Shown here piece after piece: positions 1 through 48,419 of a DNA stretch of 48,419 bases. The stretch is from NCBI GenBank assembly GCA_016874795.1, contig VGTG01000022.1, positions 1 to 48,419 of the forward strand. Direction: 5' to 3'. A model generated the notes under the pieces. It searched no databases and was not told where the DNA came from. It saw only the letters and a list, made by a program, of their open reading frames with translations. The stretch's first letter is position 1; each line of letters begins with the position of its first letter. Source of the DNA: Deltaproteobacteria bacterium. GTDB lineage: Bacteria; Desulfobacterota; Binatia; UBA12015. The position numbers and the translations under genes are program-made.

Positions 1-159
1 AGTCGTTTCCCGATCCCTCTGCGGACGATCCGCGGCTGGGCGCGGTTGCAGTGCGGGCGGCCTGCTGACGCCCGGCGGCGGATCCCCTGCTCGAAGATGC
101 CAGCGCCGCGGCCGTCGAGGAGAGAAGTACGCGTGGCTGGCCGCATACGTAACGGCGAA
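1..159. other. Decayed sequence without an intact gene
   Basis: No complete reading frame is convincing here. In the third forward frame a short stretch of ordinary-looking coding sequence runs to a TGA at 66-68, continues in the same frame to about 123, and then appears to change frame near the GGAGAGAAG at 118-126. In the shifted frame it reads E-K-Y-A-W-L-A-A-Y-V-T-A-N and stops at a TAG near 161. This looks like the 3' end of a broken gene that enters from outside the window, but no family can be named. It could also be chance in a G+C-rich sequence. Confidence 0.25.
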
Positions 160-453
160 CTAGGCCATTCGACTCTGGAGCGCACTCTGCGCTCCTCCCG
201 CAAACGTTTTGCGCTCACGGATCGCCTCGACTCTCGCTTGCACGTCCGCCGATCGGGCAGAGAGTCCGCTCGAGCACGGAGAGCTCCTTCCGGAGGCGTT
301 CCTGGAGCTCTCGGTCGACACGAGGGGGCAGGGAATCCGAGGTGCGAAGAGATCCTTCGCCGCGAACGAGAGGCCGTCGAGCGGACCCGACGCGAGGGGC
401 GGCACCTCGAACCGCTCGACGAACGCGCTTCCGCTCGCCTCGCCCGCCGCCAT
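160..453 (-). pseudogene. Remnant of an amidase (amidase-signature family) N-terminus
   Basis: The first ~36 codons read like the start of an amidase-signature enzyme (GatA/AtzF-like): A-F-V-E-R-F-E-V-P-P followed by G-P-L-D-G-L-S-F-A-A-K-D-L-F. The Lys in the A-x-K-D segment corresponds to the catalytic Lys of the Ser-cisSer-Lys triad. After K-D-L-F the similarity stops abruptly, and the remaining ~60 codons are low-complexity and unrecognisable, ending at 160. An intact amidase has about 450-500 residues, so this is a truncated, inactive remnant produced by a deletion that removed the glycine/serine-rich core. It lies 20 nt upstream of the thiolase stop codon's position, on the same strand. 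The family identification rests on one motif and is tentative. Confidence 0.4.
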
Positions 454-472
454 CCTCGCGCTCGGCGAGCTC

Positions 473-1666
473 TCAGGCCGCTTCGAAGAGCCCCGCCGCG
501 CCCATGCCGCCGCCGATGCACATCGTGACGATGCCCCAGCGCTTCTTCTGGCGGCGCAGCTCGAGGAGCAGCGTGCCGACCATGCGCGAGCCCGTCATGC
601 CGTACGGATGGCCGATCGAGATCGCGCCGCCGTTCGGATTGAGCTTCGCCGGGTCGATGCCGAGCCTGTCGCGGACGTAGACCGCCTGCGACGCGAACGC
701 CTCGTTCAGCTCGACGATGTCGATGTCGCCGATCTTGAGGCCGTTCCGCTGCAGAAGCTTCGGAATCGCGAACACGGGCCCGATGCCCATCTCGTCCGGC
801 TCGCAGCCCGCGAACACGCAGCCGCGGAAGTAGCCGAGCGGCTCGATGCCGAGCGCCTTCGCGCGGTCCGCCGACATCAGGAGGTTCGCCGAAGCGCCGT
901 CCGAGAACTGCGACGAGTTGCCGGCGGTGACGCTTCCCTCGGGATCGAACGCGCCCCTCAGCGCGCGGAGTCCCTCGATCGTCGTCTCGGCGCGGTTGCA
1001 CTCGTCGCGGTCGACGGTGACGGTCTTCTCGGAGACCTCGCCGGTCGCCTTGTCCTTCACCTGCATCTTCGTGGTGACGGCGAAGATCTCGTCCCTGAAC
1101 TTGCCGGCCTGCTGCGCCGCCGCGGTGCGCTGCTGCGAGGCGAGAGCGAGCTCGTCCTGCGACTCGCGCGAGACGTTGTACCGCTTCGCGACGATCTCCG
1201 CGGTCTGCCCCATCGGCATGTAGATGTCTTTCTTGTGATCGAGGAGCCAGGGGTTGAACAGGTTGTTCGTGTTGATCTGGTTCTGCAGCATCGTGATCGA
1301 CTCGAGACCGCCGACGATCACCGCGTCCGCGCCCTCGGCCTGCACCATGTGCGCGCCGGCCATCACCGCGTTCAGACCGGAGGAGCAGAAGCGGCTCACC
1401 GTGGAGCCCGCGACCGTCACCGGAAGGCCGGCCATCACGGCGACGTTCCGTCCGACGTTGAAGCCCTGCGGGCCTTCCGAGAAGCCGGTGCCCATCACGC
1501 AGTCGTCGATCTCGGCGGGGTCGAGCTTCGGCGTTTTCTCGATGACCTTCTTCACGGCCTGCGCCGCGAGGTCGTCCGGGCGGGTCATGTTGAAGGAGCC
1601 TCGGAACGACTTGGCCATGCCGGTCCGTGCCGTGGCCACGATCACACAATCGCGCTTGCTCGCCAT
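473..1666 (-). CDS. Acetyl-CoA C-acyltransferase (thiolase)
   Basis: This 397-residue enzyme is a standard-length type II thiolase. It catalyses thiolytic cleavage of 3-oxoacyl-CoA in beta-oxidation, or the reverse acetoacetyl-CoA condensation. The nucleophilic Cys sits at about residue 94 in S-R-F-C-S-S-G-L. The C-terminal signature N-x-N-G-G-A-I-S-I-G-H-P carries the catalytic His, and V-T-M-C-I-G-G-G-M-G carries the second catalytic Cys. The start is the ATG at 1664-1666 because a GGAGG lies just upstream of it; a longer frame upstream has no family similarity. It is transcribed away from dtd across a 105-nt divergent gap. The sequence does not settle chain-length preference. The acyl-CoA dehydrogenase, CoA-transferase and MaoC genes at 29-32 kb suggest a fatty-acid-degrading host. 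Confidence 0.93.
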   Translation of the reverse strand: MASKRDCVIVATARTGMAKSFRGSFNMTRPDDLAAQAVKKVIEKTPKLDPAEIDDCVMGTGFSEGPQGFNVGRNVAVMAGLPVTVAGSTVSRFCSSGLNAVMAGAHMVQAEGADAVIVGGLESITMLQNQINTNNLFNPWLLDHKKDIYMPMGQTAEIVAKRYNVSRESQDELALASQQRTAAAQQAGKFRDEIFAVTTKMQVKDKATGEVSEKTVTVDRDECNRAETTIEGLRALRGAFDPEGSVTAGNSSQFSDGASANLLMSADRAKALGIEPLGYFRGCVFAGCEPDEMGIGPVFAIPKLLQRNGLKIGDIDIVELNEAFASQAVYVRDRLGIDPAKLNPNGGAISIGHPYGMTGSRMVGTLLLELRRQKKRWGIVTMCIGGGMGAAGLFEAA

Positions 1667-1771
1667 CTCGTCCTCCGGAGATTCGACTGCTGAGAGTTGC
1701 CGACCGAGCGGGCGCCCGGCTGCGCAGGAAGGCTCGCAGTTGGGCTGCGGGGATGCAAGTTTGTCCGAAGC

Positions 1772-2206
1772 ATGCGGGCCGTCGTCCAGCGCGTACGCGA
1801 AGCTCACGTCGACGTGGACGGCGAGACCGTCGGCAGGATCGGCACGGGCCTCCTCGTCCTCGTCGGCGTCGGTCACGAGGACGACGCGGACACGGCGACG
1901 GCGCTCGCGACGCGCCTCGTCCACCTGCGGATCTTCGACGACGAGAGCGGCCGCATGAACCGCTCGCTCCTCGACGTTGGCGGCGAGATGCTCGTCGTCT
2001 CGCAGTTCACGCTCTGGGGCGAGGTGACGTCCGGGCGACGGCCGTCGTGGAGCCGTGCCGCGCCCGGCGAGAAGGCGGAGCCGCTCTGCCGCGAATTCGC
2101 GGACGCGGTCCGGGCCTTCGGCCTGACGGTCGCGGAGGGCCGCTTCGGCGCGAGCATGGACGTTCACCTCGTCAATCAGGGGCCGGTGACGCTGCTCTTC
2201 ACGTAA
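1772..2206 (+). CDS. dtd: D-aminoacyl-tRNA deacylase
   Basis: This 144-residue protein matches the usual ~145-residue DTD fold. DTD hydrolyses D-aminoacyl-tRNA and so keeps D-amino acids out of translation. It begins M-R-A-V-V-Q-R-V and carries the two defining motifs: S-Q-F-T-L-W-G at about 77-83 and N-Q-G-P-V-T near the C-terminus (canonical N-x-G-P-V-T, the Gly-cisPro motif that excludes L-amino acids). The ATG at 1772 was chosen because the family N-terminus starts exactly there; an in-frame start at 1697 adds an unrelated leader. The phosphatase-like gene follows after 25 nt and fumC after that, so the three may be co-transcribed. Confidence 0.96.
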   Translation: MRAVVQRVREAHVDVDGETVGRIGTGLLVLVGVGHEDDADTATALATRLVHLRIFDDESGRMNRSLLDVGGEMLVVSQFTLWGEVTSGRRPSWSRAAPGEKAEPLCREFADAVRAFGLTVAEGRFGASMDVHLVNQGPVTLLFT

Positions 2207-2231
2207 GCCGTCCGGTGGGCGAAGATCAGAC

Positions 2232-2804
2232 ATGGCTGGACGCTCCTGGTCGGGACTCTCCCATCCGTTCATGCGACCCGCGGGGCGCCCGGGCATCTCG
2301 CTGGTGCTCGACGATCGCCTGCTCGTCGGCGAGTACTTGACGCCTGACGACATCGCCTGGGTCCGGAGCGAGCACGGGATCGACGCCGTGTTGTCGCTCC
2401 AGGAGGACGCCGACCTCGCCTACAAGGGCGTCGATCGGCGCCGTCTCGAGCAGGCGTACGCGGACGCGAGCGTCGCCCTGCATCGCTTTCCGGTGACGGA
2501 CGGCGACACCGCGGACCTCGCCGACTCGCTGCCCCGGATCGTGGACACGCTGCACGGGCTTCTCGAAGCGGGCCTCCGCGTGTACGTGCACTGCAACGCC
2601 GGCTTCAACCGGGCTCCGACCGTCGCGATCGCGTATCTGCACGTCCACCACGGTCTCTCGATCGGGGAGGCGCACGATCTCGTGAAGAGCAAGCGCGCCT
2701 GCGCGCCGTACTTGACGTCGATCAACACCGCGTACCGCCGGGACGAGCCGGACGAGCCGGACGAGCCGGACGAGCCGGACGAGCCGGACGGGACGGGCGG
2801 GTGA
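2232..2804 (+). CDS. Dual-specificity protein phosphatase-like protein with a (DEP)5 tail
   Basis: This 190-residue protein has the Cys-phosphatase signature V-H-C-N-A-G-F-N-R-A-P-T, with nucleophile Cys121 and phosphate-binding Arg127. An Asp in F-P-V-T-D-G-D (about residue 90) is placed to be the general acid. The family dephosphorylates Ser/Thr/Tyr phosphoproteins or other phosphate esters; the substrate here is unknown. The ATG at 2232 is the first in frame. A later Met at 2271 is possible because the first ~15 residues look unconserved. The C-terminus is an Asp-Glu-Pro repeat of five units encoded by a perfect 9-bp tandem repeat, which looks like replication slippage and is probably disordered. 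The stop overlaps a GTG that is not used by fumC. Confidence 0.8.
   Translation: MAGRSWSGLSHPFMRPAGRPGISLVLDDRLLVGEYLTPDDIAWVRSEHGIDAVLSLQEDADLAYKGVDRRRLEQAYADASVALHRFPVTDGDTADLADSLPRIVDTLHGLLEAGLRVYVHCNAGFNRAPTVAIAYLHVHHGLSIGEAHDLVKSKRACAPYLTSINTAYRRDEPDEPDEPDEPDEPDGTGG
2742..2786 (+). repeat. 9-bp tandem repeat GACGAGCCG, five perfect copies
   Basis: Five exact copies of GACGAGCCG run in frame and encode Asp-Glu-Pro five times at the C-terminus of the phosphatase-like protein. Because the unit is a multiple of three, copy-number changes keep the frame and only change the length of an acidic tail. Confidence 0.95.
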
Positions 2805-2824
2805 CGGCGAAGGAGGCTTCGCGG

Positions 2825-4219
2825 ATGAAGACCCGAATCGAGAGCGACAGCCTGGGGCCGGTCGAGGTCCCCTCGGGAGCCTACTGGGGCGCGCAGACGC
2901 AGCGCGCCGTGGAGAACTTCCCGGTCTCGGGCCAGCGCTTCCCGCGGCGCTTCCTGCAGGCGCTCGGGCTGATCAAGTGGGCGGCGGCGGTCGAGAACGA
3001 AGCGCGCGGCGACCTCGCTCCGGAGCTCGCGCGGGCGATCGTCGAGGCGGCGGAGGAGGTGATCTCCGGCGAGCGCGACGCCGATTTTCCGCTCGACGTC
3101 TTCCAGACCGGCTCGGGCACCTCGACGAACATGAACGCGAACGAGGTGATCTCGAACCGCGCGATCGAGCTGCTCGGCGGCGAGGTCGGCAGCAAGAAGC
3201 CGGTCCACCCGAACGACCACGTCAACATGGGCCAGTCGTCGAACGACGTGATCCCGACGGCGACACACCTGGCGGCGCTCCTGGCGATCGAGGACGACCT
3301 CGTGCCCGCCTTGCGGCGGCTGCATGCGAGCCTCGCGCGGAAGGCGGAAGAGACCGCGGGCTTCGTGAAGACGGGACGGACGCACCTGATGGACGCGGCG
3401 CCCGTCACGCTCGGCCAGGAGCTCTCCGGCTACGCGGCGCAGATCGAGCACGGCATTCGCCGCGTCGAATCGACGAAGGCTCGTCTCGCGGAGCTCGCGC
3501 TCGGCGGCACCGCGGTCGGAACCGGCCTCAACGCGTCGCCGGGCTGGGCCGCCTCGTTGATCGCGCGCATCGCCGCTCGGACGAAGCTCCCCCTCGTCGA
3601 GGCGCCGAATCACTTCGAAGCGCAGGGCGGCCGCGACGCGTGCGTCGAGGCGAGCAGCGCGCTTCGCACCGTCGCCGTGAGCTTGATGAAGATCGCGAAC
3701 GACCTGCGCTGGCTCGGCTCGGGTCCGCGCGCGGGGCTCGCGGAGATCCAGCTTCCGTCACTGCAGCCCGGGTCCTCGATCATGCCGGGCAAGGTGAACC
3801 CGGTGATCCCGGAGATGTGCCGTCAAGTCGCGGCGCAGGTGATGGGAAACGACGTGGCAGTGGGCGTCGGTGGCGCGCTCGGCGACTTCGAGCTGAACGT
3901 GATGATCCCGGTGATCACGCACAACCTGCTCTCCTCGATGGGTCTGCTCGCGAATGCTTGCCGGCTCCTCGCCGATCGCTGCGTCGACGGGATCGTGGTG
4001 AACGAGGAGCGACTCCAGCGCGACGCGGAGCGGAACCTGCAAGTGGGCGCGGCTCTGAACACGGTCGTCGGCTACGACCGCGCCGGCGAGATCGTCAAGC
4101 AGGCGGTGCAGAGCGATCGCTCGATCCGGGAGGTGGCGGAGGAGGCGGGGATCCTTCCCGCGGACCGCCTCGCGGAGATCCTCGACCCCCGGAAGCTCAC
4201 CCGGGGCGGAAATCTGTAG
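2825..4219 (+). CDS. fumC: Fumarate hydratase, class II
   Basis: This is a full-length (464 residues) class II fumarase, the iron-free homotetrameric TCA-cycle enzyme that interconverts fumarate and malate. Visible features are S-G-T-S-T-N-M-N near 98-105, the substrate-binding H-P-N-D-H-V-N-M-G-Q-S-S-N-D segment near 128-141, T-G-R-T-H-L-M-D-A with His187, and the superfamily signature G-S-S-I-M-P-G-K-V-N-P-V starting at about 316, including the catalytic Ser. The ATG at 2825 is chosen because AAGGAGG at 2810-2816 is ideally spaced. A GTG at 2801 overlapping the previous stop is in frame but has no Shine-Dalgarno sequence. It lies just downstream of the phosphatase-like gene. Confidence 0.97.
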   Translation: MKTRIESDSLGPVEVPSGAYWGAQTQRAVENFPVSGQRFPRRFLQALGLIKWAAAVENEARGDLAPELARAIVEAAEEVISGERDADFPLDVFQTGSGTSTNMNANEVISNRAIELLGGEVGSKKPVHPNDHVNMGQSSNDVIPTATHLAALLAIEDDLVPALRRLHASLARKAEETAGFVKTGRTHLMDAAPVTLGQELSGYAAQIEHGIRRVESTKARLAELALGGTAVGTGLNASPGWAASLIARIAARTKLPLVEAPNHFEAQGGRDACVEASSALRTVAVSLMKIANDLRWLGSGPRAGLAEIQLPSLQPGSSIMPGKVNPVIPEMCRQVAAQVMGNDVAVGVGGALGDFELNVMIPVITHNLLSSMGLLANACRLLADRCVDGIVVNEERLQRDAERNLQVGAALNTVVGYDRAGEIVKQAVQSDRSIREVAEEAGILPADRLAEILDPRKLTRGGNL

Positions 4220-4234
4220 GATCGCGCTTGTGTG

Positions 4235-4263
4235 CGCGCCACCGTATGAGATACGGAGGCGCG
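4235..4263. promoter_or_regulatory. 29-bp inverted repeat covering the TetR ribosome-binding site
   Basis: Two 13-nt arms (4235-4247 and 4251-4263) pair around a GAG centre with a single A:A mismatch; the core is CCGTAT-GAG-ATACGG. The right arm contains the GGAGG that serves the TetR-family start at 4266. Position directly in front of a TetR gene suggests an autoregulatory operator. The same sequence in RNA would hide the Shine-Dalgarno in a hairpin, so a translational role is the alternative. Confidence 0.55.
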
Positions 4264-4265
4264 TA

Positions 4266-4919
4266 ATGAATCCGGCCATCCATGAGGCGAGCCTATCGGA
4301 GCGGCACCGGGGCACCGGTCGCTCCCTCCGAGCCCACGTGATCCTCGATGCGGCCCTCCGGATCTTCGCGGAGAAAGGCTTCGACGGGACGACGATCTCC
4401 GAGATCGAGAGGGGGGCCGGCCTCGCGGCCGGGAAGGGCGGCTTCTACCGCCACTTCCCCTCGAAGGAAGCGGTGTTCCGGGCGGTCGTCGAGCGCGAGA
4501 TCGAGCGCGTCGCGAGCGAGCAATCCGAGCGTTCGAGCGAGCTCATGCCACCCTCCGTCAGCGCCCGGGACCGCCTTCTGATCGGGATTCGCAGCGCGCT
4601 CGAGAGCCTCGAGCGGCGCGAGGCGTTGATCGCCATGCTGGGACGCGACCCGGACCGTCTCGGGGACCTGCGCGAGCACGTGCGGCGCACGATGCTCGCC
4701 GGCTGGATCGATCTCCAGCGGCTCGAGATCGGAGTCGAGACCGGCCAGAACGGTGCGGCGAAGTCGCAAGATTCGGAGGCGCTCGCGATCATCGCGATCT
4801 CGGCCGTGACCGGGTTCCAAATGCTGAGACGTTTCTTCGGCGATCCGATCAAAGGCGTCGGCGCCGATCGCTTCGCGGTCGCGCTCGCGAGCGCGATGGG
4901 TGCAACGCCCGAGCATTGA
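4266..4919 (+). CDS. TetR/AcrR-family transcriptional regulator
   Basis: This 217-residue protein has an N-terminal TetR-type helix-turn-helix: I-L-D-A-A-L-R-I-F-A-E-K-G-F-D-G-T-T-I-S-E-I at about 20-41, then the recognition-helix region ending G-G-F-Y-R-H-F-P-S-K-E-A at about 53-64. The rest is a helical ligand-binding domain with no recognisable specificity. The start is the ATG at 4266 preceded by GGAGG; an upstream in-frame start at 4230 would run through the inverted repeat. It is 46 nt downstream of fumC and has no obvious partner gene, so its own promoter is the likeliest target. The inverted repeat at 4235-4263 is a candidate operator. Confidence 0.9.
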   Translation: MNPAIHEASLSERHRGTGRSLRAHVILDAALRIFAEKGFDGTTISEIERGAGLAAGKGGFYRHFPSKEAVFRAVVEREIERVASEQSERSSELMPPSVSARDRLLIGIRSALESLERREALIAMLGRDPDRLGDLREHVRRTMLAGWIDLQRLEIGVETGQNGAAKSQDSEALAIIAISAVTGFQMLRRFFGDPIKGVGADRFAVALASAMGATPEH

Positions 4920-4991
4920 AATCGTCCCTTCGAGTCATCCCGAAGCGGAATGGTCGCGCGCGCGGGAGCGTTTTTACGTAATTGACGCTTC

Positions 4992-5150
4992 ATGGGGTGG
5001 ACCGTGATGGGCGTGCTCCTCCAGGCGAACGTCGCGCCCGACGGACAGCTTCCGTACACGGATCAGGTGCTGCAGGACGCTTCGCAGCTCGACGACGCGT
5101 TCCCGTACCTGCAGGCGCCTCTCGCCGGATCCGACGTTCCCTCCACCTGA
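4992..5150 (+). pseudogene. Small ORF resembling the C-terminal tail of a larger protein
   Basis: A 52-codon reading frame starts at an ATG nine nt after an in-frame TGA and ends with F-P-Y-L-Q-A-P-L-A-G-S-D. A tail with F-P-Y-L followed by a Pro/Gly-rich end is typical of DUF4331-type exported proteins, so this may be the last part of a deleted gene of that kind. There is no clear Shine-Dalgarno. It could equally be a small hypothetical gene. The identification is weak. Confidence 0.25.
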
Positions 5151-5158
5151 GTGGGGGG

Positions 5159-5198
5159 CGGGCGGCGCTGCCCTGCTGCGTTCGAGCAGCGCCGCCCG
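5159..5198. terminator. Perfect 13-bp stem-loop between convergent genes
   Basis: CGGGCGGCGCTGC at 5159-5171 pairs exactly with GCAGCGCCGCCCG at 5186-5198 around a 14-nt loop. It lies between the forward-reading region ending at 5150 and the reverse gene ending at 5213. There is no U-tract, so it is either a bidirectional transcript-end hairpin or a simple mRNA 3' stabiliser. Confidence 0.5.
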
Positions 5199-5212
5199 AG
5201 CGTCGACGCGTG

Positions 5213-5989
5213 TCAGGGACGCGCGTCGGCGACCGCCTTGACCCTGGCCGGCGCTTGGTTCCGCCGGACGCGGGGGAAGAGCATTCCGACACTCTTGCGA
5301 TAGCGCTCGTAGCGCTCGCCGTGCGCGTCGACGAGGTCACGCTCCTCGAGCTGGATCGCGACCAGGATGTAGCCGGTCGTCGCGAGAGCGAAGACGAGGT
5401 GCGCGATGCTCATCGTCGGCGTCGCCCAGAAGGCGAGGAGCCATCCGACGTAGAGCGGGTGGCGGACGAAGCGGTAGGGGCCGGGGGTACGGAACGAGAG
5501 GTGCGTGTACGGCCTGCCGATGAGGTGCAGCCACACCTGGCGCAGGCCGAACAGGTCGAAGTGGTTGATCAGGAAGGTGCTGACGAGGACCGTCAGCCAG
5601 CCGACCGCGCAGGTCGCCTGGAGTGCGACGCGAATCGAGGGGCTCGTCACGTCCCACACGATCCCGCCGATCGGCTGCCACTGCCAGAAGAGGAGGATCA
5701 GTGCTGCGCTCGAGGCGAGGACGTAGGTGCTGCGCTCCGCCGGCTCGGGGACGATGCGCGTCCAGGCGCGCTTGAACGCCGGCCGCGCCATGATGCTGTG
5801 CTGCGCCGCGAAGGCGAGGAGGAGGGCCAGGTCGACCGCGAGCGCGAGGCCGATCGAGCCCGTCGCGCCCGAGTCCATCGTCTTCGGGACGACGAGGTTT
5901 CCGACGAAGCCGATCGCGTAGAGAAAGGTCCCGAAGAAGATCGCGTACGAGACCACGCCATAAGCGAACGTCAGGATGCGGCCGAGCAT
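5213..5989 (-). CDS. mddA: Membrane methyltransferase of the MddA/NnrU/isoprenylcysteine-methyltransferase superfamily
   Basis: This 258-residue integral membrane protein has about five or six hydrophobic segments. The C-terminal block is diagnostic for SAM-dependent membrane methyltransferases: F-R-T-P-G-P-Y-R-F-V-R-H-P-L-Y-V-G-W-L at about 178-196, then E-E-R-D-L at about 226-230. Length and pattern agree best with MddA, methanethiol S-methyltransferase, which makes dimethylsulfide from methanethiol; the NnrU and ICMT families are the alternatives. The ATG at 5987-5989 was chosen because a purine-rich GGGCGGAG lies upstream and the first hydrophobic helix starts immediately after it. A longer in-frame extension up to 6148 is mostly the palindromic element. 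The gene stands alone on its strand and is followed by a strong stem-loop. Confidence 0.75.
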   Translation of the reverse strand: MLGRILTFAYGVVSYAIFFGTFLYAIGFVGNLVVPKTMDSGATGSIGLALAVDLALLLAFAAQHSIMARPAFKRAWTRIVPEPAERSTYVLASSAALILLFWQWQPIGGIVWDVTSPSIRVALQATCAVGWLTVLVSTFLINHFDLFGLRQVWLHLIGRPYTHLSFRTPGPYRFVRHPLYVGWLLAFWATPTMSIAHLVFALATTGYILVAIQLEERDLVDAHGERYERYRKSVGMLFPRVRRNQAPARVKAVADARP

Positions 5990-6078
5990 CGCTCCGCCCT
6001 TTCCGGGGGTTTCCCCTGCTCCTTGCCGGTGAAGTCCGGCAGAAGCAGAAGACGAAGGCGATTCCCGGTCCCATTGCG

Positions 6079-6165
6079 AAGGGGGTCCTGTTCGATACGG
6101 CGTATCTGCACCCAGGCTCGCCCCGAGCCTGGGTGCAGATACGCCCAAACGAACCGGACCCCCTT
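6079..6165. repeat. 87-bp dispersed palindrome, copy 1 (family C)
   Basis: The inner arms are a perfect 22-bp inverted repeat (6099-6120 against 6124-6145, containing TATCTGCACCCAGGCTC) with a 3-nt loop. After a short unpaired stretch the outer arms pair again (AAGGGGGTCC at 6079-6088 with GGACCCCCTT at 6156-6165). It sits between the lpd stop codon and the upstream methyltransferase start, where it may end or stabilise transcripts. A second copy with the same core is at 32303-32390. Confidence 0.92.
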
Positions 6166-6177
6166 AGATGTGGGCCC

Positions 6178-7587
6178 TTAGATGTGGATGGACCGGCCGT
6201 CGACGGCGAGGGCCGCCTCTTTCAGGGCTTCGGGCAGCGTGGGATGGGCGTGGACCGACCGGGCCAGGTCCTCCGCCGAGGCCCCCATCTCGATCGCGAC
6301 CGCCGCCTCGGCGATCAGGTCCGAGGCCCCCGCGGCGACGACGTGGACCCCGAGGACGAGGTCCGTCTTCGCCTCCGCGATGATCTTGACGGCCCCGTCG
6401 GTCTCGCCCGTCGTGCGCGCGCGCGCGTTCGCCGTGAACGGGAAGCGCCCGATCCGGACGTCGATGCCAGCCGCGGTCGTCGCCTCCTCGGTCTTGCCGA
6501 CGCCCGCGAACTCCGGGTGCGTGTAGACGACCGCCGGGATCGCGTCGTAGCTCACGTGTCCCGCCTTGCCGGCGAGGAGCTCGACGCAGGCGATCCCTTC
6601 CTCCTCGGCCTTGTGCGCGAGCATCGGCCCTGCGATCGCGTCGCCGATCGCGTACACGCCCGCGACCTTCGTCGCGAAGCGCTCGTCGACCGGGATGCGT
6701 CCGCGCGCGTCGAGCTCGATCCCGACCTCGGCGAGCCCGAGCCCGCCCGTGTACGCCTTCCGCCCGACCGCGACGAGCACGACATCGCCCTCGATCTCGC
6801 TCGTCTTCCCGTCCTTGCCGGCGATCTGCAGCGCGAGCCGCTCGCCGCTCTCGCGAAACGACTCGACGCGCGACTCGAAGTGGAACTTGAGCCCCTGCCT
6901 CCGCAGCGAGCGATGCAGGAGCTTCGCCATCTCGACGTCCATCCCCGGCGTCAATCCGGGCGTGAGCTCGATCACCTCGACCTCGGACCCGAGCCGCGAC
7001 CACACCGAGCCGAGCTCGAGGCCGATCGCGCCGGCGCCGACGACGAGGAGTCGCTTCGGTACGCGGTCGAGCGCGATCGCGTCCGTCGAGTCGACGATGC
7101 GGCGATGATCGAACGGCAGCCCGGGGAGCTCGATCGGGACGCTGCCGCTCGCGAGCACGACGTGCTTCGCCGTCAGCGTCTTGCCCGCGTCGGGTCCGTC
7201 CACGATCGCGACGCGGTCCGCGCCCTCGAGCCGCGCCGTGCCGACGACCTGCGTGACCCCGTTCTTCTTGAAGAGCCCGGCGACGCCGCGGGTCAGGTGG
7301 GTCACGACCTTCGCCTTCCGGCTCATCAGCGCGGGAAGATCGAGCGAGACGCCCTCGACCTTGATGCCGTGCTCGGCGAGGTCGTGCGCCATCTCCCAGT
7401 AGAGGTGGCTCGAGTGGAGGAGCGCCTTGCTCGGGATGCAGCCGACGTTCAGGCACGTCCCGCCGAGCGAAGCGTCCTTGTCGACGCACGCGACGCGGAA
7501 GCCGAGCTGCGCGGCGCGTATCGCGGCGACGTAGCCGCCGGGACCCGCGCCGATCACGACGACGTCGAAGGACTCGCCCTCGGGCAT
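6178..7587 (-). CDS. lpd: Dihydrolipoyl dehydrogenase (E3)
   Basis: This 469-residue flavoprotein re-oxidises the dihydrolipoyl groups of 2-oxoacid dehydrogenase complexes, passing electrons through a redox disulfide and FAD to NAD+. The FAD-binding G-A-G-P-G-G-Y-V-A is at about 13-21 and the redox-active pair is Cys45/Cys50 in G-G-T-C-L-N-V-G-C-I-P-S-K. The NAD-binding G-A-G-A-I-G-L-E-L-G is mid-protein, and the C-terminal active-site H-A-H-P-T-L-P-E-A is present. The start at 7587 follows the sucB stop by only 2 nt, so the two are translationally coupled. It is the last gene of the sucA-sucB-lpd operon, which argues that this E3 serves 2-oxoglutarate dehydrogenase. A family C palindrome lies just beyond its stop. 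Confidence 0.97.
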   Translation of the reverse strand: MPEGESFDVVVIGAGPGGYVAAIRAAQLGFRVACVDKDASLGGTCLNVGCIPSKALLHSSHLYWEMAHDLAEHGIKVEGVSLDLPALMSRKAKVVTHLTRGVAGLFKKNGVTQVVGTARLEGADRVAIVDGPDAGKTLTAKHVVLASGSVPIELPGLPFDHRRIVDSTDAIALDRVPKRLLVVGAGAIGLELGSVWSRLGSEVEVIELTPGLTPGMDVEMAKLLHRSLRRQGLKFHFESRVESFRESGERLALQIAGKDGKTSEIEGDVVLVAVGRKAYTGGLGLAEVGIELDARGRIPVDERFATKVAGVYAIGDAIAGPMLAHKAEEEGIACVELLAGKAGHVSYDAIPAVVYTHPEFAGVGKTEEATTAAGIDVRIGRFPFTANARARTTGETDGAVKIIAEAKTDLVLGVHVVAAGASDLIAEAAVAIEMGASAEDLARSVHAHPTLPEALKEAALAVDGRSIHI

Positions 7588-7589
7588 GC

Positions 7590-9044
7590 TCACAGTCCGA
7601 GGAGGAGCCGCGCCGGATCCTCGAGCGCTTCCTTCACCCGGACGAGGAAGGTCACCGCTCCCTTCCCGTCCACGATGCGATGGTCGTAGGAGAGGGCGAG
7701 GGACATCATCGGCCGGATCACGATCTCGTCGTTCACGACGATCGGCCGCTTCTCGATCTTGTGCATGCCGAGGATGCCGCTCTGCGGCGGGTTCAGGATC
7801 GGCGTCGACAGGAGCGAGCCGTAGACGCCGCCGTTCGAGATCGTGAACGTCGCGCCGGAGAGGTCGTCGACCGAGAGCTTGTTGTCGCGCGCGAGCCCGC
7901 CGAGGCGCACGATCTCGCTCTCGATCTCCGCGAAAGAGAGCTTGTCCGCGTTCCGCACGACCGGGACGACGAGGCCTCGGTCGGTTCCGACGGCGACGCC
8001 CATGTGGACGTAGCGGCGGTAGACGATGTCGGTTCCCTGGATCTCCGCGTTCAGCTCCGGCACGACCGGCACCGCCGCGCAGCACGCTTTCACGAAGAAC
8101 GACATGAAGCCGAGACCGACGCCGTGATGTGCTTCGAAGTCCTTCTTGTGGCGCGCGCGCAGGTCCTGCACCGCCGTCATGTCGACTTCGTTGAAGGTCG
8201 TCAGGATCGCGGCGGTCTGCTGCGCCTCGACGAGGCGTCGCGCGATGACTTGACGGAGGCGGCTCATCGGCACGCGCTCCTCGTGGGCCTCCGTGGCGCC
8301 GCGTGGCTCGGGACGTCGAACGGGAACGACCGACGGGGTCGTGCGCGGTGCCGGAGCCGTCGCGGCAGCGGCGGTCGCCGCGGCGCTCGTCGCCGCGGAA
8401 GCGGAGGACGGAGCGCCCTCGGCCGGACGGGAGGCGGCGAGAGAGAGCGCATCTCCTTTCGTGACGCGACCTCCCGGACCGGTTCCCTGCGCGTTCCGCA
8501 GATCGAGGTGCTCCTCCGTCGCGATCCGGCGCACCGCCGGGCTCAGCGGGCGGCTCTCGCCGGCGGCTGCTGCTTCGGCTGCGATCTCACGCGCCGGAGC
8601 AGGCTCGGCCTGCGGCGCGGCAGGCGCGGCAGGCGCGGCAGGCGCGGCAGGCACGGCAGGCGCGGCAGGCGCGGCAGGCGCGGCAGGCACGGCAGGCACG
8701 GCAGGCGTGGCAGGCACGGCAGTTGCGGCAGTTGCCGCAGGTGCGGCGGAAGGCGCCGCGGCCGCCGGCTTTGCCGGGGCGCTTTTCGTCGCCGTCGCCG
8801 TCGCCGCGCCCGCCTCGTCGATCGTCGCGACGAGCTCGCCGACGGTCACGGTGTCGCCTTCCTTCTTCAGGAGGCGCAGCACGCCCGCCTTCTCGGCGAC
8901 GATCTCCATGTTCGCCTTGTCGCTCTCGAGCTCCAGGATGGGATCGTCGACGGCGACCGGCTCGCCGTCCTTCTTCATCCACGTGCCGATCGTCGCCTCG
9001 GTCACGGACTCGCCGAGCGAGGGAATCCTCACCTCGTAGGCCAC
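7590..9044 (-). CDS. sucB: 2-oxoglutarate dehydrogenase E2, dihydrolipoyllysine succinyltransferase
   Basis: This 484-residue protein transfers the succinyl group from E1-bound thiamine to CoA. An N-terminal lipoyl domain carries the lipoylated Lys in E-L-E-S-D-K-A-N at about 42-49. A long Ala/Pro linker (about 80-150) leads to an E3/E1-binding domain (L-S-P-A-V-R-R-I-A near 168-176), a second Ala-rich linker and the catalytic domain ending in the active-site [10 protein letters not shown]. The GTG at 9042-9044 is taken as start because GGGAGG lies a few bases upstream, inside the end of sucA, and the lipoyl domain begins at once. The linker DNA contains a 9-bp tandem repeat of about 14 units. 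Confidence 0.95.
8614..8739 (-). repeat. 9-bp tandem repeat in the sucB linker, about 14 units
   Basis: GGCGCGGCA-like 9-mers are repeated twelve times with single-base variants (GGCACGGCA, GGCGTGGCA), followed by two more diverged units. They encode a period-three Ala-Ala-Pro/Val-Pro-Ala linker. The third base-pair changes are synonymous or conservative, so the flexible linker is under selection for composition rather than sequence. Confidence 0.93.
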
Positions 9045-9048
9045 TCGC

Positions 9049-11868
9049 TCAGCCTCCCGCCTCGACGCGGCGCTCGGACGCTCGTCGCGACGAGCGCTTC
9101 TCGCCGGCACCGCGCGGCAGACGCGCCGGCACAGGGCGTCCGTCGAAGAGCTGCGCGAGGAGAGCCTCCTGCTCCTTGTTGTGCAGGCCGTACGAGCCGG
9201 CGGCGGGGCTCGCCGCCTCGTCGCGGCCGACGTAGCGCAGCTCGCGATCGCCGATCACCGTGGGAAGGTGCTGCGACACGTACCACCAAGGGCCCATGTT
9301 GCGTGGCTCCTCCTGCGTCCACGCGACGTCGCGTGCGTTCGGATACTCCTCGAGGATCGCCTGCAAGCGCTCCGCCGGGAACGGATAGAGCTCCTCGACG
9401 CGGATCGCGACGACGCCGAGATCCGCGCGCGCCTCTCGCGCCTTGGCGATCTCGTAGAACACCTTGCCGCTGCAGAGCGCGATCGTGCGCACCTTGCGCG
9501 ACTCGAGCGTCACGGGATCGGGAAGGACGGGCCGGAAGCTCGCCGTCGTGAGCTCCGCGATCGCGGAGCCCGCGGTCTTCTGGCGCAGCAAGCTCTTCGG
9601 CGACATCACGACGAGCGGCTTCCGGAAGGAGCGATGCATCTGCCGCCGCAGGAGGTGGAAGAGCTGCGCCGCCGTGGTCGGCTGGACGACCTGCAGGTTG
9701 TCGTCGGCGCAGAGCTGGAGGAACCGCTCGAGCCGGGCGCTCGAGTGCTCCGGCCCCTGGCCCTCGTAGCCGTGCGGCAGATAGAGCACGAGGCCGCTCG
9801 CGCGCTGCCACTTCGACTCTCCGGCGGAGAGGAACGTGTCGATCACGACCTGCGCGCCGTTCGCGAAGTCGCCGAACTGCGCTTCCCAGATCGTCAGCAC
9901 GTTCGGCGCCGCGGACGAGAACCCGTACTCGAAGCCGAGCGCGCCCGCTTCGGAGAGCGGGCTGTCGAGGATCTCGAAGCGCGCCTGGTTCTCGCCCTCC
10001 GTGGCGACGTCGTTCAGCGGCACCCACGGTGCGTTCGTCTTCTGATCGAAGAGGACCGCGTGACGATGGCTGAACGTGCCGCGCCGGCTGTCCTGGCCCG
10101 TCAAGCGGACGGGGATCCCTTCGCGGAGGAGAGAGCCGATCGAGAGCATCTCGGCGCAGCCGAAGTCGATGCCCTTGCCGCGCTGGACCATCTCGAGCCG
10201 CTCGGCGTAGAGCTTCTCCACCTTCGGGTGGATCGAGAACCCCTCGGGGGCGGCGGACACCGAGCGCTCGGCGATCTCCTTCAGGCGCGCCTCGGAGACG
10301 GTCGTGTCGGCGTCCCGTCCCTCGCCCGCGGAGCCGAGCCCCGACCAGGCGTCGCCGTAGCTGAAGACCTGCTGCCGCGGCCGGAAGGCGCGCGCGTACT
10401 CGAGGGCGAGCTCGAGCACCTCGTCGACCTCGCGATGGACCGCGCCGAGCTCCTCGGACGTGAACGTGCTCGACTCGAGGAGTCGCTGCTCGTAGAGCGC
10501 GCGCGTCGTGGGATGCGCGGCGATCTGCTCGTACATCACCGGCTGCGTGAACGTCGGCTCGTCGAGCTCGTTGTGGCCGTGCCGGCGGTAGCAGACGAGG
10601 TCGATCACGGCGTCGCGCTTGAACTTCTGGCGGAAGCCGAGGGCCAGGCGCACCGCGCGCGTCGCCATCTCCGGATCGTCGGCGTTCACGTGGAGCACGG
10701 GCGACTCGATGATGCGCGCGATGTCCGTCGCGTAGCGCGTCGGCCGCGCCGCCTCCGGAGGCGTCGTGAAGCCGACCTGGTTGTTGATCACGACGTGGAT
10801 CGTGCCGCCGGTGAAGTAGCCGTGCAGGTGGCTCAGGAGGAGCGTCTCGGGAACCACGCCCTGCCCGATGAACGCAGCGTCGCCGTGCACGAGGACGGGG
10901 ATGACGCGCCGCCGGTCGCGGTCGCCGAGACGGTTCTGCTTCGCGCGGACCTTCCCCTCGACGACCGGGTTCACGATCTCGAGGTGGCTCGGGTTCGGCG
11001 TCAGCGAGACGTGGACGACCGAGCCGTTGACGGCGTGATGGTCGCGCGAGTAGCCTTGGTGGTACTTGACGTCGCCGTCGCCCTGCACCCAGTCGGGCAG
11101 CGTGCTGCCTTCGAACTCGGAGAGGATCATCTCGTAGGGCTTGCGGACGACGTTCGCGAGGACGTTCAGGCGACCGCGGTGCGCCATCCCGAGGACGATC
11201 TGCTCGACGCCGTGGGTCGCGGCGTCCTCGATCAGGAGCTCGAGCATCGGGATCAGCGTCTCGCCGCCTTCGAGCGAGAAGCGCTTCTGGCTCGGATACT
11301 TCTTGTGCAGGTACTGCTCGAAGCTCTCCGCCTCGACGAGCTTCGTGAAGATCAGACGCTGCGTGTCGCGATCGAGCTGCGGGCGGTTGCGCGACGGCTC
11401 CATCCGCTCCTCGAGCCACTCGCGTTGCTCGGAGTCGCGGATGTGCGTGAACTCGACGCCGAGCGTTCCGCAGTAGGTCTCCTTCAACGCCGCGACGAGC
11501 TCGCCGAGCGTCGCTGGCGGCGGGCCGCGGAAGTCGCCGGACGGGCAGGGGAGCGCCAAGTCGCCGTCGCGAAGCCCGAAATGGGCGCGGTCGAGAAGCG
11601 GATGCCACTCGGGCGGATCGCCGAGCGGGTTCAGATTCGCGAGGAGGTGGCCGAGGTCGCGATAGCTGCTGACGAGCCCGAACGTCGCGGGGGGTGCCGA
11701 GGACGACGTCGCTTCACCGGAAGCGGTCGCCTCGCTCCGACCGAGCTCGAGCCCTTGAAAGAACGCCCGCCAGGTCGGGTCGACCGTGGCGGGATCACGC
11801 CGGTACCGCTCGAAGAGCTGGTCGATGAACTCGGCGTTCGCGCGATTGAAGAAGTCCGGGGCTGACAA
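9049..11868 (-). CDS. sucA: 2-oxoglutarate dehydrogenase E1 component
   Basis: This ~939-residue protein is the thiamine-dependent decarboxylase of the TCA-cycle complex and is close to the family's usual ~930 residues. It begins with the SucA N-terminal helix ([18 protein letters not shown]), which binds the E2 core. Further on are [13 protein letters not shown] and the thiamine-binding G-D-A-A-F ... I-N-N-Q-V-G-F. The TTG at 11866-11868 is preferred as start because GGAGGAGAGGAG stands directly upstream and known SucA proteins start M-S-x-x-D-F. A GTG at 11931 adds 21 unconserved residues. Its stop lies a few bases from the sucB start. The promoter must lie in the repeat-filled gap 11869-12205. 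Confidence 0.96.
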
Positions 11869-11966
11869 GCTCGTCTCCTCTCCTCCTCTGACCTCGGCGC
11901 GGCGGCGGACCCCGACGCGCTCTCCCTTCACAATCTAGCCGTTCCGTACGGTGCAGACCAACGTCG

Positions 11967-12197
11967 AAGCGAGGGGGCGCCGCCCCCTCGCCGAGGCGGC
12001 GGCGAAGCCACCGCCTCTCCACGGTTGATCGCAAGCGAGGGGGCGCCGCCCCCTCGCCGAGGCGGCGGCGAAGCCACCGCCTCTCCACGGTTGATCGCAA
12101 GCGAGGGGGCGCCGCCCCCTCGCCGAGGCGGCGGCGAAGCCACCGCCTCTCCACTCCTCCGCTCGCTTTCGCTCGGCCGCGCGCTGTGCGCGCGGAG
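11967..12197 (-). repeat. Family A modular hairpin repeat: three tandem 66-bp units plus flank (copy A1)
   Basis: Units begin at 11967, 12033 and 12099 with an exact 66-bp period; the third stops at about 12153. Each unit holds a 9-bp hairpin (CGAGGGGGC-GCC-GCCCCCTCG), then a second hairpin (GAGGCGGCGGC-GAA-GCCACCGCCTC), then the spacer TCTCCACGGTTGATCGCAA. From 12154 to about 12197 follows a G+C-rich flank that, read on the minus strand, matches the flanks at 26977 and 48250. The block fills the divergent gap between sucA and the patatin gene, which is otherwise free of genes. Open reading frames through it are shadows. Confidence 0.95.
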
Positions 12198-12205
12198 ACC
12201 GCGAA

Positions 12206-13471
12206 TTGACGTGCCTCTTCATCCACGGCAGACCGTACGGCGTGGACGGAGCTGCCGCGGCAGCCCCGCGCATCGCGGTCGTCCTGTCGGGAGGCGGCGC
12301 GCGGGGGGCGTACGAGGCGGGCGTGCTGTCCTACGTCCTCGACGAGCTGCCCGCGGCCCTCGGCCGTCCGGTGCAGTTCTCGATCGTGACCGGGACGAGC
12401 ATCGGGGCCCTGCACGCCTGCTACCTCGCCGCGACGCGGGGCGCGCCCGGGAGCGGAGCCCGACTGCTGCAACTTTGGGCCGAGCTCTCGCTCGCGAAGG
12501 TCTATCGCATCGGGGCGGGGGACATCGCGAGGCTTCCGCTCTGGCTCCTCGGGCGGAGCCGCGGGCCCGGCCTGCTCGACCTGGGCCCCGGCGCCGTCCG
12601 CGTCCCCGGCCTGATCGACACGGGACCGCTCGAAGAGCTGATCGCGAGCTACGTCGACTGGGCGAGGATCGAGGGCAACATCGCCGCCGGCACCCCGCAG
12701 GCACTCGCCGTTACCGCGACGGAGATCGCGACCGGGCGCTCGGTGGTCTTCGTCGACACCGCGGACGGCGAGATCCGCGGCTGGCCGGAGGATCCGTTCG
12801 TCGTCGCGCGGCCGGCCCGGATCGGCGCGAACCACGCGCTCGCCTCCGCAGCGATCCCGGTGCTCTTCGCGGCGCGGAAGGTCGACGGCGCGTTCTTCTG
12901 CGACGGCGGCCTCCGCCTCAACACGCCGCTCTCGCCGGCTCTCCACCTCGGGGCGGACCGCGTGCTCGTGATCGGGCTTCGCCACCTGCGCTCCGCCCAG
13001 GAGGAGGACCGGATCGCGCGCGAGCGCGAGCTCGTCTTCCTGAACCCCGCGTACCTCGCCGGGAAGGTGCTGAACGCGCTTCTCCTCGATCGCGTCGAGA
13101 GCGACGTCGAGCAGCTTCGCTTCGCGAACGAGCTCCTGCGCGCCGGCGAGGCCGAGTGCGGCGACGACTTCCTCCGGCGCGCCGAGAAGCGGATCGGGCG
13201 TCCCTTGAAGATCGTCGAGAGCTGCCTCGTCCGTCCCTCGGAGGACCTCGGCGAGCTCGCGGGCGAGTGCCTCCGCCGCCGTCCCCGCGATCGCAGCGCG
13301 ACCGACCGGATCGCCGCGCTCTTCATGCGAACCGTCGCGCGCGGCACGGGTCCCGACAAGGACCTTCTTTCCTACGTCCTCTTCGACGCCGTCTACGCGG
13401 AGCGCCTTCTGGCGCTCGGCCGCCGCGACGCCGCCGCCGCGCACGACTCCCTGGTGAAGCTCTTCTCCTAG
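12206..13471 (+). CDS. Patatin-like phospholipase family protein
   Basis: This 421-residue protein has the complete patatin catalytic set: the oxyanion Gly-rich loop S-G-G-G-A-R-G-A-Y at about 28-36, nucleophile Ser65 in G-T-S-I-G, and the dyad Asp233 in D-G-G-L-R. The family hydrolyses acyl esters of phospholipids or other lipids, in or near membranes; the specificity is unknown. The start is ambiguous. The TTG at 12206 has GGAG eight bases upstream, and a GTG at 12242 lies closer to the conserved domain. The stop codon TAG at 13469-13471 lies inside the inverted end of the 186-bp element, so the last residues of the protein may have been set by that insertion. Confidence 0.88.
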   Translation: MTCLFIHGRPYGVDGAAAAAPRIAVVLSGGGARGAYEAGVLSYVLDELPAALGRPVQFSIVTGTSIGALHACYLAATRGAPGSGARLLQLWAELSLAKVYRIGAGDIARLPLWLLGRSRGPGLLDLGPGAVRVPGLIDTGPLEELIASYVDWARIEGNIAAGTPQALAVTATEIATGRSVVFVDTADGEIRGWPEDPFVVARPARIGANHALASAAIPVLFAARKVDGAFFCDGGLRLNTPLSPALHLGADRVLVIGLRHLRSAQEEDRIARERELVFLNPAYLAGKVLNALLLDRVESDVEQLRFANELLRAGEAECGDDFLRRAEKRIGRPLKIVESCLVRPSEDLGELAGECLRRRPRDRSATDRIAALFMRTVARGTGPDKDLLSYVLFDAVYAERLLALGRRDAAAAHDSLVKLFS

Positions 13472-13653
13472 CCTGCATTTCTCACCAGATCCCTACTGCG
13501 GCGGCCGATAGCACCGAATCTTCGCGAGCTTCTCCCTCCGGGCTCCTCGACGTACTGTTCAAGTACGCCTGCGTCGCCCTCCGGTCCGAGGCTCGCGAAT
13601 CTTCGGCACTCTCGACCGCCTCGCGACGTGATCTGGTGAGAAATGCAGGCTAG
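13468..13653. mobile_element. 186-bp MITE-like element with perfect 24-bp terminal inverted repeats (family B)
   Basis: The 24-bp ends at 13468-13491 and 13630-13653 are exact inverted repeats containing GCATTTCTCACCAGATC. Inside are a second, imperfect pair of arms (near 13516-13533 and 13590-13607, each containing GAATCTTC) and a small central hairpin CGTACT-GTTCA-AGTACG. There is no coding capacity. The ends supply the TAG stop codons of both the patatin gene (13469-13471) and the SDR gene (13650-13652). The whole element can fold into one long hairpin and would act as a bidirectional transcript end. Confidence 0.9.
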
Positions 13654-14423
13654 CTTCCCAACATGACCATGCCGCCGTCGACGGGGACGATCTGGCCCGT
13701 CATGAAGTGCGCGGCGTCGCTCGCGAGGAACACGACGACCGGGGCGATGTCCTTCTCCGGGTCGCCGAGACGATCCGCGAGCGGCATCCGCTTCGACGTC
13801 TCCGCAAGAAAGATCTCGCGGACGCCCTCCGGCATCGCGGCGAGATAGTCGTCGTACATCTTCGTCCACGCCGCCGGCGCGACGGCGTTGACGGAGATCT
13901 TGTGACGTCCCCACTCCTGGGCCGCGGTGCGCGTCCACGAGTGCACGGCGCCCTTCGAGGCCGCGTAGTGCGCGGAGCCGATCTGTCCGCGCACACCTCC
14001 GCCGGAGCCGAAGTTGACGATCCGTCCGCCGCGCTCCTTCATGTGACGGAACGCGGCCTGGTTCGTCAGGATCGTTCCCATCACGTTGACGCGCAGGACC
14101 TCCTCGCACGCTTCGGGCGTCAGGTCCGCGGCCGCCCCGAGGCGGAGGATGCCCGCCGCGTGCACGAGGACGTCGAGCCCCCCGAGCGTCCGCACGGCTT
14201 CGTCGAAGACGCGATCGACCTCGTCCTTCACGGTGACGTCGCAGCGCGCGAAGCGCGCGCTCGCGGCGGCATTCCGAATCGCGTGCACGGGATGCTCCGC
14301 GTCCGGTAGGGCGACGTCGAGCGCCACGACGCGCGCACCCTCGCGCAAGCACGCCGCGACGGTCCCGCGGCCGATCCCGTGAGCAGCGCCGGTCACGATC
14401 ATGCGTACGTCGTCGAGCTGCAT
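13650..14423 (-). CDS. SDR-family oxidoreductase
   Basis: This 257-residue classical short-chain dehydrogenase/reductase has a Rossmann T-G-A-A-H-G-I-G at 11-18, H-A-A-G at 88-91 (usual N-A-A-G), a Ser near 140 and the catalytic Y-A-A-S-K (Tyr153, Lys157). The C-terminal P-V-D-G-G-M is typical of 3-oxoacyl-reductase-like members. An Asp at the end of beta-2 (A-L-D-V) favours NAD(H) over NADP(H). The substrate is unknown. The ATG at 14423 has GGAGG upstream. The stop TAG lies in the terminal inverted repeat of the 186-bp element. It is divergent from tamA across 67 nt. Confidence 0.93.
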   Translation of the reverse strand: MQLDDVRMIVTGAAHGIGRGTVAACLREGARVVALDVALPDAEHPVHAIRNAAASARFARCDVTVKDEVDRVFDEAVRTLGGLDVLVHAAGILRLGAAADLTPEACEEVLRVNVMGTILTNQAAFRHMKERGGRIVNFGSGGGVRGQIGSAHYAASKGAVHSWTRTAAQEWGRHKISVNAVAPAAWTKMYDDYLAAMPEGVREIFLAETSKRMPLADRLGDPEKDIAPVVVFLASDAAHFMTGQIVPVDGGMVMLGS

Positions 14424-14490
14424 CCTTGCCTCCTGCGCGCGAAGTCCCTTTTCTCTTTCGTCGCATCGTGTTTGTAAAGGTCCGGGGGTG

Positions 14491-16428
14491 ATGCTGGATC
14501 GGGCAGGCAGGGCGGCGCGCAGCGCCGTCGCGGTGCTGCTCCTCGCGGTCGCCGTCTCGCCGCTCGATCAAGCGCCGAGCGCCGCTGCGGAGGAGGCTCG
14601 TCCGCGCACCGTCCGCCTGAAGGACTTCGACAACCGCGGCCCCTGGCGGCTCGAGTCGCTCGAGATCGACGGCCTGCCGTGGTGGCAGGCGTGGACGCTG
14701 AGCTCCTCCCTGCAGACGCAGGAGCGTCCGATCTGGAAGTTCTGGGCCGACGATCCGCCGTTCTCCGGCAGCTACCTGCACGCGGATCTCGCGACGATCC
14801 GGTCGAACCTGGAAGGCGAGGGCTACTACGAGGCGCGCGTCGACGAGCGCATCGAGATCCTCTCGCGCCCGAAGAAGAGCGAGAAGCCGGACGGCGAGCC
14901 GACCCCCGGCACCGTGGCGGTCCGCATCCGCGTACGCCGCGGCGAGCCGGTGCTCGTGTGTAGCCTGTACATCGATCTCGAGTCGGTGACGATCTCGAGC
15001 GCGGCGAGCGGCGAGATCCGGAAGAGGTTTCCGCTCGCCGTCGGCGAGCCGTTTCGCCGCACGGACTACCAGGAAGCCGCTTCGCGCTACGCCGACTACC
15101 TCGCGGACCACGGTTACCCGGAGGCTCGCGTCCAGCGACACGCGCGGGTCGAGGTGCGCGATCGCTGCGCGGAGGTCGCCTTCGGGCTCGAGGCGGGCGG
15201 CTACGGCGTCTTCGGATCCACGAAGATCAAGGGGTTGAAGGACGTCGAAAAGGACGTCGTGCAGCGCGAGATCGCCTACGCGCCCGGCGAGCAGTTCGAC
15301 CAGCGGAAGCTCGACGAGACGCGCACGCGGCTCCAGGCGACGCGTCTCTTCTCCGTCGTCCGCATCGAGAAGAAGGAGCGGACGGCCGAGGGCGCGGTGC
15401 CGATCGAGCTCGAGCTGAGCGAGGGGCCGCAGAACGAGATCCGTCTCGGGATCGGCTACGGCACCTTCGACGGCGTGCGCGGCCTCGCTTCGTGGTGGAA
15501 CTACGACTTCCTCGGCGACAACCGCCGGCTCGGGTTCTCGGGGAAGATCTCGCAGATCAACCGCGCGCTCGAGGCCTCGCTGATCCAGCCGCACTTCCCG
15601 CGGTTGCGCGACCGCGGCTCCCTCGTCTTCACGCTCGGCCAGCAGGACGAGTCGACCTACGTCGACTTCGGCTTCGTCATGACGCCGAAGATCGATTGGT
15701 GGATCAACGAGCACCTCACCGCGACGACATACTTCTCGTTCCGCTACGACACGCTCTCGAACGTGACCGAGCAGACGGTCCTGGCGCTCGGGCCGCCCGA
15801 CCAGTTCCAGGTCGCGGGCTTCACGAACGGCATCGGCGCGGGCATCCGCTGGACCGGCTTCGACGATCCGGCGAACCCGATCCGCGGCATCGGCGTCGCC
15901 GCGGCGGCGGAGGTCGCCGGCGGCCCGCTCGGCGGCGATTTCGATCACTTCCGCCTGATCGGTCAAGCAGCATATTACCAGCCGCTCGACTGGCAGGAGC
16001 TGGTTCTCTTTCTCGGCCTTCGCGCGGGGACGATCGTCCCCTGGGACGACACGCCGCAGGTGCCGCTCTGGGCGCGGCTCTACGCCGGCGGCAACGCTGC
16101 GTTCCCGGTACGCGGCTACGGCCGTCGCCGCGTCGGGCCGCTCTCGGCTTCGAACGACCCGCTCGGCGGGCGAACGGCCGTCGTCGGCACGGCGGAGCTC
16201 CTCTATCCTCTCTTCGGACCCGTCGTCGGACTCGCGTTCCTCGACGCGGGCGACGTCGAGCTCGAGGCCTGGACGGTTCGTCCCGAGAACGTGCAGAAGG
16301 GTGTCGGCGTCGGGGTTCGGGCGGTGACGCCGGTCGGTCCGATCGAGGTGGACTTCGGCTTCGGCCTCGACCGCGCTCCGGGCGACTCGATCTTCCAGGT
16401 GCAGCTCACGATCGGACCGCAGTTCTGA
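14491..16428 (+). CDS. tamA: TamA-like Omp85-family outer-membrane assembly protein
   Basis: This ~645-residue protein has a signal peptide (hydrophobic stretch at about 12-24, small residues before the A-A-A-E-E-A at about 31-36). Several POTRA-like domains follow to about residue 310, then a beta-barrel that ends in Phe, as expected for Omp85 proteins recognised by BAM. The L-S-E-G-P segment and G-Y-G-x-F-D-G-V-R-G strand are typical of the TamA/BamA barrel entry. The barrel motif V-R-G-Y-G occurs near residue 544. TamA works with TamB in inserting outer-membrane proteins or moving lipids. The ATG at 14491 starts at the signal peptide. tamB begins 16 nt after the stop, which identifies this copy as TamA rather than BamA. 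Confidence 0.9.
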   Translation: MLDRAGRAARSAVAVLLLAVAVSPLDQAPSAAAEEARPRTVRLKDFDNRGPWRLESLEIDGLPWWQAWTLSSSLQTQERPIWKFWADDPPFSGSYLHADLATIRSNLEGEGYYEARVDERIEILSRPKKSEKPDGEPTPGTVAVRIRVRRGEPVLVCSLYIDLESVTISSAASGEIRKRFPLAVGEPFRRTDYQEAASRYADYLADHGYPEARVQRHARVEVRDRCAEVAFGLEAGGYGVFGSTKIKGLKDVEKDVVQREIAYAPGEQFDQRKLDETRTRLQATRLFSVVRIEKKERTAEGAVPIELELSEGPQNEIRLGIGYGTFDGVRGLASWWNYDFLGDNRRLGFSGKISQINRALEASLIQPHFPRLRDRGSLVFTLGQQDESTYVDFGFVMTPKIDWWINEHLTATTYFSFRYDTLSNVTEQTVLALGPPDQFQVAGFTNGIGAGIRWTGFDDPANPIRGIGVAAAAEVAGGPLGGDFDHFRLIGQAAYYQPLDWQELVLFLGLRAGTIVPWDDTPQVPLWARLYAGGNAAFPVRGYGRRRVGPLSASNDPLGGRTAVVGTAELLYPLFGPVVGLAFLDAGDVELEAWTVRPENVQKGVGVGVRAVTPVGPIEVDFGFGLDRAPGDSIFQVQLTIGPQF

Positions 16429-16444
16429 GGCTCCGGGGATTCGC

Positions 16445-19400
16445 ATGCGACGCGCCGTCAAATGGATCCTTCTCTCGCTCGCCGGAATCGTCGGGCTCGC
16501 GGCGGTGCTCGTCGCGGTGCTCCTCTTCGTCGCGTCGCTTCCGACGACGCGGCCGTGGATTCGCGACCAGCTCGTCGGATTGGTCGTCGGTCTCTTCGGC
16601 GGAGATCCGGTCGCCATCGAGTCGATTCCCGTCCTCGAGCCGACGCGCATCACGCTGCAGGGCGTGCGCGTCGGTGGCGACGAGCCGAAGCTGCAGATCG
16701 AATCGCTCTCGCTCCACGTCTCGATCCAAGGATGGGTGCCGCCGCGCGTGCAGGTGCAGATCGAGATCGACGATCCCACCCTGGCGCTCGCGCGCGACGA
16801 GGCGGGGGAATGGAACGTCGCGCACTGGGGCGTCGCTTCCGACACGCCGGCGGATCCGGATACACCGCTCCTTCCCGCATGGCTCACGCAGGCGGACGTC
16901 GTGCTGCACGACGGCCGCATCGCGGTCGCCGGCGTCGCGCCCGAGCCGCTCCGTCTCTCGTCGGTCGAGCTGCAGGGGCGCGTCCGCCAGGATCTCCTCG
17001 AGGACGCGATCGCCGAGATCGATTCGCTCCACGCGGCGCTCGGCGAAGCCTCGCATCTCCGCGCGCGCGGGACGTACGAGCTCGAGGGAGACGAGGCGAT
17101 CGATCTCGCGATCGAGACCGACCCGCTCGCACCGGCGGACCTCGCCGGGCTCGCAGCGGTCCTGCGCGACGAAGCTCTCGTGAAGGCGGATCTCCGGGTC
17201 ACGGGCAACACGGCGAGTCCGGACGCGTCCTTCGCGATCGACGTCGCGGGCGCGAAGCTCTCTGGCGCGGGCCGCATGGAGCCGATCGACGACGAGCGCT
17301 CGCTCGTCTCCGCCGACGCCTCCTTCGAAGGTCTCGATCTGACGGCGCTCCTCGCGGACGGACCGCCCGTGCGCGCGACGGGCGACGCGAGCGTCCGCCT
17401 CGAGATCGGCGGCCCCGCACCCGCGATCGAGGAGGCGAAGATCCATCTCGCGTCCGCGGAGGCCTTCGCGGTCGCGATCGAGTCGGCGACGGCCAGGGCG
17501 CTGCGCGAGGCGGGCTCGGACGTGCTGAAGCTCGAGGTGCAAGCCGCCGGTCCGAACCAGGCGCTCGCCGTGAACGCGACGGGAACCTATGGCTTGACGA
17601 CGCCTCAGGCCCTCTCCGCGGAGGGAACGTTCGCGATGCACGACCCGGGCGCGCTGCCGCCCGAGCTTCGGGAGACGTTCGCGGGAACGACGCTCGATGC
17701 GACCTTCTCGGCGCAGGTCGCGGACACCGCGGCGGAGTCGCCGACGGGAAGCCTGCGCGTCGAGCTCGCGCCGGGCCAGCTCCGCAACATCCCGGTGAAG
17801 GGAGCGATCGTCGAGGCCGCGCTCGAGCCGGATCTCCTCCGCGTCGATCGCTTCTGGGTCGGCGCCGATCGCACCGATCTCGAGGGCTTCGCGTGGGCGC
17901 AGCTCGGCGGTGATCCGGCGGCGCGCTGGGTCGGTGGCCGGCTGCGCGGTCCGTTGAGCCTTTCGCTCGTCAGCACCGCGTACGGCGTGATCGATACGGA
18001 CGTGACGCTCTGGGGGCGAACGGAGGCCGTCGGCCTCGCGGCCTTCGTGCAGAGCAAGGGGCCGGTCGAGCTGCCGGGCGCGATCGGAACGTTCTCCGGC
18101 TCGCTCGACGCGGAGAACGTCGGCGAGTCGAGCGGCACGGCGCAGGTGTCCGTCAGCGGGCGCTTCGAGCCGTCCGCTTCTCTCGCCGAGGTCCTCGGCG
18201 CGGAGGAGCGCTCGACGAAGATCGAGCTCGGCTGGGATCGGAAGCGCTCCGGCGAGCGCACGACCGATCGCGTCGATCTCGACTTCACGTATGGCGCGGA
18301 CGAGCCGGGATCCGTCTCCGTCCGCGGCGGCGCGGAGAGCACCGGCGGGACGACGCGCGTCACCGTCGACCAGCTTCGTCTTTGGCCCGTCGTCGGACCG
18401 GACTGGGAGCTCGTCCCGCCCGCGCAGGTCGCGATCCTTCCCGGGCGCGTCGACGTCGAGCGCCTGATGCTCACCGTCGGTGGGGGTGAGGTCTCCGCCC
18501 AGGGACGCTTGACGGGCGAGAAGGGCGGCAACGACCTCGGCGTCGAGATCCGCAAGATCGACCTCGCAGCTCTGTGCGACCTCTTCCTCGCGGGCGCGGA
18601 CTGCGGCGGCAACCTCGAGGCGACACTCACGGTGCGCGGCGTCGCGGCGCGGCCGGACATCACGCTCGCGCTCGACGTCGCCGGTCTCCGCGCCGCCGGT
18701 CAAGACTACGGCGCCTTCCGGCTCGACGCGCGCACGCAGGGCAACGCGCTCGCTCTGTCGGGGGGGATCACGGGCGGACCCGCGGGATCGGCTCGTCTCG
18801 AAGGGCAGCTGCCGCTCGAGGCCGGAGGTCGGACGCCCGCGCTCGCGATGGATCGCCCCATGACCGTTTCCGTGCGCGCGGACGAGCTGCAGATCGATTT
18901 TTTCGAGACGCTCGCGGGGGACGCGGTGCGGCGCCTGGACGGCAGCGCCGCGATCGCGATCGACGTCCGCGGGACGCCATCGAAGCCGCTCCTCTCGGGA
19001 GAGCTCCGGATCGCGGACCTCGTCGTCACGCCGACGGCGAGCGGCGCCACGTTCAAGGACGGGAGGGTGCACGTCGTCCTGCAGCCGGACGCGGTGATCC
19101 TCGACGAGCTCGTGCTCGACCAGGGCGCGATCACCGCGGGCGGCACGATCGCGCTCGACGCAGGCGTGCCGAAGGACGTTGCGCTCTGGGCCGCGCTGCA
19201 GGAGGCGAAGGTGGTCGACCGTCCCGACGTCACGGCAAGCGCCACGGGTCGCGTCGATCTCGACGGCGCGATCGAGGCGCTGAAACTCGAGGGCGAGCTC
19301 ACGATCGAGCCCGCGGTGATCCGTCCGACCGTCGCGGGCGGCGGCGCACAGGAGCCCGACCCGACGATCCAGGTCGTGCGTCGCATCGGCGACTCCGCGC

Positions 19401-20260
19401 CGTGGATTTCGGGCGTTCCGCCGGAGCTCGGCGGCGAGGTGACGCCGCTTCCGACGCGGCCCACAGCCGCGCCCGCGCGCGCGGCGGGCGAGCTGCCGAC
19501 GATGTTCCAGAACCTCGAGATGCTCGTCACGGTTCGACTCGGCCAGCACGTGCGCGTCGAGCGCTACGACGCGAACCTGCGTCTGAACGGAGAGGTGTAT
19601 CTCAGCAAGAAGCCCGCGGACGTGCTGCGCATCAACGGTGGGATCGACGGGCGTCGCGGCTGGTACATCTTCCAGGGGCGTCGCTTCGAGATCAACTTCG
19701 CGTACGTCACGTTCAGCGGCGAGGTCCCCCTCGATCCGTACCTGAACGTCGAGGCGCAGTATCGGACGAACGACTACCTCGTCGAGATTCGCGTCAGCGG
19801 CACCGCGGCGCATCCGATCCTCGATCTCTCGAGCGAGCCGCCGCTCGACGAGAGCGACATCCTCGCGGTGATCCTCTTCGGGAAGCCGGCTTCGGAGCTG
19901 AACAACGCGCAGGGGCAGGTGCTGCAGAGCCAGGCGCTGGCGTTGCTCGCCTCGTACGTGGCGCCGGATCTGCAGCGTTCGGTTCTCGACACGTTCGGCT
20001 TGACGAGCCTGACGTTCTCGATGCCGTCGGGCGACTCGGTCGGGACCGTCGGCGTCGGGCGCTACTTCGGCGACGACCTGTTCGTCTCGGTCGCGCGCGA
20101 CTTTGGCGGGCCGACCGGAGGGACGCAGCGACAGCTCGAGGGCCTCGTCGGCTCTTCCGTGACGATCCAGTACTACTTGACGCCGCGGCTGACGCTGCAG
20201 GGCGCTTCGTCGACGGAGGGCGAGAGCACCGTGGACCTGATCTGGCAGCGGCGGTATTGA
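16445..20260 (+). CDS. tamB: TamB-family translocation/assembly module protein
   Basis: At 1271 residues this is almost exactly the usual TamB length. A single N-terminal membrane anchor (about 8-30) is followed by a very long periplasmic stretch of repeating beta-strands, expected to form the hydrophobic taco-like groove of the AsmA/TamB superfamily. The C-terminal TamB (DUF490) domain, with G-W-Y-I-F-Q-G-R-R-F near 1075-1084 and P-P-L-D-E-S-D-I-L-A-V-I-L-F-G-K near 1135-1150, contacts TamA. It ends V-D-L-I-W-Q-R-R-Y. The start has C-C-G-G-G-G-A upstream. tamA and tamB form an operon, perhaps continuing into the VOC gene 5 nt downstream. Confidence 0.95.
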   Translation: MRRAVKWILLSLAGIVGLAAVLVAVLLFVASLPTTRPWIRDQLVGLVVGLFGGDPVAIESIPVLEPTRITLQGVRVGGDEPKLQIESLSLHVSIQGWVPPRVQVQIEIDDPTLALARDEAGEWNVAHWGVASDTPADPDTPLLPAWLTQADVVLHDGRIAVAGVAPEPLRLSSVELQGRVRQDLLEDAIAEIDSLHAALGEASHLRARGTYELEGDEAIDLAIETDPLAPADLAGLAAVLRDEALVKADLRVTGNTASPDASFAIDVAGAKLSGAGRMEPIDDERSLVSADASFEGLDLTALLADGPPVRATGDASVRLEIGGPAPAIEEAKIHLASAEAFAVAIESATARALREAGSDVLKLEVQAAGPNQALAVNATGTYGLTTPQALSAEGTFAMHDPGALPPELRETFAGTTLDATFSAQVADTAAESPTGSLRVELAPGQLRNIPVKGAIVEAALEPDLLRVDRFWVGADRTDLEGFAWAQLGGDPAARWVGGRLRGPLSLSLVSTAYGVIDTDVTLWGRTEAVGLAAFVQSKGPVELPGAIGTFSGSLDAENVGESSGTAQVSVSGRFEPSASLAEVLGAEERSTKIELGWDRKRSGERTTDRVDLDFTYGADEPGSVSVRGGAESTGGTTRVTVDQLRLWPVVGPDWELVPPAQVAILPGRVDVERLMLTVGGGEVSAQGRLTGEKGGNDLGVEIRKIDLAALCDLFLAGADCGGNLEATLTVRGVAARPDITLALDVAGLRAAGQDYGAFRLDARTQGNALALSGGITGGPAGSARLEGQLPLEAGGRTPALAMDRPMTVSVRADELQIDFFETLAGDAVRRLDGSAAIAIDVRGTPSKPLLSGELRIADLVVTPTASGATFKDGRVHVVLQPDAVILDELVLDQGAITAGGTIALDAGVPKDVALWAALQEAKVVDRPDVTASATGRVDLDGAIEALKLEGELTIEPAVIRPTVAGGGAQEPDPTIQVVRRIGDSAPWISGVPPELGGEVTPLPTRPTAAPARAAGELPTMFQNLEMLVTVRLGQHVRVERYDANLRLNGEVYLSKKPADVLRINGGIDGRRGWYIFQGRRFEINFAYVTFSGEVPLDPYLNVEAQYRTNDYLVEIRVSGTAAHPILDLSSEPPLDESDILAVILFGKPASELNNAQGQVLQSQALALLASYVAPDLQRSVLDTFGLTSLTFSMPSGDSVGTVGVGRYFGDDLFVSVARDFGGPTGGTQRQLEGLVGSSVTIQYYLTPRLTLQGASSTEGESTVDLIWQRRY

Positions 20261-20265
20261 GGCCC

Positions 20266-20709
20266 ATGGCTGCGGTTACGCAAGTCGATCACCTCGGGAT
20301 CTACGTGACGGACCTCGAAGCCGCGGTCCGCTTCTGGCGGGACGTCGTCGGCCTCGAGTGCGGCGAGATCGAGAGCCACCCCGAGAGCCAGCTGCGTCTC
20401 GCGCACGTCGTGGTGAACGGCGTCGAGCTCGAGCTGATCGAGGCGCCGATCGAGAAGACGCAGCTCCGGCACATGCCGCACCCGGCGGCGGGGCTGTACC
20501 ACGTCGGTCTTCGGACCGACGACCTTCCTGGAACGGTCGAGCGGCTTCGTGCGGCGGGGGTGCGGATGCTCGACGAGGTTCCCCGTGAGGGGGCGGGGAT
20601 GAGGGTGCAGTTCACGGCGCCGGAAGGGCCGGGGCAGGGGGTGATGATCGAGGTGGTGGAGAGGTTGCGGCCTGGGCCGGCGGATGAGGCGTTGCGGCGG
20701 AAGCGGTAG
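20266..20709 (+). CDS. VOC-family protein, methylmalonyl-CoA epimerase-like
   Basis: This 147-residue protein has the vicinal-oxygen-chelate fold. It opens V-D-H-L-G-I-Y-V-T-D-L, the usual start of methylmalonyl-CoA epimerases, with His in position to bind metal. A second His lies in G-L-Y-H-V-G-L-R and a C-terminal Glu in G-V-M-I-E-V-V-E. Epimerases convert (S)- to (R)-methylmalonyl-CoA, which would fit propionyl-CoA metabolism in this fatty-acid-oxidising organism. A glyoxalase or dioxygenase-like role cannot be excluded. No mutase gene is nearby. It begins 5 nt after tamB, so it is probably expressed with it. Confidence 0.8.
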   Translation: MAAVTQVDHLGIYVTDLEAAVRFWRDVVGLECGEIESHPESQLRLAHVVVNGVELELIEAPIEKTQLRHMPHPAAGLYHVGLRTDDLPGTVERLRAAGVRMLDEVPREGAGMRVQFTAPEGPGQGVMIEVVERLRPGPADEALRRKR

Positions 20710-20917
20710 CCCGGTTTGTATTGACGCGGCGACTTCTGCGGATTCAGGATGGCGGGGAAGGGGGCGGGGGTCGGCGGGTTTCGTGTGATCTTGTGCTCGC
20801 ACGCTTCGCTCGGCGCGTTTTCGGAGATCGTTTCGATCAAGACCTAGTGTGGTGGTCTTTCCAGGTGTCTCGATTTCGAACATCGCCCTTATCAAGGGAG
20901 TTTTTCGGAAATTTTTA
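20710..20917. other. Gene-free leader upstream of the transposase gene, less G+C-rich than its surroundings
   Basis: There is no plausible gene. The part near 20860-20917 is visibly more A+T-rich than the rest of the window. A small hairpin (AAGACC at 20839-20844 with GGTCTT at 20854-20859) is present. Together with the consensus promoter next to it, this looks like sequence that arrived with the transposase gene. Confidence 0.4.
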
Positions 20918-20946
20918 TTGACATTTGGCCGAACTTGCGGTAGAGT
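20918..20946 (+). promoter_or_regulatory. Consensus sigma-70 promoter of the RAYT transposase gene
   Basis: A perfect -35 box TTGACA (20918-20923) is followed by a 17-bp spacer and the -10 box TAGAGT (20941-20946). Transcription should start near 20953, which coincides with a GTG codon in the transposase frame, so the mRNA is likely leaderless or nearly so. Confidence 0.8.
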
Positions 20947-20952
20947 TCTTTC

Positions 20953-21663
20953 GTGCCCGCGCGATTCCGCATGTCGGATCCGCAGCTCTCGTTCGAGGAT
21001 CTTCGCATTCGACGCTGGGGCGGCCGCAGAAGCGGAACGGGTCGACCACGCATGGTGCATTCCCGCGTCGCGCACCGCTCGCGTCGTCCCTTCGGTGCGG
21101 CGATTCAGGCGCACGTGACGGTGCGGTTGCACCGTGGTCTTCCGAGCCTTCGGTCCAAGCGACTCGTGCGCGAGCTCCGGCGTAGCCTGCGTGCCGTTCG
21201 CGAGCGCGAAGGGGAGTTCCGGGTCCTCCATTACGCCTTGCAACGCGACCACGCTCACCTGATCGTCGAGGCGAGTGATCGCGGCGCGCTCGCGAGCGGA
21301 ATGAAGGCCGTCGGGGCGCGGCTCGCGCGTGCCGTGAACCGCGTGTTCGAGCGTTCTGGTCCCGTGCTGGACGGGCGCTATCACCTTCGGCCCCTGCGAA
21401 CACCGCGCGAAGTGCGGCGCGCGCTCGCCTACGTCCTTCTCAACGTTCGTCACCACTGGTGGCGGCGGTGTGGCGCGGTCCCGCCGCCGCGGATCGACGC
21501 GGCATCCTCTGGGCGCTGGTTTGTGGGCTGGTCGGCCCTGCCCCCCGGTCACGAAGCATGCGGAGAGGCGGAAGTTTCTTCTGCACGAACATGGCTCGTT
21601 CGCGTCGGTTGGCAACGCCACGGCTTGATCGACCCGCGAGAGATATCTGGGAGCCGAAGGTGA
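20953..21663 (+). CDS. REP-associated tyrosine transposase (RAYT), IS200/IS605 Y1-transposase superfamily
   Basis: This is a ~236-residue HUH single-strand transposase. The H-A-H-L-I-V-E motif (His100, His102) binds the metal. Downstream is the RAYT-typical G-P-V-L-D-G-R-Y-H-L-R-P-L-R-T-P-x-E segment, then A-L-A-Y-V-L-L-N-V-R-H-H, where Tyr160 is the probable nucleophile. Around residue 47 is the usual core start (P-F-G-A-A-I-Q-A-H-V-T-V-R). RAYTs are usually domesticated single-copy enzymes linked to palindromic REP sequences rather than full insertion sequences; no IS ends are apparent here. The start is either the GTG at 20953 (leaderless) or the ATG at 20971; neither has a Shine-Dalgarno. 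The 3' end faces the sulfatase-like gene with an 18-nt gap. Confidence 0.88.
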   Translation: MPARFRMSDPQLSFEDLRIRRWGGRRSGTGRPRMVHSRVAHRSRRPFGAAIQAHVTVRLHRGLPSLRSKRLVRELRRSLRAVREREGEFRVLHYALQRDHAHLIVEASDRGALASGMKAVGARLARAVNRVFERSGPVLDGRYHLRPLRTPREVRRALAYVLLNVRHHWWRRCGAVPPPRIDAASSGRWFVGWSALPPGHEACGEAEVSSARTWLVRVGWQRHGLIDPREISGSRR

Positions 21664-21681
21664 CGCCAAAGCGACCCGCGC

Positions 21682-23736
21682 TCACTCCGTGTAGCCGAGC
21701 GCCTTCAGCTTCTCCTGGGTGCGCGGGTCGAGCTTTCGCTCCGTCGGGCCGCCGCCCGCGGCGTCCATGCTCCGGTAGATCGACAGGAGCTCGCGACCCT
21801 TCGCGCGGAGCTCGGGGTCGTCGAGGTTCCTGGTCTCGCCGGGGTCCGCCTCGAGATCGTAGATCTCCGTCGGCTCCGCGACGTGCTCGCGGCCGATCCA
21901 CTTGTAGCGCTCCGTTCGGGCCGAGAAGATCCGGCCCTCCGCGCTCTTGTACGCGGGACCTTCCGCGAAGCGCGCCGCGCTCGGCGCGTGCGAGGATTCG
22001 CCGCGGAGAAGCGGCGCCAGGCTCTCGCCCTGCAGGCCGGGCACGGGAGGCAGCGACAGCAGGTCCAGCAGCGTCGGTGCGAGATCGACGAGGGACGTCT
22101 GCGCTTCGATGACGCGACCCGCCGGGACGAGGCCCGGCGCCCAGACGACCAGCGGCACGCGCAGCACCTCCTCGTACACACCGCGCGAATGGCCGACGGA
22201 GCCGTGCTCGCCGAACTCCTCGCCGTGATCGGCGGTCACCACGACGATCGTGTCCTCCGCGAGACCCAGGCGCTCGATCTCGCGGAACACGCCCGCGAGC
22301 ACCGCATCCGTGTAGCGCACCTCGCCCGCGTAGCGGCCCCGCTGCGCCGCGACCTGCGGCTTCTCCCCCGGGCGCGAAGGCACCGTGATCACGTCGTACT
22401 CCGGCGGCGGCTCGTACGGCGTATGCACCTGGTACGTGTGCAGGAACAGGAACACCTTCTCGTTGCGATGGCGGCGTAGCCAGCGGAGCCCGCGGTCGAA
22501 CGTCACGCCCGCGTCGCCGCGGGTGTCCCACATGCTCAGGCCCTTGTTCTCGTAGTAGTCGTCGAAGCCGCGCTCGAAGCCGGCCTCCGCCGCGAGCATC
22601 CCGTTCTCGGTGAACGCAGCCGTCTCGAAGCGCTTCGCCGAGAGCATCTCGCCGAGCGTCGGAATCGTCTTCCGTAGAACGTGCTTCGCGTGCAGCACCT
22701 TGTGCACCGCGGGATACGAGCTCGTGAACAGGCTCATGTGCGAGGCCGTCGTCGACGGGTACGGCGCGAGCGCCTGCACGAAGCTCGCGCCCTCCGCCGC
22801 GCGCGCCTCCAGGTTCGGCATCAGACGGTGCCCCTCGACGGGCGCACCGACGTGGTCGGCCCGCATCGTGTCGAGGGAGATCAAGACCAGGTTCCGCTGG
22901 CCGTCGCGCGGCAGGGGTTGGAGGATCTGCGGATTTCCCCAGATCGGCACGCTGAACGGATGCGCCGCCGGCGCGCCCTCGTGCGCGGCTTCGTGGAGGA
23001 CTTCGGTCGAGAAGAGGAAGCGGACGCGCTCGCCGGCGAGCTCGGAAAGATCGACGCGACGATCGATCCAACCGCGTCGTGCGTCCTCGGGCCCCACCAC
23101 CGAGCGCAGCAGCACGCGCTCGCCGAGCTTTCCCTCCGCCGCGATCGTGAACACGACGGGCGCCGCGCCGATCTCCTCCGCGACCGGGTCGAGCGCGAGC
23201 CCGACGCTCAGCACGGAGCGTGGCTTCACCTCGAGCGGGCGGGTCCGATGACGTGGCGGCGTCGGAGAGATCGCTTGCGCGACCACGCGCACGCGAATCT
23301 GCGGCCGACGCACCATCTCGGGAATCGGGATCGTGAGGTTCGCGCCCGGATGATGGCCCTCGAGCAGGATCGCGGGAATGCGCTTCCACCCGTCCGCGTC
23401 GTCGCTCGAGAGGCTCGGCTCGAGCACGATCGGCCCCTCGTGAAGCACTGCGGGAAGGTTCACGAACACCGTGACCGTGTCGCCCTCCGGGAAGGGCAAG
23501 GTCGTACCGAAGATCTCCCAGCGGGCCGGGCAGCCGAGGGAGGGACGCGACTCGTCCGCGACGACGCAGCGCCCGGTCGGGACCGCGGGCTGAAGCTCCT
23601 CGACGAGGCGGCGCACCGGCTGCAGCACCGTGTCGGGCGGCTTCCGGCACGCGACGAGGCTCGCCGCGAGCAGCAGCACGAGCAGCGAACCGATCGGCGA
23701 GCCGAGCGACCGGCGAGGCGTGAAATGGAGTCGCAT
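21682..23736 (-). CDS. Sulfatase-fold (alkaline phosphatase superfamily) lipoprotein
   Basis: This 684-residue protein starts with a lipoprotein signal (hydrophobic 16-26, lipobox L-V-A-C with Cys30). About 240 residues with no recognised fold follow, then a sulfatase-type hydrolase domain from about 280. Metal-binding S-L-D-T-M-R-A-D-H is at 287-295 and T-A-D-H-G-E-E-F-G-E-H-G is further on. In place of the sulfatase C/S-x-P-x-R motif it has P-S-T-T-A-S-H-M-S-L-F-T at about 327-338, so the formylglycine Cys is replaced by Thr and the Arg by His. That points to a phosphoesterase or phosphotransferase using a Thr nucleophile rather than a true sulfatase. The ATG at 23736 fits the signal peptide. 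Confidence 0.85.
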   Translation of the reverse strand: MRLHFTPRRSLGSPIGSLLVLLLAASLVACRKPPDTVLQPVRRLVEELQPAVPTGRCVVADESRPSLGCPARWEIFGTTLPFPEGDTVTVFVNLPAVLHEGPIVLEPSLSSDDADGWKRIPAILLEGHHPGANLTIPIPEMVRRPQIRVRVVAQAISPTPPRHRTRPLEVKPRSVLSVGLALDPVAEEIGAAPVVFTIAAEGKLGERVLLRSVVGPEDARRGWIDRRVDLSELAGERVRFLFSTEVLHEAAHEGAPAAHPFSVPIWGNPQILQPLPRDGQRNLVLISLDTMRADHVGAPVEGHRLMPNLEARAAEGASFVQALAPYPSTTASHMSLFTSSYPAVHKVLHAKHVLRKTIPTLGEMLSAKRFETAAFTENGMLAAEAGFERGFDDYYENKGLSMWDTRGDAGVTFDRGLRWLRRHRNEKVFLFLHTYQVHTPYEPPPEYDVITVPSRPGEKPQVAAQRGRYAGEVRYTDAVLAGVFREIERLGLAEDTIVVVTADHGEEFGEHGSVGHSRGVYEEVLRVPLVVWAPGLVPAGRVIEAQTSLVDLAPTLLDLLSLPPVPGLQGESLAPLLRGESSHAPSAARFAEGPAYKSAEGRIFSARTERYKWIGREHVAEPTEIYDLEADPGETRNLDDPELRAKGRELLSIYRSMDAAGGGPTERKLDPRTQEKLKALGYTE

Positions 23737-23842
23737 CGACTGCGGAGCGGTCCCCGCACCTTCCCTTGGCGAAGCCGCGCGGCAGCGTCAACTGCGAGCG
23801 GAATCCGCCGCGCCGGAGGGTCGTTCCGCCGCGGCCCGGGGA

Positions 23843-26770
23843 TCACTCCGCGGCGACGACCTCGATCTCGGTCTCGCTCGAGACGATCCCCGTCGATGGA
23901 TCGGTCGCCTTGATCTTCGCGATGCCGGGCGCGAGCGCGGTCACCTTGCCTGCTTCGTTGCCGTGGCTCAGCACCTCGGCCACCGCCGGGTTGGTGCTCG
24001 AGAACTCGACGAACGGCGTCATCGGGCGCGAGTCTCCGTCGTCGTACTGGCCGAGCGCCGTGACGCGGCGGTTCTGTCCGACGGTGATGATCCGGCGGTC
24101 CGGGCGGAGCTGGATGCTCTCGAGCAGCGACTTGACGCGGATCTCGGCCGTCGCTTCGACGTCGCCGAGAGTCGCCGTGATGATCGCGGTGCCCTCGAGG
24201 TTCGCGCTCAGGAGGAGGCCTTCCTCACCCTCGACCTCGCTCAGTCGGACCACGTCCTCGTTGTCCGAGGACCAGATCACGTCCTTCGTGACGAGCCGCC
24301 GCTGGTTGTCGCTCGTCTGTGCCGTCGCGAGGAGCTGTCGTCCGTTGCTGCCGCGGATGGTCGCACGGTTCGGCGAGATCCGGATCTCCGTGACGCCGCC
24401 GACCACCGTGAGATCGCACATCCCGATGTGTCCGAGCGGCGACACCGCGAAGATCGTCGCCACGCCGTCGCTCAGGAACTTGACGCGACCGGGCTCTTCG
24501 GGATCGACCTTGGCCACGATCGGGTTCGTCGACGACCAGGTGCTCTCGTTCGTGACGTCGGCCTTCTCGCCTTCCTCGTAGATGGCTGCGGCGCGGAAGC
24601 GCTTCGTGCGGAGCGCCGTGCCGCGGAAGGTCGCGGGATCGACCTCGAGCGCGATCTCGTCGCCGACGACGCGCACCGTCGCGTCGTCGCGCAAGCCGTC
24701 GCAGTCGACGCGCACCGTCGTGCGCTCGCCCTGGATCAGGCCGGTGATCAGACCCTTGCCGGGAAGCGTGTTGTCGACCAGCGCGACGCTCGCGTCGTCG
24801 ATCGTCCAGGTACACTTGTCGCTGACGTTGCCGGTCGACTGGTCGGAGAACGTCGCCCGGACCTTGTAGAGCGTCGGCGTGGTGAGAGGGACGAGGCCGT
24901 CGTTGCCGGGCTCGAGCTCGATCCCGAGGATCTCGCCGACGACCTGCACGTTATCGACCTCCGTCGAGGTGATGCCGGTGACCGGCTCGCGCGCGGTCAG
25001 CGTCGTCCGGCCCGTCTCGATGCCGACGAGCTCGCCGCGATCGAGCGGGTCCTCTTCGCCCGGGACGACGACGCCGGTGCCGACCTGCGCGACCGCCGGG
25101 TTGGCGACGCTCCAGTCGACGACCTCGCGGAGGTCGTTCGTGTCCGCACCGGTCGAGAGCTTGCCGATCGCCTGCGCCCGCCGGCGGATGTCGAGCTGGA
25201 CGCGGAGCAGCTCCGGCTCGACCGCGAGGCCGACGAGCTGTCCCTCGACGGTGAGCGTCGCGTCGTTCCCCGAATCGGAGGACGAAAGCCCGCCCGGGAT
25301 CGTCGCGCGGATCGTCGCGCTGCCGTTGACGCTCAGGGTCGTGAGGACGCCGTCCTCGTCGATCGTGCCGATGGTCGGCGGCGAGATCGCCCACTCGACG
25401 CTCGACGAGATGTCCGTATCGCTGCCGTTCGATCGGTTGCCGCGCGCGCTGAGCGGCAGCTTCATGTTGCGGCCGAGGCGGATCTCCTTCGGCTCGATCG
25501 AGACGCTCGTGATCTGCCCCTGCACCGTGACCGGGACCGGCGCCGAGACCTTGCCCGTGCTCGGCTCGGTCGCACGGAGCTGCGTCGCGCCGAGCTGGTG
25601 GCCCTGGACCGCGCCGTAGGTCTCGCTGATCGTCGAAACCGAAGCGATCGCGGGGTGGGTCGTCTGCCAGTTGACGCGGCGGCGGAGGTCGGGCGTCTCG
25701 AGACCGCTCGAGAGGATGCCGATCGCCTGCGGGTTCCGGAGCTCCCCGATCGCGACGCGGAACGGATTCGGGCGCACCTCGAGGCTGACGAGAGTGCCCG
25801 CGACCTGCACCGACGCGGACTTCCCGGCCGTGTTGAGGTTTCGCACCGGATCGTTCGCGTTCACCGTGACGGTGCCGTTCGCGAGCGCCGTCACCTCGCC
25901 GGCCGTCGCCGCCTGATTGGAGATCGCGATGACGCCGGGCGCGCTCATCGAGTAGTCGACCTTCTCGCTGATGTTCGAGCGGCTGCCGTCCGCGCGGTAG
26001 CCGTAGACGCGGAGATCGCTCTTCATGCCGATGCCGAGCGTCAGGTTCCGCTGGTCGAACTCGATGCGCGTGATGGGCGAGAGGACCTTCGTCGTGCCGT
26101 CCTCGACGGTGTTCTGGAGGTTCGTCGGCACATGCTTGGCGCGGATGACGGTCGTGCCGAGGGCCTTCGGCGTGACGATGCCCTGGTTCGGTGCGGTGTT
26201 GGAGATCGTCGCAACGGCGGTGTTGCTCGACGTCCACGTGACGGCCTTCGTCAGGTCCGCCTCGTAGCCGTTCTGGTAGAGGCCACGCGCCTTGAAGGCC
26301 GCGTTGATGCCGAGCTCGACGTTCTTCGTGGTCGGCTTCGTGAAGATCGAGACGAGCGGGCCCGCGTAGACCGTGAGGTTTGCGATGCCCCTCGTCCGGC
26401 TCGTGCCATGCTGCAATGACGCGCGGATCTCGACAGTGCCGGGATCCCCGGCGGTGACGAGGCCGCGGCTGCCGTGCGCTGTGCTCACCTCGGCATGCTT
26501 CGAGTCGCCCGTCGTCCAGTCCGCGACCGCCGTGATGTCCTGCCGGCGGCCGGTGTTGTAGACGGCGGTCGCGACGAACTGCCGCGTCGCCAGCGGCGCG
26601 AGCGTCAGAGTCGCCGGCGTCACCTCGACCGCGGTGAGTTGCTCGGACTGCGCCGGGCTCGTCTCGGGTCCGAGGAGAGGGAGGAGGAAGGAGAGGAAGA
26701 GGAGGGGGAGAGTTCGGACCGGCTGCGTGCGCCAGGCCCGGCGGTTGTTGCTAGAAGGTCCCGCGCGCAT
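23843..26770 (-). CDS. Large exported protein with about ten BIG2 (bacterial Ig-like) domains
   Basis: This 975-residue protein has an N-terminal signal sequence (R-T-L-P-L-L-F-L-S-F-L-L-P-L-L-G-P) ending near A-Q-S. Behind it are about ten consecutive ~85-95-residue repeats. Each starts with a beta-strand such as V-E-V-T-P-A-T-L-T-L or I-R-I-S-P-N-R-A-T-I-R, has a middle W-x-S-x-N-x-x-V-A strand and ends with T-x-I-x-A. This is the BIG2/invasin Ig-like pattern. There is no anchor, sorting signal or enzymatic domain, so it is probably a secreted or surface structural protein. The ATG at 26770 has GAGGAG upstream. The cytochrome-like gene is upstream on the same strand, separated by a 300-nt repeat-rich gap. 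Confidence 0.9.
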   Translation of the reverse strand: MRAGPSSNNRRAWRTQPVRTLPLLFLSFLLPLLGPETSPAQSEQLTAVEVTPATLTLAPLATRQFVATAVYNTGRRQDITAVADWTTGDSKHAEVSTAHGSRGLVTAGDPGTVEIRASLQHGTSRTRGIANLTVYAGPLVSIFTKPTTKNVELGINAAFKARGLYQNGYEADLTKAVTWTSSNTAVATISNTAPNQGIVTPKALGTTVIRAKHVPTNLQNTVEDGTTKVLSPITRIEFDQRNLTLGIGMKSDLRVYGYRADGSRSNISEKVDYSMSAPGVIAISNQAATAGEVTALANGTVTVNANDPVRNLNTAGKSASVQVAGTLVSLEVRPNPFRVAIGELRNPQAIGILSSGLETPDLRRRVNWQTTHPAIASVSTISETYGAVQGHQLGATQLRATEPSTGKVSAPVPVTVQGQITSVSIEPKEIRLGRNMKLPLSARGNRSNGSDTDISSSVEWAISPPTIGTIDEDGVLTTLSVNGSATIRATIPGGLSSSDSGNDATLTVEGQLVGLAVEPELLRVQLDIRRRAQAIGKLSTGADTNDLREVVDWSVANPAVAQVGTGVVVPGEEDPLDRGELVGIETGRTTLTAREPVTGITSTEVDNVQVVGEILGIELEPGNDGLVPLTTPTLYKVRATFSDQSTGNVSDKCTWTIDDASVALVDNTLPGKGLITGLIQGERTTVRVDCDGLRDDATVRVVGDEIALEVDPATFRGTALRTKRFRAAAIYEEGEKADVTNESTWSSTNPIVAKVDPEEPGRVKFLSDGVATIFAVSPLGHIGMCDLTVVGGVTEIRISPNRATIRGSNGRQLLATAQTSDNQRRLVTKDVIWSSDNEDVVRLSEVEGEEGLLLSANLEGTAIITATLGDVEATAEIRVKSLLESIQLRPDRRIITVGQNRRVTALGQYDDGDSRPMTPFVEFSSTNPAVAEVLSHGNEAGKVTALAPGIAKIKATDPSTGIVSSETEIEVVAAE

Positions 26771-26780
26771 GACTCCTCTG

Positions 26781-26804
26781 TGGCCGGTCCGCTCGCACCG
26801 GCCA
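26781..26804 (-). promoter_or_regulatory. Perfect 8-bp hairpin next to the ribosome-binding site of the BIG2 gene
   Basis: TGGCCGGT (26781-26788) pairs with ACCGGCCA (26797-26804) around an 8-nt loop. It lies immediately upstream of the GAGGAG of the gene starting at 26770. A second hairpin (GGGGGT/ACCCCC, 26819-26838) follows. They may form a leader structure or end read-through from the cytochrome-like gene. There is no direct evidence of regulation. Confidence 0.35.
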
Positions 26805-26976
26805 GGCCGAAATGCAAGGGGGGTGCCACGGTACCCCCGAAAGAGTGCCCTCGCCGTGCGCAGCTTTGCCCGCGAACGCGCCATGTCGCGCATTACCGCA
26901 AGACGGGTCGGGTGGCGACGTCGCGCCAGGCCGAGCTTCCGCGTGCGAGCGGCGAGCGGAGCTCGCCACCCAGCAC

Positions 26977-27073
26977 CCTCCGCGCGCGCAGCGAGCGGCC
27001 GACAGCGAGCGGGGAGTGAGGGCCCCGTCGGGCTTTGCCCGACGGGGGCGAGGGGCGGCGCCCCGCGCAATCA
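26977..27073 (+). repeat. Family A hairpin repeat, single diverged copy (A2)
   Basis: A flank beginning CCTCCGCGCGC and containing AGCGAGCGGGGAGTGAG leads into a perfect 10-bp hairpin CCCGTCGGGC-TTT-GCCCGACGGG (27025-27047). A shorter G+C hairpin GGGGC-GGC-GCCCC and the closing GCGCAATCAA follow. The order and spacing match the copies at 11967 and 48250, although both hairpin sequences differ. It occupies the gap between the cytochrome-like gene and the BIG2 gene; the last bases contain the stop codon of the cytochrome-like gene. The rest of the gap (26839-26976) holds no gene I can support. Confidence 0.8.
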
Positions 27074-27811
27074 ATTGTCTACGGCGCCCTCGGCGATCCA
27101 GGTGCGAACGGCCGCGGTCTCCTCCTCGCTCAGAGGCAGGCCACCGAGAGGCATCCGGTTCCCCGCTGCGGTTCCGAGGATCTTGCCGAGCAGGTAGCTC
27201 GATTCCGGGTCGAACGGCACGACGCGAATCGAGCCCGGCGCTTCGAAGGCCGGTACGTTGAACGTGTCGAGCCAGGTGGTTCCGGCGGTCAGCGTCAGCA
27301 TGCCCGACGCGGTCACGTTGTCGTGACACGCCGGCAGCGCGCAGCGCGCCGTGAAGACCGGCTGCACGTTTCCGCCGAGCGTCGACTTCGTGTCCGGCGG
27401 GAGCACGAAGTCGCCGCCGATGATCAGGCCCGTGCCGATCGGCGTCCACTGGCTCTCGGTGCACGGCGCCATGTTGCACGCGGGCGCGCCGAGGCAGTCG
27501 AAGACGTAGTTGTTGTCGACCGGATCAGGCGCGTACCGGATGTCCGTGATCAGGCACCAGATGAACGACGGCGGACCGCCGTCCGTCTTGAAGACGTTGC
27601 CAGTGAAGGTGTCGTCACCGACGTTGTAGGTGATCGCCCACTGCTGGTTCGGCGGCACGAAGCGATTGATGAGGTAGCGCGCCGAGTCCGGCGTGAGCTG
27701 TATGCCCTGAGCCCGTGCGGTTGGCGCCGCTCCGAGAACGAGCGCCAGGGCGGCCATTCCGATGCCTCCGGCCAGAGCGGCGGCGGTCCTACGATCGCGA
27801 AGTCTCTTCAC
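27071..27811 (-). CDS. Exported cytochrome c-like protein with a CX4CH motif
   Basis: This ~246-residue protein has an N-terminal signal peptide (R-T-A-A-A-L-A-G-G-I-G-M-A-A-L-A-L-V-L-G, cleavage near A-R-A-Q). The C-terminal half carries C-A-L-P-A-C-H, a CX4CH heme-binding-type motif, followed by R-V-V-P-F-D-P-E-S-S-Y-L-L-G-K-I-L-G and N-R-M-P-L-G-G ... W-I-A-E-G-A. This pattern occurs in a family of cytochrome-like domains common in deltaproteobacteria and planctomycetes, where the Met in R-M-P is the likely axial ligand. Heme attachment to CX4CH is unproven here. The N-terminal half has two further Cys pairs of unknown role. The GTG at 27809-27811 was chosen because A-A-G-G-A-A-G-G lies just upstream. 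Confidence 0.78.
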   Translation of the reverse strand: MKRLRDRRTAAALAGGIGMAALALVLGAAPTARAQGIQLTPDSARYLINRFVPPNQQWAITYNVGDDTFTGNVFKTDGGPPSFIWCLITDIRYAPDPVDNNYVFDCLGAPACNMAPCTESQWTPIGTGLIIGGDFVLPPDTKSTLGGNVQPVFTARCALPACHDNVTASGMLTLTAGTTWLDTFNVPAFEAPGSIRVVPFDPESSYLLGKILGTAAGNRMPLGGLPLSEEETAAVRTWIAEGAVDN

Positions 27812-27988
27812 AAAGCCCTTCCTTCTCTCCCCGGGGAAACGGTCTGTCGGAGCCGGGGCGCGGGAGCCCCAGATCATCCTTGCTCGGAGCGACCTAGAGA
27901 GAAAGTTACCGAGGCCGGCGGAACGTGCAAGACGTCAAATCGACTGCCCGAGCCGTCGCGAGGGCGGTCGACAGGCTCGCTTCGCCTC
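27812..27988. other. Intergenic region upstream of the cytochrome-like gene
   Basis: There is no gene. On the minus strand a TTGACG (near 27933-27938) could be a -35 box, but I see no matching -10 at proper spacing. The promoter for the cytochrome-like/BIG2 genes is presumably here. Confidence 0.3.
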
Positions 27989-29230
27989 CTACTTCGCCGC
28001 CGGCGAGACGAACGAACGTTCGGCGAGCGAGCCGAGCGCGAAGGTCCGATACCCTCCCGCAAAGAACCCGCGACATCGCGTCGAGTGGGCGAGGGCGCGG
28101 CCGCTCGACGTGCGCTTCACCTCCTGGCGGAAGTGCCCGTCCTCGAAGAGGCGGTAGTGCGCGAATCCGCCGGGGTAGTCCTTCACGCAGTTCACCTCGA
28201 CGAACGGCGTCGTCCCCGCGGCCGGGTGGAAGCGGACCCGATTCCGATGCGTGTGCCCGATCAGCACGGCGCGCACCTGTGGATGCCGTCCGATCAGCTC
28301 GTAGAACGGCACCGAGTCCTCGGGCCGAACGCCGATCGTGTTCGGGTAGGTGTGTCGCCGCTCCGGAGGCACCGGCTGGTGATGCATGAAGACGAGCGTC
28401 GGAACGTTCGCCGCGCGCGACTCCTCGAGCGATCGCTCGAGCCACGCGCGCCGCTCGAGCGGCAGGACGCCGTGGTGATGGCCCGGGAGCACCGTGTCGA
28501 GCAGCACGAGCCGCCAGCCTCCCAGATCCAGCGTGCGCGGCGCCGTCGGCTGGCCGAGAAGCCCGTAGCCGTCGACGGCCACGCCTTCGCCGCCGTCCTC
28601 ATCGCCTTCGACGAGCGCATAGTGATCGTGGTTCCCGAGGAACGCGTGCCACGGCGCCGTGAGACGATCGAGCGTGCGGCGTGCCACCTCGAACTGCGCC
28701 GTGCGTCCGCGGTCCGCGATGTCGCCCTTGACGATCGTCGCGCCGACGCGAAGCGCGTTGATGTCGGCGACGGCATCTTCGTTCATCACGAGCCAGTACG
28801 GGACGTCCGACTCGGACTCGTCGACGTCGGGATAGCCGTCCGCCGTCGGACCGTACGAGCCGTCGGCGAGCATCGTTCCGCCGAAGCGCGGCTCTCCGAA
28901 GTGGAGATCGTTCAGGGTCGCGAAGCTCGCGACCTCGCGCGCAGACGCAGCCTCGAGCGTGGTCACGCGCTCCGGGAACCAACGATCTCGCGGCGGCGCG
29001 TCCGCTCCGTCGACCTCGATGTCGATTCGATGGTCGGTCCCGGCCGCGAGCCCGTCGATGCGGACGAGACGCGTGCCCGCGACGCCTTCGCTCGTCGCGC
29101 GGAGCTCCCCATCGACGCGGAGGCGCACCGTCGCGTCGACCGGCCCCGTCGCGCCGTGGACGGTGAGCGAGAGCGTGACGCTCGACTCGGTGACGCCGAA
29201 GACCTCCGGTTCGCGAATCTCGAGCTTCAT
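27989..29230 (-). CDS. Calcineurin-like metallophosphoesterase with N-terminal fibronectin-like domain
   Basis: This 413-residue protein begins with a ~95-residue beta-sandwich-like segment (strand pattern typical of a purple-acid-phosphatase or fibronectin type III N-domain). A calcineurin-like phosphoesterase follows with all metal ligands: N-D-L-H-F-G-E, K-G-D-I-A-D, L-G-N-H-D-H-Y, F-M-H-H-Q-P-V and I-G-H-T-H-R-N. It likely hydrolyses phosphomono- or diesters with a di-metal centre. No signal peptide is visible, so it is probably cytoplasmic. The ATG at 29228-29230 begins M-K-L-E-I-R-E and fits the domain. It is divergent from the acyl-CoA dehydrogenase over 91 nt, so the two may share regulation. 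Confidence 0.88.
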   Translation of the reverse strand: MKLEIREPEVFGVTESSVTLSLTVHGATGPVDATVRLRVDGELRATSEGVAGTRLVRIDGLAAGTDHRIDIEVDGADAPPRDRWFPERVTTLEAASAREVASFATLNDLHFGEPRFGGTMLADGSYGPTADGYPDVDESESDVPYWLVMNEDAVADINALRVGATIVKGDIADRGRTAQFEVARRTLDRLTAPWHAFLGNHDHYALVEGDEDGGEGVAVDGYGLLGQPTAPRTLDLGGWRLVLLDTVLPGHHHGVLPLERRAWLERSLEESRAANVPTLVFMHHQPVPPERRHTYPNTIGVRPEDSVPFYELIGRHPQVRAVLIGHTHRNRVRFHPAAGTTPFVEVNCVKDYPGGFAHYRLFEDGHFRQEVKRTSSGRALAHSTRCRGFFAGGYRTFALGSLAERSFVSPAAK

Positions 29231-29283
29231 GTCGGACCCGTACCACGGTGCGCCCTCGAGCGTCGACGCCGTACCGGAGCGCG

Positions 29284-29313
29284 TTGCGGCGCGGCGCCGT
29301 CGCTCGATAGAGT
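29284..29313 (+). promoter_or_regulatory. Candidate promoter of the acyl-CoA dehydrogenase gene
   Basis: TAGAGT at 29308-29313 matches the -10 box of the transposase promoter and lies eight bases before the ATG at 29322. A weak -35 TTGCGG is at 29284-29289 (18-bp spacer). If this is used, the transcript starts at or next to the ATG, which would explain the missing Shine-Dalgarno. Confidence 0.4.
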
Positions 29314-29321
29314 CCGGCGCG

Positions 29322-30485
29322 ATGGACCTCACCTTCTCGCCCGCCGCGGAGGCGTTCCGAGTCGAGCTCCGCACCTGGCTTCGCGAGAACGTGCCCGCGG
29401 GTTACGGCACCGACTCCTTTCCAGAGTTCGAGAGCCAGGACGAGGAGGTCGTGTTCTTCCGCAAATGGCAGGCGCGCCTCGCCGAGGCCCGCTGGGTCGG
29501 CGCGCACTGGCCGGCCGAGTACGGCGGCCGCGGCGCCGGACCGGAGGAGCACTACGTCCTCCAGGAGGAGATGGCGGCCGCGCGCGCGCCCGAGGTGATC
29601 AACCGGATCGGCGTGAACCTCGTCGGGCCTTCCCTGATGGCGCACGGCACGGAAGCGCAGCGCCGCCGCTACCTCGCGCGCATCCTCTCCGCCGAGGATC
29701 TCTGGTGCCAGCTCTTCTCGGAGCCGGGAGCGGGCTCGGACCTGACGTCGCTGACGACGCGCGCCGAGATCGACGGCGATCACTTCGTCGTCACTGGACA
29801 GAAGGTGTGGACGAGCTGGGCGCAGTACGCCGACTACGGGATCCTGATCGCGCGCACCGATCCGTCGCAACGGGGGGCGCGCGGCATCTCGTACATGATC
29901 GTCGACATGCGGAGCCCGGGCGTCGAGGTGCGGCCGCTCCGCCAGCTGACCGGCACGTCGGAGTTCAACGAGGTCTTCCTCGAAGGCGTGCGCGTGCCAC
30001 GCGAGAACCTCGTCGGCGAGCTCCACGCCGGCTGGACGATCGCGCAGACGACGCTCGCGCACGAGCGCGGCACGTCGCCGCGCCAGCTCGTGATCCATCG
30101 CATCCTGCTCGAGGACATGCTCCGCCTCGCGGCGGTGCGCGGAGCGGACGCCGCGATGCGCCAGCGGATCGCGCAGTTCGCGATCGAGGTCGAGGTGACG
30201 AAGCTCAACAACTGGCGCACGCTGACGCGGCTCGTGCGCGGCGACAAGCTCGGTCCCGAAAGCTCGTTCATCAAGCTCTACTGGAGCGACATGAGCCAGC
30301 GGATGCACGACGTCGTGATGGATCTGCTCGGGCCCGCGGGGATCCTCGACGGCGGACCGTATTCCGTGGCGCGCGGCCGGCTCCTCCGCTCCTACCTCTA
30401 CTATCGCGCCGCCTCGATCTTCGCGGGTACGAACGAGGTGCAGCGGAACATCATCGCCCAGCGCGTGCTGGGCCTGCCGCGCTGA
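29322..30485 (+). CDS. Acyl-CoA dehydrogenase family protein
   Basis: This 387-residue flavoprotein has normal family length and would introduce a 2,3-double bond into acyl-CoA, passing electrons to ETF. Recognisable are the FAD-contact C-Q-L-F-S-E-P-G-A-G-S-D-L at about 128-140, the V-T-G-Q-K-V-W-T-S-W-A segment at about 158-168, and the C-terminal F-A-G-T-N-E-V-Q-R-N-I-I-A. The usual catalytic Glu position is not obvious, and the sequence resembles the large, steroid/branched-acyl FadE-type subfamily. The ATG at 29322 is chosen because the family start M-D-L-T-F-S-P-A-A-E-A-F begins there. The CaiB/BaiF gene follows after 7 nt, implying activation and oxidation of one acyl substrate. Confidence 0.93.
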   Translation: MDLTFSPAAEAFRVELRTWLRENVPAGYGTDSFPEFESQDEEVVFFRKWQARLAEARWVGAHWPAEYGGRGAGPEEHYVLQEEMAAARAPEVINRIGVNLVGPSLMAHGTEAQRRRYLARILSAEDLWCQLFSEPGAGSDLTSLTTRAEIDGDHFVVTGQKVWTSWAQYADYGILIARTDPSQRGARGISYMIVDMRSPGVEVRPLRQLTGTSEFNEVFLEGVRVPRENLVGELHAGWTIAQTTLAHERGTSPRQLVIHRILLEDMLRLAAVRGADAAMRQRIAQFAIEVEVTKLNNWRTLTRLVRGDKLGPESSFIKLYWSDMSQRMHDVVMDLLGPAGILDGGPYSVARGRLLRSYLYYRAASIFAGTNEVQRNIIAQRVLGLPR

Positions 30486-30492
30486 GGACGTC

Positions 30493-31734
30493 GTGGAAGC
30501 CGTGGACGCCGTCGAAGCTGTCGAAGCGAAGGGACCTCTGGCCGGACTCCGCATCGTCGACGTCGGGACGCGCATCGGCGCGCCGTTCGCGGCGACTCTC
30601 CTCGCCGACTTCGGCGCGGAGGTGATCAAGGTCGAGCAGCCGGGAACCGGCGACTTCATGCGCACGATCGGGCCGTTCGAGGACGGCTATTCGCTCTGGT
30701 GGGCCGTCGAGGGACGCAACAAGAAGTCGGTCACGTGCGATCTGCGAAAGCCGGCCGGACGCGAGCTCCTGAAGCGTCTCGTCGTGCACGCGGACGCGAT
30801 GGTCGAGAACTTCAAGCCCGGCACGCTCGAGGAGTGGGGGCTCGGGCCGGACGTCCTCGCAGCGATCAACCCGCGTCTCGTGCTCTCTCGCGTCAGCGTC
30901 TACGGCCAGACGGGACCGTACGCGCAGCGTCCCGGCCTCGACCGGAACGGGATCGCGATGGGCGGGCTCCTCTACGTCACCGGGTATCCCGACCGCCCGC
31001 CGGTGCGGCCGGGCATCATCATCGCGGACTACTTGACGGCGCTCTTCAACGCCTTCGCGCTGATGATGGCATTGTACGAGCGCGACGCGAACCGCTCGAA
31101 GGGCGAGCCCGGGAGCGGGCAGGTCGTCGACCTGGCACTCTACGCTTCCGTGCTGCGCATCCTCGAGCACACGATCGCGGCGTACGACCGCCTCGGGATC
31201 GTGCGCGAGCGCGAAGGGAACCGGCTCAAGAACTCCGCGCCGCTCGACAACTGGCGAACGCGCGACGGACAGTACGTGAGCCTGATCGCGGCGGGGGACG
31301 GGCTCTTCCCGCGCCTCGCGCGGCTGATCGGCCGCGAGGACCTGCTCTCGGACGAGCGCTTCTCGACACTTCGTGCGCGCGTGAAGAACGCGAACGAGAT
31401 CAACCAGATCGTCGCCGACTGGTGCGCGGAGCACGACGCGGAGGAGATCGAGCGCGTCGCGATCGCCGCGGACGTGCCGTTCGCGCGGACGTACAGCGTC
31501 GCCGACATCTGCGCGGATCCGCACGTCGCGGCGCGCGGAGACCTCGCGACGGTCGAGGATCCGGTCGTCGGGCCGGTGCGCATGCAGAACGTCCATCCTC
31601 GCTTCTCGCGCACTCCCGGTGCGATCCGCAGTGGCGCGCCGCGGCTCGGCGAGCACAACGAGGAGGTCTACCGCGGGCTCCTCGGGCTCTCGGAGGACGA
31701 GCTTCGCGTGCTCGCCGACGACGGGGTGATCTAG
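30493..31734 (+). CDS. CaiB/BaiF-family (class III) CoA-transferase
   Basis: This 413-residue protein is a family III CoA-transferase that moves CoA between carboxylic acids. The N-terminal G-L-R-I-V-D-V-G-T-R-I-G-A-P-F-A and A-D-F-G-A-E-V-I-K-V-E-Q-P segments are diagnostic. K-S-V-T-C-D-L-R-K-P-A-G and the catalytic-Asp region G-L-D-R-N-G-I-A-M-G-G (around 155-165) follow. The start is a GTG at 30493, 7 nt after the dehydrogenase stop. A short Glu/Ala-rich leader precedes the domain. A family A hairpin sits 6 nt past the stop. The acyl substrate is not evident; carnitine-, bile-acid- or methylsuccinyl-type acids are all handled by relatives. Confidence 0.92.
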   Translation: MEAVDAVEAVEAKGPLAGLRIVDVGTRIGAPFAATLLADFGAEVIKVEQPGTGDFMRTIGPFEDGYSLWWAVEGRNKKSVTCDLRKPAGRELLKRLVVHADAMVENFKPGTLEEWGLGPDVLAAINPRLVLSRVSVYGQTGPYAQRPGLDRNGIAMGGLLYVTGYPDRPPVRPGIIIADYLTALFNAFALMMALYERDANRSKGEPGSGQVVDLALYASVLRILEHTIAAYDRLGIVREREGNRLKNSAPLDNWRTRDGQYVSLIAAGDGLFPRLARLIGREDLLSDERFSTLRARVKNANEINQIVADWCAEHDAEEIERVAIAADVPFARTYSVADICADPHVAARGDLATVEDPVVGPVRMQNVHPRFSRTPGAIRSGAPRLGEHNEEVYRGLLGLSEDELRVLADDGVI

Positions 31735-31740
31735 CTCGAG

Positions 31741-31761
31741 CGAGGGGGCGTCGCCCCCTCG
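31741..31761. terminator. Family A-type hairpin between convergent genes (A4)
   Basis: CGAGGGGGC-GTC-GCCCCCTCG is the first hairpin of the family A unit with a changed loop, preceded by the same AGCG context. It lies between the stop codons of the CoA-transferase and the MaoC gene, where it probably serves as a bidirectional transcript end. Confidence 0.6.
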
Positions 31762-31767
31762 AAGCGG

Positions 31768-32250
31768 CTACGCGTACATCAAGCGCGTCAGCGTCTCCGC
31801 GACGCAGCCCGGCTTGCTCTCGCCGTCGACCTCGATCGTCACCTCGTGCTTCAGCTGGATCGAGTTCGGCGCCTTCAGCTCCGCCTCGATCAGCTTCCGG
31901 CGCGCGCGCACCTTCGAGTTCACCTTCACCGCGGATGGGAAGCGGACCTTGTCGAGCCCGTAGTTGACGCCCATGAAGACGCCGTCGAACGCCTGCGTGT
32001 CGGGCGGCGGCACGGTCCCGCTGAGGAACGGGATCAACGAGAGCGTGAGGAAGCCGTGCGCGATCGTCACCTTGTACGGCGAGAGCTGGGCGGACTTCTC
32101 CGGGTCGACGTGGATGAACTGGTGGTCGCCGGTCGCATCCGCGAACAGGTTGATCTGCTCCTGCTTCACCTGATGCCACTCGCTGACGCCCTCCTCCTTG
32201 CCGAGGAGAGACTGGAAGCGCGCGAGCGCCGCTTCGGCCTTGGTCGCCAT
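31768..32250 (-). CDS. MaoC-family (R)-specific enoyl-CoA hydratase
   Basis: This 160-residue single hot-dog-fold protein carries the MaoC hydratase motif: F-A-D-A-T-G-D-H-Q-F-I-H-V-D at about 38-51, with catalytic Asp and His, and the downstream I-A-H-G-F-L-T-L-S-L-I-P. It hydrates trans-2-enoyl-CoA to (R)-3-hydroxyacyl-CoA. This would connect beta-oxidation to polyhydroxyalkanoate synthesis or serve an alternative hydratase step. The ATG at 32248-32250 has GGAGG seven bases upstream. It converges on the acyl-CoA dehydrogenase/CoA-transferase pair and diverges from the DUF11 gene across the family C palindrome. Confidence 0.92.
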   Translation of the reverse strand: MATKAEAALARFQSLLGKEEGVSEWHQVKQEQINLFADATGDHQFIHVDPEKSAQLSPYKVTIAHGFLTLSLIPFLSGTVPPPDTQAFDGVFMGVNYGLDKVRFPSAVKVNSKVRARRKLIEAELKAPNSIQLKHEVTIEVDGESKPGCVAETLTRLMYA

Positions 32251-32302
32251 GGGATTCCTCCTTCGCTCTGCGCGCCGCCATAGCAAGGTGTAACCGCCCC
32301 CG

Positions 32303-32390
32303 CGAGGGGGTCCGGTTCGTTACGCCCTATCTGCACCCAGGCTCGAGTGAGCCTGGGTGCAGATGCGCGCTAACGAACCGGACCCCCTCG
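32303..32390. repeat. 88-bp dispersed palindrome, copy 2 (family C)
   Basis: Left arm 32303-32344 and right arm 32349-32390 pair over nearly their whole 42 nt with a 4-nt loop (GAGT). Pairing is interrupted only by a few mismatched bases near CCCTAT/GCGCGC. The core CTGCACCCAGGCTC and the outer GGTCCGGTTCGTT are shared with copy 1 at 6079. It lies in the divergent promoter region between the MaoC and DUF11 genes. Confidence 0.93.
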
Positions 32391-32431
32391 TTCCCCTCGT
32401 TGCCCGCGCTGCGGGCGCCGTGGTACCGGAC

Positions 32432-33424
32432 ATGATGCGTTGTCGTTCGGCGCAGGCGGTCGTGGCGCTGTCGATGTGCCTCCTCGCCGCCCCGGCCGCG
32501 GCCGGTCCGAACGACGCGCAATTTCCGCTCGACGTCGACCTCGCGGACCGCGTCGATCCCGTGCGGCCGGGCGAGGACCTCGTCTACGAGCTCGAGGTCG
32601 AGAACTTCACGCTCGTTCCCGCGTCTGACGTCGTCGTGATCGACCACCTCCCACCGGGGACGAGCTTCGTCGTCGCACACCGCCAGCCGGACTACGCCGA
32701 GGTGCCCGCGATCGTGATCGGCGATCAGGTCCGCTTCGAGCTCGGCTCGGTCGCGCCGTGCGACCAGATCGCGACGCCGCGCTGCCGCGATCTCTGGGTC
32801 GTCCTGCGCGTCGACCCATCCGTGCCCGAGGGAACCGTCGTCGTGAACCGCGTCTCGATCTCGTCGAGCACGCCCGGCCTCCCGGCGAACGAAGCGGACA
32901 TCGTCACGACGGTTTCCTCGGCCGCGATCCGCTCCGTCAAGCTCAACGTGGGCCGCCCCGGAAGGGACCGCGTGCAGCTTCGGGCCGACTTCGCGCGGAG
33001 TGGGCTGCACACGCCGCTCGACCCGCCGACGCCGACGATCGACGTCACCGGAGGATGGACGCTCCGGATCGGCGTTCCGCTCGAGACGCCTCTTTTCGAG
33101 GTGACGATCCCGGCCGGCGAGATGGAGTGCAGCGGCGTCGCGAACCCGGTCAAGCCGATTCGCTGCAAGCTCCGCGACAAGAAGCTCTGGAAGCCGCTCG
33201 GGATCGTGAAGCTCGACTTCTTCCTGCCGGGCTACCTGCACGCGCAGCGGAACAACGCCGACGTGTCGCTGAAGCTCGCCGGGCTCACGATTCCGCCGAG
33301 CACGGGACCGGACTTCGAGCTCGAGATCCAAGCCGGCGGCGAGGAGTACCGCCACGTCGTGCCGCTCGCCGCGAACGCGAACGGCACCGTGCTCTCGTAC
33401 AGCAAGGGGCAAGGAGACCTCTGA
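32432..33424 (+). CDS. Exported DUF11-domain protein
   Basis: This ~330-residue protein has a signal peptide (A-Q-A-V-V-A-L-S-M-C-L-L-A-A-P-A-A-A-G). A DUF11-type Ig-like repeat domain follows at about 28-165, with the characteristic V-Y-E-L-E-V-E-N ... V-V-I-D-H-L-P-P-G-T-S-F-V. DUF11 domains occur in cell-surface and exported structural proteins. The remaining ~165 residues are beta-rich and unrecognised. Two adjacent ATG codons (32432, 32435) are possible starts. A small hairpin (GCCCGC-GCT-GCGGGC, 32402-32416) lies upstream. The VTT-domain gene follows after 6 nt, so they may share a transcript. Confidence 0.78.
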   Translation: MMRCRSAQAVVALSMCLLAAPAAAGPNDAQFPLDVDLADRVDPVRPGEDLVYELEVENFTLVPASDVVVIDHLPPGTSFVVAHRQPDYAEVPAIVIGDQVRFELGSVAPCDQIATPRCRDLWVVLRVDPSVPEGTVVVNRVSISSSTPGLPANEADIVTTVSSAAIRSVKLNVGRPGRDRVQLRADFARSGLHTPLDPPTPTIDVTGGWTLRIGVPLETPLFEVTIPAGEMECSGVANPVKPIRCKLRDKKLWKPLGIVKLDFFLPGYLHAQRNNADVSLKLAGLTIPPSTGPDFELEIQAGGEEYRHVVPLAANANGTVLSYSKGQGDL

Positions 33425-33430
33425 TCGCCG

Positions 33431-34087
33431 ATGAGTCGGTGGAAGCCGGTCGTCTTCGTCGTCCTGGCCCTCGGGTTCCTCATCGCGGGCCAGAGCTTTC
33501 TCTTGCACACCGGCCTCGAGCTCCATCCCGATTCGATCCGGCGATGGGTCGACGCGCAGGGCTGGCTCGCTCCTGCGATCTTCGTCGCGATGCTCGCGTG
33601 CCGGCAGTTCCTCCTGATCCCCTCCGGCATCATCCTCTCGGTCGGGGGGCTCGTCTTCGGAGCCGCGGGCGGAACCGTGCTCGGCGGCGTCGGTCTCCTT
33701 CTCTCGGGCCTGCTGACGTTCGCGTTCGCGCGCGGCATCGGCGGCGACTGGGCACGTGCGCACCTCGCGGCGAAATTTCCGAAGCTCGAGCGGCGGCTCT
33801 CGACGGCGGGGCCGATGCTCGTCTGGACGGCGACCGCGTATCCCGCAGGTCCGATGACGGCCGTGCTCTGGGCCTCGGCGTGCTCTTCGATGCGCATGAT
33901 GCCGTTGTTCCTCGCGGTCGCGACCGGCAGCTTGATCCGCGCGTTCGCGTTCTCGCTCTTCGGCTCGAGCCTCGTCGACGTCGGCTCGCCGGGCTTCTGG
34001 GCGGCGGTCGTGCTCCTCGGTACGGCACTGCTCGTGCCCGCGCTGCACCCCGGGCTGCGCCGCTGGATCTTCCGCGCGGAAGCCTGA
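33431..34087 (+). CDS. TVP38/TMEM64 (DedA/VTT-domain) membrane protein
   Basis: This 218-residue polytopic protein has about five or six hydrophobic segments. The core L-I-P-S-G-I-I-L-S-V-G-G-L-V-F-G-A-A-G-G-T at about 62-82 has the proline-containing re-entrant loop and glycine-rich helix of the VTT (SNARE-associated) domain. Proteins of this superfamily move or flip lipids such as undecaprenyl phosphate or phosphatidylethanolamine. The family's second signature is only partly visible (T-A-Y-P-A-G-P-M-T-A). Its stop is 9 nt from the stop of the convergent MutS-like gene. Confidence 0.85.
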   Translation: MSRWKPVVFVVLALGFLIAGQSFLLHTGLELHPDSIRRWVDAQGWLAPAIFVAMLACRQFLLIPSGIILSVGGLVFGAAGGTVLGGVGLLLSGLLTFAFARGIGGDWARAHLAAKFPKLERRLSTAGPMLVWTATAYPAGPMTAVLWASACSSMRMMPLFLAVATGSLIRAFAFSLFGSSLVDVGSPGFWAAVVLLGTALLVPALHPGLRRWIFRAEA

Positions 34088-34096
34088 GGACGAGCG

Positions 34097-35926
34097 CTAC
34101 ACCGGCAGCCCGATCGCGCGCATGAGCGCGATCGCGTTGCTTCGCCGCACGACGCCCGAGCGCATGCGGTAGTCGAAGTGCATTCGTCCGCCTTCGACGT
34201 GATCCTCGAAGTGGACGTTTCCCATCCGCGGGTCCGACTCCGCGATCTCGGCGAGCGCCAGGTCGTGCGTCGTCACGAGCCCGATCGCACCGCGATCGAG
34301 CAGGCCGCGCAGCACCGCCTCCGCGCCGATGCGCCGGTCGTGCGAGTTGGTCCCGGCGAGGATCTCGTCGAGCAGGAAGAGGAGGGGGGCGGACTTCTCG
34401 GCCGCGTGCATAACGGCGCCGAGCCGCTCGATCTCCGCCTGGAAGCGCGAGCGCCCGTCCTGCAGGGAGTCGTGCGTCCGGATCGACGCGCCGAGCGACA
34501 GCGGTGTCAAGCAGAGACGCCGCGCGCGGACCGTTCCGCCTGCGAGCGCGAGGATCGCGTTCGCGCCGACGGCTCGGAGCAGCGTCGACTTGCCGGACAT
34601 GTTCGACCCGCTGACGACGAGCGCTTGCGTTTCGCCGTCGAGCCGGACGTCGTTCCGCACGCACGTCGCGACGGGCAGGAGCGGGTGGCCGAGCTCCTCC
34701 GCGACGAATGAGGGCGCGCCTCCCGCGAGCTCCGGAAAGATGTCGCCGGGATGCTCGAACGCGTGGCTCGCGAGCGACGAAAGCGCCTCGAGCTCGCCCA
34801 TCGTCTCGAGCCAGCGAGCGATCTCCGGGCCGAAGCGCGCGCGCCAGCGGTCGATCCACCACGCGCCGTGCACCTGCCAGAGCAGCACGATGGCGATCGG
34901 CAGGAAGAGGAGGTTCCGCCCCGCGTCGAGGAGCTCGACGCGGCGACGAAGGCCGTGGATGCGCGCGCTCGCGGGCGCGCCGCTCGCCTGCAGCGCGCCG
35001 TGGAGCGAAGAGAGCCGGGGCTCGACGAAGCACTCCTTCTCGAAGCGCTCGAGAAGGAGTGCGAGGAGCGCCAGATCGCTCGCCGCGTGATCGACGCCGC
35101 GGAGCGCTCGGGCGACGCGACGTTGCTGCGTCGCGAGGAAGCCGGCTTGCAGCACGGAAGCGGCGAGAGGCAGTGCCGCGGGCACGCGTCCCGCGCCGTA
35201 GAGGGCGAACGCCGCGATCGTGCACGCCGAGACGAGCACGGCGACGGCGGAAACCCACGTCGATCCGAGCGTCGCCGGCTTCGCACCCCACGCGGCGAGC
35301 CGATCGGCGTCGATGGCCCGGCGGAGCGTCTCGCCCGCGAGAGCGAGATCCTCGCGGAGATCCAGCCGCGAGCGGAGCGCTGCGACGGCGCTCTGCCTCG
35401 ACCGGACGTCGTCGGCCTTTGCCGTCGCGGCGAGCCACGAGGCGAGAGTCCGCTCACCGTGATGCGTGCGCGCCTGGCTCAGCAGCTGAAAGAGGGATCC
35501 GTCGCCGAATACGTCGAGATCCTCGGCGTAGAGGTGCTCCGGCGGGACCAGATCGTCGCCGGCCGGACCGCGCCCGTGCCACACGCCGTCGAGGCGCGCG
35601 AGGCCGCCGACGTAAAGCGCTTCGCCGCGTCGCGAGCGCTCGAGCGTCTCCTTGACGCGCTGATGCCAGAAGACGAGCCCGACGAAGACCGCGACCGGCA
35701 CGACGAGCCAGAGCGGTGCGAACAGCTCGCGATCGAGAGAAGCCCACGCGAGCGCGATCGCGGCGATCGCCGTCGCGAGACGCAAGCGTGAAGCGAGCCG
35801 ATGCCGCTTCTCCGCGCCTGCGAGGGTCGCCGCGTGCGCATCCCGCCGACGCTCGTACTCGCTCCGCGGATCTGCGGGCGCGGATGCCGCTTCGGCTTCC
35901 GGCGAAGCCGCCGGGGAGACGCTCAC
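34097..35926 (-). CDS. Membrane-embedded MutS-like ATPase
   Basis: This 609-residue protein joins an N-terminal membrane region to the MutS family ATPase domain. Hydrophobic segments lie at about 47-62, 70-86, 220-262 and 337-350. The ATPase half has Walker A S-G-S-N-M-S-G-K-S-T at about 437-446, Walker B L-L-F-L-L-D-E-I at 513-520, the signature G-T-N-S-H-D-R-R, and T-T-H-D-L-A near 550. The mismatch-binding N-terminal domain of MutS1 is absent, so a role in mismatch repair is unlikely; the function is unknown. The GTG at 35926 is the start because it overlaps the GNAT stop as GTGA, which suggests translational coupling. Confidence 0.88.
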   Translation of the reverse strand: MSVSPAASPEAEAASAPADPRSEYERRRDAHAATLAGAEKRHRLASRLRLATAIAAIALAWASLDRELFAPLWLVVPVAVFVGLVFWHQRVKETLERSRRGEALYVGGLARLDGVWHGRGPAGDDLVPPEHLYAEDLDVFGDGSLFQLLSQARTHHGERTLASWLAATAKADDVRSRQSAVAALRSRLDLREDLALAGETLRRAIDADRLAAWGAKPATLGSTWVSAVAVLVSACTIAAFALYGAGRVPAALPLAASVLQAGFLATQQRRVARALRGVDHAASDLALLALLLERFEKECFVEPRLSSLHGALQASGAPASARIHGLRRRVELLDAGRNLLFLPIAIVLLWQVHGAWWIDRWRARFGPEIARWLETMGELEALSSLASHAFEHPGDIFPELAGGAPSFVAEELGHPLLPVATCVRNDVRLDGETQALVVSGSNMSGKSTLLRAVGANAILALAGGTVRARRLCLTPLSLGASIRTHDSLQDGRSRFQAEIERLGAVMHAAEKSAPLLFLLDEILAGTNSHDRRIGAEAVLRGLLDRGAIGLVTTHDLALAEIAESDPRMGNVHFEDHVEGGRMHFDYRMRSGVVRRSNAIALMRAIGLPV

Positions 35927-36336
35927 GCGAGCCGCTTCCGCAGGAAGACCTCGCCGTGTCCGCTCGGCTTCGCGATCTCTCCGAAGCGCTGGTAGCCGAG
36001 CTTCTCGTAGAATTCCGGCGCCTGGAACGAGTGCGACTCGACGTGGGCGTCCGTGCAGCCGCGCTCGCGCGCGAACGCTTCCGCGGCCTCGAGGAGGGCG
36101 CGTCCGTGGCCCCCGCCGCGCAGCGCCTCCTCGACCCAGAGATGCTGGACGTGCAGCCAGCCGCCCCAGACGAGCCCGAGAAGCCCACCGCGGATCTCGC
36201 CGAGGTCGCCACGCAGGAAGATCGAGACCTCGTGGCACTCGTCGAAGCCGGTGCGTGCGATGTTGTAGAGATCGACGCGCTCGCGGACGACGCGCTTGTC
36301 GTCGTCCGATGCCCGAGGCTCGACGGAGATCCGCAC
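35923..36336 (-). CDS. GNAT-family N-acetyltransferase
   Basis: This 137-residue protein is a single GNAT domain. Motif A reads V-E-E-A-L-R-G-G-G-H-G-R-A-L-L-E-A-A-E at about 68-86 (acetyl-CoA-binding R-G-x-G-x-G-like loop). H-S-F-Q-A-P-E-F-Y-E-K-L-G-Y-Q follows at about 102-116, which is the usual C-terminal motif B. The substrate is unknown. The start is a GTG at 36334-36336, 10 nt after the GST stop, with no clear Shine-Dalgarno. The stop overlaps the start of the MutS-like gene. Confidence 0.88.
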   Translation of the reverse strand: MRISVEPRASDDDKRVVRERVDLYNIARTGFDECHEVSIFLRGDLGEIRGGLLGLVWGGWLHVQHLWVEEALRGGGHGRALLEAAEAFARERGCTDAHVESHSFQAPEFYEKLGYQRFGEIAKPSGHGEVFLRKRLA

Positions 36337-36346
36337 GCGGAGCTTT

Positions 36347-36996
36347 CTACTTGGCCGCCGCTCCGAAGAAGCCCTTCTCCTCCTCGATCAGCTTCGCGAA
36401 CGACGGCCGTGCGTGGATCCGCTCGACGTAGCGCGCGAGCTTCGGCCAGCGCGTAGCGTCGATCTTCTCGCCCGCGTGCATCAGGTTCACGAACGGGCTC
36501 GCGATCCCGATGTCGCCGATCGAGAGATTGCCGCCGACGACGAACTCCCCGGGAATCTCCTTCTCGAGGTAGTCGAGCCAGGGTGGAAGCTGCTCGTTCA
36601 GCGCCTTCTCGACGATCGACTCGTCCGTCTTCTGCTGGAAGAAGAGCGGCTGGATGATCCGCTGCGCGAAGATGCCCGGGCCGATGATCTCGACGAGCTT
36701 CGTGTCGCCGAACTCCTCGAACCACATCGCGCGGCCGCAGCCGTAGGCGTCCTTCGGGTACATCGCCGGCTCGGGATGCTTCCGCTCGAGGTAGTTGCAG
36801 ATCACCGACGAATCGCACAGCGGGCGGCCGTCGTCCTCGATCGCGGGATCTTCCCGAGCGGGCTCAGCTTCCTGAACTCGTCGCTCACACCGATCGGGAT
36901 GACGGGGTCGTGCTCGTACGAGACGTTCTTCTCGGCGAGCACCACGCGGACCTTGCGGACGAACGGCGACGGGCCGGCTCCGTACAGCTTCAGCAT
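36347..36996 (-). pseudogene. Glutathione S-transferase interrupted by a single-base frameshift
   Basis: Two adjoining frames together encode one complete ~216-residue GST. The first part, from the ATG at 36996 (GGAGA upstream), reads M-L-K-L-Y-G-A-G-P-S-P-F-V-R-K and continues to S-P-L-G-K-I-P. The second part resumes with A-I-E-D-D-G-R-P-L-C-D-S-S-V-I-C-N-Y-L-E, the glutathione-binding D-S motif, and runs through the helical C-domain to 36347. Restoring one C near 36844-36845 joins them without loss of any residue. Either the gene is newly inactivated, or there is a sequencing/assembly error in the GCGGG run. Everything else about it is intact, so error is quite possible. Confidence 0.85.
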
Positions 36997-37076
36997 CGTT
37001 CTGTCTCCTTTGCCGCGACGCACTTCGGACGGCGACTGAACCGTAAGCGACGCAAGCCCCCGTGGGAAGGGGACGC

Positions 37077-37508
37077 TCAGGGCTCGGCGGACGCATCGTC
37101 GTCGGCGTCGATCGCCCGGCGCAAGCGGCGGACGAGCGAAGCCGCGGCGCTCGGGCTCATCTCGGTCGTCTCGCGGAGATGGACGTCGAAGTAGCCCATC
37201 AGCGCGGCGTTCTCGACGTCGAGCCGAGCGATCGAGCGGCCGAGGGCTCGCTTCGCGCGCCGTGCGAGCGCGTCCGACGGGCCGTGACCGCAGCGCACGC
37301 GGGCGATGCGCGCGCCGCTCGCGAGCGAGACGCAGAGGAAGAACGTGAGAGCCCGGTCCGCGGCCGCTTCGTCGAGGCCCGCGACGTCGAGGACGGGCGT
37401 GTCGAGCCGCGCCTGTGCGACCGCGACCTCGAGGTCGGCGCTCGCGCGTTCGCGCATCCACCCGGGCGCACGCGCCGCGTGCTCGAGGACGGCCTCTTGC
37501 CAGCTCAC
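37077..37508 (-). CDS. Small protein of unknown function coupled to the ferredoxin oxidoreductase
   Basis: This 143-residue protein is not recognised. It is helical and Ala/Arg-rich, with no membrane segment, no signal peptide and two Cys residues near the centre (F-F-L-C-V-S-L and V-R-C-G-H-G). The GTG at 37506-37508 overlaps the TGA of korB (GTGA), so it is the last gene of the oxidoreductase operon and probably translated from the same ribosomes. This position suggests an accessory role for the enzyme, but that is inference only. Confidence 0.7.
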   Translation of the reverse strand: MSWQEAVLEHAARAPGWMRERASADLEVAVAQARLDTPVLDVAGLDEAAADRALTFFLCVSLASGARIARVRCGHGPSDALARRAKRALGRSIARLDVENAALMGYFDVHLRETTEMSPSAAASLVRRLRRAIDADDDASAEP

Positions 37509-38293
37509 ACGCGGAGATCGCGCGGGCGCTTCAGCTCGCCGACGGGGAACACCGGGAGGAGCTTCTCCTCCTGGAAGCGCGGCCCTTCGGCGGCCGAGAC
37601 GAACCAGCCCGTCGGACACATCGTCACGACCTCGACGAGCGAGAAGCCGAGCCCGAGACGCTGCGTCTCGAGCGCCGCGCGGAAGAGCTTCTTCGTCTTC
37701 TTGACGCCGACGGGCGTGTGCACCGTGCCGCGCGCGACGTAGGCGACGCCGTCGAGCCCTGCGAGCATCTCGGGGAGCTTGATCGGGTGCCCGTGACGGC
37801 CCGCGTCGCGTCCGCCGAGCGTGCTCTTCGTGCGCTGTCCCAGCACGGTGGTGGCGGTCATGTGGCCTCCGGTCTCGCCGAAGGCGGCGTTGTTCAGGCA
37901 GATCGCCGTGAAGCGCTCGCCGCGCGCGGCCGCGTGCACGATCTCCTGCAGGCCCTCCGTCACCATGTCGCCGTCGCCCTGCAACGTGAAGACGAGGCGG
38001 TCCGGCAGGACGCGCTTCACGCCGGTCGCCTGCGCGGGTGCGCGGCCGTGCATCGCCTGCTGGCAGTCGATCTGCATCAGCGCGCCGAACGCCGTGTAGC
38101 AGCCGATCCCGAGCACGCAGACCGTGTTGCCGCGCTCGCCCATCTCCTCGATCGTCTCCATCAGGACGCGGATCGCGTTCGGCTCGCCGCAGCCGGGGCA
38201 GAGAGAGTGCGTGTCCGAGCCGAGGAGGGGAGAGCGGGTGAAGACCTTCCGCATCTCCGCGGCGGGTCCGGAGGCTTCGCCGGTCGTGGCCAT
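37505..38293 (-). CDS. korB: 2-oxoacid:ferredoxin oxidoreductase, beta (thiamine-binding) subunit
   Basis: This 262-residue subunit carries the thiamine diphosphate site: L-Q-G-D-G-D-M at about 105-111 and, ~25 residues later, L-N-N-A-A-F-G-E-T-G-G. The N-terminal H-S-L-C-P-G-C-G-E segment is the usual KorB/PorB start. The enzyme oxidatively decarboxylates a 2-oxoacid to acyl-CoA and reduces ferredoxin. 2-Oxoglutarate is the likeliest substrate, but branched-chain 2-oxoacids cannot be excluded. The ATG at 38293 has GAGGAGAG upstream. It is fourth in the order gamma, ferredoxin, alpha, beta. Confidence 0.93.
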   Translation of the reverse strand: MATTGEASGPAAEMRKVFTRSPLLGSDTHSLCPGCGEPNAIRVLMETIEEMGERGNTVCVLGIGCYTAFGALMQIDCQQAMHGRAPAQATGVKRVLPDRLVFTLQGDGDMVTEGLQEIVHAAARGERFTAICLNNAAFGETGGHMTATTVLGQRTKSTLGGRDAGRHGHPIKLPEMLAGLDGVAYVARGTVHTPVGVKKTKKLFRAALETQRLGLGFSLVEVVTMCPTGWFVSAAEGPRFQEEKLLPVFPVGELKRPRDLRV

Positions 38294-38310
38294 CGTCTCT
38301 CCTCGATCTC

Positions 38311-39453
38311 TCAGGCGGCGGAGCGCGCCGCCCAGACCTCGCGCAGGCGCGCGAGGATGTGGAGGGCGTCGATCTTGGGGCCGACGCCGAAGCCCGAGCG
38401 GTCCATCGAGATCTCGCCGATGAAGTGGACCGGCGCGCGGCCGAGCACGCCGAGCTGCACGTCCTGGATCATCTGTCCCGCGTTGTTCTCGAACACCGCG
38501 ATCGGGATGCCGCGCTCGCCGACCCGGCGGTAGACGTCGTAGGGGAACGGCACGAGCGTGTAGGGACGGACGAAGCCGATCCGCATTCCCTCCTCGCGCG
38601 CGAGCTGCGCCGCGTAGCGCGCGAAGCGACCGAGCACGCCGAAGGCGGTGACGACGAGCTCCGCGTCCTCGAGCCAGGCGGTCTCGAAGCGGATCTCCTG
38701 CGCGGCGATCTCGCGATGCCGCGCGACCGCCATGTGCATCGGCGCGGTCACGTCCGTGCGCGTCTGGCCCGGACCGATCGCGAGCCCGTCCTCGGGGGCT
38801 TCGACGACGCGCATCCCGAGCGACGTGAGGAGCCGCGGCGAACGTCCGGTGGCGCCGTCGGTGACCCAGTCCTTCGCCGGCAGAGGACCGGTCGCGTCGT
38901 CGGGCGGCGCGAACGTGACCGCTTCCGAGGTGTGGCTCAGGAGGAAGTCGCCGTAGATCAGGACCGGGTGACGCCACTTCTCCGCGAGGTGGAACGCGCG
39001 GTACGCCGTCTCGACGGCCTCCTGCGCGTTCGCCGGCGCGAGGACGATCAGCCGCTGCGAGCCGTGCCCACCGCCGCGCGTGCACTGGTTGTAATCGCCC
39101 TGGCCGCGTCCCATGTTGACGACCACGGCCGGTACTTGACCGAGCACCATCTCGGAGAGGCTCTCCTGCATCAGGCTCATGCCGTTCGTCGTCGAAGCGA
39201 TCATCGAGCGGACGCCCGCGCCGGTCGCGCCCCAGACCATGTTGATGCCTTCGATCTCGGACTCGACGTTGATGCAGACGCCGCCGACCTCGGGCATCCG
39301 GCGTGCCATGTACTCGAGGACCTCCGTCGAAGGCGTCATCGGGTAGCCGCAGTAGAAGCGGCAGCCCGCCTGGATCGCGGCTTCGGCGAGGGCATGGCCG
39401 CCTTCGAGGAACGCGCGTCGAGGAGCTTCGGTCGTGCTTCCGGTCGAGCTCAC
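38311..39453 (-). CDS. korA: 2-oxoacid:ferredoxin oxidoreductase, alpha subunit
   Basis: This 380-residue subunit has the KorA/VorB pattern: G-G-H-A-L-A-E-A-A-I-Q-A-G-C-R-F-Y-C-G-Y-P-M-T-P-S-T-E near the start, then E-S-E-I-E-G-I-N-M-V-W-G-A, and Q-G-D-Y-N-Q-C-T-R-G-G-G-H-G-S, which contacts the substrate. A C-terminal transketolase-like domain follows. The GTG at 39451-39453 is chosen because GGAGGTGA lies directly upstream and its GTGA overlaps the ferredoxin stop. The gamma domain is not fused, so the enzyme is the four-subunit type. The Kor versus Vor assignment is not certain. Confidence 0.92.
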   Translation of the reverse strand: MSSTGSTTEAPRRAFLEGGHALAEAAIQAGCRFYCGYPMTPSTEVLEYMARRMPEVGGVCINVESEIEGINMVWGATGAGVRSMIASTTNGMSLMQESLSEMVLGQVPAVVVNMGRGQGDYNQCTRGGGHGSQRLIVLAPANAQEAVETAYRAFHLAEKWRHPVLIYGDFLLSHTSEAVTFAPPDDATGPLPAKDWVTDGATGRSPRLLTSLGMRVVEAPEDGLAIGPGQTRTDVTAPMHMAVARHREIAAQEIRFETAWLEDAELVVTAFGVLGRFARYAAQLAREEGMRIGFVRPYTLVPFPYDVYRRVGERGIPIAVFENNAGQMIQDVQLGVLGRAPVHFIGEISMDRSGFGVGPKIDALHILARLREVWAARSAA

Positions 39454-39695
39454 GCGGTCACCTCCGCGGAGGCACGCGACGGAGCCGCGCGGAACACCTC
39501 GAAGCAGTAGTCCGGACAGATCTCCGCGCAGAGCTCGCACCCGGTGCAGCCGTCGCGCAGAATCGGATAGCGGAAGCCGATCGCGTTCACGCTCGGCGAC
39601 ATCGAGAGGACGCCGGGTGGGCACACGGGGATGCAGAGCTCACAGCCCTTGCACGCATCGACCTCGATCACGACCGTGCCGACGGACTTCGCCAT
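39450..39695 (-). CDS. korD: Ferredoxin subunit of the 2-oxoacid oxidoreductase, two [4Fe-4S] clusters
   Basis: This 81-residue protein has two perfect cluster motifs, C-K-G-C-E-L-C-I-P-V-C-P and C-T-G-C-E-L-C-A-E-I-C-P. It carries electrons from the thiamine site out to ferredoxin. The ATG at 39693-39695 overlaps the gamma-subunit stop (ATGA) and its own stop overlaps the alpha-subunit start (GTGA). The four subunits are therefore tightly coupled. Shadow frames on the other strand were ignored. Confidence 0.95.
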   Translation of the reverse strand: MAKSVGTVVIEVDACKGCELCIPVCPPGVLSMSPSVNAIGFRYPILRDGCTGCELCAEICPDYCFEVFRAAPSRASAEVTA

Positions 39696-40279
39696 CACGC
39701 GGCTCCGTTTCCGTTCCAGGCGGGGTGCTTGCCGGCGACGGCCGCGACGGCTTCGGCGCCCGCGGCGATGCACTCGACGTTCCGCGCGAGGTTGTCGCGC
39801 CGGTACGACGGCAGGGACTGCGCGAGCCCTTCTTCGAGGGCCTCGCGCTGCACGATCCCGGTGAGAGCGCAGAACGCGCCGAGTGCCACGAGGCTCTGCC
39901 CCTGCGGATTCCCGCGCGCCGCGGCGATCGCTCCCGCCTCGACGCCGTACCAGCCGCAGTCGGGACGTCCGGTCGGTGCGGCGACGAGCGACTGGTTGAA
40001 CAGCACGGCGCCGCCCTCGCGTAGCTTCCCGCAGGTCAGCTCGAGTGCTGCGGGGTGCATCGCGATCGCGGCCCACGCCCACGGCACGACGGGAGGCGCC
40101 TCGACCGGCCCGTCCGCGACGACGACCGTGCACTCGCTCGAGCCGCCGCGCATCGTTCCCGAGAACATGCTGAGCTGCATCACCTCGCGCCCGGAGAGCA
40201 TTCCCGCGAGCGCGAGCGTCTTCGCGGCGAGCTGGACGCCCTGTCCGCCGATGCCGGTCAGGAGGATCTCACGGTCCAT
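39695..40279 (-). CDS. korC: 2-oxoacid:ferredoxin oxidoreductase, gamma subunit
   Basis: This 194-residue subunit starts R-E-I-L-L-T-G-I-G-G-Q-G-V-Q-L-A-A-K-T-L-A, the signature of the gamma domain. The conserved S-G-T-M-R-G-G-S-S-E-C-T-V segment follows. It completes the alpha/beta/gamma/delta enzyme and is first in the operon. The ATG at 40277-40279 has only a weak ribosome-binding site (G-A-A-C-G-A-A). The promoter should lie in the 211-nt divergent gap shared with the ATP-grasp gene. Confidence 0.93.
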   Translation of the reverse strand: MDREILLTGIGGQGVQLAAKTLALAGMLSGREVMQLSMFSGTMRGGSSECTVVVADGPVEAPPVVPWAWAAIAMHPAALELTCGKLREGGAVLFNQSLVAAPTGRPDCGWYGVEAGAIAAARGNPQGQSLVALGAFCALTGIVQREALEEGLAQSLPSYRRDNLARNVECIAAGAEAVAAVAGKHPAWNGNGAA

Positions 40280-40490
40280 GGCTTCGTTCGCCTTCCGCCG
40301 GGCGCGCTGCTCTCACGATCCGCTTGCGCGTGCTCGGCGACCTCCCTATACCGGATCGAGCCGGTCTCGAGCAGCATCGAGTCTGTGTCCGAGGGCACAG
40401 TTTGACGCCTTTCCGGCCGTCGAAGCACCCCTCCGAAGGGTTCGCGACGCTCGGTTCGCGACCACCGGTGAGACCGGACGAGGCCTTCCG
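40280..40490. other. Divergent intergenic region between the oxidoreductase operon and the ATP-grasp operon
   Basis: There is no gene. It must carry both promoters. On the forward strand TTTGACGCC (around 40402) resembles a -35 box, but no good -10 is spaced after it. On the reverse strand a TATAGG (near 40345-40350) could be a -10. Because the downstream operon encodes a Crp/Fnr regulator, a site for that protein would be expected here; no clear TGTGA-N6-TCACA or TTGAT-N4-ATCAA palindrome is visible. Confidence 0.4.
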
Positions 40491-41432
40491 ATGACACACG
40501 ATTCCCTCCCGACCGTGCTCCTGCCCGGCGGCGGCGGCGACGCCGCGATCGGCGCGCTCCGCGCGCTCCGCCAGGCCGGGTTCAAGGGGCGCATCGTGTC
40601 GACCGACGCAAACCCGCTATCGACCGGCCTCTACCTCGCCGATAGCCACCACGTGCTGCCGCCGATCAAGGACCCGAGCTTCTTCGACCGGGCGCTCGAG
40701 GTCATCGAGCGGGAGCGGATCGACGTCATCTTCCCGACCTCCGGGTTCGACACGCTGATCTACAGCCAGCGGAAGGCCGAGCTCGAGGCGCGCGGCGTCA
40801 CGGTCGCGATGAGCGACTGGCCGGTCGTCGAGAGCTGCATCGACAAGTGGATGTTCTACCAGCGGACGCACGAGCGCTTCCCGCTGCCGCGCACGACGCT
40901 CGATCCGGAAGCGCGCCACGACTTCCCGTGCTTCGTGAAGCCGGTGCGCGGCAAGGGGGCGCGCGGCATCGCGCTGTGCCGGAACGAAGGCGAGCTCGCG
41001 GCCGAGGTTGCGAAGCGCGACGACCTGATCATCCAGGACTACCTTCCGGGCGAGGAGTACTCGATCGACTGCCTCTCGGATCTCGCGGGAAAGCCGCTCG
41101 CCGCGGTTCCGCGCGAGCGGATCGCCGTCAAGGAGGGAATCTGTGTGAAGGGCCGCGTCGTCCGCGACCCCGAGGTCGAGAAGACGTGCTTCGAGCTCGC
41201 CGCGTTCCTCGGGATCAAGGGCCCGAGCTGCATGCAGATGAAGCGGGACGAGGACGGTCGCATGCGCTTCGTCGAGGTGAATCCGCGCATGGGCGGCGCG
41301 ACGATCTTCGCTTCGCTCGCCGGCGTGAACATCGCGTGGCTGCTCCTCGAGCTCGCCTGCGGACGCGAGGTCGCGATCGAGCCGTTCCGCGAGATCACGG
41401 TGCTCCGCTTCTATGACGAGGTTGTCGTATGA
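40491..41432 (+). CDS. ATP-grasp domain protein, carbamoyl-phosphate-synthase-like
   Basis: This 313-residue protein has a Rossmann-like pre-ATP-grasp start (V-L-L-P-G-G-G-G-D-A-A-I-G-A-L-R-A-L) and an ATP-grasp fold. Visible parts are F-V-K-P-V-R-G-K-G-A-R-G-I near 137-149, I-Q-D-Y-L-P-G-E-E-Y-S-I-D near 175-187, and the metal-binding F-V-E-V-N-P-R-M-G-G-A at about 257-267. Such enzymes join a carboxylate to an amine or thiol through an acyl-phosphate. No obvious substrate can be read from the sequence. Its TGA overlaps the ATG of the PIG-L deacetylase (ATGA), so the two enzymes act together, perhaps in making a small sugar-derived metabolite. Confidence 0.88.
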   Translation: MTHDSLPTVLLPGGGGDAAIGALRALRQAGFKGRIVSTDANPLSTGLYLADSHHVLPPIKDPSFFDRALEVIERERIDVIFPTSGFDTLIYSQRKAELEARGVTVAMSDWPVVESCIDKWMFYQRTHERFPLPRTTLDPEARHDFPCFVKPVRGKGARGIALCRNEGELAAEVAKRDDLIIQDYLPGEEYSIDCLSDLAGKPLAAVPRERIAVKEGICVKGRVVRDPEVEKTCFELAAFLGIKGPSCMQMKRDEDGRMRFVEVNPRMGGATIFASLAGVNIAWLLLELACGREVAIEPFREITVLRFYDEVVV

Positions 41433-42055
41433 AGGTGCTGGTCTTTGGATCCCATCCCGACGACATGGAGATCGGCATGGGCGGCACCATCGCCAAGCAC
41501 GTCGCCGTCGGCGATCACGTGGTGATGGTCGTCGGCACGGTTCCGTCGCAGCCCGAGCGCCGGAAGGCCGAGGCGCGGCGCAGCGCCGAGATCCTCGGCG
41601 GCGAGCTCCGCTTCCTCGAGATCGAGTCCGAGGAGTTCGTGTACGACCGCCGGCTCGTCGGCCAGGTCGACCGCATCCTGAAGGAGCTCGATCCCGACCT
41701 GATCTACACGCACTGGGACCAGGACTCGCACCAGGACCACAACAACCTCTCGCGCGGAGTCATCTCCGCGACGCGGAAGAACCGGTGCTCGCTCCTGATG
41801 TACGAGCAGACGATCCCGGGCGGCATCGTTCCGGGCGGCTTCAAGGCGCAGTCCTTCGTCGACATCTCCGACTTCATCGACCGCAAGATCGAGAGCATCC
41901 GCGCGCACGAGTCGCAGCACGACGTGAACGGAGACCTCTGGCTGCAGGGCGTACGAGGGCGAGCGAGCTATCGCGGCTTCCAGATCAACGTCGCGTACGC
42001 GGAGGCGTTCGAGGTCGTGAAGGAAATCGAGGTCATCTTCCGCCACCGGCGGTAG
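41429..42055 (+). CDS. PIG-L/LmbE-family deacetylase
   Basis: This 208-residue zinc-dependent deacetylase opens V-L-V-F-G-S-H-P-D-D-M-E-I-G, the metal-binding H-P-D-D-x-E signature (His8, Asp11). It later has Y-T-H-W-D-Q-D-S-H-Q-D-H-N-N, the second zinc motif. Members remove acetyl groups from GlcNAc-containing compounds, for example BshB/MshB in low-molecular-weight thiol synthesis, or act on polysaccharide precursors. Start coupling to the ATP-grasp gene is by ATGA. The next gene, a Crp/Fnr regulator, begins 19 nt downstream. Confidence 0.93.
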   Translation: MKVLVFGSHPDDMEIGMGGTIAKHVAVGDHVVMVVGTVPSQPERRKAEARRSAEILGGELRFLEIESEEFVYDRRLVGQVDRILKELDPDLIYTHWDQDSHQDHNNLSRGVISATRKNRCSLLMYEQTIPGGIVPGGFKAQSFVDISDFIDRKIESIRAHESQHDVNGDLWLQGVRGRASYRGFQINVAYAEAFEVVKEIEVIFRHRR

Positions 42056-42074
42056 TGCGACCACGGCGCCGTCC

Positions 42075-42791
42075 ATGCGCGCGACTGCAACCCGTCCTCT
42101 GCGCGAGGAACCGCGCTCCGCTCGCAAGCTCGCCCAGGGATTGCTCCGGCAGGGCTGGCCGGCTCCGTGCGTCGAGCGGTTCCTCGACGAGGCGCGCTCC
42201 GTCCGCTTTGCGCGCGGACGCGTCCTCTATCGAGAGGGAAGCTCCGCGAGCGACCATTTCTGGCTTCTCGACGGCGTCGCGAAGCTTTCCGTGCCGGGCG
42301 CGCTCGGAAAGCGTGTGCTCGTCTCCCTCGCGAAGCCGGGCGCTCTTCTCGGAAGCCATCTCGCCGTCGGCGGACGGAGGCTCGAGGAAGCGTGCGCACT
42401 GACCGAGGTGCACGCGGCGCAGCTCGGTGCGCCGCGCTTCCGCGAGATCACCGCCGATCTTCCCGTCGAGGTCCTGCAGTCGATGACGCGCGGTACGCTC
42501 GATCACTTCTCTCGAACGTTCGCGCGCACGGTGAAGCTCCTGACGCTCGATCTCCGCGGCAAGCTCGCGCTCGGCCTCGCCGACGTCGCCGACGGGTTCG
42601 GGGTGCTCGACGCGGACGGGCGGCTCCTCAAGATCCGTCTGACCCACGAGGAGCTCGCGGATCTCGCCGGCGTGTCGCGCGCCCGCGTCACCAAGACGCT
42701 GCGGGAGTTCGTTCGCGAAGGGCTCGTCGTCCGGCGCGGGCGTGACCTCGTGGTGCGCGCGCGCGAGCTGCGCGAGGTGTACGGCGCATGA
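42075..42791 (+). CDS. Crp/Fnr-family transcriptional regulator
   Basis: This 238-residue protein has a cNMP-binding-type beta-roll (F-A-R-G-R-V-L-Y-R-E-G-S-S-A-S-D-H-F-W-L-L-D-G-V-A at about 45-69). The long dimerisation helix and a C-terminal winged helix follow: T-H-E-E-L-A-D-L-A-G-V-S-R-A-R-V-T-K-T-L at about 190-209 is the recognition unit. The four Cys ligands of an Fnr Fe-S cluster are not present, and the Arg/Ser of a canonical cAMP pocket is not evident. The effector is unknown. Its last codons overlap the start of the caspase-like lipoprotein (ATGA at 42788), so it is made in step with it. Confidence 0.92.
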   Translation: MRATATRPLREEPRSARKLAQGLLRQGWPAPCVERFLDEARSVRFARGRVLYREGSSASDHFWLLDGVAKLSVPGALGKRVLVSLAKPGALLGSHLAVGGRRLEEACALTEVHAAQLGAPRFREITADLPVEVLQSMTRGTLDHFSRTFARTVKLLTLDLRGKLALGLADVADGFGVLDADGRLLKIRLTHEELADLAGVSRARVTKTLREFVREGLVVRRGRDLVVRARELREVYGA

Positions 42792-45175
42792 GCGCCCGCG
42801 GCAGCGGCCTTCGCTTCGTCGCGGTGCTCGCGCTCTTCTTCGGAGCGCTCGCGACGCAGGCCGCGTGCGGCCGCCGTCCGGTTCGGCCGACGGACGAGAG
42901 CTCCAGCGAAAGGGCCAAGCGCGACGCGATCGATCCGGAGCGCGTGCACGCGGTCTTGATCAACGGCGGCGCGAGCCGCGCGATCAACTATCAATCGCAT
43001 CTCATCCACCTCCGCGGCGTGCTCGACGTGCTCGAGGACGCCGGCGTCCCGGAGGACCAGATCGTCGTCTTTTCGAGCGACGGCGAGGACCCCGGCGCGG
43101 ATCTCGCCACGAGCGAGCTCCGTCCCGAGGGTGACGACGGCTGGCTCCTCGACGGGACCTGGCTCGAGCCCGCGATCGGTCGCCCGATCGAGTACCGCAG
43201 CAGCGAGATCGAGGGCTACACGCTCCGGCCGGCGACGAAGGAGGCGATCGCGGCGTGGTTCGCGAAGGACGGACACGCGCTGCAGGACGGCGACGTCCTC
43301 CTCTTCTACGTAACCGACCACGGCATCCCCGGCTCCGAGGCGGAGGGCGCGCGCGGCAACTCGCTCCTGTTGTGGGGGAAGGGCGCCTCTCTCACGGTGG
43401 ACGAGCTGTCCGGCCTGATGAGCGGTCTGCCCGCGGGCGTCCGCACGGTCGCTCTGATGTCGCAGTGTTTTTCCGGCGGCTTCGCGCAGCTCGCGTACGG
43501 CGAGGACGATTCCCTGCCGAGCGGCGCGGTCTGCGGGTATTTCTCGACGACCGACGACCGCGAAGCGTACGGCTGCTATCCGGAGAACCGCGGCGATGCG
43601 AACGTCGGCCACTCGATCGACTTCCTCGCCGGGCTGCGCGAGACCGGCGCGTTTCCCGCGGCGCACGTCCACACGCTCGTCAACGATCACACGCCCGACG
43701 TGCCGCTGCGGACGTCGGACGAGTACGTCCGCGTGCTCCTCGACCAGGCCGCCTTCTCCGAGGGACGGAAGTCCGTCGAGTACGCCGACGCTCTTCTCGA
43801 GGAGGCGTGGAAGGATCCGAGCCGCTACGAGCCCGAGATACGGCTTCTCGACCGCATCGGCGAGACGTTCGGCTTCGCGAGCCCGCGGAGCCTCGCCGAG
43901 GTCGAAGAGCGGCTGGAGCAGCTTCCGCGCGTCGCGGACCCACTCGATACGCACGCGACCGCCTGGCACGACTCGCTCGGCGACCTGTCGCAAGCGAACT
44001 TGAGGCGCTTCCTTGCGGACCATCCCGCGTGGAGCGAGCGCGTCAAGCCAGAAAAGCTGAAGGGCCTCGACGCGCGCGAGGCGCGGAAGCTCGGCTCCGA
44101 GCTCGTCGCGGCGCTCGGACCGCGGACCCACCAGGACGCGGCGACGTACGATCGGCTGAAGACGCTCCGCCAGCGCAGCAAGACCGCGACCGACGTGAAC
44201 TACCGAATGCAGGTGCGCGAGGCGGCGCTTCTCCGCATGCAGACGGTGCTGCTCGACGTCGCCGCGCGGGTTTATCTCGAGAAGCACGCCACACCGGAAG
44301 AGCGACAGGCCCTGGCGGCGCTCGAGCAGTGCGAGGACCTGACGCTTCCCGTGTCCGGAGACGTCGCGCGCCCGGCGATCGAGCGTCCCGCGTTTCCCGC
44401 ATGGTCCGACGATCTCGGGGTCGCGCGCACGGTCCTGCCGGCGTGGATGGGCATCCAGTTCGGTCAGGCGGAAGCCGGCGTGCGGAAGCAGCGCGGCTTC
44501 TCCGAAGGCGCGGTGTCCGTGCGTCAGGTGTACCCGGGCTCGCCGGCGGAAGCCGCGGGGATCGAGCCCGGCGACGTGATCCTGGGGCCCCCCGAGGCGC
44601 ACTTCGCCGAGCCTCGCCAGATCCGCGAATGGACGATGCTCTCTCGCATCGACGAGCCGCGTCCGCTCGAGGTGCTGCACGACCAGAAGGTCGTTCGTCG
44701 GACGCTCGTTCCGAAGGCGCATCCCGGGCAGTTCCCCGAGCTTCCGGCGCCGCCGAAGGCGGGCGACCCGGCGCCGCCGCTTCGTCTCTCCTCCTATCGA
44801 GCGGAGCTGCCGCAGACGCTCGCGGGCGGCGAGCCGCACCTCTTGTTCTTCTGGGCGACGTGGTGCGCGCCGTGCAAGGCCGCGCTTCCGGAGGTGATGG
44901 CGTTCGCGAAGGCGCGCGGCGTGCCGGTCGTCGCGATCTCGGACGAGGACGAGAGCGCGGTCGACGCGTTCTTCGGCAGCTACAAGGCTCCCTTCCCCGA
45001 GACCGTCGCGCTCGATCGCAGCCGCGCGACCTTCCTCGCCTACGGCGTGAGCGGCACGCCGACGTTCGTTCTCGTCGACGGGAAGGGGCGCGTGCAGAGC
45101 ACCGCGACCGGCTACAGCGCCGCGAAGGGTTTGCAGATCGACGGCTGGACCTGGAACGAGCGGCCCACGGGCTAG
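42788..45175 (+). CDS. Lipoprotein joining a caspase/legumain-like protease, a PDZ domain and a TlpA-like thioredoxin domain
   Basis: This 795-residue protein begins with a lipoprotein signal (hydrophobic 9-22, lipobox-like T-Q-A-A-C, Cys27). Residues ~52-330 form a clan CD cysteine-protease-like domain: V-L-I-N-G-G-A-S at 56-63, then His178-Gly in L-F-Y-V-T-D-H-G and Cys227 in M-S-Q-C-F-S-G-G. Residues ~350-520 are an uncharacterised helical linker. A PDZ domain spans ~550-645 (A-G-I-E-P-G-D-V-I at 590-598). The C-terminus (~655-795) is thioredoxin-like, with F-F-W-A-T-W-C-A-P-C-K (Cys693/Cys696) and the cis-Pro loop S-G-T-P-T-F. It should face the periplasm. The protease may be active on a redox- or misfolding-related cue, but that is inference. 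The start overlaps the Crp/Fnr stop. Confidence 0.87.
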   Translation: MSARGSGLRFVAVLALFFGALATQAACGRRPVRPTDESSSERAKRDAIDPERVHAVLINGGASRAINYQSHLIHLRGVLDVLEDAGVPEDQIVVFSSDGEDPGADLATSELRPEGDDGWLLDGTWLEPAIGRPIEYRSSEIEGYTLRPATKEAIAAWFAKDGHALQDGDVLLFYVTDHGIPGSEAEGARGNSLLLWGKGASLTVDELSGLMSGLPAGVRTVALMSQCFSGGFAQLAYGEDDSLPSGAVCGYFSTTDDREAYGCYPENRGDANVGHSIDFLAGLRETGAFPAAHVHTLVNDHTPDVPLRTSDEYVRVLLDQAAFSEGRKSVEYADALLEEAWKDPSRYEPEIRLLDRIGETFGFASPRSLAEVEERLEQLPRVADPLDTHATAWHDSLGDLSQANLRRFLADHPAWSERVKPEKLKGLDAREARKLGSELVAALGPRTHQDAATYDRLKTLRQRSKTATDVNYRMQVREAALLRMQTVLLDVAARVYLEKHATPEERQALAALEQCEDLTLPVSGDVARPAIERPAFPAWSDDLGVARTVLPAWMGIQFGQAEAGVRKQRGFSEGAVSVRQVYPGSPAEAAGIEPGDVILGPPEAHFAEPRQIREWTMLSRIDEPRPLEVLHDQKVVRRTLVPKAHPGQFPELPAPPKAGDPAPPLRLSSYRAELPQTLAGGEPHLLFFWATWCAPCKAALPEVMAFAKARGVPVVAISDEDESAVDAFFGSYKAPFPETVALDRSRATFLAYGVSGTPTFVLVDGKGRVQSTATGYSAAKGLQIDGWTWNERPTG

Positions 45176-45183
45176 CTCTTCAC

Positions 45184-45212
45184 TTTACGGTACTGCCCGC
45201 GTGGGCTAATAC
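45184..45212 (+). promoter_or_regulatory. Candidate promoter of the beta-helix protein gene
   Basis: TTTACG (45184-45189), a 17-bp spacer and TAATAC (45207-45212) resemble a weak sigma-70 promoter. It lies 26 nt upstream of the start codon and just after the stop of the caspase-like gene, so the next gene may be transcribed separately. Confidence 0.4.
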
Positions 45213-45238
45213 CGCGACTTTTGTTCGGAGGGGGAGAC

Positions 45239-46735
45239 ATGCGTCACGCACGGAGCGTATCGTTCGCCATCCTGCTCGGTCTCGCGAGCGCCGGGACGTC
45301 GGCTGCGGCCAGCTTCCAGGTCGACTCGACGGCCGACTCGCCGGCCGTCAAGCCGGGCAGCGGCAAGTGCGAGTCGAAGGCGGGCGGTTGCACGCTCCGC
45401 GCGGCGATCGAGGAGGCGAACGCGACCGAGCTCGCCTCGACGATCCAGATCCCGGCCGGCACGTACAAGCTCGCCGTCCCGGGTGCCGGTCCGAACTTCG
45501 CGCAGTCGGGCATCCTCCTCCTCGACGGCGAGATCACGATCTCCGGCGAGGATTCGCAGAGCACGATCATCGACGGCGCCGGCTTGAACCGCGTGTTCGA
45601 GATCGCGCTGGGCTCGACGATCTCGATCTCCGACGTGACGATCCAGGGCGGCCTCGCGAAGGGCGCGGACGGCGGCGGCATGCTGAATCGAGGCAGCGTC
45701 ACGCTGACGGACGTCCTCTTCAACGAGAACCGCGCGCGCACCGATCCGGGACAGGCGAACGGGCGCGGTGCAGGGCTCTTCAATCAAGGCCAGGCCAAGC
45801 TGCAGAACGTCAGCTTCACGCGGAACAGCGCGGACGGCCGCGGCGGCGGCATCTACAACGGCACCGGCGCGACGGTCGAGATGATGAACGGCCAGCTCTT
45901 CGCGAACGGCTCGAAGACCGACTCGGGCGGCGGCGTCGCGAACGAAGGAACGATGAAGGCCGGGATCGTCCTCTTCCGGAAGAACATGGCGAACGACGGC
46001 GGCGGGATCGACAACATCGAGGGAAAGCTCGACCTCTTCGACGTGTCGATGGTGCAGAACGGCGCCGGTGCGAACGCCGGCGCGATCCGCAACTCCGGCG
46101 ACCTCTCGATCGTCAATACCACGATCGGGATGAACCAGGCCGGCGTGTCCGCGGGCGCGATCGAGAACCGCGCCAAGGGCAAGTTGAAGATGAACAACGT
46201 GACGATCGCCCGCAACGAGGCTGGCTCGGAAGGGAAGGGCGAGGGCGGCGGCATCCTTTCCGGGAAGGACGGCCAGATCACCGTCGCGAACAGCGTGATC
46301 GCGGGGAACGCGGTCCGCACGGTCGCTTCGGATTGCTCGGGCACGCTCCAGTCGCAGGGATACAACCTCCTGCAGAGCGAGGCCGGCTGCACGCTCGCGG
46401 GTGAGAAGTCCGGGAACCTGCTCGGCCAGTCGCCGCAGCTCGGCAAGATCGGCCCGAACGGCGGACCGACGCCGTCCTTCCTGCCGAATCCTTCGAGCCC
46501 GATCATCGACGCCGCGAACCCGGCGAAGCCGACGGGCGCGGACGGAACGTGCGCGGGCGCGGACCAGCGCGGCGTCGCGCGTCCGCAGATGGGAAAGCAG
46601 GGCGCCGAGCCGCGCTGCGACATGGGCTCGATCGAGCGCAAGAAGGACGACCGTACCACGAACGCGAAGCCGTACTTCCCGTCGAAGGGCGAGCCGACGT
46701 CGTCTCGCGCGCAGGCCGATCGCGAGCCGGCGTAG
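45239..46735 (+). CDS. Exported parallel beta-helix protein with choice-of-anchor Q pattern
   Basis: This 498-residue protein has a signal peptide (S-F-A-I-L-L-G-L-A-S-A-G-T-S-A-A-A). The conserved start motif C-T-L-R-A-A-I-E-E-A-N-A follows, then a long run of short turns with recurrent N-x-G/G-G-G and N-N-V/N-T-T elements (about 90-400), typical of a right-handed parallel beta-helix. It ends in the Q-type segment D-Q-R-G-V-A-R-P-Q ... C-D-M-G-S-I-E. These proteins are secreted or surface-anchored, often adhesive. The ATG at 45239 has GGAGGGGGAGA upstream. No catalytic residues are evident. Confidence 0.87.
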   Translation: MRHARSVSFAILLGLASAGTSAAASFQVDSTADSPAVKPGSGKCESKAGGCTLRAAIEEANATELASTIQIPAGTYKLAVPGAGPNFAQSGILLLDGEITISGEDSQSTIIDGAGLNRVFEIALGSTISISDVTIQGGLAKGADGGGMLNRGSVTLTDVLFNENRARTDPGQANGRGAGLFNQGQAKLQNVSFTRNSADGRGGGIYNGTGATVEMMNGQLFANGSKTDSGGGVANEGTMKAGIVLFRKNMANDGGGIDNIEGKLDLFDVSMVQNGAGANAGAIRNSGDLSIVNTTIGMNQAGVSAGAIENRAKGKLKMNNVTIARNEAGSEGKGEGGGILSGKDGQITVANSVIAGNAVRTVASDCSGTLQSQGYNLLQSEAGCTLAGEKSGNLLGQSPQLGKIGPNGGPTPSFLPNPSSPIIDAANPAKPTGADGTCAGADQRGVARPQMGKQGAEPRCDMGSIERKKDDRTTNAKPYFPSKGEPTSSRAQADREPA

Positions 46736-46757
46736 CCCGACTCCTCCGGCAGCCGCG

Positions 46758-48230
46758 ATGGAACGCACGACCGGCAGCGAGGGCCGGGGCCGGACCGTCC
46801 TCGTCCTCACGTACCGTTGGCCGCCGCAGGGTGGCGGGGGAGTGCAGCGCACGCTGAAGCTCGTCAAGTATCTCGCGGGTCTCGGCTGGCGCCCGGTCGT
46901 CCACACCGTGGCGAATCCGTACTCGCGCCTCTGGGACCCGACCCTCGCGAGCGAGATCCCGGAGTCGGCCGTCGTCTACAAGACTCCGACGGTCGAGTAC
47001 GAAAGCCTGCGTCTCGGTGCGGCGAACCTGGCGGGACGGGCCCTACGCGCACTACGCGGCGGCAAGTCCGAGAAGGGTTCGAGCAAGAGTGCGGGCGGTG
47101 GAAGCAAGGCGCCTCCGGCGGCCGCCGCGAGCCTCGACGAGGTCGGAACGCGCGAGAGCCGTCGTCAGGCCGGGCTCGCGGGCCGCGTCGAGGACTGGAT
47201 CTGGTCGCGCCTCCTGATTCCCGATCCGCAGATCGTGTGGTCGGCCGCGGCGTTCGTGCGGAGCCTCGCGATCGCGCAGAAGGAGAACCCCGCGGTCGTC
47301 TACTCGAGCTCGCCGCCGAACTCGCTCAACGTGATGGCGCTGGCGCTCGCGCGGCGCCTCCATCTCCCGTGGATCGCCGACATGCGCGATCCCTGGACGG
47401 ACGGTCTCCGCCGGCGGCAATGGTACCCGGACCATCCGGGCCGGCAGCGTCGCGAGGAGCGCTGGGAGCGGCAGATCTTCGAGAACGCGACCAACGTCCT
47501 CGTCACGACCGATCCGGCGCGGCAGACGTTCCTCGACAAGTACCCGTGGTGTCCGCCCGAGCGTGTCCGCGTCCTCACGAACGCATTCGATCCGGCCGAC
47601 TTCGCGCAGGTCTCGAGCGAGCGACGACTGCTCGAGCCCGGCCATCTGCATCTGAGCCTCTCCGGAAACGTCGAGACGATGTTCGACCTCGGACCGTTCC
47701 TCGTCGCGGTGCGGGGGCTGATCGACGCGGATCCGGCCGCGCGGGAGTTTCTGCGGGTCAACTTCCTCGGCACGAAGCGGCAGCTGCGGTACGACGAGGC
47801 GATCGAGAAGCTCGGCATCGGGGACGTCGTCCGCTTCCACGCCTACATGCCGCACGAACGGGTCGTGCAGCTCGTGTCGGAGAGCGACGCGTTGATGCTC
47901 TGCCAGATCCCCGCGCAGGAGTCGGGCGGCGTCAAGCTGCCGGGCAAGATGTTCGAGTACCTGTTCACGCGGAAGCCGATCCTCGCGCTGACGATTCCCG
48001 GCGCGACGCAGGAGATCCTCGACCGCGCCGGCGTCGGCCGCGTCGTCGATCCGAACGACGTCGCCGGGATCCGCGCGGAGCTCTCACGCTTCGTCGACGA
48101 GTACCGCCACGGCGGGATCCGTGCCGTCGCGAACGAAGCCGTGATCGAGAGCTTCGATCGGAGCGCTCAGGCGCGCGTCGTCTCGGACCTCCTCAGCGAA
48201 GCGATCGCCGAAGGCCCCCGCCGCGGCTGA
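46758..48230 (+). CDS. GT4-type glycosyltransferase
   Basis: This 490-residue GT-B protein has an N-terminal Rossmann half beginning V-L-V-L-T-Y-R-W-P-P-Q-G-G-G-G-V-Q-R-T with the sugar-acceptor glycine loop. An unusual Lys/Ser/Ala-rich insert is at about 97-125. The C-terminal donor-binding half contains V-K-L-P-G-K-M-F-E-Y-L-F-T-R-K-P-I-L-A-L at about 392-411. This corresponds to the usual E-x7-E-type donor region with nucleotide-sugar specificity unknown. D-M-R-D-P-W-T near 206-212 is typical of exopolysaccharide transferases. The ATG at 46758 is 22 nt after the beta-helix gene, so the two may be co-transcribed. Acceptor and donor are not predictable. Confidence 0.9.
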   Translation: MERTTGSEGRGRTVLVLTYRWPPQGGGGVQRTLKLVKYLAGLGWRPVVHTVANPYSRLWDPTLASEIPESAVVYKTPTVEYESLRLGAANLAGRALRALRGGKSEKGSSKSAGGGSKAPPAAAASLDEVGTRESRRQAGLAGRVEDWIWSRLLIPDPQIVWSAAAFVRSLAIAQKENPAVVYSSSPPNSLNVMALALARRLHLPWIADMRDPWTDGLRRRQWYPDHPGRQRREERWERQIFENATNVLVTTDPARQTFLDKYPWCPPERVRVLTNAFDPADFAQVSSERRLLEPGHLHLSLSGNVETMFDLGPFLVAVRGLIDADPAAREFLRVNFLGTKRQLRYDEAIEKLGIGDVVRFHAYMPHERVVQLVSESDALMLCQIPAQESGGVKLPGKMFEYLFTRKPILALTIPGATQEILDRAGVGRVVDPNDVAGIRAELSRFVDEYRHGGIRAVANEAVIESFDRSAQARVVSDLLSEAIAEGPRRG

Positions 48231-48249
48231 TGGCCGCGGATTCTCGAAC

Positions 48250-48419
48250 CTCCGCGCGCGGAGCGCGCGGCCGGTGCTGCGGGCGAGCGGGGGAGTGGAG
48301 AAGGCTCGGCTTTGCCGAGCCTTCGGCGAGGGGGCAGTGCCCCCTCGCTTGCGATCAACCGTGGAGAAGGCTCGGCTTTGCCGAGCCTTCGGCGAGGGGG
48401 CAGTGCCCCCTCGCTTGCG
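48250..48419 (+). repeat. Family A modular hairpin repeat: flank plus two 66-bp units, cut by the window end (copy A3)
   Basis: A flank CTCCGCGCGC ... CGGCC ... GCGAGCGGGGGAGTGGAG leads into units at 48295 and 48361, period 66. Each unit has a perfect hairpin AAGGCTCGGC-TTT-GCCGAGCCTT, then CGAGGGGGC-AGT-GCCCCCTCG, then CTTGCGATCAACC. On the minus strand this is the same order as copy A1 but with different inner hairpin arms. It follows the glycosyltransferase and continues past the end of the window. No gene lies in 48231-48419. Confidence 0.93.

Follow-up and report, generated by a model that had tools for sequence, protein, structure and literature searches.

A dispersed, three-hairpin palindromic element with a covarying stem in a Deltaproteobacteria bacterium genome, best filed as a new REP/BOX-like family

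What kind of sequence is the 66-bp repeat that begins at position 11967, and what keeps its inner hairpin paired when both arms differ from one copy to another? These questions were raised by a window of 48,419 nucleotides (i.e. the whole stretch of DNA analysed here), in which a first-pass annotation had noticed the repeat. We compared the copies of the window's contig (C22) with those of the whole host genome (G000, belonging to an uncultured lineage) and of other genomes, using a covariance model of the element (R1).

A MAFFT alignment of 41 copies revealed a longer full unit, dispersed and about 100 bp in length, that comprises three hairpins: hp1, a variable hp2 and hp3. In this alignment, hp1 reads GCGAGGGGGC-GCC-GCCCCCTCGC or, in a four-G form, GAGAGGGGC-GCC-GCCCCTCTC; the spacer between hp2 and hp3 is close to TCCACTCCCCCGCTCGC, and hp3 is CGCGCGC-TTC-GCGCGCG plus flanks. 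The 66-bp unit is only a part of the element (hp1, hp2 and TCCACGGTTGATCGC) and was met only in arrays. The window holds the following copies:

11967..12032, plus strand: array unit 1 (hp1 11969-11991, hp2 11993-12017, spacer TCCACGGTTGATCGC)
12033..12098, plus strand: array unit 2, identical to unit 1
12099..12198, plus strand: terminal unit, a complete element (hp1 12101-12123, hp2 12125-12149, spacer TCCACTCCTCCGCTCGC, hp3 12177-12195; R1 104.5 bits; DNA fold z -3.54)
26977..27071, minus strand: single copy of the four-G subfamily (hp2 27023-27047; R1 59.7 bits)
48249..48350, minus strand: hp3-bearing terminal unit of a second array (hp2 48300-48324; R1 101.1 bits)
48355..48416, minus strand: further unit of the second array, which runs off the contig end at 48419 (same hp2 as at the end of contig C167)

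The first-pass annotation had counted three exact 66-bp units at 11967. Two are indeed identical (11967-12032 and 12033-12098), and the third (12099) is partial, following unit 1 for its first 56 bases before the tail TCCTCCGCTCGC and the third hairpin. The two units announced on the opposite strand at 48295 were found (48295-48353 and 48361-48419, identical, the second cut by the contig end), as was the single diverged copy at 26977 (26977-27071, minus strand). The latter contradicts the constant frame that had been proposed, having hp3, no array and a spacer other than TCCACGGTTGATCGC. Inner hairpins said to differ between loci around a fixed three-base loop were observed at all three window loci: hp2 is GAGGCGGCGGC-GAA-GCCACCGCCTC at 11967 (with one C-A mismatch), GAAGGCTCGGC-AAA-GCCGAGCCTTC at 48295 and CCCCGTCGGGC-AAA-GCCCGACGGGG at 26977. 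Part of the difference between the first two and the third is descent from different subfamilies. The three window copies folded better than their shuffles, both as DNA (z -3.54, -6.30 and -2.35) and as RNA (z -3.29, -5.33 and -2.36); the signal was weakest for 26977, where 3 of 200 (DNA) and 4 of 200 (RNA) shuffles were equally good. Copy L043, devoid of an hp2 of the usual form, folded no better than shuffles as RNA (z -0.74).

When the 231-bp region was used as query against its own genome, 45 matches were retrieved, and R1 gave at least 125 matches in the host at E<=0.001 (150 of 23108 candidates scored, some matches being units of one array). Exact duplicates were left out of the copy set, as were reverse-strand palindromic matches (5 of 123, and 1 of 29 among those from relatives). 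Since flanks differ among copies, bar a few local duplications (L015, L046, L121/L122), the repeat is not limited to assembly duplication, a risk that the earlier reading had itself raised. Among 58 genomes (relatives and host), seven carry the element, with at least 70 R1 matches in G000 (70 candidates scored), 58 in G006, 41 in G010, 31 in G032, 23 in G025, and 3 each in G005 and G052; the congeners G001, G002 and G003 gave zero R1 matches. Class-wide, in what we take to be Binatia, 7 of 148 genomes were positive, the host among them, and a phylum sample yielded 1 of 395, i.e. the host (10 candidates scored per genome). A pattern centred on hp3 retrieved 41 loci from contigs of GTDB genomes, 16 of which carry the element according to R1: 12 in the soil MAG DP_3, three in DP_26 and one in a K_Offshore_80m MAG, all bearing the name 'Deltaproteobacteria bacterium'. 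As their R1 scores are equal, G025 is very probably DP_3 and G052 DP_26. R1 matched none of the other 25 loci at E<=0.01, and these were taken as chance hits of the pattern. No match to the element was found in plasmids, viral contigs gave no exact match to the one core pattern used, and Rfam at gathering thresholds returned nothing in the window.

To look at the origin of this patchy distribution, we joined the two flanks of each of six element loci and used them as queries against five relatives. At L043, L149 (adjoining a parE-like gene; gene names were given by eye) and L120, G001, G002 and G003 are collinear with the host on both sides, and none of the nine sites holds the element; L022, L024 and L045 were set aside, their right flank not being collinear in the congeners. 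In the host, the element begins at the stop codon at L043 (TGATC) and L149 (TAGCT), and at L120 the stop TAG falls within its first bases. Because the element is absent genome-wide from the three congeners, gain in the host lineage is very probable, being by parsimony the simpler reading compared with three losses. By eye, neither target-site duplications nor terminal inverted repeats, the features expected of a MITE, were seen at the three compared sites, in copies or in flanks, and the right end of the element is ragged. The site orthologous to 11967 is not informative, since homology ends at the start of the sucA-like gene in all three congeners. Adjoining this sucA-like gene, a run of 9-bp repeats (GGCGCGGCA-like) occupies 8587-8775; one frame of its minus strand reads Ala-Ala-Pro by eye, which may be a linker within a dehydrogenase E2 subunit.

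Placement relative to genes was assessed on 106 copies (118 minus 12 inner array or tandem units), with gene calls from a home-made codon-usage caller rather than curated annotation. Of the 66 copies with a left gene on the same strand, 54 have its stop at -6..+10 nt from the element; for an opposite-strand left gene, the start was in this interval in 15 of 35. On the right, a facing gene had its stop within -15..30 nt in 51 of 72 cases, and a same-strand gene had its start within 30 nt in 1 of 22. Only three of the 106 copies lie inside a called gene. Convergent gaps were enriched (42/91 gaps with element vs 20/188 without, p=1e-10) and divergent gaps depleted (2/91 vs 39/188, p=8e-6); the 11967 array is an exception, with divergent genes on both sides as judged by eye. 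Between co-directional genes, the orientation of the element (20 vs 29) had no clear bias.

The left flank carries a weak T-N-A/G-T-C/T motif at -9..-5 before GAGG, often overlapping the stop codon. Checked against 188 control stops, the motif began right at the stop codon in 20 cases and further on in 63, spread over 54 positions (about 0.6% per position), and stop codons are thus favoured sites for it. The motif alone predicts that about one quarter of insertions would fall at stops (20/83), so that the tighter placement observed is not fully explained. In the 54 close cases, the start of the hp1 stem lies between about 4 nt upstream and 12 nt downstream of the stop codon's end. REPs have a similar placement and their termini may provide the stop codon, according to the available part of the work of Di Nocera and co-workers (PMC3733652), and in Escherichia coli ribosome stalling is reported for REPs lying <=15 nt downstream of a stop codon (PMC12306157, in excerpt). 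By analogy, the proximity of hp1 to the stop would predict a REP-like effect on the upstream gene.

Such a location could also mean that selection acts on the hairpins as RNA and so preserves them, as a bidirectional 3' UTR terminator, an mRNA stabiliser or a regulator of translation termination, the stems changing by classical compensatory evolution. Copies adjoining stop codons or sitting between convergent genes, window copies that fold stably as RNA, the covariation of hp2 and the action on translation reported for REPs close to stop codons (PMC12306157, in excerpt) are all in line with this proposal. It accords poorly with the unbiased orientation between co-directional genes, with a scan of the stretch 11850-12350 that contained no T-run terminator, and with the three congeners that carry the same three genes without the element. 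The pairing and the mode of change of the stems, considered below, weigh further on it.

Arrays of at least two units were found at seven loci: C22:11967, C8, C73:11740, C32, C20 and two inferred joins (C290 with the start of C73, and C167 with the end of C22). The right end of C22 and the end of C167 have an hp2 absent elsewhere among the 152 copies whose hp2 was cut out, and likewise the end of C290 and the start of C73 have in common an hp2 absent elsewhere in this set; each pair having a private hp2, its members probably abut, and the arrays break the assembly. Wherever the end of an array is visible, the last unit has hp3. The inner array spacer GGTTGATCGC is constant across the seven loci and the left flank of the first unit varies (those of C290 and C167 have only TAGTTC in common), which suggests that the array moved whole or formed repeatedly. 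Hairpin hp2 is uniform within one array locus (one base off in C20) and mostly different between loci, C73:11740, C32 and one C20 unit having the same hp2, a pattern that looks like local homogenisation. The 66-bp arrays are internal tandem amplifications of the element, recurring at several loci.

The covariation of hp2 was assessed after cutting it as 11+3+11 nt about the loop, which yielded 107 distinct sequences from 152 copies. The apex is GC-NNN-GC in 93 of them, of which 12 (23 copies) form fewer than 7 pairs; the other 14 (17 copies) lack the GC..GC apex. The main set comprised the 81 distinct hp2 with at least 7 of 11 pairs, three reverse-strand rows being left out. In this set, 90.1% of cells were paired, vs 62.8% after shuffling and 35-50% with slid partners; the threshold of 7 pairs inflates this percentage, and the 93 distinct hp2 taken without it gave 83.9% vs 61.5% shuffled. 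Cells changed on both sides numbered 219 vs 69.8 shuffled. The excess was also present within the five-G subfamily (22 distinct hp2; 91.3% paired vs 76.3% shuffled, and 38 vs 12.2 both-side-changed cells). Two of the five measures, i.e. pairs with both-side change and pair types, were not clearly above shuffles, being matched by 129 and 104 of 500 shuffles for the 81 hp2 and by 31 and 34 of 500 for the five-G subfamily. The modular build noted in the first-pass annotation is upheld, and the joint change of both arms that it had read from a few copies holds in a shuffle-controlled comparison of many, in which paired substitutions are present. Upkeep of hp2 is imperfect, since 40 of the 152 copies lack an hp2 of the usual form: many of these have an alternative right arm near GCCTAAGCTGCG, some are truncated or interrupted (L174, L119), and a few have another hairpin (L114, L197). 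Among 135 hairpins chosen for their GC..GC apex, 131 have an NNA loop, including 83 AAA and 29 GAA. GCGAAGC is one of the extraordinarily stable DNA mini-hairpins. A structure of d(GCGAAGC) as DNA has been solved (PMC5430850, in excerpt), and the stability of such mini-hairpins is described as extraordinary (PMC10527192, in excerpt).

Paired change had been taken, in the first-pass annotation, as a sign of selection on the fold; the change is there, and the step to selection is not compelled, given the few G-T intermediates described here and the 40 copies without the usual hp2. Selected RNA stems change mostly via G-U. With transitions in C-G pairs, G-T and A-C mismatches should be equally frequent if pairing is irrelevant, and G-T should be in excess if RNA pairing is selected. 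One-letter steps that break a pair gave 1 G-T, 11 A-C and 25 other mismatches in hp2, 4, 11 and 12 in hp1, and 2, 4 and 9 in hp3, i.e. 7, 26 and 46 when pooled (G-T vs A-C, p=0.0013 if the steps are independent, which steps between hairpins are not fully). G-T being scarce relative to A-C, the pattern is therefore unlike selection on RNA. A study of rRNA genes found that G-U/U-G pairs were hit by 78.5% of the compensatory changes made in two steps, a measure different from ours, and template switching is argued to be able to create and repair stems (PMC8794818, in excerpt). Of the one-pair swaps between hp2 hairpins, 11 out of 16 have no intermediate in the set, and in 121 pairs of hp2 hairpins the difference amounts to 2-9 swapped pairs. 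A C-A mismatch is present in the hp2 found most often in the five-G subfamily (9 copies); its repaired forms T-A (2 copies) and C-G (1 copy) both exist, which is what copying either arm would give. These block changes are better accounted for by template switching that copies one arm from the other, or by selection on a DNA hairpin in single-stranded form, than by selection on RNA, and the route of stem change, together with the loop data, leans to DNA over RNA. Selection on RNA as the force that keeps the hairpins appears unlikely to us.

Block changes of 2-9 pairs, and arrays that are nearly uniform within a locus, would also be expected if whole hp2 hairpins were exchanged between copies by recombination, as in BIME-like mosaics. 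This would concern the upkeep of hp2 only and is compatible with the rest of the explanation that we prefer. Eighteen of 44 hairpins with at least 10 Watson-Crick pairs have both arms private, with no donor in the set, and we regard exchange as a possibility to be held tentatively. Were template switching true, covariation in palindromic repeats would on its own say little in favour of a functional RNA, a point of relevance to R-scape and similar covariation tests. With its dozens of stems, this single genome provides a natural series that makes the route of compensatory change readable.

Which protein could have moved the element? A strict REP mobilised by a host Y1 tyrosine transposase (RAYT/TnpA-REP or IS200/IS605) was considered, as REPs have the same placement (PMC3733652, in excerpt), the host has 13 Y1_Tnp matches, and an hp3-like hairpin precedes the Y1 domain of one of them, on C21 (L055), by about 340 nt. 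Y1_Tnp is disfavoured by host range, being absent at E<=0.001 from G006, G010 and G005 (58, 41 and 3 element matches, respectively), although loss after spread is conceivable. Moreover, 12 of the 13 host Y1 loci have no element match at E<0.01 in the flanking stretch examined, none of the host Y1 genes was found flanked by the element on both sides, no GTAG or CGTC tag is conserved, and a different palindrome family flanks one host Y1 gene. Mobilisation by Y1 is accordingly the reading that we find most improbable. L055 was rejected as an autonomous source, as only an hp3-like hairpin and no hp1 was seen upstream; this hairpin (L055:2020-2075, devoid of hp1 and hp2) has a tail, GGCTCGCGTCTTGGGTC, that resembles the tail following hp3 in a subset of elements. 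Twelve of the 13 host Y1_Tnp matches (L048-L059) are mostly diverged genes of about 240 aa, and in all except L059 a motif resembling GAACATCGCCCGATTCAA is seen by eye before a promoter-like stretch. Y2_Tnp (of IS91-like rolling-circle elements) showed no correlation with the element across the 58 genomes: it occurs in G000, G006, G010, G025 and G032, is absent from G005 and G052, and is present in 28 of 58 genomes overall, many of them without the element.

Other palindromes were noticed in the window. Those at 6080-6164 and 32305-32388 are long, and their ends match the following repeats:

L047:1347 and 2162-2202: inverted repeats flanking the Y1_Tnp gene of contig C66

Judging from these shared ends, the two palindromes and the C66 gene likely represent a TIRYT-type transposon with a non-autonomous hairpin partner. 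The element at 13468-13653 measures 186 bp and is bounded by perfect inverted ends of 24 bp (CTAGCCTGCATTTCTCACCAGATC); the host has 245 of these ends at <=2 mismatches, the first listed all being exact and several lying near contig ends, and the element is a recent burst in this genome. One 186-bp copy sits inside a copy of the hairpin element (L119:1140-1422).

Taken together, the repeat is probably a non-autonomous palindromic element of about 100 bp, REP/BIME-like, spread by transposition, with its hp2 rewritten at the DNA level. The element would have spread by transposition within the lineage, its hp1 end settling behind the weak T-N-A/G-T-C/T motif, and would survive mainly at gene 3' ends; in some copies the hp1-hp2 part would have been amplified in tandem (66 bp). 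During replication, template switching would rewrite one hp2 arm from the other, possibly with added selection for a DNA hairpin recognised by a mobiliser. Behind a stop codon, the hairpin would, like REPs, influence the termination of translation and the 3' ends of mRNA. More speculatively, the conserved trait may be the size of the single-stranded DNA hairpin and its apex (GC-NNA-GC), with stems rewritten by template switching and a non-Y1 mobiliser that reads shape and directs the element to stop codons; we offer this as a tentative idea.

How does this element compare with known repeat families? Like REPs and BIMEs as described in the available part of PMC3733652, it is extragenic, palindromic and of high copy number, lies mostly in convergent or co-directional gaps near gene 3' ends, and, like the CGTC REPs in the same source, is not associated with transposase genes. 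It differs in size, REPs measuring 20-40 bp and the present element about 100 bp with three hairpins; in the GTAG/CGTC tag, which is not conserved within 25 nt on the left or 60 nt on the right (102 left and 104 right flanks), GTAG being present in a few single copies only; in three element-bearing genomes devoid of Y1_Tnp (G005, G006 and G010); and, from both REPs and BIMEs, in its internal 66-bp arrays in direct orientation. TIRYTs, whose repeats flank Y1 genes and are dispersed as families (PMC3733652, in excerpt), are comparable, but here the ends are unrelated and no transposase gene was found flanked by the element on both sides.

In plan, the element resembles the BOX elements of Streptococcus pneumoniae, which are composite with a tandem module (boxA-(boxB)n-boxC), have predicted stem-loops and are regarded as parasitic (PMC3049150, in excerpt). 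This comparison is one of plan and not of sequence: no terminal inverted repeats were seen here by eye, and the repeated module (hp1-hp2) is the left end itself, hp3 remaining single. The MIRUs of mycobacteria occur as direct tandem copies. They are likewise short, apparently mobile and inserted at gene borders, but at start codons with a coupled frame (PMC12548453, in excerpt), whereas the present element prefers the stop side. Among the open-licence PMC papers listed, no title or abstract opening describes the element. Since it behaves as a REP, departs from REPs in tag, size and transposase, and has a composite plan like that of BOX, it is best filed as a new REP/BOX-like family. It adds an abundant REP-like family that, like the CGTC REPs, does not track a Y1 transposase, and poses anew the question of what moves such repeats.
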